Origin: Candidatus Martarchaeota archaeon
GTDB taxonomy: Archaea; Micrarchaeota; Micrarchaeia; Micrarchaeales; Micrarchaeaceae
Length of the DNA: 35,930 nt
Reading direction: 5' to 3'
Assembly (NCBI GenBank): GCA_023485545.1
Contig: JAMCZI010000006.1
Location: 1 to 35,930 of the forward strand
Shown: positions 1 through 35,930 of the stretch, one piece after another
Layout of the letters: each line of letters starts with the position of its first letter
How positions within the stretch are numbered: the first letter of the stretch is position 1
Notes under the pieces: generated by a model
Told to the model about the DNA's origin: nothing
Database searches by the model: none
Seen by the model: only the letters and a program-made list of their open reading frames with translations
Made by a program: the position numbers and the translations under genes

Positions 1-18
1 TTGATGTTAGAATAATAC

Positions 19-134
19 TGCCAAACGGTAATAGGAGCAGGGCAACGCCCGATCCCTTTCCGAACTCGGAAGCTAAGCCTGCTCACGATATGTGTGTACT
101 GCCATCTGGTGGGAAAGCATATTGCTGTTTGGCA
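19..134 (+). rRNA. rrf: 5S ribosomal RNA
   Basis: The ends pair as helix I: TGCCAAAC at 19-26 with GTTTGGCA at 127-134. The interior holds the universal loop B/C segment CCGAACTCGGAAG followed by CTAAGCC near 60-78, and the total of about 116 nt is normal for archaeal 5S. The first 18 bases of the window lie before it, so it cannot be seen whether a 23S gene is upstream. A protein-coding gene with its own TATA box begins only 50 bases later. Confidence 0.93.
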
Positions 135-150
135 CTTCTGCTTTTGCGAA

Positions 151-162
151 TATTTTAAATAT
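151..162 (+). promoter_or_regulatory. TATA box for the ABC transporter operon
   Basis: An AT-only stretch (TATTTTAAATAT) is centred about 28 bases before the ATG at 184. This spacing puts the expected transcription start at or next to the start codon, so the message is probably leaderless. Confidence 0.55.
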
Positions 163-183
163 GGGCTAGTGGGAATTGTAATC

Positions 184-1095
184 ATGCGAGAGTCAATACT
201 GCTCAAAGGTGTGTCCAAGAAGTTCGGAAAAGTTTCCGCGCTCGACGGCGTAGACCTCAAGCTGAAGAAAGGCATGAGCATAATACTCGGCGCGAACGGC
301 GCAGGGAAGAGCACGCTGCTTAGATGCATAGACGGGCTGTACAAGGTGGATTCAGGCACTGTCATGGTGGATGGCATAGATCCATATCTTGATGACGCAG
401 TGCACATGAAGCTTGCACTTCTCTCGGACAACTACGCGCTCTATGATTATCTCAGCGTAAGGGACAACCTAAAATTCTTCGGGAGGCTGTACGGGCTGAA
501 GGACAGCGAAATAATAGAGAGGGCTTCAGCAGTACTGAAGGAGCTGGACGCCTACAACTACATCGATTCCAAGGTTTTCACTCTGAGCCGCGGAACAAAG
601 CAGAAGGTCGCGTTCTGCAGGGCCACAATAAACAACCCTTCAATAATACTGCTTGACGAGCCTACAGCCTTCCTTGATGCTAACGCTTCTGAGAGAATAC
701 GCAAATACCTTCTCAGAAGAGAGAGGGAGGGCGCGACGGTGCTGTTCGTGACGCAGAAGATAGACGAAGTGACTAGGTTCAACTCGGACATATTCGTTAT
801 AAAGAAGGGCAGGATAGTGGCAAGCACGGACAGCGCAAGCCTCTACAAAAGCATGCTGAAAGATTCCTACATTAACGTAAGGCTGGCCAGGCAGATAAGC
901 TCCGCCAAGCTCTCCAAGATTACCGGGCTTGAATCCACCAACGGGAGCAGGGCGACTTACATAAAGGTGCACATATCCTCATCAAAAGACATTAACATGA
1001 TCATAAGGGAGCTGCTGGATGCAGGTGCCGAGATAGCAGGGATAGACTACACCGAGCCGCTCATAGAGAAGATGTCGCTTGATGGTGAACGATGA
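184..1095 (+). CDS. ABC transporter ATP-binding protein
   Basis: This 303-residue protein is the ATPase half of an export-type (ABC-2) transporter. Visible motifs are Walker A GANGAGKST (residues 36-44), signature LSRGTKQ (134-140) and Walker B IILLDEP (154-160). About 90 residues follow the nucleotide-binding domain, as in the DrrA/NatA type. The ATG at 184 is preferred over an in-frame start at 94 because that one lies inside the 5S rRNA and a TATA box sits 28 bases before 184. The stop overlaps the permease start by 4 bases (ATGA), so the two are translationally coupled. The substrate cannot be told; drug, sodium or lipid export are all known for this class. Confidence 0.92.
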   Translation: MRESILLKGVSKKFGKVSALDGVDLKLKKGMSIILGANGAGKSTLLRCIDGLYKVDSGTVMVDGIDPYLDDAVHMKLALLSDNYALYDYLSVRDNLKFFGRLYGLKDSEIIERASAVLKELDAYNYIDSKVFTLSRGTKQKVAFCRATINNPSIILLDEPTAFLDANASERIRKYLLRREREGATVLFVTQKIDEVTRFNSDIFVIKKGRIVASTDSASLYKSMLKDSYINVRLARQISSAKLSKITGLESTNGSRATYIKVHISSSKDINMIIRELLDAGAEIAGIDYTEPLIEKMSLDGER

Positions 1096-1877
1096 TGGAC
1101 TTCAGGAATGCGTGGGCTATAGCGGTCAAGGACATGCGCGAGGTTTTCAGCAGCGTATCGATATACGGGCCCATGCTTGCCGTGCCTTTGTTCTTCGCAA
1201 TAGTGCTACCTGTGCTTACTTTCTACGTTACCATATACGCTGCGCCGTCGGTGATAGCCAGGATATCTTCGCTGCCGAGCGCACCGCCGATACTGCAGGG
1301 CGCTAACGCAGCAACATTCATGAGATATTTCGCGATAAACGTCCTTGGCCCGATATTTCTTACGATGCCCATATTGACATCTTCGGTGATTTCAGCTGAC
1401 AGCTTTGCGGGCGAGAAAGAAAGAAAGACGGCAGAGGCGCTTCTTGCTACCCCTGTAAAGAAATCCGAGCTCCTCCTGGGAAAGATAATGGCGTCTTTCA
1501 TACCGACAATAATACTTACTGTGGCGGTCTTCGCAATATATGGCACCGTGACAAACACTTTTGCCATGGGCAGCTTCCATGAATACATACTGCCCACCGC
1601 TGCTTGGCTGATGATGATACTCACATCGCCGTTCCTGGCAATAGTGACTATAGGGATAGTGGTGCTGGTGTCATCGCATGTCAGAGGCGTAAAGGAGTCG
1701 CAGCAGATCAGCACGCTTATAATATTGCCAGTCCTGATAATGCCATTCATATCGATACTCGGGCTTGCTTCGCTGACAGTCACGTTCTTCGCATACGTGA
1801 TACTGATTCTTGCAGCGATGTCCCTAGCCCTATTCTATGTTAGCATAAGAACGTTCAGGAAGGACCGCATGCTTTGA
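1092..1877 (+). CDS. ABC-2 type transporter permease
   Basis: A 261-residue integral membrane protein with about six hydrophobic segments. A long extracytoplasmic loop follows the first (roughly residues 45-75). The sequence FAGEKERKTAEALLATPVKK near residues 105-125 is the cytoplasmic coupling motif typical of ABC-2/NatB permeases. It overlaps the ATPase gene by 4 bases and forms the membrane half of that exporter. No second permease is present, so a homodimer is likely. Confidence 0.88.
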   Translation: MMDFRNAWAIAVKDMREVFSSVSIYGPMLAVPLFFAIVLPVLTFYVTIYAAPSVIARISSLPSAPPILQGANAATFMRYFAINVLGPIFLTMPILTSSVISADSFAGEKERKTAEALLATPVKKSELLLGKIMASFIPTIILTVAVFAIYGTVTNTFAMGSFHEYILPTAAWLMMILTSPFLAIVTIGIVVLVSSHVRGVKESQQISTLIILPVLIMPFISILGLASLTVTFFAYVILILAAMSLALFYVSIRTFRKDRML

Positions 1878-1889
1878 CAGGATGATGTT

Positions 1890-2477
1890 ATGGAGGAAAG
1901 GCGTATCGGCGCGATAAATGCTTGCGCGGGGGTATACGAGCCTCGTGAGGATTCCTTCCTGCTTGAGGAGGCGGTTGAAAAATATGCAGCGGGAAAGGCG
2001 CTGGACTTAGGCACTGGGAGCGGCATACAGGGCATAGCTGCAGCGCTGAATGGTTGCAATGTTACTTTTTCCGACATAAATCAGAGGGCGCTTGACTGCG
2101 CAAAGGCCAATGCGGCGGCCAACGGAGTTAGCGGCGATTTCGTAAGGTCGGATATGTTCGGCAGCATACATGGCAGCTTTGATACGATAATATTCAACCC
2201 CCCTTACCTCATAAGCGACAGCGAGACAGAGCTTGCCGGGGATGACGCAAGCCTTGAAGGCGGGGCCTCCGGGAGGGAGCTTATAGACAGATTTCTGGGT
2301 GGCTACCGGAAACACCTTAATTTTGGAGGAATCGCGCTGCTGCTCGAGAGCAGCATGAATGGCTACGAGCGTGATATGGCAGCTCATGGCGCAACTATAG
2401 TAGGCCGTAAGAAGTTTTTCTTCGAGGAACTGGTCGTGATAAAAATACAAGACAATGGTGGTATTGATGGATTTTGA
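1890..2477 (+). CDS. HemK/Mtq2-type protein glutamine N5-methyltransferase
   Basis: A 195-residue class I SAM-dependent methyltransferase. The SAM site is DLGTGSG (39-45) and the catalytic NPPY is at 103-106, the hallmark of HemK/PrmC/Mtq2 enzymes acting on glutamine in release factors. It lacks the N-terminal helical domain of bacterial PrmC, as the archaeal and eukaryotic Mtq2 forms do; those modify aRF1/eRF1 with Trm112. It starts 12 bases after the permease and overlaps the next gene, so it is in the same + strand operon. An N6-adenine methyltransferase activity cannot be excluded from NPPY alone. Confidence 0.85.
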   Translation: MEERRIGAINACAGVYEPREDSFLLEEAVEKYAAGKALDLGTGSGIQGIAAALNGCNVTFSDINQRALDCAKANAAANGVSGDFVRSDMFGSIHGSFDTIIFNPPYLISDSETELAGDDASLEGGASGRELIDRFLGGYRKHLNFGGIALLLESSMNGYERDMAAHGATIVGRKKFFFEELVVIKIQDNGGIDGF

Positions 2478-2949
2478 GATCGTGGACATTGAGAAGGACA
2501 GCGAGACGCAGGCGATAATAGGGCACGCAGGATTCATAAAGAGCGTCGAGGATCTGTACGAGGCGGTAGCCTCTTCGGTGCCGAAGGTGCGGTTCGGGAT
2601 CGCATTCTGCGAGGCGAGCGGCAAGAGGCTAGTGAGAAGCGAGGGAAATGACGAATCGCTTAGGAAACTTGCCGAGAAGAATGCCATGGCAGTGGGAGCA
2701 GGGCATTCTTTCATAATACTAATGAAGGACGCATACCCGATAAACGTCGCAAACAGGATAAAGGCGGTTGACGAGGTATCCAGGGTAATGTGTGCAACGG
2801 CAAACCCAATTCAGGTAGCAGTTGTTAAGACAGCAAAGGGAAGGGCGATTGTTGGAATAGTCGACGGAGAGCAGCCGCTTGGAGTCGAGGGAGATGATGA
2901 CAGGAAGGAGCGCATGGAGCTGCTCAGAAAAATAGGCTACAAGCTTTAG
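2467..2949 (+). CDS. Adenosine-specific kinase (PAE2307-like family)
   Basis: A 160-residue protein matching the archaeal adenosine-specific kinase family over its whole length. Conserved stretches include IIGHAGFIKSVEDLYEA near the N terminus, FGIAFCEASG, VGAGHSFIILMKDAYPINV, and the C-terminal CATANPIQV and GIVDGEQPLGVE. The ATG at 2467 fits the family N terminus; an alternative ATG at 2455 would add four residues. It overlaps the end of the methyltransferase gene. Crystal structures of the family show adenosine or AMP binding, but its cellular role is poorly defined. Confidence 0.85.
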   Translation: MDFEIVDIEKDSETQAIIGHAGFIKSVEDLYEAVASSVPKVRFGIAFCEASGKRLVRSEGNDESLRKLAEKNAMAVGAGHSFIILMKDAYPINVANRIKAVDEVSRVMCATANPIQVAVVKTAKGRAIVGIVDGEQPLGVEGDDDRKERMELLRKIGYKL

Positions 2950-4595
2950 CCGCGAGAGATGCGGCGAGCAGCAGCCGAGTACGCAAGATAAGCCATTACC
3001 GCTATTATGACGAATGCAAGCGTGATGTAATATGTGCGCGATGATGTTGGCTCTGCCTGCGAAAATGCGTATACCGTGCGGTTGACGGGCATCTGCTTGA
3101 TCGTCGTAGTGACGCTAGGCGCAATGACTGTTATGCTCTTGTTCACGACTGTGGAGTTCCTCAGCAACGAAGGCCTTGCATACCCGATAAAGCTGTCGTT
3201 GTTAAGGAAGAGGCTGGAATTGCTGAGATTGAGCGCTATGTTGGAGTCATTGTTGGCAGCAACGACAGAGTTGTTAAGGTATATGTTTCTTGAATAGCTT
3301 GCCTGTATAGCGTTGCCGTACAGCCTGCAGTTGTCGAGCTCGACGTAGTTAGAGCCCTGGAGCATTATGCTAATGTTAGTTGAGTTGATGCTCCCGCCGC
3401 CGCAGTTTATTACAGTATTATGGTCCTGTATCTGCAGCGCCACTGGGCACAGGTCGTTCGTCGGCCAGAATGTCCTGAGCCTGTATATGCCGCTTCTCGA
3501 AAACGTGTAGTAGCCAGGAATTGTTATGCCAGGCATCTGGTAAGTGCAGTATGATATCCCTACCGAATACGTGTCGGTAGTGGAGTTGTCCTGCTCGCCT
3601 ATCGATGGAGCCTTGAGAACGCCTATGAACTCGTGCACGCCGGGCTTCTGCACGCCCCTGTCGTAGCGTATGGTGCCGTTCGACACGTTGTATGCGATAT
3701 GCATCACCGTATTGTTCGGATCTACCTGATAGCCACTGACGAACTTGAGATAATCTGATGGGGGGTTGCTGTATGTCCTTATTGTAAAGTTCCAGTAGAC
3801 GTTAGTGTTATCTGGAAGCTGTATGTCTTCCTCTTCGTGATACGGAGCTATGAATGTAGGGGTGTACCTGTAATCCGCAGTAATGTTAAACTTCCTGAAC
3901 GTCAGGATGTCGTGCCCCCAGAACGGGTCCACAAGCCAGTAGGGATTGTAACTGATGTTCCCGTATTTGCCCACCTGCTCTGCTTCAAGGGCAAAGGTAA
4001 TGTTGCCGGTGCTGTTTGTCGGTGCGTAATAACCGAACCTCGGAAGCGTGTAGTTGCTTTTGCGTGCGAGCGTTATTATTGAGGAAAGATTGTCGCCCTG
4101 GGAGTTTATCTGCCCGCCCCCTATCTGATCCAAAGAATATGGGACTACCGAAGCAAATCCCTGATAGCCAATCACGCCAGAGCTATTCCTTGGCACAAAT
4201 GTAAAATAGTAGCCCAAAGCCACATTGGAGTTGTTGCTCTGGAATGCGAAGGAATACGATCCGCTCGGGGAGAGGATGTTGTCGTATGAACCGTTCATCG
4301 AGGTTATTGTAGCGCCGGAGAATGTGCAGTTTGCCAGAGTATCGTTGTATGTGCTTTGTCCGAAAACCACACTGCTTATCGTGGGATTTTGGCTCGAGCA
4401 TACTGCCTTGCTGTACGAGGTTCCTGGCGCAAATGACACAAAATAGGATGGGCAAGCGCCATTTGCAAGCGATACATACTCGTTTGATTGGTTTATGTAT
4501 ATGCCGCACTGGGGCGATTGCGTTCCCGCATGCGATACGCCTAGCAGCGCAATTGACAGAAGCATTGAGAAAAACACAATATGGTAATTCACCAT
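2946..4595 (-). CDS. Secreted, membrane-anchored surface protein rich in N-glycosylation sequons
   Basis: A 549-residue protein. The chosen ATG gives a clean Sec signal peptide (hydrophobic core about residues 5-22, ending VSHAG); a start 29 codons upstream would add a basic tail not expected before a signal peptide. The C terminus has one membrane segment (ITLAFVIIAVMAYLAYSA) followed by a short basic tail, so most of the protein is outside. There are many N-x-S/T sequons. Around residues 400-490, short repeated units with alternating Asn and hydrophobics resemble a right-handed beta-helix. It is the last gene of a three-gene operon with a membrane glycosyltransferase. No specific family is recognised. 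Confidence 0.8.
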   Translation of the reverse strand: MVNYHIVFFSMLLSIALLGVSHAGTQSPQCGIYINQSNEYVSLANGACPSYFVSFAPGTSYSKAVCSSQNPTISSVVFGQSTYNDTLANCTFSGATITSMNGSYDNILSPSGSYSFAFQSNNSNVALGYYFTFVPRNSSGVIGYQGFASVVPYSLDQIGGGQINSQGDNLSSIITLARKSNYTLPRFGYYAPTNSTGNITFALEAEQVGKYGNISYNPYWLVDPFWGHDILTFRKFNITADYRYTPTFIAPYHEEEDIQLPDNTNVYWNFTIRTYSNPPSDYLKFVSGYQVDPNNTVMHIAYNVSNGTIRYDRGVQKPGVHEFIGVLKAPSIGEQDNSTTDTYSVGISYCTYQMPGITIPGYYTFSRSGIYRLRTFWPTNDLCPVALQIQDHNTVINCGGGSINSTNISIMLQGSNYVELDNCRLYGNAIQASYSRNIYLNNSVVAANNDSNIALNLSNSSLFLNNDSFIGYARPSLLRNSTVVNKSITVIAPSVTTTIKQMPVNRTVYAFSQAEPTSSRTYYITLAFVIIAVMAYLAYSAAARRISRG

Positions 4596-4605
4596 CGGAT
4601 ATCGC

Positions 4606-6255
4606 CTACTTGATGTAGTATACGTTCGTCGGCCTATAAATAAGCGTCGGCGTCTCGTACTCGACGTAGTAGCTAGGTGCATCCTTTGGTATTGTTATGT
4701 TGAGCACGTTAGTCCATTCGCTGCATTTCGGAGGACCGGACCATACTACGTAATTGTCAGGGAGGAATTGGGAGCATGGCGTAGTGTTTGTTATGTCAAA
4801 TATTACACGCGATGTTGAGGGGTCGCCAAAATATGTGGGAAATAGTGCGCCGGTATATGTTATCGTCGTATTGTGCCAGTACGCCTCCAGGTAGACGAGC
4901 GGAGTCCCTGTGACGTTGTAGCGCAGGAAATTGGCAGCCTGCATTACTATCTGCTCTGGATACATCTGCCACCAGTAATACGAGTAGCTTATGAGCGAGT
5001 TGTTCCAATAAAGAAATGCCAGCAGCAACAGCACTAGCACTAAGTCAGCACTGAGAAGATACCTGTTCTTGACCTCCAGCGCCTTCGCGAGAGCTATGCC
5101 TATTATCCCAGCCATGGCGGGAGCTAAAACCATGAAAAAGCGGTGGAGCCTATACGCGAACACGTACTGGAACGCCAGCGGGCTTAGCGTTATCCCGACA
5201 TGCATCGGCCCAAACTCTAGGAAGAGGAAAAAGAAGGCAAACGCGGAGAGAAGCAGGATCGAGCGCTTTTCCCTGAGTATTAGCAAGGCGGCGATTGCCG
5301 GAATGACCATATAGAAGTACACCCCGTATTCGTAATTCTGCGGCATAAGGGTGAACATGTCTACAAGGTTTGACAGTTTGCCGCTAAGGCTTCCCGGCTG
5401 CAGCAGCCGCGTGGCTATCTGGTACTGGAACATCTCCTGTATATAATAATCAAAATTGACGTTGGTGGTAGGTATAGTGGGAAGGCCGTTGATGCGGGCT
5501 CCGACAGCGCTGTAGAACCTGTTGTTGGACGTTATGAATGCGAACGGCTTTCCTATTGCAGAGGCACTGTATATGAAAGATATGAGAAGCAGTATCACGA
5601 TGCCGTATACGAAAAATATGCTTGTCCTGTCGATTAGTATCCTTTTCCTGAGCAGCTCTACGATGGCCAGAAGGAGCATGAACGCTATCACAACTCCGGC
5701 CTCGTAGCTTATGAACCATGCAAATGGCAGCATCGCGCCGCTGGCGAAGTACCAGTACTTCTTGTTGCGCCTCTCTGCGTATATGAAGAATAGAAGCGCG
5801 AGAGCGCCGATAAACATCAGAGGTACATCCTCCTCGGTATTCACCGCGTACTTTGTGAGAAGGGGGAAGACGCTAAGCAGGTATGCAGAGAGCAGGGCTG
5901 CCTTGTTCCCATAAAGCTCTTTTACAATCAGGAAAGTTGCCAGTATGCCGCCAAGGTATCCCGTTATGTCCCAGAGTGTTGATGTCAGATTGGTGACGCC
6001 GAACAGTGCGTAAAAAAATGTTATGGGCAGGAACTGACCAGGCCTGAGCGAAAATATGTAACCTGGATTGAGCTGGTATGCGCCGTTTAGCACGCTGCTC
6101 GCAAGATAGGTGTAGTTCGGATCGTCAGCATAGCCGCTTGGCCCTTCTGCATGGGTAAAAGCATATATGGCAGCATTCGCGAGTATGGCGACAAGCAGCA
6201 CCAGCACTAGCGCCTTGTTCTCCTTTGTGCCGCTCTTCAGGAATTTATCAATCAT
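4606..6255 (-). CDS. GT39/ArnT-like membrane glycosyltransferase (GT-C fold)
   Basis: A 549-residue protein with about 11-13 hydrophobic segments. The first external loop carries the acidic pair YADDPNY (residues 43-49), the position of the catalytic acidic motif of PMT/ArnT-type GT-C enzymes that use lipid-linked sugars. It also has an LRPGQ-like segment after it and a C-terminal extracytoplasmic domain of about 100 residues with several Asn-rich sequons. Its start overlaps the upstream gene by 4 bases. With the secreted protein downstream and the dolichyl-phosphate sugar synthase across the divergent promoter, it probably transfers sugar from a lipid carrier to surface protein or lipid. Confidence 0.82.
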   Translation of the reverse strand: MIDKFLKSGTKENKALVLVLLVAILANAAIYAFTHAEGPSGYADDPNYTYLASSVLNGAYQLNPGYIFSLRPGQFLPITFFYALFGVTNLTSTLWDITGYLGGILATFLIVKELYGNKAALLSAYLLSVFPLLTKYAVNTEEDVPLMFIGALALLFFIYAERRNKKYWYFASGAMLPFAWFISYEAGVVIAFMLLLAIVELLRKRILIDRTSIFFVYGIVILLLISFIYSASAIGKPFAFITSNNRFYSAVGARINGLPTIPTTNVNFDYYIQEMFQYQIATRLLQPGSLSGKLSNLVDMFTLMPQNYEYGVYFYMVIPAIAALLILREKRSILLLSAFAFFFLFLEFGPMHVGITLSPLAFQYVFAYRLHRFFMVLAPAMAGIIGIALAKALEVKNRYLLSADLVLVLLLLAFLYWNNSLISYSYYWWQMYPEQIVMQAANFLRYNVTGTPLVYLEAYWHNTTITYTGALFPTYFGDPSTSRVIFDITNTTPCSQFLPDNYVVWSGPPKCSEWTNVLNITIPKDAPSYYVEYETPTLIYRPTNVYYIK

Positions 6256-7007
6256 GTGACTTTGACCTCTGCGCAGCTTTTTGATATCTTGTTAAATATT
6301 GTCGAGTTCGACACATCGATGCGGTGGTATGTGAAATTGGTGAAGGAGGATACCCAGGAGCTGTCATTCTTGAAGGCGAGAAATACGCCGCCGCATATGT
6401 TCCAGTTTTTTCCAGTGGCGTTCTGCGTCGGGGTTATATTGAGCACAAGCTCCATTTCGGAGCTTGAGGACGCTCCAGGAGGTGTTATTATGTTGGAGTT
6501 GCCCACGCTTGTGAAGTACTTTGTCGAATTTGGCTCGCTGCCGGGAACGTACATGGTATCAGAGCCGTTGCTGTAATAGCCATAGTAATATATGTTGACG
6601 GTCTTGTTGAGAAACGCGCTGACGTTGTAGTTGTTGAAGTTGAAGGTCCCGTTGTACACTATCGCTACACGTATCTTTTTCCCAGGAGTTGCAGACGCGC
6701 TGCTCAAAGACGCGTTTATCGATGAAATCGATATGACTGGCACTTGCGTCACTAGCTTGTGCGTGGAGAACGAATACAGGTCTATGTAGGTGAGGTTCTT
6801 AAGAATCGAATACTGGGTAAACTCGAATTTTGGAAGCGAGCTCGGGGAGGCGCCTCTGTGCGCAGATGCTGAAGGATATCCAAGATAGACAATAACCAAA
6901 ACGATCACAAGCAGGATTATAACTACAGTTGCTATCGCGAAGGCGTAGTCGTTTGACATGTCCTTGAGAAATTCGACGAGCAGCTTCTTTGGCAGTGTCT
7001 CACCCAA
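6252..7007 (-). CDS. Single-span membrane protein with extracellular domain, unknown function
   Basis: A 251-residue protein with a short cytoplasmic N terminus, one very hydrophobic span (about residues 22-43) and an extracellular part of about 200 residues with many N-x-S/T sequons. It has a single late cysteine pair. The start is uncertain: TTG at 7007 opens the frame, while an in-frame ATG at 6959 would shorten the N terminus by 16 residues and keep the membrane span. It heads the three-gene - strand operon and is translationally coupled to the glycosyltransferase. No family recognised. Confidence 0.7.
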   Translation of the reverse strand: MGETLPKKLLVEFLKDMSNDYAFAIATVVIILLVIVLVIVYLGYPSASAHRGASPSSLPKFEFTQYSILKNLTYIDLYSFSTHKLVTQVPVISISSINASLSSASATPGKKIRVAIVYNGTFNFNNYNVSAFLNKTVNIYYYGYYSNGSDTMYVPGSEPNSTKYFTSVGNSNIITPPGASSSSEMELVLNITPTQNATGKNWNICGGVFLAFKNDSSWVSSFTNFTYHRIDVSNSTIFNKISKSCAEVKVT

Positions 7008-7058
7008 ATGTTAAATAAAGTGCCAGTGTTAACATTACATAATTTGTCCTGAAAAGGA

Positions 7059-7067
7059 TATTAATAT
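7059..7067 (+). promoter_or_regulatory. TATA box of the + strand glycosyltransferase operon
   Basis: The element TATTAATAT is centred 26 bases before the TTG at 7089, the spacing of a leaderless archaeal transcript. It lies in the 80-base gap between divergent surface-polysaccharide genes; an AT-rich element near 7038-7045 could serve the opposite strand. Confidence 0.55.
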
Positions 7068-7088
7068 TCCCGTGCATGGTGCTTTGGT

Positions 7089-9068
7089 TTGATAGCCGCT
7101 TTGCTTGTATTGGCCGTTTCAGTAGTTTTTGGCGTGAGCATCGTTTCAAGGCTCGAATTCGCCGACTCCGCGCTCCTCAGGATTTCATTCGGAATTCCTT
7201 TTGGGGTAGCGGCATTCGCCTTCTTGGAGCTGCTGTTCTACTTTCTCTATGGCAGGGTCACGATAGCGACAATATATGCAGCTGCTGCAGTACTCGCCGC
7301 GATAGCGGTTATTGCGGTAGTACAGAAAACTGGATTGAGCGCCAGGAAGCTAAGGAAGCATTTAGCCGGAAAGGGAGCGGGCCTGCCATTCATGCTTGGC
7401 ATATACCTTCTTGTGCTCTACGCAATAATAGGCACTTTGTTCCTCGTGTCAGTTTTCATTGTAGGGCATACGTTTTACTGCGAAGGCCCAGGGTGCTCAG
7501 ATACGATGTACCACATAGGGATAGGCAATTCGCTGCTGTATTCCAGCTGGCCGCCAAAGCTGTACTTCGCGTACGGCGCCAACAACGTATTCCCGTTCAT
7601 CTACGACTTCTTCGTTTCCATGATGATGAAATACGGGCTTGGCATCAATGCTGCGCTTGCTGTTCCTGAGCAGCTCATGGTGTTCTCGTTCGTATGCCTC
7701 TCAGTCCTGATCGCCTACAGGATAACTGGAAGCGAGCTTAAGGCCGTGATGGCCACAGTGATACTATGGTTTGGCGGGACAGGCTTCGTTCAGCTTTTGG
7801 ACTACCCGTTCAAGGGCACCCTGTCCAAATTGCTTTTCCCAATACACCTTCTCACTCCACCAGCTACGACAGGCATACTCTCCGGAGTAAATGCAGCAGT
7901 GTACGTCTCTACCGATTTCATAACTTACTGGGTATCGGTGATAAACACGATGCTGATAGCGCAGCGCGACTTTATGCTCGGTCTACCGATAGGGTTCGCG
8001 GTCATATACCTGCTCTACATCTTCGTGTACGAGAAAAAAGCAATGAGCAAGAAGGAGGCAGCTTTCATAGGCATTCTGATTGGCATGCTGCCGCTGATAC
8101 ACCCGCTCACGCTTGTAGTTGTTGGCGTCCTGGCGGTTTTCTCAATAGCGGTGTACTTGATCACTTCAAAAAAGAAGATTATTGCTGCGACTAATAGCGC
8201 AGTGGCCGCGGCTGCTGCACTCGTGATTGGAATTCCGCAGATGCTTTACATAGATGCGCAGCCAAAGGGGCTGAACTGGTTCTACCAAAATTGGGGCGGT
8301 TTTGTAATACACATGCACAACGCCTTGCTTACCGCGCTGGCAACTTCTGGCAACATACTCTTTTTCTGGATAGAGGTGGTAGGCCTCCCGGCAGTGATAG
8401 GCATCATAGGGCTCGCGTACGCGAAGAAAAAGGAGAGGCTGCTTTTCGTGCCTTTCATGGCGCTCTGGGTGCTCATAACATTCATATCGATAACGCCAAA
8501 CCCAGGAGACGAGAACGAAGTATTCCTATACGTATTTTTCATCCTGGCAATACTGTCATCAGAGCTGCTCTACAAGCTTTGGAAGTCTAACAGGATAGGC
8601 AAAGCAGCTGTGATAGCAATGCTTGTAGTGATATGCTTCAACGCACTTTTCGTCGTGTACTTCGACGACCTGCACAACGTACAGCTTCTTGAATCCCCTG
8701 CAGAAATGTCTGCCGCATCATTCATAGCAAACAACACCCCTGAAGGGGCGGTATTCGCAGTAAGTGATTACAACACGTTCAACCCTGTAGTTTCAACTCT
8801 TGGATCAAGGCAGACCATAATATCAATAGCGATGTACGTTGGTGGGATAGTGACTGTTCCACCGCAGAAGCTCGAAGCCGCCAACTCGAAAATAATATCT
8901 GGTGGCAGCTGCTCGGCAATAGAGGAGTACAACGTATCATACGTATACTTGCAATCCAGCAACTCTTCATCTGGGAAGCCGTTCGACAACTCGAATTTCT
9001 CAGTGGTATACAGGGCACATGACAGCATGCTCAACGACAACATAACGATTTATAGGACACACTGTTGA
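7089..9068 (+). CDS. Large multi-span membrane protein, probable GT-C glycosyltransferase
   Basis: A 659-residue protein with about 13-14 hydrophobic segments and a C-terminal extracytoplasmic domain of about 130 residues with several sequons. An early external loop has CEGPGCSDTMYHIGIGNSLL (near 130-150), where a conserved acidic residue and His follow two cysteines, reminiscent of the catalytic loop of GT-C enzymes. The frame is closed by a stop just upstream, so TTG at 7089 is the first possible start; the TATA box 26 bases before it supports a leaderless TTG message. It is 12 bases upstream of the GT2 gene. The donor and acceptor are not evident. Confidence 0.75.
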   Translation: MIAALLVLAVSVVFGVSIVSRLEFADSALLRISFGIPFGVAAFAFLELLFYFLYGRVTIATIYAAAAVLAAIAVIAVVQKTGLSARKLRKHLAGKGAGLPFMLGIYLLVLYAIIGTLFLVSVFIVGHTFYCEGPGCSDTMYHIGIGNSLLYSSWPPKLYFAYGANNVFPFIYDFFVSMMMKYGLGINAALAVPEQLMVFSFVCLSVLIAYRITGSELKAVMATVILWFGGTGFVQLLDYPFKGTLSKLLFPIHLLTPPATTGILSGVNAAVYVSTDFITYWVSVINTMLIAQRDFMLGLPIGFAVIYLLYIFVYEKKAMSKKEAAFIGILIGMLPLIHPLTLVVVGVLAVFSIAVYLITSKKKIIAATNSAVAAAAALVIGIPQMLYIDAQPKGLNWFYQNWGGFVIHMHNALLTALATSGNILFFWIEVVGLPAVIGIIGLAYAKKKERLLFVPFMALWVLITFISITPNPGDENEVFLYVFFILAILSSELLYKLWKSNRIGKAAVIAMLVVICFNALFVVYFDDLHNVQLLESPAEMSAASFIANNTPEGAVFAVSDYNTFNPVVSTLGSRQTIISIAMYVGGIVTVPPQKLEAANSKIISGGSCSAIEEYNVSYVYLQSSNSSSGKPFDNSNFSVVYRAHDSMLNDNITIYRTHC

Positions 9069-9080
9069 GGTAATTACAGG

Positions 9081-9863
9081 ATGGAGGTATACGTAATCAT
9101 CCCTGCTAGGAACGAGGCGGGCAGGATAGCCAGGACGCTTGCTGATTATTCCAAACTGAAGTCCGATTTGGGTAGGGTAAGGATAGTTGTTGTATCGGAG
9201 AGCAACGATGGTACTGATGACATAGTGAGGAATTTCGGTGAGCTCAACGGCAACATAACACTTCTCAAGGCCGAAATTGGGTCAGGCAAGGGAGGCGCCA
9301 TAATGAGGGGATTCCGCTACGCTATGGCGCGGTCCGGAAAATGCGTCGTAGGATTTGCCGACGCTGACGATGCAGTTACGGCAAAAGAATTTGGCAAGCT
9401 GCTGAAACGGCTCGCAGCATCAAAGGGGATAGCTGGAGTAATAGCTTCAAGATATTCCAATGGTGGAAGCATTGAGGGGCGCATAGGACTCTGGAGGAAG
9501 GTTGCGAGCAGGGCTTACAATGTGCTAGTGAGGCTGCTCTTTAGGGTAGGTTTCAAGGATACACAGTGCGGTGCCAAGGTCTTCAAGTCGGAGGCGCTCG
9601 GCAAGGTGATAAGGCTGGTAGACATAAACGGGATGAGCTTCGACATAAACCTGCTTTATGAACTCAAGATAAAAGGTTACAAGGTTGTTGAGGAGGGAGT
9701 CAGGTACAGGCAGATGAACGATGGCACGAGCATACGCATACTGAGGAACTCGCCACAGATGCTTGTGGCGGCACTTGGGTTCAGGGTGTACAAATCCAGG
9801 TTCATAAAGCTTTTCCCCAGGAGAGTTGTGCGCCACGTTTACAAAAGGATAGACAGGTGGTAG
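9081..9863 (+). CDS. GT2 glycosyltransferase, dolichyl-phosphate sugar synthase type
   Basis: A 260-residue GT-A enzyme with N-terminal VYVIIPARNEAGRI, the nucleotide-sugar site VVSESNDGTDD (about 36-46), the metal-binding DADDAV (about 94-99) and the DTQCGAKVFK signature (about 155) seen in dolichyl-phosphate glucose or mannose synthases. It lacks the C-terminal membrane spans of some family members. Such enzymes load a sugar on dolichyl phosphate for GT-C transferases, two of which lie within 5 kb. The sugar is not determined by sequence. Confidence 0.88.
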   Translation: MEVYVIIPARNEAGRIARTLADYSKLKSDLGRVRIVVVSESNDGTDDIVRNFGELNGNITLLKAEIGSGKGGAIMRGFRYAMARSGKCVVGFADADDAVTAKEFGKLLKRLAASKGIAGVIASRYSNGGSIEGRIGLWRKVASRAYNVLVRLLFRVGFKDTQCGAKVFKSEALGKVIRLVDINGMSFDINLLYELKIKGYKVVEEGVRYRQMNDGTSIRILRNSPQMLVAALGFRVYKSRFIKLFPRRVVRHVYKRIDRW

Positions 9864-9873
9864 CATAAGGATA

Positions 9874-11019
9874 TTGTTGCTGAACTGGAGGGACAAGACC
9901 GACAGAAGCTACGGCGGAGCGGAAGAATTTGTTGGTAGGTTGGCGGATGAGTTGGCGAAGCAGTGCGAAGTTACACTATTCACTTCCAGGGGATCAGGAA
10001 GCGCTCACGAGAATGATAAGAACTTGGAGATTATCAGGAGAGGCAGCGTGAACACAGTGTACTTCTGGGCAATTGCGCATATGCTAAAGCACAGGAGGAG
10101 GTATGATGCGGTTGTAGAAAGCGTTAGCAGCGTGCCCTTCTTCTCTAGCCTTGTTTTTGACAGAAGAAAAATATTCCTTATCGTTCACCATGTGATGGGA
10201 ATGGAGGCCTTTAGGACGGCTAGCCCTCCCAAAGCGCTAGTGGCGTACGCTGCGGAAAAGGCGATACCTTCGCTCTACAAAGGCTCTGTTTTCCTAGTTA
10301 ATTCAAATTTCGTGAGGAGCCAGTTGGAGAATTTAGGCGTATCTGGCAATTCCATCCGTTTGATAAAAGGGCATATTGCTGCAGTAGCAGGGCATAGAGC
10401 AGCAAAGAGCAGGAAGCCGACAATCATATCAGTATGCAGGCTGGTGAAGTACAAAAGGGTTGACATGCTGATAAGGATGTTCGCCAGTCTTAGAAGAAAA
10501 GTTCCAAACGCCGAGTTTGTTATAGTTGGAGAAGGCCCTGAAAGGACAAAACTTGAATCTCTTAGCACCAGGCTGGGGCTTGAAAACAGCATAAGATTCA
10601 CCGGATTCTTGGCAGAGAGTAAGAAGGCGGTTGAACTTTCAAAAGCCTGGGTTTTTGTCACTGCAAGCAGGATAGAGGGGTTGGGAATCAGCGTTTTGGA
10701 AGCGGAGTCCTGCGGCCTCCCTACCGTGGCATTCGCCAACGGCGGGCTTGTCGAGGCGGTGAAGGATGGATACTCTGGGTTCCTTGTCAAGGAGGGAGAC
10801 GAAAAGGCGTTTGTCGAGGCGTTGTACAGCCTCATTCGCAAGGGAGGAAAGCAGCGCTTGGCCAAGATGTCAGCAAACGCGGTAAGACATTTTTCTTCTT
10901 TTGGCAGCGGTGATGCTGCAAAGATCATACTGAAGCTCGCTAGGAGTTCCTTGAGTGCTTCTGCGCGGCGGACAGGAAAGCCACGAAAAGCGGCGCGGGG
11001 GACTCGAGGCGCGACTTGA
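9874..11019 (+). CDS. GT4 family glycosyltransferase
   Basis: A 381-residue GT-B enzyme. The N-terminal half has the RSYGGAEEFVGRLA glycine-rich loop, and the C-terminal half has SVCRLVKYKRVDMLI, VIVGEGPE and the donor-site EGLGISVLEAESCGLPTVAF, the E-x7-E motif of GT4. The first usable start is TTG at 9874, but the three codons before it (ATA AGG ATA) extend the usual N-terminal strand, so an ATA start at 9865 is conceivable. It starts 10 bases after the GT2 gene. Its last 27 codons overlap the 3' end of CTP synthase on the other strand, giving a very basic tail (Arg/Lys/Ala/Gly) unlike the domain. Confidence 0.88.
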   Translation: MLLNWRDKTDRSYGGAEEFVGRLADELAKQCEVTLFTSRGSGSAHENDKNLEIIRRGSVNTVYFWAIAHMLKHRRRYDAVVESVSSVPFFSSLVFDRRKIFLIVHHVMGMEAFRTASPPKALVAYAAEKAIPSLYKGSVFLVNSNFVRSQLENLGVSGNSIRLIKGHIAAVAGHRAAKSRKPTIISVCRLVKYKRVDMLIRMFASLRRKVPNAEFVIVGEGPERTKLESLSTRLGLENSIRFTGFLAESKKAVELSKAWVFVTASRIEGLGISVLEAESCGLPTVAFANGGLVEAVKDGYSGFLVKEGDEKAFVEALYSLIRKGGKQRLAKMSANAVRHFSSFGSGDAAKIILKLARSSLSASARRTGKPRKAARGTRGAT

Positions 11020-12541
11020 GCTCTGGGTGAGCCTGCGTACCTATGCCGAAGCTGTTCCTCCATTCAAGCATCTCAACAAGCCTTCCGTCAGCGCTCTTCC
11101 CGGATGGAATAAGGCCTTTCCTCTCGAAAACCTTTATGTACTTGTTGTTTATCTCGTATCTGTGCCTGTGCCTTTCGCTTATCCTGGATGAGCGATACGC
11201 TTTGTACGCAGTGCTAGACTTGGATGGGATTACACACTCCCACGCGCCGAGGCGCATAGTGCCTCCCTTTTTCTTTGCCCCTTTCTGGGATGGCATTATG
11301 TAGACCACCTTGTGCTTAGCGCTGTGATCAAATTCCGACGAGTTTGCGCCTTTGAGATCGCACACATTACGCGCGAACTCTATCGCCATTGTTTGCATAC
11401 CCAAACATAGTCCCAGAAAAGGTATACTGTTCTCGCGCGCGTGGCGTATGGCTGTTATCATGCCTTCTATGCCGCGGCTGCCAAAACCGCCAGGAACTAT
11501 CACGCCGTCCATACCTGAAAGGGCTTCTGCGACATTGCCTTCTGATATGTCTGCAGATTCTATCCAGTGAAGCTCTGGCGAAACATTTAGCGATAGGCCG
11601 CTGTGAACCAGCGCCTCCTTCACGCTGGCATACGAATCCTTCAGCTCCACATACTTACCAACTATGGCTATCTTTGGCCCGGGAGACGCCTTTCCCGAAA
11701 GCCTTTTCTTATAGGCTTCAAATTTCTTCTTTGAGAGGCTTGCATTTATGCCTAGATCTTTAAGAAGCAGCCTGTCGAAACCTTGCTCTATGAAGTGTAT
11801 AGGTACGGAGTATATCGTATCGCTAGTCGAGTCGTCTATCACCCTGTCTTCGGTCACGCTCGTAAACATTGATATCTTGCGCTTCGCAGAACGCTCAAGC
11901 GGCTCTGCAGAGCGTGCAACTATGAAGTCCGGCTTTATGCCAGCGCTCATCAGCATGCGGAAGGCTATCTGAGTTGGCTTGGTTTTCTGCTCGCCTACCA
12001 CATCTATCTTTGGTATGTAGGTAAGATTGACAAATACGACCTTCTCCAGGAGTGAGAGCTGGCGCATCGCCTCTATGAAGTAACTATTTTCTATGTCGCC
12101 CACTGTGCCTCCGACCTCTATGACCAGCACATTTGGCTTTTCGCTCTCACTTATGGCCCTGAGCCTTTCAAGTATATTATTTATAGTATGCGGTATCATC
12201 TGCACGTCTTCGCCCAGATAGTCGCCCCTGCGCTCCTTCTCTATTATGCTGCTGAAAACCTTGCCGCCCGTTATTGAAAGCTTGCCAGTGAGGCTCCTGT
12301 TCATGAAGCGCTCGTACATGCCGAAGTCCATGTCCACCTCGCTCCCATCGTCAAGTACGAAGACCTCGCCGTGCCTGTACGGATTCATAGTGCCGCAATC
12401 GTAGTTGAGGTAGCCGTCGAACTTCACAGGAAGCGCCTTCAGCCCGTTCAGCTCCATTATCTTTAGTATAGAAGAAGTTACTATTCCCTTTCCCATTCCG
12501 CTCATTAGGGATCCAAGGACAACGACGAATTTGGTTTGCAT
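10940..12541 (-). CDS. pyrG: CTP synthase
   Basis: A 533-residue enzyme that converts UTP to CTP with glutamine. The N-terminal amidoligase domain has the P-loop GSLMSGMGKG (10-19) and the conserved DPYLN-equivalent FDGYLNYDCGTMNP near 41-54. The C-terminal class I glutaminase has the nucleophile C379 in GLCLGMQ and the HPE catalytic pair near the end. An in-frame ATG 14 codons upstream is rejected because the TATA box at 12563-12570 is 25 bases before the chosen start. The stop lies inside the convergent GT4 gene, an 80-base overlap. Confidence 0.95.
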   Translation of the reverse strand: MQTKFVVVLGSLMSGMGKGIVTSSILKIMELNGLKALPVKFDGYLNYDCGTMNPYRHGEVFVLDDGSEVDMDFGMYERFMNRSLTGKLSITGGKVFSSIIEKERRGDYLGEDVQMIPHTINNILERLRAISESEKPNVLVIEVGGTVGDIENSYFIEAMRQLSLLEKVVFVNLTYIPKIDVVGEQKTKPTQIAFRMLMSAGIKPDFIVARSAEPLERSAKRKISMFTSVTEDRVIDDSTSDTIYSVPIHFIEQGFDRLLLKDLGINASLSKKKFEAYKKRLSGKASPGPKIAIVGKYVELKDSYASVKEALVHSGLSLNVSPELHWIESADISEGNVAEALSGMDGVIVPGGFGSRGIEGMITAIRHARENSIPFLGLCLGMQTMAIEFARNVCDLKGANSSEFDHSAKHKVVYIMPSQKGAKKKGGTMRLGAWECVIPSKSSTAYKAYRSSRISERHRHRYEINNKYIKVFERKGLIPSGKSADGRLVEMLEWRNSFGIGTQAHPELKSRLESPAPLFVAFLSAAQKHSRNS

Positions 12542-12562
12542 GATGTATATAGTGCCTAAAGG

Positions 12563-12570
12563 TATTAATT
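12563..12570 (-). promoter_or_regulatory. TATA box of pyrG
   Basis: On the - strand this reads AATTAATA, centred 25 bases upstream of the pyrG ATG, which implies a leaderless transcript and settles the choice of start. Confidence 0.5.
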
Positions 12571-12674
12571 GCTTTCCATGCAATTTTTGTCGTCGGAAAT
12601 CTCTCGCAGAATTAGGGGCACGACGAGGAAAGCTTTTTATATCTTATTTTTTAATATAGAACTCAGTGATACAT

Positions 12675-13247
12675 ATGTTTGGAAGGAGAGAGAAAGGTTT
12701 CAAAGCGCAAAGCGCTATGGAATACCTGATGACCTACGGATGGGCCATACTCATCATAGCTGTGGTCTTGGCGGCACTGTTCGCACTGGGAGTATTCAGT
12801 GGCGCATCGCTGCTCGGAACAAGCTGCGTAGCATCCTCGGGATACACGTGCACAAACCCGGTTATGAACACCGCGGGAATACTGACAATCAACTTCGGAC
12901 AGAGCACTGGCGTGACCCTGTATGACCTGAACTTTGCATGCGCTGCAACGTCCAACTCGACAGGACTGCCGTTCTTTAACTCCATTACGTACAACACAGT
13001 AGCAGCAAGTAATGGCCTGCCGGACCAGTACAGCCTTATTGCGACGACTGCAACGAGTGGACAGACATTCTCTGGAGTTTCGACTGAGTGCTACTCCACA
13101 ACAGGAGCACCTATAGGATCTACAGGTTCGCCTGCACCACTTGGAACAGCGTTCAGCGGATCGCTCTACCTGGCATATTCGACAGTGTCTGGAGGAACGC
13201 CGAACCAGTATTCGAAGTTCGCAACGCTGACGATAAAGACTACGTAA
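12675..13247 (+). CDS. Pilin-like protein with class III signal peptide, copy 1
   Basis: A 190-residue protein with a short basic leader, then AQSAMEYLMTYGWAILII, the class III signal peptide (archaeal prepilin/EppA-type Q-S-x-E-Y-L motif) that forms the pilin helix. A Ser/Thr/Gly-rich head follows with three to four cysteines, matching secreted pilin subunits. ATG 12675 is preferred over GTG 12666. Two AT-rich boxes (12634-12643 and 12644-12658) precede it. DNA from 12698 to 12874 is identical to the next gene apart from a 5-base gap; the heads then diverge. Assembly would need a membrane prepilin peptidase and ATPase, neither of which is in this window. Confidence 0.85.
   Translation: MFGRREKGFKAQSAMEYLMTYGWAILIIAVVLAALFALGVFSGASLLGTSCVASSGYTCTNPVMNTAGILTINFGQSTGVTLYDLNFACAATSNSTGLPFFNSITYNTVAASNGLPDQYSLIATTATSGQTFSGVSTECYSTTGAPIGSTGSPAPLGTAFSGSLYLAYSTVSGGTPNQYSKFATLTIKTT
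12698..12874 (+). repeat. Pilin 5' cassette, copy A (identical DNA shared with 13400-13571)
   Basis: Bases 12698-12792 equal 13400-13494 (95 bases) and 12798-12874 equal 13495-13571 (77 bases), with no mismatch; only TATTC at 12793-12797 is absent from the second copy. Outside these limits the two genes are clearly diverged. Within it, 12717-12760 is also identical to 29087-29130. Confidence 0.95.
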
Positions 13248-13256
13248 TCGCGTAGC

Positions 13257-13287
13257 CTTTTCTTCTTTTTCTTTTTTTTATTGTTTT
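13257..13287 (+). terminator. Poly-T terminator after pilin copy 1
   Basis: Directly after the stop codon the + strand has three long T runs separated by single C, A or G bases. This is the usual archaeal T-tract terminator and separates the two tandem pilin genes into independent units. Confidence 0.65.
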
Positions 13288-13358
13288 AATACACACATAG
13301 CTAGGGCGCCGTAAACGGCAGACACAAATTGAGGCTCATCGCCACGTATCTATTATAG

Positions 13359-13368
13359 CTTTATAGTT
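13359..13368 (+). promoter_or_regulatory. TATA box of pilin copy 2
   Basis: CTTTATAGTT is centred 26 bases upstream of the ATG at 13389, so the frameshifted copy still has its own leaderless-type promoter. Confidence 0.5.
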
Positions 13369-13388
13369 GAATTGGTATTTGTGGTAGA

Positions 13389-13992
13389 ATGGTAGGTTCT
13401 TTCAAAGCGCAAAGCGCTATGGAATACCTGATGACCTACGGATGGGCCATACTCATCATAGCTGTGGTCTTGGCGGCACTGTTCGCACTGGGAGAGTGGC
13501 GCATCGCTGCTCGGAACAAGCTGCGTAGCATCCTCGGGATACACGTGCACAAACCCGGTTATGAACACCGCTGGCGTAATCTCATTTACTTTCGGCCAGA
13601 ACACTGGATCTACGATATATGCACCTCGCATTGCATGCGCAGCGACAACCAATTCGAGCGGGATGCCTTATGAATTAAGCACAATCGTGTTCCTGGGGAT
13701 AGAGTATCTAGTAAGTACGCCAATTACCTCTCCATCGCCGCTGACGGCGAACCAGGTTTTCAGCGAAACATATGGCGCCAATACAATAACAACTGGGGCG
13801 TACACGAGTGGGGAGACAACACCGGACGTTGGGGTGGAATGCTATAGTAGCAATGGCGAACCGCTCAATGTGAATGGGGCAGTGCCGCTCAACACGCCGT
13901 TCAGCGGAGCACTCTATATTGAGTACAACACCACGCCTGGAGGAGTGCCACAATATTCGAGATTCGCCACTGTGACGATAAAGGTGACGTAG
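13389..13992 (+). pseudogene. Pilin-like gene, copy 2, frameshifted by a 5-base deletion
   Basis: The N-terminal 35 residues match copy 1 exactly from FKAQSAMEYL onward. Relative to copy 1, five bases are missing after 13494, so the frame runs into an unrelated reading and stops at 13673. The original frame continues from about 13495 to the stop at 13992 and still encodes a good pilin head (sequons, conserved cysteines, YSRFATVTIK near the end, parallel to copy 1). The head is intact with no stop codons, so the break is recent, phase-variable or an assembly error. An internal ATG at 13561 could give only a headless fragment without signal peptide. Confidence 0.8.
13400..13571 (+). repeat. Pilin 5' cassette, copy B
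   Basis: This is the second copy of the 172-base identical segment, offset by 702 bases before the deletion and 697 after it. The first diverged base is 13572 (T against G in copy A). Confidence 0.95.
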
Positions 13993-14015
13993 CCTTCGGC
14001 TCCGTATATAAATAG

Positions 14016-14948
14016 TCAGGCCTTAGCGTTATGCATCGCTTCCAGCTCCTTCTTCATCCTTAGCAGCTCCATGAGTTCGTTGGCGCTGAGAAGCGGCTTC
14101 CTGGTGCGGTCTGTATCGTCAACTGCTATTCTTGGGCAAGCTGTGTTCACAAGGACGTCGAACTCCATCATATTGTTTATAGAGTCGAAATCGAACGTGT
14201 TTGCCACGAGAATGCCTGCTTCCATGCCCTGGGACTCTACCTTACGCTTGATGAGCTCTGCCATTGGCATGTTGCTCTGACCGTTTTTAGTAGTAACGAG
14301 TATGCCGACCTTTTTGGCATCTATCGATGAAAGCAGCTTGCCGTTGCGCTTCTTCCTGTATTCTTCCCTGTAATGGTCCATGCGCTCCACAGAGCCCTGG
14401 AACGGCTCTATGGCTATGAAAGGCTTCTTTGTGTTGAGCACCGCACCGAGAGGATGGAATATTCCCCCGCCAAAGTAGACATGCGCATCGACAAGCCTGT
14501 CAACGCTTGCAGAGCTGCCTATATCGCAGCCAAGTATCTGCCCGGGATGCTTGGCAAAACCGTACGGCTTTCCTATGAGCACTTCCTTGCCATGCGACTC
14601 GAAGAACTCCTTTACGCTTTTGAGCTGGTGAAGGTGCTGCACCGTGGTGACCAGCCCTATTGTTCTGAAGTCTTTCATGTAAGGAAGCGAATCCTCCAGT
14701 ATGCCCAATGGAGCATCAATCTCGTAGGGTATGTATTCGACGTTGAAATCCACCTTGTGGAACTCGGCGTGGCCGAAATGTATCAGCTTGTCAGCCTTCA
14801 GGTCCCTTGCCTCGTCCAGTGCCAGGTCGCACGCGCCGAAGGTTGGCGATGCTGATATGAGCACGTCATTGCCCTCGCTCTCGAGCATCTTGGCATGATG
14901 CAGAGCCCTGTCTTTGAGCCCTTCTGGGAATTGTATAAGGATTCTCAT
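14016..14948 (-). CDS. dph2: Diphthamide biosynthesis protein Dph2
   Basis: A 310-residue protein that makes the first step of diphthamide on EF-2, moving the aminocarboxypropyl group of SAM to histidine by radical chemistry. The three conserved cysteines that bind the 4Fe-4S cluster are C40 (FGACD), C141 (LGCDIG) and C271 (NTACPRIA), one in each repeated domain. Its length is typical of archaeal Dph2. A TATA-like TTTAAATAT lies about 43 bases upstream. It ends 23 bases from the convergent pilin copy 2. Confidence 0.93.
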   Translation of the reverse strand: MRILIQFPEGLKDRALHHAKMLESEGNDVLISASPTFGACDLALDEARDLKADKLIHFGHAEFHKVDFNVEYIPYEIDAPLGILEDSLPYMKDFRTIGLVTTVQHLHQLKSVKEFFESHGKEVLIGKPYGFAKHPGQILGCDIGSSASVDRLVDAHVYFGGGIFHPLGAVLNTKKPFIAIEPFQGSVERMDHYREEYRKKRNGKLLSSIDAKKVGILVTTKNGQSNMPMAELIKRKVESQGMEAGILVANTFDFDSINNMMEFDVLVNTACPRIAVDDTDRTRKPLLSANELMELLRMKKELEAMHNAKA

Positions 14949-15010
14949 CTTAAGTACCGCCTGCAGGTGCTAATATGTATTGCCAGATATTTAAAACAAG
15001 ATGTAGAAGA

Positions 15011-15535
15011 TCACATGCTGAACTTCACGCTGTAGCTGCCTGAGAGCTTCGCAGCTGCGCGCTTGAAAGCCTCCTGCACCACCTTCCTGTTGCTTCCTGA
15101 GGTCTTTATTACCATTAGCGGCTGATTCTTCACTAGCCTTGCAGCAACTGCCACTGGCTTCCCGAAGGCGTGGCTCATTCCCTGGGAGATTCTGTCTGCT
15201 CCTGCCCCCGTAGCCATCTTATGCTCCCTTATGACGTTATGCGGGTATACCAGGACCTTGAAGGAATAAGCGTTAGGAATGTTAGCCTCAAGGTACTTGT
15301 TGGCCATCTGCCTTGCAGACTCAAGAGCGTTGGACCTAAGCTGTATTGGCGTATCTGTATGAAGCGTCGCAGTCATCTCGTAGCTGCCGTTCTGGACTCC
15401 CATGTTGAACACAAGTATGCTCCTGTGCGGCAGAGCCCTGACGTAGTTCTTTCTCGGCTTCCTGAGCGAATACCTCGCCCAAGCTGGCGTCATGAAAGGA
15501 TCCCTGCTCGTCCTTGCGGGCCTAAGTCTAGCCAT
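15011..15535 (-). CDS. rpl10e: Ribosomal protein uL16 (L10e)
   Basis: A 174-residue large-subunit protein. It starts MARLRPARTSRDPFMTPAWA and contains LVYPHNVIREHKMATGAGADR and SHAFGKPVAVAARL, the conserved core near the peptidyl transferase and tRNA site. A 47-codon upstream extension of the frame is rejected because it lacks family sequence and crosses two AT-rich promoter-like boxes (15549-15557 and 15582-15591). Confidence 0.94.
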   Translation of the reverse strand: MARLRPARTSRDPFMTPAWARYSLRKPRKNYVRALPHRSILVFNMGVQNGSYEMTATLHTDTPIQLRSNALESARQMANKYLEANIPNAYSFKVLVYPHNVIREHKMATGAGADRISQGMSHAFGKPVAVAARLVKNQPLMVIKTSGSNRKVVQEAFKRAAAKLSGSYSVKFSM

Positions 15536-15796
15536 AGTAAACACTCGCTTTATAAAATGCAATACTAATCTGCATGAAAAACTATAAAAAAGGTTGCTTC
15601 TGGCGTGCCGCCGTGAGGCATTGCAAGGGAAACAGTGCGCCTGACTAAGAGCGGTGTTGCCCTGATATGCGCGCATATGTAGAATCTACGATGGCGAAGA
15701 TTATGGGAGGAACCCTCACAGGATAAATCTGCATCCGGATATGACAAAGGGATACATGCACTGGATCTCTTTGCATATTCGCATTTTCTGCTTCTA
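15536..15796. other. Intergenic stretch with a 14-base palindrome
   Basis: No convincing gene in this 260-base gap. It has two AT-rich boxes near its left end, usable on the - strand for L10e and possibly on + (CTATAAAAAAGG at 15582-15593). It also has the perfect palindrome ATATGCGCGCATAT at 15665-15678 and the short inverted repeat GGG-AGGAA-CCC near 15706-15715. Base composition of 15600-15740 is less AT-rich than other gaps, so an unrecognised RNA is possible. Confidence 0.4.
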
Positions 15797-16414
15797 TCAT
15801 TCGTGCCTTGCGCGAATCCTTGAACGTTCGTGCTGGGCTATAGGCTCGTCTTCCTTAAGTTTCCTGAGCAATGTGTATATGTTGGTCCTGTATCCCCTAG
15901 AATCCTCTTTTGCACTGGCTTTGTATGGCAGGCACCATAACTCGTCGCATATCTGCTCAAGCGCGTATCCGTTCTTCTCCAGCTCCCTGTAGAGCCTGTT
16001 TGGCTTTGACGGATCCACATCGACCAGCAGTATGGTGTAGTATTCTCCGCTGAACGGCGAGGACATGAACGCCTTCATCTTCGACAGGAAGCGCTTGTCT
16101 ATGTACTTGCTCCCGTGCGGCTCGAGAAGGACATTTGTGCCGTCCCGGTTCGCGACGACGAAGTCGGGAGAGTAGCTTATCGTCCTGCCTCCTGATGTTA
16201 TGCTAAAGCTCTTTTCGTGGAATGAGAATGGCATGCCGAAAAAGTCAAGCGCTACTGCCACGCTCGCCTCGAACTTTGAGTTGAATCTCCAGTTGTTCCT
16301 GTCCGCGAGGCCTATCGCCATTGCCTGCTCCAATGTAACATTTCCCTCGAATTCCGCGTTCGCCGGAACGCTGCTCTCGCTGAATATTGGTTTTCTTATT
16401 GTAGTCTCGACCAC
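15797..16414 (-). CDS. Conserved-looking protein, possible PD-(D/E)XK-fold nuclease
   Basis: A 205-residue protein with no sure family. Residues about 75-115 show a conserved-looking acid cluster: FHEKSF, then YSPDFVV, then VLLEPHGSKYID. The order E...PD...E-x-x resembles the PD-(D/E)XK nuclease core (as in TnsA or Hjc-like folds), but the usual lysine after the second acid is replaced by His in EPH. The GTG at 16414 is the first start after an in-frame stop. It stands alone, convergent with nothing and divergent from nothing, between L10e and PolX on the same strand. Confidence 0.6.
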   Translation of the reverse strand: MVETTIRKPIFSESSVPANAEFEGNVTLEQAMAIGLADRNNWRFNSKFEASVAVALDFFGMPFSFHEKSFSITSGGRTISYSPDFVVANRDGTNVLLEPHGSKYIDKRFLSKMKAFMSSPFSGEYYTILLVDVDPSKPNRLYRELEKNGYALEQICDELWCLPYKASAKEDSRGYRTNIYTLLRKLKEDEPIAQHERSRIRARHE

Positions 16415-16496
16415 TCCAACCCCACCAATTTTGCCGCATCGGACAAATTAGCATAATACATACGGAATGCTTAAAAATGTGAGCGCCTTGCAGCGT

Positions 16497-18227
16497 TTAC
16501 CTTTTAAGGAAGCGCATGAGGTCCTTGAACCTCAACGAATTCAGCACTGAACCACTCTGCAGCCAGCCGCGCCTTGCGGTACCTATCCCGTAGCGCATCA
16601 TCTCAAGATGCTGAGTGCTGTGCGCGTCAGTGTCTATCGAGTACATCGGGCCATACTTCGAAGTCGAGAGTATGTTGGTGTCGTTAAGGTCCAGCCTGCT
16701 GATGAATGAGTTTATCTCTAGGGCTACGCTGTTGTCCTTTGCTGCCTGAGCTATGGTGTCAAGGTCTATTGCATAGGCTTCCCTCTCGTTTATCAGCCTC
16801 CCGGTCGGGTGGGCGAGTATGTTGACCATGCCGCTTCTCAGCGCCTTCTCCACTCTTTTTGTCATTTCATCAGAGGCCATATTGGTTGACGAATGCACCG
16901 CAGCAACAACGCAGTCCATCTCGTCAAGAAGCTTGTCCCCGAGGTCCAGGCTTCCGTCCTTTAGTATGTCGACTTCAGCGCCCTTGAGTATGCGTATCCT
17001 GCCGTCCAGCTTTTCATTGAGCAAATCCACCTTCGAAAAAAACTTCCTGAAACCTGATTCGTCCATGCCGTGCGCTATCCTTAGGCTTTTGGTGTGGTTT
17101 GTCGTGGCGAAATATTCGTATCCGATTGCTATAGCTGCCTGCGCCATCTCCTCTATTGTGCTCGTTCCGTCCGTTTCCTTTGTGTGGGTGTGAAGGTCGC
17201 CGCGAATGTCCTTTCTCTCGACTAATCTGGGTATCTTGTGCTTCTGGGCTAGCTCTATCTCACCGCGGTTCTCCCGCATCTCGTATGGGACATGCTGCAT
17301 TCCAAGTGTTGAGTATATGCGCGCTTCATCCGAACCTTCTACCTGCTTCCCCGACTTGTCGAACAGTCCATATTCGTTGAGCTTGTAACCCTCCTTTATC
17401 GCTATCTTCCTTACAGCTATGTTGTGCGCCTTGCTGCCTACAAAATACTGCTGCGCTGCGCCGAAGCTTCCCTCATCTATGACGCGCAGGTCGCAGCTTA
17501 TGCCTATATCGAGCCACACCGTCGCCTTTGTGGGGCCGCTCACTATCGTTCTTGTTACTCCCTTCATCTTTGTAAAGAAGCCCATAACCTCTTCTGGCTT
17601 CTTAGAGGTCACTAGCAGATCTATGTCGCCCACAGTCTCACGCATCCTTGATATGGATCCGGCTATGAATGCCTTTTCTACAGGAGCTCCGGAGAGCAGC
17701 TCCTTCACCATGCTCTCAGCGACCGGGAGTGCCTCTCCAAGAAGTATCCTGCCGCGGTTGCCCTCTATGAGGTTCAGGCTTTCAGCTATCTGATTCTCGC
17801 TTTTCTCCCCGAAACCGTCAAGCTCCTTTATCTTGTGCGCTGCCACTGCAGCTTTGAGGCTTTCAATGTCCTTTACACCGAGCTTTGAATACAGCGCGTA
17901 TATCCTCTTTGACCCAAGTCCTTCTATTGCAGTCAAGGACTGGAAATCTATTGGATACTTCTTCTTGAGCTCGGCGTATTTGCTCATCTTCCCCGTCTTG
18001 ATGAACTCGGCTATCTTCTTCGCAAGGCCCTCGCCTATTCCAGGGAGCTCCTTGAGCGCGTCGATCCCTCCCTTCCTGAAAATCTCCTCTATGGGCTCCT
18101 GGAGCGTGCCTATAGTAAGGCTTGCGGCGCGATACGCCCTTATCTCAAACCTGGAGTACTTGTCGCCGGATATCTCAAGCATGTCGGCTATCTCCTCAAA
18201 CATCCTTGAGATTGCCTTGTTGTCCAT
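16497..18227 (-). CDS. polX: Family X DNA polymerase with PHP domain
   Basis: A 576-residue repair polymerase. Helix-hairpin-helix motifs are at about 61-72, 101-109 and 136-147. The nucleotidyltransferase core has GSISRMRETVGDIDLL with catalytic D201 and D203, and a third Asp at D246 (CDLRV). The C-terminal PHP phosphoesterase starts at RGDLHTHT (343-349) and has the later metal-ligand motifs NHTKS, AAVHSS, LAHPTGR and IDTDAHS, so its 3'-5' exonuclease/phosphatase site looks complete. Bacterial and archaeal PolX of this layout act in gap filling and base-excision repair. A TATA box lies 26 bases before the ATG. Confidence 0.95.
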   Translation of the reverse strand: MDNKAISRMFEEIADMLEISGDKYSRFEIRAYRAASLTIGTLQEPIEEIFRKGGIDALKELPGIGEGLAKKIAEFIKTGKMSKYAELKKKYPIDFQSLTAIEGLGSKRIYALYSKLGVKDIESLKAAVAAHKIKELDGFGEKSENQIAESLNLIEGNRGRILLGEALPVAESMVKELLSGAPVEKAFIAGSISRMRETVGDIDLLVTSKKPEEVMGFFTKMKGVTRTIVSGPTKATVWLDIGISCDLRVIDEGSFGAAQQYFVGSKAHNIAVRKIAIKEGYKLNEYGLFDKSGKQVEGSDEARIYSTLGMQHVPYEMRENRGEIELAQKHKIPRLVERKDIRGDLHTHTKETDGTSTIEEMAQAAIAIGYEYFATTNHTKSLRIAHGMDESGFRKFFSKVDLLNEKLDGRIRILKGAEVDILKDGSLDLGDKLLDEMDCVVAAVHSSTNMASDEMTKRVEKALRSGMVNILAHPTGRLINEREAYAIDLDTIAQAAKDNSVALEINSFISRLDLNDTNILSTSKYGPMYSIDTDAHSTQHLEMMRYGIGTARRGWLQSGSVLNSLRFKDLMRFLKR

Positions 18228-18248
18228 GATAGCAGATTGCTTCCGAGT

Positions 18249-18258
18249 ATTTTATAGT
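18249..18258. promoter_or_regulatory. TATA box between divergent polX and the 190-residue gene
   Basis: TATTTTATAG on + reads CTATAAAATA on -, centred 26 bases before the polX ATG. For the + strand gene at 18289 it is 36 bases away, so that gene may use it with a short leader or use GTATAATG at 18271-18278. Confidence 0.5.
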
Positions 18259-18288
18259 TTTCTGCTGATTGTATAATGTGCCATTTCC

Positions 18289-18861
18289 ATGGAAGATCAG
18301 CCCAATCTGGAGGTGCTGAACAGCATATACCTAGACGTTATAATGAGGTACAAGTCTTACATAGAGGAGCAGGAGCACCTATCTGTGTCGGAGCTGCCGA
18401 CCCTGGTAACGCCAAAGAGCCCGATGGTCGTGCTGAAGGCTGGAAGCATAAAGGAGGCGCTTGAGCCCTACAGCTTTGACCACGATTTTTATGAAGCAAG
18501 CGTCAGGGCATACGAATTCGTGAACGAGGAGATACAGGCGATACGCCTGCCAATAGAATTCTGGCTTTATCCTGACGACGTGATAAAGCTCGGCGCAGGG
18601 GACGAGATGGACAAGAATGTCCTGCTGTGCAGCATTCTTGTGGCGCTTGGGAACCCTTCGTCTAAGGTGATAGTGTCTTTCGGCGATGCGAGCAACGTGA
18701 TCGCGAACTACTATGAGTTTAGGGGTGCATTCTACAGGCTTTCCATCGGGGCTGGAGTGAAAGCGTATACCAGCAAGGAAGAACTAATGCTATCGCTCGG
18801 TATTGACAAGGACTCTACAGCATACGAGTTCAACGACCAGCTCTACCTGGACATCAACTGA
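18289..18861 (+). CDS. Protein of unknown function, possible degenerate transglutaminase fold
   Basis: A 190-residue acidic soluble protein. Residues about 95-130 read YPDDVIKLGAGDEMDKNVLL followed by SILVALGNPSSKVIV. This resembles the helix and strand around the nucleophile of transglutaminase-like proteins (G-D-C-x-D-K-x-x-L-L-x-x-L-x-x-x-G), with Glu in place of the catalytic Cys. A later AFYRLSIGAG would be the His strand, also without a clear His. If the fold is right, it is not a protease or transglutaminase and may bind a peptide or protein. This is inference; no family assignment is sure. Confidence 0.65.
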   Translation: MEDQPNLEVLNSIYLDVIMRYKSYIEEQEHLSVSELPTLVTPKSPMVVLKAGSIKEALEPYSFDHDFYEASVRAYEFVNEEIQAIRLPIEFWLYPDDVIKLGAGDEMDKNVLLCSILVALGNPSSKVIVSFGDASNVIANYYEFRGAFYRLSIGAGVKAYTSKEELMLSLGIDKDSTAYEFNDQLYLDIN

Positions 18862-18985
18862 GGCGGTTCTTGCGCTTCTGCGCCTTCAGCTTTTTCCTGT
18901 GGGCAGCCTTTATCTTTGGCAGCTTCTGCCTCTTCCTGTAGGATTTGCCGACCTTCCTGTTCGACTTCTTGACGCTCTTCTGCAA
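18854..18985 (-). CDS. Small, very basic protein of 43 residues
   Basis: The frame encodes 43 residues starting MQKSVKKSNRKVGKSYRKRQ, of which roughly 45% are Lys or Arg, with no acidic residue. The start is TTG at 18985, preceded at 4 bases by GGTGAT, a strong archaeal ribosome site, which is the reason for calling it. It overlaps the last 8 bases of the convergent gene. The size and charge suggest an RNA- or ribosome-bound protein; it is not clearly L41e, S30e or another known small ribosomal protein. Confidence 0.55.
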   Translation of the reverse strand: MQKSVKKSNRKVGKSYRKRQKLPKIKAAHRKKLKAQKRKNRLS

Positions 18986-19014
18986 ATTATCACCATTAGA
19001 TTTTGATATAGTAG

Positions 19015-19485
19015 CTAAGCCTTCTTAAACCTTATCTCGAGCACGCCGTTGTTGAACGTCGAACTCTCGGCCTTCTCTTGGACACGGAAAGGCAGGGCGA
19101 GCTCCTTCCTGTACGCCTTTGAGCCATTGCTCGCATCTATGCTTAGCAGGTTGCCGTTCGACGATATTCGTATGTCCTCTTTCTTTATGCCTGGCATTTC
19201 CATGACGACCTGCAGCATGTCCCCCGTCTCTATCAGGTCGTAGGCTGGTTCGCGCTGCGCAAGCGGCACAGGAGGGATGACAGGCTTGTTATGGGGCTCA
19301 GCGTTCTCTATCCCGCCTATCTCCAAGTTGCCGTCCTTGTCTATCTTGAACGTTATTCCAGCGGCTGGGCCCTTGACTCCTGCATCCTCGAAATTCTTCG
19401 ATATGCTGCCTACTATCCGGGCTATGAACTTGTTGAGCTTCCTTATATCCTCAGAATCGTCAGGTTCCGGATTTCCATTGACCAT
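19015..19485 (-). CDS. hsp20: Small heat-shock protein, Hsp20 family
   Basis: A 156-residue chaperone. The alpha-crystallin domain covers about residues 75-156: YDLIETGDMLQVVMEMPGIKKEDI, then strands ending FNNGVLEIRFKKA. The usual C-terminal I-x-I/V tail is missing because the protein ends right after the last strand, so oligomer contacts may differ. The first 75 residues are a variable domain with a glycine-containing amphipathic part. A GGTG ribosome site precedes the ATG. Confidence 0.88.
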   Translation of the reverse strand: MVNGNPEPDDSEDIRKLNKFIARIVGSISKNFEDAGVKGPAAGITFKIDKDGNLEIGGIENAEPHNKPVIPPVPLAQREPAYDLIETGDMLQVVMEMPGIKKEDIRISSNGNLLSIDASNGSKAYRKELALPFRVQEKAESSTFNNGVLEIRFKKA

Positions 19486-19509
19486 CGCACCACGCTGACA
19501 TGTGCTTAT

Positions 19510-20559
19510 CTAAAACCATTTATTTATACTTTCCTGTTTTATGCTTCCAGACAGCTTCAAAAGTCGCTCGGTCTGGCGCTCTATGCGCGAGCGGTCGAAA
19601 CCGCGCTCTTCGCACATGAAGCGCACCAAAGCTTCAGAATCGACGCGCGCCCTGAACATAGCCTCAACCTGCTGCGCAGTCACTTCCTTGACTTCAGGCT
19701 TCATGAACAGGTCAAACACCTCCTGCACGTCGAGCTCAAACTCCTCTGAATACTTCTGCTTGATATACTCCTTGAGCTCGGCTATGCTGCCCAACTGCCT
19801 GGCTATCTTGAGCGCAGTCTTAGGGCCTATGCCCTTTATGCCGTCGTTGAAGTCGGTGCCAAGCATTATGCCTAGGAATATCAGCTGCTCCCTTGTTATG
19901 CCGTTCGACTCAAGAGTGGCTTTAAGGTCCATGAGCTCCGGCTCAACCTGTATGTAGACGTTCTTGTTTGGAAGTTTCCTCCTCCCTGAAAAGGATAGGT
20001 TCCTGATAACTATGGGAGACCCAAAAAGAAGTGTATCGTAATCCTGGCTCGCTGCGGCGTGCACTGCACCGGAGGCGCACATCGCACTGGCCTGAGCCTC
20101 ACCTTCGCTAGGCGCGTCTACGCAAGGTACGCCCATTAAGCCGAGCAGCTTCTTTGAATCTGCAACGACTGCCTTAGTTATCCTGGTGCTTGCCTGTGCA
20201 GAGGTCTTTGCCTTCTCCATGTCGCCCTCTGCGACAGCGCGCTTCCATTCGCCGTATGCCTCCTCGCGACGCCTCATCCTCGAAGTTATCGTCTTCTGCT
20301 TGAGCATGGAGGGTATGCCGTCGAAGACATATATCGGGCGTATGCCCTTCTCCATCATGTCTATAGTCCTGTAGAAAAGCCCGGAAAGCTGGCTCGTGAC
20401 GTTGCCGTTCGCGTCCTCAAGCGGCTTGCCGTCAGGCTGCCGTATTATCGAGAGGAACTGGTAGACCATGTTGTACGCGTCTATTGCGACAGTCTTGCCC
20501 CGGAGCTCGTCCAGCGATATCTTTTTCTTGCTCGCTATCTTGCTCAGGTCGACCGCCAC
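19510..20559 (-). CDS. fen: Flap endonuclease 1
   Basis: A 349-residue structure-specific nuclease for Okazaki-fragment flaps and repair. The N-domain has IDAYNMVYQFLSIIR (first metal Asp at D27) and FDGIPSMLKQKT; the I-domain has APSEGEAQAS, SQDYDTLLFG and GTDFNDGIKGIGPKTAL, giving the full set of acidic metal ligands and the helix-hairpin-helix. The last eight residues QESINKWF form a PIP box for binding PCNA. It lies 4 bases after aMBF1, in one operon. Confidence 0.97.
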   Translation of the reverse strand: MAVDLSKIASKKKISLDELRGKTVAIDAYNMVYQFLSIIRQPDGKPLEDANGNVTSQLSGLFYRTIDMMEKGIRPIYVFDGIPSMLKQKTITSRMRRREEAYGEWKRAVAEGDMEKAKTSAQASTRITKAVVADSKKLLGLMGVPCVDAPSEGEAQASAMCASGAVHAAASQDYDTLLFGSPIVIRNLSFSGRRKLPNKNVYIQVEPELMDLKATLESNGITREQLIFLGIMLGTDFNDGIKGIGPKTALKIARQLGSIAELKEYIKQKYSEEFELDVQEVFDLFMKPEVKEVTAQQVEAMFRARVDSEALVRFMCEERGFDRSRIERQTERLLKLSGSIKQESINKWF

Positions 20560-20563
20560 ACCA

Positions 20564-21022
20564 TCATCCCACGAAGTCGCCTATGCTCAGGCTGCCCTGA
20601 CCGCGCTGCGCCTGGGCCCCTTCTGCGACATCAGGCTGCGCAAGAAGCTTGATATTCAGCGCGCGCTCGAGCTTGCGCGCCAAGCCTATGCTCGGCAGGG
20701 TCTTCTGCTCCTCTATACGGAGAAGCAACGTTTCCTTTTCATTGATCATTTCGCCAAGCACCTTTATCGGTATGCCCATGGATTCTCTTGCCTTCTTTAT
20801 TATGCCCCCGTAATTCTCGACAACATCGAGGTCTTCCTCCCTAACCTTTTGCTGCTTCGGCGCAGAGCCGCGGCTCGAGGCGAATGCAGATCTAGCAGAA
20901 GCCGGTCTGTTCATCACCTTCTTACCTTTTGCGCACTTTGCACACACCCTCAGTTCCACCCCTTCCACCAATACAGTATATGGAGCGGAAACTGGAGAAC
21001 CACATAGCTCACATTCTTCCAT
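20564..21022 (-). CDS. Archaeal multiprotein bridging factor 1 (aMBF1)
   Basis: A 152-residue transcription/translation-linked regulator. The N-terminal zinc ribbon has C4, C7, C27 and C30 (CELCG and CAKCAKG). After a flexible basic linker, residues about 65-125 form a Cro/C1 helix-turn-helix: ENYGGIIKKARESMGIPIKVLGEMIN. Archaeal aMBF1 binds the 30S subunit. GGTGGTG sits just before the ATG as ribosome site. It is co-transcribed with FEN1. Confidence 0.93.
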   Translation of the reverse strand: MEECELCGSPVSAPYTVLVEGVELRVCAKCAKGKKVMNRPASARSAFASSRGSAPKQQKVREEDLDVVENYGGIIKKARESMGIPIKVLGEMINEKETLLLRIEEQKTLPSIGLARKLERALNIKLLAQPDVAEGAQAQRGQGSLSIGDFVG

Positions 21023-21131
21023 TGCACCACCGCTAGAATTTCGTTTTTAACCATTAAAAGCCTTTGCCGGGCATTGCACGCCCGCACACAAGCATAAAAT
21101 ACCAATATATAGCGCTTAGATTAAAAACACC

Positions 21132-21200
21132 CAGATTTAGGCTCGTGCGCCTAGCTTTCACGAGAGCAGCTGTGCCTAACACAGCTCTTGTCGTGCCATT
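21132..21200 (+). ncRNA. Candidate small RNA with two tandem hairpins
   Basis: The region holds CTCGTG/CACGAG (21142-21147 with 21159-21164, 11-base loop) followed by AGCTGTG/CACAGCT (21168-21174 with 21180-21186, 5-base loop). A TATA-like ATATATAG at 21106-21113 is about 25 bases upstream of the first hairpin, and a second TATA at 21202-21209 serves the next gene. It does not show C/D or H/ACA boxes, so the class is unknown. Confidence 0.4.
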
Positions 21201-21264
21201 CTTTATATAACTTTAAGTACAAACTTATCTGTTCCGTGGTTTACGGCGACTTGGGTGCAATTCT

Positions 21265-22788
21265 TTGGCAAAATCTTTTAGGAAGGCTTCCAGAACAGTC
21301 AGGAAGGCAGGTGCAGCAGCAAAAAGCGGCTCTTCAAACAGCTTGAACGCTGCGGTTGTGCTGCTCGCCATACTTGAGTTCGCATTCATATATTTCGATT
21401 ACAACTACGCCTGGACCGGTGTCGCAGCCAGGTGGGCGTCAGGCCTGGCCAGCCTTTTCATAGCTGGATTAGTGATACAGAGGGAGAAGCATTTTGCAGG
21501 AGGGTACGGCATGTTCCTGCTGAGCAGCAAGCACGGCATAGCGGCGATAGACGAGATATCGCAGAAGCACAAGACCTTCTGGAACGAGATGGCGATATGG
21601 GGCTTCGTGCTCGGCTTCGGGCTGTTTGCCTGGCCCCTTCTGAAGGGAAAGATAAGCAAGAAGACGTACGCATTCGGCTTCGCCTCACTGATACTGATAA
21701 TGCTTTTCGTGGTGCCGTACATGTCGCTCTCCCTGCAGTTCATAAACCTGCCGCAGCTCCAGACAGCCATAGCGCAACAGGAAGCGTCCACTGCCGCGCA
21801 TACCGGGATAAACTATCCTGGAATAGTGCTTGACGGCTCGACTTTCGTGTTCGGCTTTACTGGATACGTGATAGTTGCAATAATGTACAATGCGGCAAAA
21901 ATACTCTACGCGCTGTCGCTTTTCCTGGTCACGGTAAGCGCGGGGCATCCCCAGGTCAGCCAGCTTTCCGGGCAGGTAGCAGGAGTTGCGCCAGTGATAC
22001 CTGGGATAGACCTGCCCCTCGCTGCCGGGGTGCTGGCGCTTGCTCTCATGCTGATAGTGCATGAATTCTCGCACGGCATCCTCGCGAGGAACGCCAAGGT
22101 AAAGCTCAAGTCTATAGGGCTGGTGATACTTGGCGTAATACCGATGGGGGCATTCGTGGAACCCGAGGAGAAGGAGGTAGTCAAGCTTGACAGCATGAAG
22201 CAAACAAAAATCTTCGCAGCTGGAATATCGGCGAACTTCGTGGCAATGCTGATATTCTTCGTGTTTGTAGTGCTGCTCTTCTATTACGTGCTGCCTTACA
22301 TAACACACGATGTGGTGGTGGTTGCGGCAACGATGCCTGGCTTCCCAGCAAACGGGATAGTTCCTATAGGGTCACAGATAACTTCATGGGACGGAGTACA
22401 TGTCTCCAATATCGCCCAGCTTGAAGCCATTGCATCAAAGGACAGGCCTGGCCAGACGGTTGCTATAACGACAAACACGGGAAGCTTCTCTTTCGTGGCG
22501 AAGCCGCTCAACTCCACTTCAACACTCGGCTTGATAGGGGTTGACCTTGAGCAGGAATCGCTGGTCAACTCAGGGACCGTTGCTGCGGCGCTCTACTTCA
22601 TCTACACTTTCGTATCGCTCTCGTTCCTGCTCAATTTCCTTGTTGGAGTAGTGAACCTCCTGCCTCTGCCTTCGCTAGACGGGTGGAGGATATACAAGAC
22701 AAACTTCAAGAATCAGAAATTCGTTAGTGCGCTAACCGCGATAGTACTCATAGGACTGATAGTCAACATATTCCCATGGTTCTTCTAG
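21265..22788 (+). CDS. Site-2 protease (M50) membrane metalloprotease with PDZ domain
   Basis: A 507-residue intramembrane protease. The zinc site is HEFSH (266-270) with the third ligand in LPSLDG (D472). Between them is a PDZ-like domain (about residues 345-420). Five or six hydrophobic segments precede the HEFSH helix, more than in the minimal family core. The start is TTG at 21265, with GGGTG 8 bases upstream; a TATA box at 21202-21209 predicts a short leader. Site-2 proteases release membrane-bound regulators or clear signal peptides; no partner anti-sigma-like protein is nearby. Confidence 0.92.
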   Translation: MAKSFRKASRTVRKAGAAAKSGSSNSLNAAVVLLAILEFAFIYFDYNYAWTGVAARWASGLASLFIAGLVIQREKHFAGGYGMFLLSSKHGIAAIDEISQKHKTFWNEMAIWGFVLGFGLFAWPLLKGKISKKTYAFGFASLILIMLFVVPYMSLSLQFINLPQLQTAIAQQEASTAAHTGINYPGIVLDGSTFVFGFTGYVIVAIMYNAAKILYALSLFLVTVSAGHPQVSQLSGQVAGVAPVIPGIDLPLAAGVLALALMLIVHEFSHGILARNAKVKLKSIGLVILGVIPMGAFVEPEEKEVVKLDSMKQTKIFAAGISANFVAMLIFFVFVVLLFYYVLPYITHDVVVVAATMPGFPANGIVPIGSQITSWDGVHVSNIAQLEAIASKDRPGQTVAITTNTGSFSFVAKPLNSTSTLGLIGVDLEQESLVNSGTVAAALYFIYTFVSLSFLLNFLVGVVNLLPLPSLDGWRIYKTNFKNQKFVSALTAIVLIGLIVNIFPWFF

Positions 22789-22964
22789 GATCTCGCAGCA
22801 TTTTTCTTTTGCAGCACAAAATGGTAGCCCTTTATCTTCTCGTGGGCGTCTTCCAGCTTTGCCCTCTTTGCCTCATCAAGCCCAGTCATTTGCGACGCGC
22901 CTATGTTTTGCAGGAGCTTGTTATGCATGCGCTTCATGAGTTCAACCTTTTCCTCGTGCTTCAT
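22785..22964 (-). CDS. Small charged protein of 59 residues
   Basis: A 59-residue frame (MKHEEKVELMKRMHNKLLQN...) rich in Lys, Glu and Ala, likely two helices with a TGLDEAKRAKLEDAHEKI second half. ATG at 22964 has GGGGTGG five bases upstream, a strong ribosome site. It overlaps the last bases of the site-2 protease gene on the other strand. Function unknown. Confidence 0.6.
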   Translation of the reverse strand: MKHEEKVELMKRMHNKLLQNIGASQMTGLDEAKRAKLEDAHEKIKGYHFVLQKKNAARS

Positions 22965-23074
22965 TTTACCACCCCTGTGCTATCAGATTTGAAATTCTTA
23001 ATGTTTTGCTGGATTGCTCTTTATCATGGTAACAGGGTAAGTGGTGTGTTTTATACGGGATTGGAAATTGATCC

Positions 23075-23815
23075 CTATGCAAGATTGCGGAGCTTGCCAA
23101 CCTTGCCGAAATCCTCGGTGGAACCGTAGCCTATGGCTATGGCTCTCATTGAATCCACGTCCAGCTTCTTGAATATTGGCGCCAGAAGGTCGCCCTTGGG
23201 CTCCATATTCACCTCAGTGCCAGTGGAGAAGTAGTTCATCGCCGGCAGAACCAGCAGGTTGTAGCGCATGTATTTTCCGTACAGGAAGCACTTGAGCTTC
23301 TCCTTCCTGCCTGATTTGTTGTACACGCCTATTGCGGGATGCTCGTGGCCCATCACGAGTGTCTTTGCGTTGGAGCTGTTGCTCGGCATCTCCTCCCCAT
23401 GGAAGAACAGGTAATCTCCGATGGCAGCTTCCTGCCGGTATATCTTCAGGTCGAAAGATTTTCCGTACCTTTCCACGAAATTATCATGGTTCCCTTTTAT
23501 CAGTACAAGGTCAGCGCCTGTGCCCTTGACGTAAGTTATGAAATCGTACAGCTCGTTGAACTCCTCCACATCTACATTTGAGAATTCGTTTTTTATGTCG
23601 CCGTCGACTATTACGCGGTCTGCTCCTGTGGTGTCAAGCGCCTTTGAAATCGTCTTCTTTATCTTGAGAAGGTTGATCTTTGGGGAGAGGACGCCGTTCC
23701 TTGCCATCATGCCCTCGTAGCCTAGATGAAGATCCGATATGGCTATCGAGGACAGGCTTCTTATGTGCGCCACGGGAAGCCCATCAGGAAGCTCTATTTC
23801 CTCGGTGAGCATCAT
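23075..23815 (-). CDS. Calcineurin-like metallophosphoesterase
   Basis: A 246-residue phosphoesterase with ordered metal motifs: SDLHLGYE (27-34), GDIKNE (about 72-77), GNHDN (about 110-114), FHGEE and GHEHP. These supply all the dinuclear-metal ligands. It begins 4 bases after the end of the Lhr helicase, with GGGTGA before the ATG. Pairing of this phosphoesterase family with Lhr-like helicases is known in archaea and bacteria, suggesting joint nucleic-acid processing. Confidence 0.9.
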   Translation of the reverse strand: MMLTEEIELPDGLPVAHIRSLSSIAISDLHLGYEGMMARNGVLSPKINLLKIKKTISKALDTTGADRVIVDGDIKNEFSNVDVEEFNELYDFITYVKGTGADLVLIKGNHDNFVERYGKSFDLKIYRQEAAIGDYLFFHGEEMPSNSSNAKTLVMGHEHPAIGVYNKSGRKEKLKCFLYGKYMRYNLLVLPAMNYFSTGTEVNMEPKGDLLAPIFKKLDVDSMRAIAIGYGSTEDFGKVGKLRNLA

Positions 23816-23819
23816 GCTG

Positions 23820-26486
23820 TCACCCGTTTATCCTCTTAAGCACAAGGCGGTTAAGCTCTTTGAGGTAGTCGTGCTTGTTTTTCATCATTATTACATCCGC
23901 GTGACCGAACGTGAGCGTCTTGTGCGCAAACGGCGAAGGCGTCTGAGTGGTTATGAACTTGTATTTAATGGTACCCTTAGAAAGGCGCTCAATGACCTCC
24001 TTAGCACGCGGCACGTCCATCACGTCCTCCATCACTTCGCGATACGTCTCCTTTAAGACAGGAAAGTCTGGATCTATCTCCTCCACAGCATTAAGGAGCA
24101 GCTGCGAATTGACCTGCTGCCTCCCTACGCTTATTTTCCATCCCTTGTAGTTCTTCAGTATCATGAAGCTCCTCCCAGCGACTTGCCTGAAGCGCCTCTT
24201 CATCATCTCTGTTTTGCGTATGTTGAGCCTTATCGTCGAGATTATGTCGGACGAAAACACGTTCGAAAAGAGCTCCTCCACTGCTTTTTGCGAAAGCTTC
24301 GATTCGCGCTCAAGTTCAAGCATAAAGCCATTGTCCCCGACCAGAATGCCGACGTCCATGTCGAGCATTTCCCCGAGTACTATGCCGAAAAGCCTGGAAA
24401 GGGTGTCGTTCACCCTCCTTCCGAACAGCGCGTGGAATACCAGATAGTTCTTGTCTCCTTCTATGTCGTGCGTCTGCTCCACCAACATCAACTTGTTGTT
24501 CGGCACCTCTTTCGCAAACAGTATCTGCTCAAGGAAATACCTAAAAACCGCATCCATTGCATTTTCATCCATGGGCAGCTGCGACAGGACCTTTTTGACC
24601 TCTGCAGGCATTTTTGTTGACTTTGACACCCTCGATATCCTCCGCTTCTTTATTGAAGCGCTTAGGACAGATGCGAAGCTTCCCCTGAACTTTCCTATCT
24701 CCTCCGCGAGCTCGAAGCTAAGCGGCAGCTGTTCTGAGAACCATGGAGGTATTGTGGGGGCGCTGGTCTTGGCCTCGGATACAAAGCACTTCATCCCCTT
24801 CGCGTATTCGAACCTGTACAGCCTTCCGCCGAGAGTAAAGATGTCTCCGGGCTTCAGCTTTGTCAGGAATTCTTCCTCTATGTTGCCAATCCACTTCTTG
24901 TTAAGGTCGAAGACATTTATCGCTACCTCGTCAGGTATCGTGCCGAGATTTAACATGTATATTACCTGGGCCATCTTGCCTCTGCGCCCGAACATCTTTT
25001 CCTTCTCGTCATACCATATCTTGCCGTACACCCTCCTGCTTTCCAGCCCGACATAGTTGCCCGCAAGGTAGTTGAGCAGTGCGTCGAAATCCTTGCGTTG
25101 GAGGGCACGGTACGAATAAGCTTTCCTGACAAGGGAGAACGCCTCATCGACGCCCCACTTCCTTGCTATCGACATCCCTATGATGTGCTGAGCCAGCACG
25201 TCAAGCGGCGCCTCAGGTACCCGGAAGGAATCAAGATGCTTCTTCAGCGCCGCGTCAAGCATTATCGTGCATTCGACAAGGTCGTCCCTGTCAAGCGCTA
25301 TCATCTCCCCCTTTGCTGTTGCCTTATACGAGTGCCCTGCGCGCCCGATCCTTTGTATTGCCCTTGTGACGCTCTTTGGCGAACCCAGCTGCACAACGTC
25401 CTCTATCGCACCTATGTCAACCCCCAGCTCCAGGCTCGTCGATGATACGGCGCACTTCAACGCACCCTTCTTGAGCAGGTCCTCCACCTCCATCCTAGAT
25501 TCCCTCGACAAAGAGCTATGGTGTGCGGCTATGTCCTCGCCGTATCCGAAGCGCCGCTTTAGGTTAAAGACAACGCGCTCTGTGCCGCTCCTTGTGTTCG
25601 TGAATATGAGGGTCGACTTGTTCTCCTTTATTATCTGGTTCACCATCTTGTACATTTCGTCCTCGATCTTCTGTCCATCTGTGTATATCAGGTCTCTTAC
25701 AGGGCTCCTTGTCACCACGTCCAGCTTCTTGCTCCATGATGCGTCTACTATCACGCAGTCCTCGGTAGATGATGCCGCACTGCCTACCAGGAATTTGGCG
25801 GCCTCGTCAAGCGGATACAGCGTCGCGCCCAAACCGATCAGCGATATCCTTCCGCCAACCTCCTCCTTGAGTCTCTCGAGCGAGAGTGACAGGTGTACCC
25901 CGCGCTTGTTGTTGGCAAGCTCGTGAAGCTCGTCTATTATCACGTATTCAAGGCCGGAGAGGTGTTCCATGAACTTTCTGGAATTTAGTATTATTGCGAG
26001 GCTTTCTGGCGTAGTGACTAGTATGTTAGGGGGCTTGAGCAGCATCTTCCTCCTCTCCTGCTGGGTCGTGTCGCCTGTCCTTACCCCTATCGTGACCTTG
26101 CGCATGTTGCCCTTGAGTATGTCCTCGCCCTTGTCCTTCACTATCTCGGAATATATCTGCTCAAGAGGGAGAGTGAGGTTGCGGTACACGTCATTGTTGA
26201 GCGCCCTTAGGGGCGAAACATATATGCAGTACACCTTGTCCTCGAGCTTTCCCTCAAGCGAATAGTCGAAGAGCTTGCTTATTATGGAAAGGAATCCTGA
26301 TATCGTCTTCCCGGAACCGGTTGGCGCGGTTATAAGGAGATTTTTGCGCTCGCTTATAAGCTTGAACGCGTACTTCTGCGGCGGGGTGAGCTCGCCGAAG
26401 TTCTTCATGAACCAGTCCTTAACGTATGGGTTGAGCACTGCAATGCTCTCCGCATCGCTGAACGGTTTCCCCGCATAGCTTATCAT
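23820..26486 (-). CDS. lhr: Lhr-type superfamily 2 helicase
   Basis: An 888-residue DNA helicase. Walker A is APTGSGKT, box II is DELH, motif III region GLGATL, and the second RecA domain ends in STSLELGVDIG and QRIGRAGH. The long C-terminal part holds the winged-helix and Lhr core domains (with WYDEKEKMFGRRGKMAQVIY and the late arginine-rich RQVAGRSF). A start at GTG 26495 would add three residues, but a TATA box at 26506-26514 is 24 bases from the ATG at 26486. Lhr acts in replication-fork repair and recombination. It is coupled to a phosphoesterase downstream. Confidence 0.95.
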   Translation of the reverse strand: MISYAGKPFSDAESIAVLNPYVKDWFMKNFGELTPPQKYAFKLISERKNLLITAPTGSGKTISGFLSIISKLFDYSLEGKLEDKVYCIYVSPLRALNNDVYRNLTLPLEQIYSEIVKDKGEDILKGNMRKVTIGVRTGDTTQQERRKMLLKPPNILVTTPESLAIILNSRKFMEHLSGLEYVIIDELHELANNKRGVHLSLSLERLKEEVGGRISLIGLGATLYPLDEAAKFLVGSAASSTEDCVIVDASWSKKLDVVTRSPVRDLIYTDGQKIEDEMYKMVNQIIKENKSTLIFTNTRSGTERVVFNLKRRFGYGEDIAAHHSSLSRESRMEVEDLLKKGALKCAVSSTSLELGVDIGAIEDVVQLGSPKSVTRAIQRIGRAGHSYKATAKGEMIALDRDDLVECTIMLDAALKKHLDSFRVPEAPLDVLAQHIIGMSIARKWGVDEAFSLVRKAYSYRALQRKDFDALLNYLAGNYVGLESRRVYGKIWYDEKEKMFGRRGKMAQVIYMLNLGTIPDEVAINVFDLNKKWIGNIEEEFLTKLKPGDIFTLGGRLYRFEYAKGMKCFVSEAKTSAPTIPPWFSEQLPLSFELAEEIGKFRGSFASVLSASIKKRRISRVSKSTKMPAEVKKVLSQLPMDENAMDAVFRYFLEQILFAKEVPNNKLMLVEQTHDIEGDKNYLVFHALFGRRVNDTLSRLFGIVLGEMLDMDVGILVGDNGFMLELERESKLSQKAVEELFSNVFSSDIISTIRLNIRKTEMMKRRFRQVAGRSFMILKNYKGWKISVGRQQVNSQLLLNAVEEIDPDFPVLKETYREVMEDVMDVPRAKEVIERLSKGTIKYKFITTQTPSPFAHKTLTFGHADVIMMKNKHDYLKELNRLVLKRING

Positions 26487-26505
26487 TTCAAGCACGTTAA
26501 AATTA

Positions 26506-26514
26506 GCATATAAG
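26506..26514 (-). promoter_or_regulatory. TATA box of lhr
   Basis: CTTATATGC on -, centred 24 bases before the ATG at 26486, fixes the likely start and predicts a leaderless message for the helicase-phosphoesterase pair. Confidence 0.5.
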
Positions 26515-26532
26515 ATATGCAGAAAGAGAAAT

Positions 26533-26559
26533 AAAAAGGCTTGTAGAGCAAGCCTTTTT
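26533..26559 (-). terminator. Hairpin with A/T flanks, intrinsic-terminator-like
   Basis: AAAAAGGCTTG at 26533-26543 pairs perfectly with CAAGCCTTTTT at 26549-26559 around a TAGAG loop. Read on - it follows the ferredoxin stop directly and ends in five T. It also would read as terminator on +. It touches the stop codon of the ferredoxin gene at 26559. Confidence 0.75.
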
Positions 26560-26918
26560 CATTTGTATACCGACTGGTAGGTTGTGCCTGTGTCGTCGGT
26601 TATGTGTATGCACTCGCCCTCGCACTCTATAAGGCAAGCTTGGCAGAGTATGCACGCAGAGCCATTGACCCCGACTGATATGCCACCGCTAGTTCCATCG
26701 CTCTCGTCGGCAAAATGCTTATGGCCGTCTTGAACGCTGCCCCACTTGTCTATGACCTGCTGTTCAGACTTGCCGTTCCATTTCATCGCTTCTGGGGCGT
26801 TGTCCGCGTTTGCAGCTGCCATGTCCTTGCGGCTCCTCATCTCGAAAACAGCTACCGGGCATACATCAAAGCAGTGATGGCAACCGGTACATTTTGGCTT
26901 GTCTACCCATACATCCAT
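26559..26918 (-). CDS. Ferredoxin with two 4Fe-4S sites
   Basis: A 119-residue electron carrier. The first cluster motif is CTGCHHCFDVCP (10-21) and the second CILCQACLIEC (near 89-99). Between them is an unusually long polar insert of about 65 residues rich in Asp, Asn and Gly. The second motif lacks the usual Pro after the fourth Cys, and an extra Cys follows (EGECIHI). GGTGTGAT precedes the ATG. Partner enzymes are not nearby. Confidence 0.85.
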   Translation of the reverse strand: MDVWVDKPKCTGCHHCFDVCPVAVFEMRSRKDMAAANADNAPEAMKWNGKSEQQVIDKWGSVQDGHKHFADESDGTSGGISVGVNGSACILCQACLIECEGECIHITDDTGTTYQSVYK

Positions 26919-27021
26919 CTAATCACACCAATATCATTAATCGTACAGTTTCCTGTTCATCTTTTTATAGGCTTCCTCTTCAGGATTAACCTAGCATACA
27001 AAAGACGGCGGAAGCAAGGCT

Positions 27022-27036
27022 GGAGCCAGAGGCTCC
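27022..27036 (-). terminator. Short hairpin after the L1-P0-P1 operon
   Basis: GGAGCC-AGA-GGCTCC is a perfect 6-base stem about 14 bases past the P1 stop on -, followed about 18 bases later by a short TCTTTT run. It may mark the end of the ribosomal operon; the weak T run keeps confidence low. Confidence 0.35.
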
Positions 27037-27049
27037 GGGCCATGCCTTA

Positions 27050-27346
27050 TCAGCCGAACAGCCCAGAAAGTCCGCCGACAGCTTCCTCCTCGGTCTTCTC
27101 GGATTTCTCTTCCTTCTTCGGCTTTGGCGCCTCTGCCGCATGCTGTGGGGCCGGAGCTGAAACTTGTACGCTCTGGGCGTTCTTCAGGACCTCCTTTATG
27201 TCAACACCCTTCAATGAGGATGCGACAGCCTTTGCCTGCGCCTCGTCCGGCGTTATCCCTGCGGACTTGACTACTTCCATCAGTCCCTTCTCGTCTATCT
27301 CCTTGCCAGCTGCATTGAGCAGGAGCGCTGCGTATACATATTCCAT
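27050..27346 (-). CDS. rpl12: Ribosomal stalk protein P1 (archaeal L12)
   Basis: A 98-residue protein with the N-terminal dimer helices (MEYVYAALLLNAAGKEIDE), an Ala/Pro hinge, an acidic Lys/Glu segment and the factor-binding tail ending LSGLFG. It recruits translation GTPases to the ribosome. GGTGA lies 5 bases before its ATG, and it is the last gene of the L1-P0-P1 operon. Confidence 0.95.
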   Translation of the reverse strand: MEYVYAALLLNAAGKEIDEKGLMEVVKSAGITPDEAQAKAVASSLKGVDIKEVLKNAQSVQVSAPAPQHAAEAPKPKKEEKSEKTEEEAVGGLSGLFG

Positions 27347-27364
27347 AACTTCACCTTTATAGCG

Positions 27365-28198
27365 TCATTTCTTTATCATGCTGTCCAGTGCGGAAGCCTC
27401 CGAAGAGGCCTTGCCTAGCAGCCTGTCTATCGTCTCCTTTGTGTAGATGTTTCTCTCCACGCCGAGGTACATCGCATCGTTGAAAGCCTTCGAGAGCATC
27501 TCCCTGATCGTGTATGCGTTAACTATTCCTGCCGCCTTCGACAGCGCCAGAGCCTCCTGGAAGCTCTTCATTATGCCTGCGATAGTGCTCTCGCGATCTA
27601 TCCCGAGCACCTCCCTCCTGAAGATCACACCATTTGAGAGTATCGCGTTTGGGAGTATAGAAGCCTCTATCGGCTTTATGTTGAGCGTATGCAGCGCCTT
27701 TGACACGGCAGTGGATATTGTCTCGCCTGCTTTCACTATTGTCTTGCCTTTCCCTATCACTACCTTGCCTTTCTGTATCTGCACGTCTATTCCGGCCTGC
27801 TTCAGCTCTGTCACAGCCTGCCCGGGCTGGAGCGTAGTCTCGCCAGGCTCTACAGTTATGTCGGAAGGGGACTTCTGCTTGGGCTTTGCCGGAAGCATTA
27901 TAGACCCTGCCTTGAACTCTGAGAAGAGCTCAAATGGATCCTCGTTCGTAAGCAGTATGGCGCACGTTCCGTCAAGCATGTCGATGAGCTTGGATGAATT
28001 GCTGTCTGATTCGAGGACCTTCTTTAGCAGGTTCTTCCTTCCTGAGATGAACCTCGCCTTGCTCCTTAGCCTGTTCTTTGTCTCCTGAAGCAGCATGTCG
28101 GGAACCTTGTCCAGCCGCAATATGCCTACCGACTTGTACTTCTTCAGCTCTGTTGACGCTTCCTGGACGAACTTTTCCTTTTGCTGCTTCGTAATCAT
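27365..28198 (-). CDS. rplP0: Ribosomal stalk base protein P0 (uL10), short form
   Basis: A 277-residue protein with the rRNA-binding N-terminal part (ITKQQKEKFVQEASTELKKY; RNLLKKVLE) and an inserted domain (GQAVTELKQAGIDVQIQKGK). One or two C-terminal helices for P1 dimers follow, then it ends in ASALDSMIKK. It lacks the acidic hinge and terminal GLFG-type tail present in most archaeal P0 (usually about 320-350 residues), and so may hold fewer P1 dimers. Confidence 0.93.
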   Translation of the reverse strand: MITKQQKEKFVQEASTELKKYKSVGILRLDKVPDMLLQETKNRLRSKARFISGRKNLLKKVLESDSNSSKLIDMLDGTCAILLTNEDPFELFSEFKAGSIMLPAKPKQKSPSDITVEPGETTLQPGQAVTELKQAGIDVQIQKGKVVIGKGKTIVKAGETISTAVSKALHTLNIKPIEASILPNAILSNGVIFRREVLGIDRESTIAGIMKSFQEALALSKAAGIVNAYTIREMLSKAFNDAMYLGVERNIYTKETIDRLLGKASSEASALDSMIKK

Positions 28199-28206
28199 AA
28201 AGGCAC

Positions 28207-28839
28207 CTACATTATCTTTATCGGCTTGCTCATGGTAAGCTTCAGGTATACCGATTTTATGTTCTGCTTCCCGACCTTCTTTGATATGTCAGACACAACC
28301 TGGTCCACATTTGCTGCTATGTCGTTTGCGGGCATAGCCTCTGTCCCTATAGTGCAGTGCACTGTCGGGAGATACTTGCCCTTGCTCCTTATGGAGATTG
28401 AGCCGCCAGCCTTTCCGAGTATGCCCTTGACGTCCGAACCTACTATCGGCCTTGGCATCTTGTTCCTCGGCCCGAGGAACTGTCCGAGCGCCTTCGCAAT
28501 CTGCGGCATAAGGCTCGGCTGCGCGAACATGTCATAATCGAGAAGCTCTGTCATCTTGGCTTTGTCGCTCCTTATCTGCTCAAGCTCAGATGAGGGTATT
28601 ACCTTTGCACCAGTCTCCTTTGCAGCGTCGACGAGTCGCTGTTCGTCGGCAAATATTGCGACTGGGCTCTCCTTGCCCCTTCCCTTAGGAAGTGATATGG
28701 ACATGTTGAGCCTGTTCTCAGGCTTGTTGAAGTCTATGCCTTTGAAATTGACGGCAAGCTCCACGCTCTGCGTGAATTTCCTCTTGCCCTTGTTTTCGGC
28801 CATGAACTTCTCAAGTTCACTAGCGGTATTGGTTTCCAT
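28207..28839 (-). CDS. rpl1: Ribosomal protein uL1
   Basis: A 210-residue L1-stalk protein. The conserved FLGPRNKMPRPI and GKAGGSISIRSKGKYLPTVHC are present. Two starts are possible: ATG 28863 adds eight residues and is close to a TATA-predicted transcription start, while ATG 28839 follows GGAGGGAGTGAT and better fits the family N terminus. The uL11 gene, often first in this operon, is not next to it here. Confidence 0.93.
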   Translation of the reverse strand: METNTASELEKFMAENKGKRKFTQSVELAVNFKGIDFNKPENRLNMSISLPKGRGKESPVAIFADEQRLVDAAKETGAKVIPSSELEQIRSDKAKMTELLDYDMFAQPSLMPQIAKALGQFLGPRNKMPRPIVGSDVKGILGKAGGSISIRSKGKYLPTVHCTIGTEAMPANDIAANVDQVVSDISKKVGKQNIKSVYLKLTMSKPIKIM

Positions 28840-29041
28840 CTGATCACTCCCTCCTGCAAACATATGCAGTAACTGCGGGAAAAGCAGTGTATATATCTAT
28901 ATGGAAAGTTCTTTAAGTATTTCTGCTGTTTGCGTTGCTATATTATAATGCACTGAGTTGCGCAAGCGGAGGAAGATTTAAATAGTGTGCATTTTATCTA
29001 TAATCACACAGGAGAGATTAAAATCGTACGACCAGGCGGCT

Positions 29042-29578
29042 ATGCACATGACCGAAAACAAGCATTCCAAGCGTTCCCAGTCTGCAATGGAATACCTGAT
29101 GACCTACGGATGGGCCATACTCATCATAGCGGTTGCGCTCGGCCTGCTCTACGTCCTCGGCCTTTTCAGCCCTTCGTCTTCGACGAGCAGTTCCTGCACG
29201 TCGCAGAGCGGATACGTGTGCACGGACCTCTCGTTCTCGTACAATGGCATTGTGACTTTAGAATTTGGCCAGGACACTGGCACGACGCTTTACAACCTTG
29301 AATTCACGTGCACAGCATTGGAAAGTTCTGCAGGTCTGCCGAGCCCAAAAAATGATTTCGTTGTCTCGCCTGCGCGCACGGTAATAAACTCGCAGAAGTT
29401 TTATGTAAGCATGCCATGCTACACTTCTTACGGAACGAGGTTCAGCTCCACACAGATAGGGACGCCATATACAGGGTATATATGGATAAACTATACACAG
29501 GCAAACCAGCCCCCAGGCAACAGCAACCCATGGTTGACCGCGAAGATAGCGGCTTTCAGCACGAAGACCACGAATTAG
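29042..29578 (+). CDS. Pilin-like protein with class III signal peptide, copy 3
   Basis: A 178-residue protein with a basic leader (TENKHSKRSQSAMEYLMTYG), the class III signal peptide and hydrophobic helix, and a Ser/Thr-rich head with four cysteines. Bases 29087-29130, coding MEYLMTYGWAILIIA, are identical to both copies near 12.7-13.5 kb although the rest is much more diverged. A TATA-like element at 28975-28985 predicts a leader of about 36 bases. ATG 29048 is an alternative start. It converges on rnp2 with a 4-base overlap. Confidence 0.85.
   Translation: MHMTENKHSKRSQSAMEYLMTYGWAILIIAVALGLLYVLGLFSPSSSTSSSCTSQSGYVCTDLSFSYNGIVTLEFGQDTGTTLYNLEFTCTALESSAGLPSPKNDFVVSPARTVINSQKFYVSMPCYTSYGTRFSSTQIGTPYTGYIWINYTQANQPPGNSNPWLTAKIAAFSTKTTN
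29087..29130 (+). repeat. 44-base pilin cassette core, third copy
   Basis: Identical base for base to 12717-12760 and 13419-13462. Both flanks differ immediately, including at third codon positions. Confidence 0.9.
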
Positions 29579-29880
29579 CTGCTATTTGACAGACCGGCGA
29601 GTGATCCTGAATTGCGCACTGTGAGAAGCCCTATTTCCATCCCGGCTACGCGCCTGACGAGCGCAGTGGCTATAATGAATTTCTCGAGTGCCGCCAGGTT
29701 TACGCGAATCACCATCTCATCGTTCGATAGCTTTATTATGCGAAGGTTTGAGAGTGCGTAATCAACTTGGCCCATCACCCTCATCATCTCAGCCATAAAG
29801 TCGCGCTTGAACTGCTCTGCATCGCAGTTTTGCACGTGGGAGAAGCGTATGAGCACATACCTCTTTTTGTCGCGCATCAT
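29575..29880 (-). CDS. rnp2: RNase P protein component 2 (Pop5)
   Basis: A 101-residue subunit of archaeal RNase P. RYVLIRFSHVQNCDAEQFKR at the start, MVIRVNLAALEKFIIATALV in the middle and the following V-R-R-V-A-G-M match the Pop5 fold that pairs with Rpp30. It starts 1 base after rnp3 ends, in the same operon. Confidence 0.88.
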   Translation of the reverse strand: MMRDKKRYVLIRFSHVQNCDAEQFKRDFMAEMMRVMGQVDYALSNLRIIKLSNDEMVIRVNLAALEKFIIATALVRRVAGMEIGLLTVRNSGSLAGLSNSS

Positions 29881-29881
29881 C

Positions 29882-30376
29882 TCAATCGCCTAAAACCGAT
29901 GGCAGCATGCTGTTTGACTCGGCCGCCTTCTCCCTGCCTCCTCCCAGCACCAACGAGAGCGAAGAGAGCTGCATCCTGGAAAGAAGGTAATCCGCGCTGG
30001 GAGCCATGCTCACGAATATGCACGCCACGCCTGACTTGCGCATATCGTTGTAAAACCTTGATGTCTTCTTTATAAGCCGCACGCGCTCAAACGATGCAGA
30101 ACTCAGTATGCCGTGCAGCGGCACCAGGATTGGTATCTTTTCGGCCTTCATGTATTGCGGAAGTTCCGAAGGTATTTCAAGCACATCGGCGACAGCGCAT
30201 TTTGCGCCGGATTTTAGAAGCGCAGCAGCGTTCCTGCCATCGCTGAGGTATGCGGGAGCTTCGGGGGCGCCGTGGTGCACTTTTGCAGGAATGAAGAAGA
30301 CGCGATCTAAACCTATCTCCTTGCATATGCCTGACCCGACGAGCCCGGGGTCCGCAACAACATCGTAAAAACGCAT
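29882..30376 (-). CDS. rnp3: RNase P protein component 3 (Rpp30), short form
   Basis: A 164-residue protein beginning MRFYDVVADPG. A TIM-barrel-like Rpp30 pattern ends with VACIFVSMAPSADYLLSRMQ and LSLVLGGGREKA, the typical last strands. It is shorter than usual (about 210 residues or more). The longer in-frame extension to 30448 is rejected because it would overlap the Orc1 gene by 68 bases and lacks family sequence. Confidence 0.8.
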   Translation of the reverse strand: MRFYDVVADPGLVGSGICKEIGLDRVFFIPAKVHHGAPEAPAYLSDGRNAAALLKSGAKCAVADVLEIPSELPQYMKAEKIPILVPLHGILSSASFERVRLIKKTSRFYNDMRKSGVACIFVSMAPSADYLLSRMQLSSLSLVLGGGREKAAESNSMLPSVLGD

Positions 30377-30380
30377 CGTA

Positions 30381-31580
30381 TTACCGCACGTTAACCCCAA
30401 ACAGGTCCTTCTCAAGAACCTCCTTGGTCCTGTCAGCAGGATATGCAAGCTTTATCAGCTTGGTGTGACCACGTATCCCGCGGCCCGATTCGAACGTTTC
30501 TATTAGCCCCTGCATCTGCAGTTCCGAAAGATACTTCCTATACCAGCGCTCGCCCTTGGGCTCCTTCTTGAGGCTTTCGGTTATTGATTTGTAGCGGCTG
30601 TATACCTCGCCGCTGAACAGGTAGGTGTCCACCCCGTCTGTGAGCTTTTTGTAAGTGCCGCCACTTTTGGTAAGCATCGCTATGGAATAAAGCACCAGCT
30701 TCTGATGTTCCGGCAGGGTTGATATGACCTCGTAGACTATGTCGTCCTCGGCGAACTTTATAGCATGCTGCGCATCCTCCAGTGTTATCCTGTCGCTGTT
30801 TTTCTCTTCGGTAATCTCTCCAGCCCTGGAAAGGACGTTTAGAGAGAAGCGTGCGTCGCCGCCGTCTTTCGTGGCTGCAGCAGCTATGTATCTAAGCACA
30901 TCCTCGTTTACCGCACCAGGGCGAAGGCCGGTCGTGCTCCTGTCAAGCAGAATCTCAAAAAGCTCATTGGCGTTGTAGGGTGTGAAGACAAGCTCTGTTT
31001 CATAAAGCGATGAGAGGCTCCTTGGATCAAGGCTCTCCTTGAACGATACTGTGTTTGATATGCCGACCATGCTCACCCCTCCCGCCTTTATCTCGCTGTT
31101 TATCCTTGTTAGGGCGTATATCAGGTTGTCGAGGTCCTTCACCACGTCTATCTCGTCAAGCACCACTATGAGGGTCTTGCCGTCCTCCTCTATCCAGCCG
31201 GTGAGCTTCTCGTACAGGTCGACAACACCGTAGCCGCGTTTTGCGTATGTTGGAAGATGGTCGCTTATTATCTTGCTGAAGACGCGGTACCTTGAATTGT
31301 ATATCCTGCAGTTCACGTAGGATATCCTTGCGCGGGTGTTTGGTATGTTGTTGACCTCGTTTATGACGTATTTGATGCATGATGTCTTCCCTGCACCGGT
31401 CTTGCCGTAGACGAAGAGGTTCCTGCCGCGCTCCCCCTTGAGCGACGGGGCTATGGCTTTCTCTATGGAATTTATCTCCCTGTCCCTGGCAATTAGCTTC
31501 TTGGGTATGTAGTGCGGCGATAGGACCTCTCTATTGGCGAATACTTTCGATTCCACCAGCAGGTCGTTAAGCACTGACAT
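30381..31580 (-). CDS. cdc6: Orc1/Cdc6 replication initiator
   Basis: A 399-residue AAA+ protein: Walker A VYGKTGAGKTS (58-68), Walker B LIVVLDEID (137-145), sensor I GISNTVSF (about 173-180), an arginine-rich lid, and a C-terminal winged helix (about 300-390) that contacts origin DNA. It heads an operon with the two RNase P proteins. GGGTG precedes the ATG and a TATA-like CATATAA lies about 22 bases upstream. No repeated origin-recognition boxes are seen around it. Confidence 0.95.
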   Translation of the reverse strand: MSVLNDLLVESKVFANREVLSPHYIPKKLIARDREINSIEKAIAPSLKGERGRNLFVYGKTGAGKTSCIKYVINEVNNIPNTRARISYVNCRIYNSRYRVFSKIISDHLPTYAKRGYGVVDLYEKLTGWIEEDGKTLIVVLDEIDVVKDLDNLIYALTRINSEIKAGGVSMVGISNTVSFKESLDPRSLSSLYETELVFTPYNANELFEILLDRSTTGLRPGAVNEDVLRYIAAAATKDGGDARFSLNVLSRAGEITEEKNSDRITLEDAQHAIKFAEDDIVYEVISTLPEHQKLVLYSIAMLTKSGGTYKKLTDGVDTYLFSGEVYSRYKSITESLKKEPKGERWYRKYLSELQMQGLIETFESGRGIRGHTKLIKLAYPADRTKEVLEKDLFGVNVR

Positions 31581-31643
31581 CGTTCACACCCGGATGGTTA
31601 TATGCAGTTCAGGTTTTAAGCTTTAGCGGGTACGCCACTTTGA

Positions 31644-31961
31644 CTACTCTATAAGCTTGCGCTCCTTTATCTTGTTTGCGTCCAGTATGCTGTACCTCCA
31701 AATTATGTCGCCCTTTTCGTCGCTCTGCACGACCCAGGGCTTCACCATTACTATGTCGTTTACTTTTATCCAGAAGCGCCTCCTGAAGCGGCCAGGTATG
31801 CTGCACACCCTTTCCTTGCCGTCGGCGCATGCCACTATGAACTTCGTCGCCCCGGATATCTTTATCACTTTGCCGAGGGTTTCCCCTTCGTGAGGCAGCC
31901 TGAGAGCATGCTCTGGCTCCGGCTGTGAGCCGCGCCTGTTGTACCTATTGCCATATCCCAT
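31644..31961 (-). CDS. eif1a: Translation initiation factor aIF1A
   Basis: A 105-residue OB-fold factor. RLPHEGETLGKVIKISGATK, VCSIPGRFRRRFWIKVNDIV and DEKGDIIWRY are conserved through eIF1A/IF1. ATG 31961 is preferred to TTG 31967 because GAGGT lies 8 bases upstream and it matches the normal start. It follows aIF2-beta by 10 bases in the same operon. Confidence 0.95.
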   Translation of the reverse strand: MGYGNRYNRRGSQPEPEHALRLPHEGETLGKVIKISGATKFIVACADGKERVCSIPGRFRRRFWIKVNDIVMVKPWVVQSDEKGDIIWRYSILDANKIKERKLIE

Positions 31962-31971
31962 TGTCAAGACC

Positions 31972-32388
31972 TCAATAGCTCTTCACGCCGTAGTGTGCAC
32001 CGCACGCCTCGCAGACAAAGCTGAACATTCCGCGGCCTGCAAGCTCAAGATGTGTGTCTGGCTTGTGGCACTCCCTGCATATCACATATGTGTTGAAGTA
32101 GCGTTCTATCTTTGCGTCGAGATCCTTTGAGGAAAACCTGCCATTTATTATGAGGCGCTGCTCCTCTGCGCTAACAGGCACAGAGAGCTCCTTGCTCAGG
32201 TAGCGCCCTATCTCTTCAGGCTTGCGTCGCGCCCTATCCGCTATTGCGTTCACATTCCTTATTATCGTCTTGCTGCCCTGGATCATCGAGTCGACCTTTG
32301 GTATTTCGAAATCCTGCTTCGCGACCTCCTGTGAGGGCGACTCTGCGAAAGCGCGTTCAAGCAGCTTTTCATATTCGTCTTCTGCCAT
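31972..32388 (-). CDS. eif2b: Translation initiation factor aIF2 beta subunit
   Basis: A 138-residue subunit of aIF2. It has the N-terminal alpha-beta domain and the C-terminal zinc ribbon with CRECH and CEACG (four cysteines about residues 109-131). The core HLELAGRGMFSFVCEACGA is typical. It is co-transcribed with aIF1A. Confidence 0.94.
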   Translation of the reverse strand: MAEDEYEKLLERAFAESPSQEVAKQDFEIPKVDSMIQGSKTIIRNVNAIADRARRKPEEIGRYLSKELSVPVSAEEQRLIINGRFSSKDLDAKIERYFNTYVICRECHKPDTHLELAGRGMFSFVCEACGAHYGVKSY

Positions 32389-32480
32389 TAGTAAATCACA
32401 TTTAGAGTTTACCCTCGAATGATATATATTACTTTGTTAGATTGAGCACGCTCGGCGCATTTTGGGGAGCGCTCAAAAAC

Positions 32481-32489
32481 TATTTATGA
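32481..32489 (+). promoter_or_regulatory. TATA box of the SRP RNA
   Basis: TATTTATGA is centred 25 bases before the 5' end of the SRP RNA at 32510. Confidence 0.5.
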
Positions 32490-32509
32490 ATTAGGATAGA
32501 AGTTTATAA

Positions 32510-32804
32510 GGCAGATAGGCCGGGGAGCCAAGGGTTCCCTGTGACGCAGATCCCTTTAACGGCGGGCCAATGCGCATGTGGTGTAGGAATCGGAGGTGCG
32601 GCCCCCGCTCAGGCGATGAGGCCCTGCCCTGATAGATGGCTTTATGTGTGAACCAGGCCAGGCCGGAAGGAGCAACCTTAAGCATATAGCCTTCGTGCGA
32701 ACACTCGCACCGGGCGTGCAAATAGGCCATGCTTTCAGGATACAGGACCGAGCTAATGCGGGACAAGCTTGCATCTGCGACCCTATGCTGCATGCGCCTC
32801 TGCC
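32510..32804 (+). ncRNA. ffs: Signal recognition particle (7S) RNA
   Basis: About 295 nt. The conserved helix 8 segment is GTGAACCAGGCCAGGCCGGA with the following AGGAGCAACC tetraloop region (32649-32678), the SRP54 site. The 5' domain begins with AGGCCGGGG... and CCCTGTGACG as in archaeal 7S RNA. Ends pair as helix 1: GGCAGATAGGC (32510-32520) with GCCTCTGCC (32796-32804), allowing a 2-base bulge. A TATA box lies 25 bases upstream. Confidence 0.93.
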
Positions 32805-32877
32805 ACTTGATGTTGCGATGCGCGTCTGGCTGCTGCTGCGAACATTATAAAAACTGGAGTTGGATAAATATCTGCGT

Positions 32878-32963
32878 GCCGGGGTCGCCTAGTGGTAGGG
32901 CGGCAGCCTGCTAAGCTGTTTAGTCAGAAATGGCTTCCGCGAGTTCGAATCTCGCCCCCGGCG
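32878..32963 (+). tRNA. tRNA-Ser (GCT)
   Basis: Acceptor GCCGGGG pairs with CCCCGGC, the anticodon stem GCAGC/GCTGT encloses loop CTGCTAA with anticodon GCT, and a long variable arm precedes GCGAG-TTCGAAT-CTCGC. The discriminator is G, and no CCA is encoded. A TATA-like ATTATAAAAA is 29 bases upstream. It follows the SRP RNA by 73 bases. Confidence 0.95.
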
Positions 32964-32973
32964 TCCAATTCCT

Positions 32974-33549
32974 TTATTCGCCCAGCGATTCCAGTATCTT
33001 GTACGCAGCTTTCTTCAGGTCTGAGAGGGTGCCAGTATTTTCTATGTGATAATCGGCTTTGGATATCATTGTGTCAAGCCCCTCGGTTTCCTCGCCGGCG
33101 GCAAGGAGGCCTTCGCGCTCTTTTTCGTCGCGCTTCAGGAAATCCTCGTAGCTCCTTGGGTCGCCGCGCCTGCCTCTTGACAGCATCCTCTGAAACCTTA
33201 CGTGCTCAGGCGCGTTTACAGATATCAGCAATGCGTTCGGGAATGCGGCCTTTATCCTGGCTAGCTCCTCAACGGTCCTTAGGCCGGTGATTACTATCTT
33301 TTCAGCGGCAAGCTTCTTTATCCTCTCAACTGCCCACGAAGCCACAACGTCCCTGCCGTACACTTCGCGTATCATCCCAGAAAAGCCGCGTATGTCTCCG
33401 GCAAATTTAAGCGCGGCAGGGTCGGTCTTCATTCTTTCCCTGACGAGATCTCCGAGCTCGACTACAGCAAAGCCGTCGTCGCCCAACATGCCTGCCAATG
33501 TGCTCTTCCCTGAGCACGGATATCCTGTTATGCAAACTACGTCAGGCAT
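32974..33549 (-). CDS. P-loop nucleotide kinase of the UPF0200 (dephospho-CoA kinase-like) family
   Basis: A 191-residue ATPase with GYPCSGKST (9-17), VELGDLVRERM, VITGLRTVEEL and the arginine segment FQRMLSRGRRGDPRSYEDF, followed by ADYHIENTGT. The pattern matches archaeal UPF0200 proteins related to dephospho-CoA and adenylate kinases. The substrate is unknown. Confidence 0.85.
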   Translation of the reverse strand: MPDVVCITGYPCSGKSTLAGMLGDDGFAVVELGDLVRERMKTDPAALKFAGDIRGFSGMIREVYGRDVVASWAVERIKKLAAEKIVITGLRTVEELARIKAAFPNALLISVNAPEHVRFQRMLSRGRRGDPRSYEDFLKRDEKEREGLLAAGEETEGLDTMISKADYHIENTGTLSDLKKAAYKILESLGE

Positions 33550-33585
33550 GAAACCGCTAAATTATACGATAGCAACTGCTAAAAA

Positions 33586-34203
33586 TCAGGCTTTCCTTAT
33601 GAGTTCGTCTGCAAAGCTGCGAAGCAAGGTGCGCACCTCCTCTTTGTTGTTGTCCACCTTTACTGTGATGCAGTTCGGCGTGATGGCGCAGAGCCTTGCA
33701 TACTCTTCGCGCATCCTTATTTTCGATTCTAAGTCCATGCGTTCAAACACCTCAAGTCGGCCGCGGCCGCCGAGAAGCTGCTTCCTAGGGTCAACGTCAA
33801 GAAATACGGTAAGATCAGGCTGAATGAAGGTCCTGTTTACAGCAAGCAGGGCGTCGCGCTGTTTTTCCGCAAGGCCTGTGAGAACGGCGTACGCTATTGT
33901 AGAAAAATAGTATCTATCGGAAATTACCCACATGCCCTTGTTCAGCGCAGGGATTATCTCCGATGAAACGTGCTCTGCCCTGTCGGCAGTGAAAAGCAGC
34001 TGCATGGTATATGGGTTGAGCTTCAGGTCCATCAGGTTGCCACGTATGTACAGGCCGAGCTTCGATTTGGTAGGTTCGGCAGTAAGCAGGCATTCCATGC
34101 CCAGGCCGTTTACTATGTAGTCGTTTAGGAAAGCTGCCTGTGTAGTCTTTCCGGATCCGTCTATGCCTTCAAGCACAACTAATTTAGCTTTCCCCACTGC
34201 CAT
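33586..34203 (-). CDS. tmk: Thymidylate kinase
   Basis: A 205-residue kinase: P-loop LEGIDGSGKTTQA (10-22), AEPTKSKLG, SDRYYFSTIAY, and the LID GGRGRLEVFE. It phosphorylates dTMP to dTDP. The ATG at 34203 has AGGTG eight bases upstream; a longer frame to 34389 is rejected because its first 62 residues have no family match and overlap the zinc-finger gene. Confidence 0.95.
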   Translation of the reverse strand: MAVGKAKLVVLEGIDGSGKTTQAAFLNDYIVNGLGMECLLTAEPTKSKLGLYIRGNLMDLKLNPYTMQLLFTADRAEHVSSEIIPALNKGMWVISDRYYFSTIAYAVLTGLAEKQRDALLAVNRTFIQPDLTVFLDVDPRKQLLGGRGRLEVFERMDLESKIRMREEYARLCAITPNCITVKVDNNKEEVRTLLRSFADELIRKA

Positions 34204-34267
34204 GAATTGCACCTTTGCATTGCTGCTGCTTGGGCTTGACTGATATAAATAAGTTTGCAGAGCGGGT

Positions 34268-34459
34268 TCAGCTCTTAGCTTTTTTCTGTAGCTTTGAAGC
34301 ATTCCTGCCCCTTGCACATGAAAGACAAAGACCGAGGATCTGGTCAAAATGAGCATCACAGAAATGGCCGCCGCACATTCTGCACACATGACTCGCTATG
34401 CGACCGCATTTCTTGCAGAGAGTTGCGATTTCCGGCACTTCATACGCCCTACGTTTCAC
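34268..34459 (-). CDS. Small zinc-finger protein
   Basis: A 63-residue protein with eight potential zinc ligands: CKKCG, CRMCG, HFCDAHF and CLSC, a cross-brace pattern like small archaeal HIT-type fingers. The GTG at 34459 is used; a TATA-like CAGTATAAAA at 34461-34470 would instead favour the in-frame GTG at 34438 (56 residues), which keeps all ligands. It precedes tmk on the same strand. Confidence 0.7.
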   Translation of the reverse strand: MKRRAYEVPEIATLCKKCGRIASHVCRMCGGHFCDAHFDQILGLCLSCARGRNASKLQKKAKS

Positions 34460-34820
34460 GTTTTATACTGATTCTTCAGGCAGCGCATAAAATACGTATA
34501 CGGCCTTTGTAATAATCAAAATAATGAGATGGATAGTTTTATATTGGTATGGTGAGAGATAGGGAATGGGGGTATAGGTGCGGGTCGCAAACTGCAATGC
34601 AATTGTTGCGCACAACTTCTATTCCCGGTTCTGCACAAGAAATCCTAATTCTGGTAGCATAAGCATGGAGTTTGCTCCAGCAGACTGGACTGCTGCAAAT
34701 GCTTTTGCTTTCACTTCTCTCCTTGGATTTCACCAAACAGGAATCGGGACAGGATGGAGCGGACATATCGTGGCTGATGCAGTCAAATTCTCTGGCTTAT
34801 AAAATCCCGCACCTCCCTTT
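34460..34820. other. Intergenic region with structured-RNA candidates
   Basis: No convincing gene. On + a TATA-like TTTTATATTGG (34537-34547) precedes the candidate RNA 34561-34626. Further on, TGGAG-TTTG-CTCCA (34666-34679) and CAGCAG-ACTGGA-CTGCTG (34678-34695) are mutually overlapping hairpins. A + strand frame from ATG 34665 to 34802 has plausible composition (EFAPADWTAANAFAFTSLLG) but no ribosome site and no known match. Confidence 0.5.
34561..34626 (+). ncRNA. Candidate structured RNA
   Basis: GGGAAT (34562-34567) pairs with ATTCCC (34621-34626). Inside, CGCAA (34586-34590) pairs with TTGCG (34606-34610) and CAAT (34595-34598) with ATTG (34602-34605), with a 4-base bulge and 3-base loop. 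A TATA-like element ends about 14-20 bases upstream. No C/D or H/ACA box is clear. Confidence 0.35.
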
Positions 34821-35777
34821 TCATTTCTTCTCTTTGGCGCTTTTCTCGTCCTGAAGGTCTATTATCCCTGCGAGAAGCTCCTTTGCCTTTGTGAAGGACA
34901 GCGGCCGCATGCCCTTCTCCTTGGCGTACTTGCACTGGTACATTATCTGCGCGTCTGTTATCCTGGTTGAATTGTCTATCTGCCTGCACTTGTTTATGTA
35001 TTCCAATATTATTGGGTAAGCGGCATCAGGATCCATCTTCTTGACGTTGACAAGGTAAGGCGCGAGAATCAGGCCAACCACGCGCTGCCTTACGTCAGGT
35101 ATAGGATTCGCCAGTATGTTCTCGATCCAATCCGAGCTCCTCCCCGGAGCCGATAGTTTGGGCTTGGGCAGCTTTATCGCCTTTGAATAATCGATTATGT
35201 CCTTTGGAATCTGGCCCTTTGGTATCGGAAAGCCTGCAGACATTGCCAAGGCTATCGGTTCAGAGAGGAAACTGGCCGTTTTCTGGAAATTCATGTGCAC
35301 TATACCGAGGGAAAGCTCCTGGTTCACAAGGCGGAACTGGTTTTCCTGCGGCGCACTTTGAAGATATTCCACGAAACCGATTGAATATTTATCGCCGTCG
35401 TATTTTAGGTTTATTCCGAGTTCCGACGCTATCGCACCGAGAACGTCTTTGTCTTCAAGGTAAAGGAACGAGGAGCAGCGCTTGGCCTCGGCCCTGATGT
35501 ACTTCTGTGCCAGGTCATTGCGCTGTATTGAGCTGGCAAGCAGCCTGGCATAAGGGTATGCCAATACGTTTTCAAGCTTTGCCGAATCCATGCGCAGCCT
35601 GTACGCCTCGATCTTGCCGTTCTTAAAAGACTCAGAGACTCTGGCTGCTGCGCTCTTCAGTATCCTCTCCTTAGTCTCGGCAGATATTTTGTCGGCAGAA
35701 CTTTCTCGCACTATCTCCTTTGCCTTGGCGGTGAAAGGATACTTATAGGCGAAGTCCAAATCGGCAGTAGTGTACAT
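34821..35777 (-). CDS. priL: DNA primase large subunit, PriL N-domain with PriX-like C-domain
   Basis: A 318-residue primase subunit. The N-terminal 200 residues match PriL (YPYARLLASSIQRNDLAQKY, RLVNQELSLGIVHM, then SAGFPIP). The C-terminal part (about 215-300: SDWIENILANPIPDVRQRVV, GLILAPYLVNVKKMDPDAA, INKCRQIDNSTRIT, GMRPLSF) is like the noncatalytic PriX subunit rather than the PriL iron-sulfur domain. Only three cysteines occur in the whole protein (near 98, 261 and 279), so the four-cysteine 4Fe-4S cluster is absent. A TATA-like box (ATTTTTATTAATG) lies about 25 bases upstream. Confidence 0.85.
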   Translation of the reverse strand: MYTTADLDFAYKYPFTAKAKEIVRESSADKISAETKERILKSAAARVSESFKNGKIEAYRLRMDSAKLENVLAYPYARLLASSIQRNDLAQKYIRAEAKRCSSFLYLEDKDVLGAIASELGINLKYDGDKYSIGFVEYLQSAPQENQFRLVNQELSLGIVHMNFQKTASFLSEPIALAMSAGFPIPKGQIPKDIIDYSKAIKLPKPKLSAPGRSSDWIENILANPIPDVRQRVVGLILAPYLVNVKKMDPDAAYPIILEYINKCRQIDNSTRITDAQIMYQCKYAKEKGMRPLSFTKAKELLAGIIDLQDEKSAKEKK

Positions 35778-35880
35778 CGCTGATAATTCCGCTCTTCATT
35801 AATAAAAATCTTCATGGCTTTGGTTTGCTGGTCTGCGCTACGCTACAATTAAAAGCCTTTTACAGGATAAACTATGGTGT

Positions 35881-35930
35881 GGGGCTGTACGCTAACCTGG
35901 CAGACTACCGGCCTCGGGCGTCGGCAATCC
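35881..35930 (+). tRNA. tRNA-Pro (CGG), 5' part, cut by the window end
   Basis: GGGGCTGTAC begins an acceptor stem, G-G of the D loop is at 35899-35900, and CCGGC/GTCGG closes a 7-base loop CTCGGGC with anticodon CGG. A TATA-like AATTAAAAGC is about 29 bases upstream. The D stem pairs weakly and the T arm is outside the window, so the call is tentative. Confidence 0.5.

Follow-up and report, generated by a model that had tools for sequence, protein, structure and literature searches.

The tandem pilin genes of this locus raise the question of how two neighbouring archaeal genes can be identical at every base across the signal peptide and helix and yet carry clearly different heads. The window, meaning the whole stretch of 35,930 nt that was analyzed from contig JAMCZI010000006.1 of a Candidatus Martarchaeota archaeon, belongs to a genome whose closest relatives within the genus are metagenome assemblies named Candidatus Micrarchaeota. 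An earlier note made from the letters alone had described zero-mismatch blocks with sharp limits between the two genes, and direct comparison confirmed them. On the forward strand, a left block of 95 nt in gene 1 (12698-12792) matches gene 2 (13400-13494) exactly at 95/95 bases, and a right block of 77 nt in gene 1 (12798-12874) matches gene 2 (13495-13571) exactly at 77/77 bases. Identity drops to 22/60 in the left flank and to 64/99 in the right flank, which places sharp tract borders inside genes that are otherwise homologous. As the earlier note also stated, the heads are different and still related; alignment shows 60/121 amino acids to be identical. Identical codons were used at all 52 degenerate positions of the blocks (52/52) compared to 25/58 in the heads (Fisher p = 2e-12; 25/60 when all shared codons of the heads are counted). 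The block identity is not due to chance. The codon agreement in the heads is that of saturated genes, and the divergence of the two heads is old.

The earlier note had described the locus as two tandem pilin genes, and its exact blocks stand; it had overlooked a five-base gap and the frameshift that this causes in gene 2. The bases TATTC (12793-12797, forward strand) lie between the two blocks of gene 1 and are present in both gene 1 orthologues from sister species, and they are missing from gene 2. As a result, the signal peptide and helix of gene 2 are in a different reading frame from its head. The N-terminal open reading frame of gene 2 (13389-13673, forward strand, 94 aa) encodes the signal peptide and helix and leaves the frame after ...FALG, whereas the head frame (13495-13992, forward strand), homologous to the head of gene 1, opens only from within the left block, is preceded by stop codons and contains none inside the head. 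With its two parts out of frame, gene 2 would yield no pilin as assembled, and judged by its reading frames it is a pseudogene in this assembly. The frameshift is the less certain part of the assembled sequence. The genome (762 kb, 78% complete) is fragmented into 32 contigs, and near-identical repeats are error-prone in such metagenome assemblies. That the repeat or the gap is an assembly artefact is nevertheless highly improbable. The gap limits the exact runs shared by the two genes to 95 nt, and the pattern recurs in independently assembled genomes, including the single-contig genome G010, so that a collapse of repeats is unlikely; in addition, short-read errors do not typically take the form of a 5-nt indel away from homopolymers.

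Gene 1 (12675-13247, forward strand) is an intact class III signal-peptide pilin of 190 aa, with an in-frame GTG upstream at 12666. Both genes encode the prepilin-peptidase motif KAQS (at residue 10 of gene 1) followed by SAMEYLMTYGWAILIIAVVLAALFALG, and a hydrophobic stretch begins directly after KAQS. Residues Q12-A24 are invariant in 50 relatives. The structure predicted from these 50 relatives has a helix at residues 14-38 and an all-beta head of seven strands (mean pLDDT 81.9). Searches of the pilin proteins against Pfam and NCBIfam gave no match, nor did a PDB sequence search, and a fold search with the pilin model returned no significant best matches, with an archaeal pilus only at rank 50. 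Elsewhere in the genome, an assembly ATPase (PF00437) and a TadC-like platform protein (PF00482) are encoded on contig C32, both above cut-off, and a prepilin peptidase of the A24 family is represented by a weak match below cut-off. The assignment as a putative archaeal type IV pilin is based on the motif, the modelled architecture and the finding that the genome encodes an assembly ATPase and platform proteins. No relative of the pilin genes was found in viral contigs, and a viral or mobile origin was rejected on this basis. Overlapping open reading frames in other frames also exist.

Genes 1 and 2 are placed between the CTP synthase gene and dph2 (14016-14948, reverse strand), a diphthamide synthesis gene that marks the pilin locus across Micrarchaeota. 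In the phylum sample this dph2-side locus is conserved, and dph2 adjoins or lies near pilin genes in most of the loci compared. A dispersed paralogue, gene 3 (29054-29578, forward strand), has a 44-nt exact run in common with genes 1 and 2, and its module is not converted. Close upstream of the pilin locus, positions 4606-11019 contain membrane-protein and glycosyltransferase-like open reading frames, and N-glycosylation sequons occur in the pilin heads; a link between the two is only a guess.

For 135 related genes from 73 genomes, codon identity was scored at those N-terminal positions where the residues are the same. Between genomes, synonymous identity at the N-terminus had a median of 0.38, compared to 0.34 expected from codon usage; within a genome it was 0.62, compared to 0.39 expected. 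Across the family, paralogues of one genome are thus more alike at silent sites than they are to relatives in other genomes. An N-terminal identity of at least 0.8 was reached by 29/145 within-genome pairs and by 14/7243 between-genome pairs. With head identity matched at 0.3-0.6, the counts at this threshold were 19/113 within genomes and 2/5104 between genomes, and both of the latter pairs consist of gene 2 of the window and a sister-species gene 1. In genes from other genomes whose heads are as far from that of gene 1 as the head of gene 2 is (amino acid identity 0.50), only 9/29 and 13/28 N-terminal codons agree with gene 1, whereas gene 2 agrees at 28/29. As genes at equal head distance have so few of these codons in common, the split between genes 1 and 2 appears to be old, with the 5′ part made identical later. 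The earlier note had named as a refuting observation that, in related genomes, third positions would diverge equally within the block and beyond it; this was looked for and was not found.

The same pattern is seen in other genera, which extends the claim of the earlier note that the signal-peptide and helix module had undergone gene conversion. The N-terminus and head were incongruent in 12 of 25 high-identity pairs, several of which share a genome and are not all independent. The two pilins of pair a-b in G037 agree at 32/32 N-terminal codons, and one of their heads is nearer to G029 (0.51 vs 0.41), whose N-terminus agrees at only 11/31 codons (p = 6e-9); for the block in G037 and G029, mismatch positions were read directly. 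Similarly, pair a-b of G017 agrees at 32/35 codons, compared to 17/32 for a gene of the sister genome G094. In pairs such as those of G037, G010 and G017, pilins of one genome have an identical hydrophobic domain and divergent heads. The beginning of the identical blocks falls in the leader or close to the prepilin cleavage site, and their end varies in position along the stalk, as would be expected of conversion tracts. Other tandem pairs are not homogenized (G029, 13/32; G013, 13/28; G084, 13/29), so the process is recurrent and not universal, and the pairs of G006 and G031 showed no clean separation by species. A separate case is a tandem pair in G021 (L148, equal to L168), in which two pilin genes separated by 1664 nt are nearly the same along their full length (676/694 nt); unlike the module-only cases, it represents either a recent whole-gene duplication or a conversion.

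These comparisons also bear on whether conversion is needed at all, since a 5′ module under strong nucleotide-level constraint could have left both copies simply unchanged. Gene 1 itself offers some support for this explanation. Over its putative promoter and 5′ segment (12623-12874), three species of the genus differ at a single base, and codon agreement for the segment between species is 62/62 and 60/62. In the same species, 63-75% of shared codons agree in the genes for CTP synthase, dph2, L10e, L1 and L10. The near-invariance covers the promoter and the first 66 codons, and includes a promoter/leader and first-codon portion (12623-12697, forward strand) that orthologue alignment shows to be invariant in the three species and that is not shared with gene 2. 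Within it lies the TATA-like CTTTTTATATC (12633-12643, forward strand), a putative promoter element upstream of gene 1. A similar, weaker slow-down is seen in genus g6 at its dph2-adjacent pilin. Even so, a universal constraint of this kind is rejected, because between genera the module is close to saturated at silent sites (0.38) and the near-invariance of the 5′ segment is lost. Different N-terminal codons are also found in genes whose heads are at most as distant from that of gene 1 as the head of gene 2, and gene 3, whose N-terminal amino acids are the same in G000 and G002, keeps just 19/35 codons between the two. Some tandem pairs have diverged freely, and gene 2 is frameshifted. No Rfam family matched in the block, and its predicted fold was no better than that of shuffled sequences (z-score -0.67), and a structured RNA was rejected. 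The codons of the block are mixed, with four alanine, four valine and four different serine codons, and codon optimization was rejected on this ground and because ribosomal protein genes show normal drift among these species. On balance, unchanged copies without conversion are an improbable explanation of the identity.

The near-invariance of gene 1 may reflect expression-linked constraint or exchange between species. It also governs what can be said about timing. The earlier note had called the conversion recent, a claim that is not established here: with gene 1 differing at a single base among three species over 12623-12874, zero differences between genes 1 and 2 need not mean recency. They would indicate recency only if the broken gene 2 drifts at the neutral rate. 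Because the gene 1 segment is invariant in the sister species, the window pair likewise offers no test of whether gene 2 tracks its own gene 1. In G001, one contig (C65; loci L050/L127) carries a dph2 and a pilin N-terminus identical at every codon to those of G032, which belongs to a different genus; as G001 has its own dph2 on contig C21, C65 is probably a contaminant contig in that bin.

A different route to the same pattern would be a recent partial duplication that placed the 5′ module of gene 1 before an old and different head. Identity that is sharply bounded on both sides is compatible with such shuffling, as is the occurrence in JAGWHI of the same N-terminal module in dispersed genes with heads of 171 and 643 residues, with 19/23 codons matching. 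Gene 2, however, has its own start codon and leader, and its head is homologous to that of gene 1 throughout and sits in the usual tandem position of other genera, so that a pilin N-terminus was probably already there. We consider recent module shuffling very unlikely for this pair. The reading that we favor, and hold to be very probable, is that genes 1 and 2 are old tandem paralogues whose 5′ module was copied from gene 1 to gene 2 by ectopic gene conversion as their heads diverged. The copied module would run from the end of the signal peptide through the helix and stalk to ...NPVMNTA, and conversion would be confined to the stretch over which the two genes stayed similar enough to recombine, with the heads too different for recombination and continuing to diverge. 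At both of its ends the gene 1 block runs on unbroken into sequence shared with its orthologues, which points to gene 1 as the donor. The five-base gap would then have made gene 2 the pseudogene that it now appears to be as assembled. What the DNA shows directly is the identity of the blocks with its sharp edges, saturation in the heads, a broken frame in gene 2 and, across the family, an excess of silent N-terminal agreement within genomes; we infer gene conversion as the molecular process, as well as its direction. Homogenization would on this account be mainly a by-product of purifying selection on the helix of the pilus core combined with recombination, and not a switching device.

The earlier note had further proposed that variable heads could be swapped on a constant pilin base as a mechanism of surface variation. 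This proposal found no support, as the tract is the constant part of the gene, the heads of gene 1 are orthologous between species, and gene 2 is frameshifted here and absent at this site in G001. The gene 1 heads of G001 and G002 are orthologues with 84-90% amino acid identity to that of the window, such that heads track species, and no chimeric head was seen in the genomes compared. In G002, contig C9 (L012) ends about 105 nt after gene 1, short of any gene 2 position. The out-of-frame gene 2 could still be imagined as a silent reservoir of heads, with a crossover or conversion in the 77-nt block switching the pilus surface. A codon begins at 12798 in gene 1 and likewise at 13495 in the gene 2 head frame, so a crossover in the right block would preserve the reading frame, and no stop interrupts the head frame. 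However, no such product was seen, the sister-species heads of gene 1 are orthologous, the site in G001 is without gene 2, and both copies are intact in the remaining tandem pairs that were examined. One broken copy fits plain decay, and a head reservoir is most unlikely. We give scarcely more credence to the related proposal that a 5′ module kept by conversion lets recombination set the out-of-frame head of gene 2 behind the expressed promoter. If true, this would amount to switching of the pilus surface by a DPANN archaeon, one that may attach to host cells.

In total, gene conversion of the module is supported and generalized beyond the window, its recency is unproven, and surface variation is unsupported. 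For practical purposes, a tree or primer set based on the conserved N-terminus of the pilins would group genes by genome and not by descent.

Among known systems, the PilA1-PilA6 pilins of Haloferax volcanii have a near-identical hydrophobic N-terminal domain and different heads, each alone can build a pilus, and the common domain matters for assembly (PMC4371748). The likeness lies in having several pilins per genome with the same hydrophobic domain and divergent heads, and is one of pattern, as no sequence relationship to the Micrarchaeota pilins was established here. The identity in Haloferax is at the protein level, whereas here silent sites are homogenized at the DNA level with sharp borders.

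Donor copies of the Neisseria pilin lack the 5′ end. Gene 2 is not a silent donor of this type, as it keeps a start codon and the 5′ coding module. The pilE/pilS system combines a conserved N-terminus, a variable head and gene conversion, and its silent copies may be frameshifted; there, transfer proceeds from unexpressed silent loci and concerns the variable head (PMC4877100). Here the constant 5′ part is transferred and the heads are saturated, and both tandem copies are intact in other Micrarchaeota genera.

Finally, long-lasting and recurrent concerted evolution is known for prokaryotic genes such as tuf, mtrA and flagellin, in which paralogues are closer than orthologues, including at silent sites; it is attributed to gene conversion, and the archaeal cases are all methanogen genes (PMC6053082). 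A search of the open-access literature found no description of archaeal pilins undergoing partial concerted evolution. The sequence comparisons thus point to recurrent, module-limited concerted evolution in Micrarchaeota pilins, a process of a known kind that is apparently unreported for these pilins, and document it for a phylum of uncultured archaea. In genes such as tuf, mtrA and flagellin the whole gene is homogenized, whereas in the present pilins homogenization is limited to the 5′ third and the remainder diverges to saturation, so that one end of the pilin would be kept uniform by copying between paralogues and the exposed end left free to diversify.
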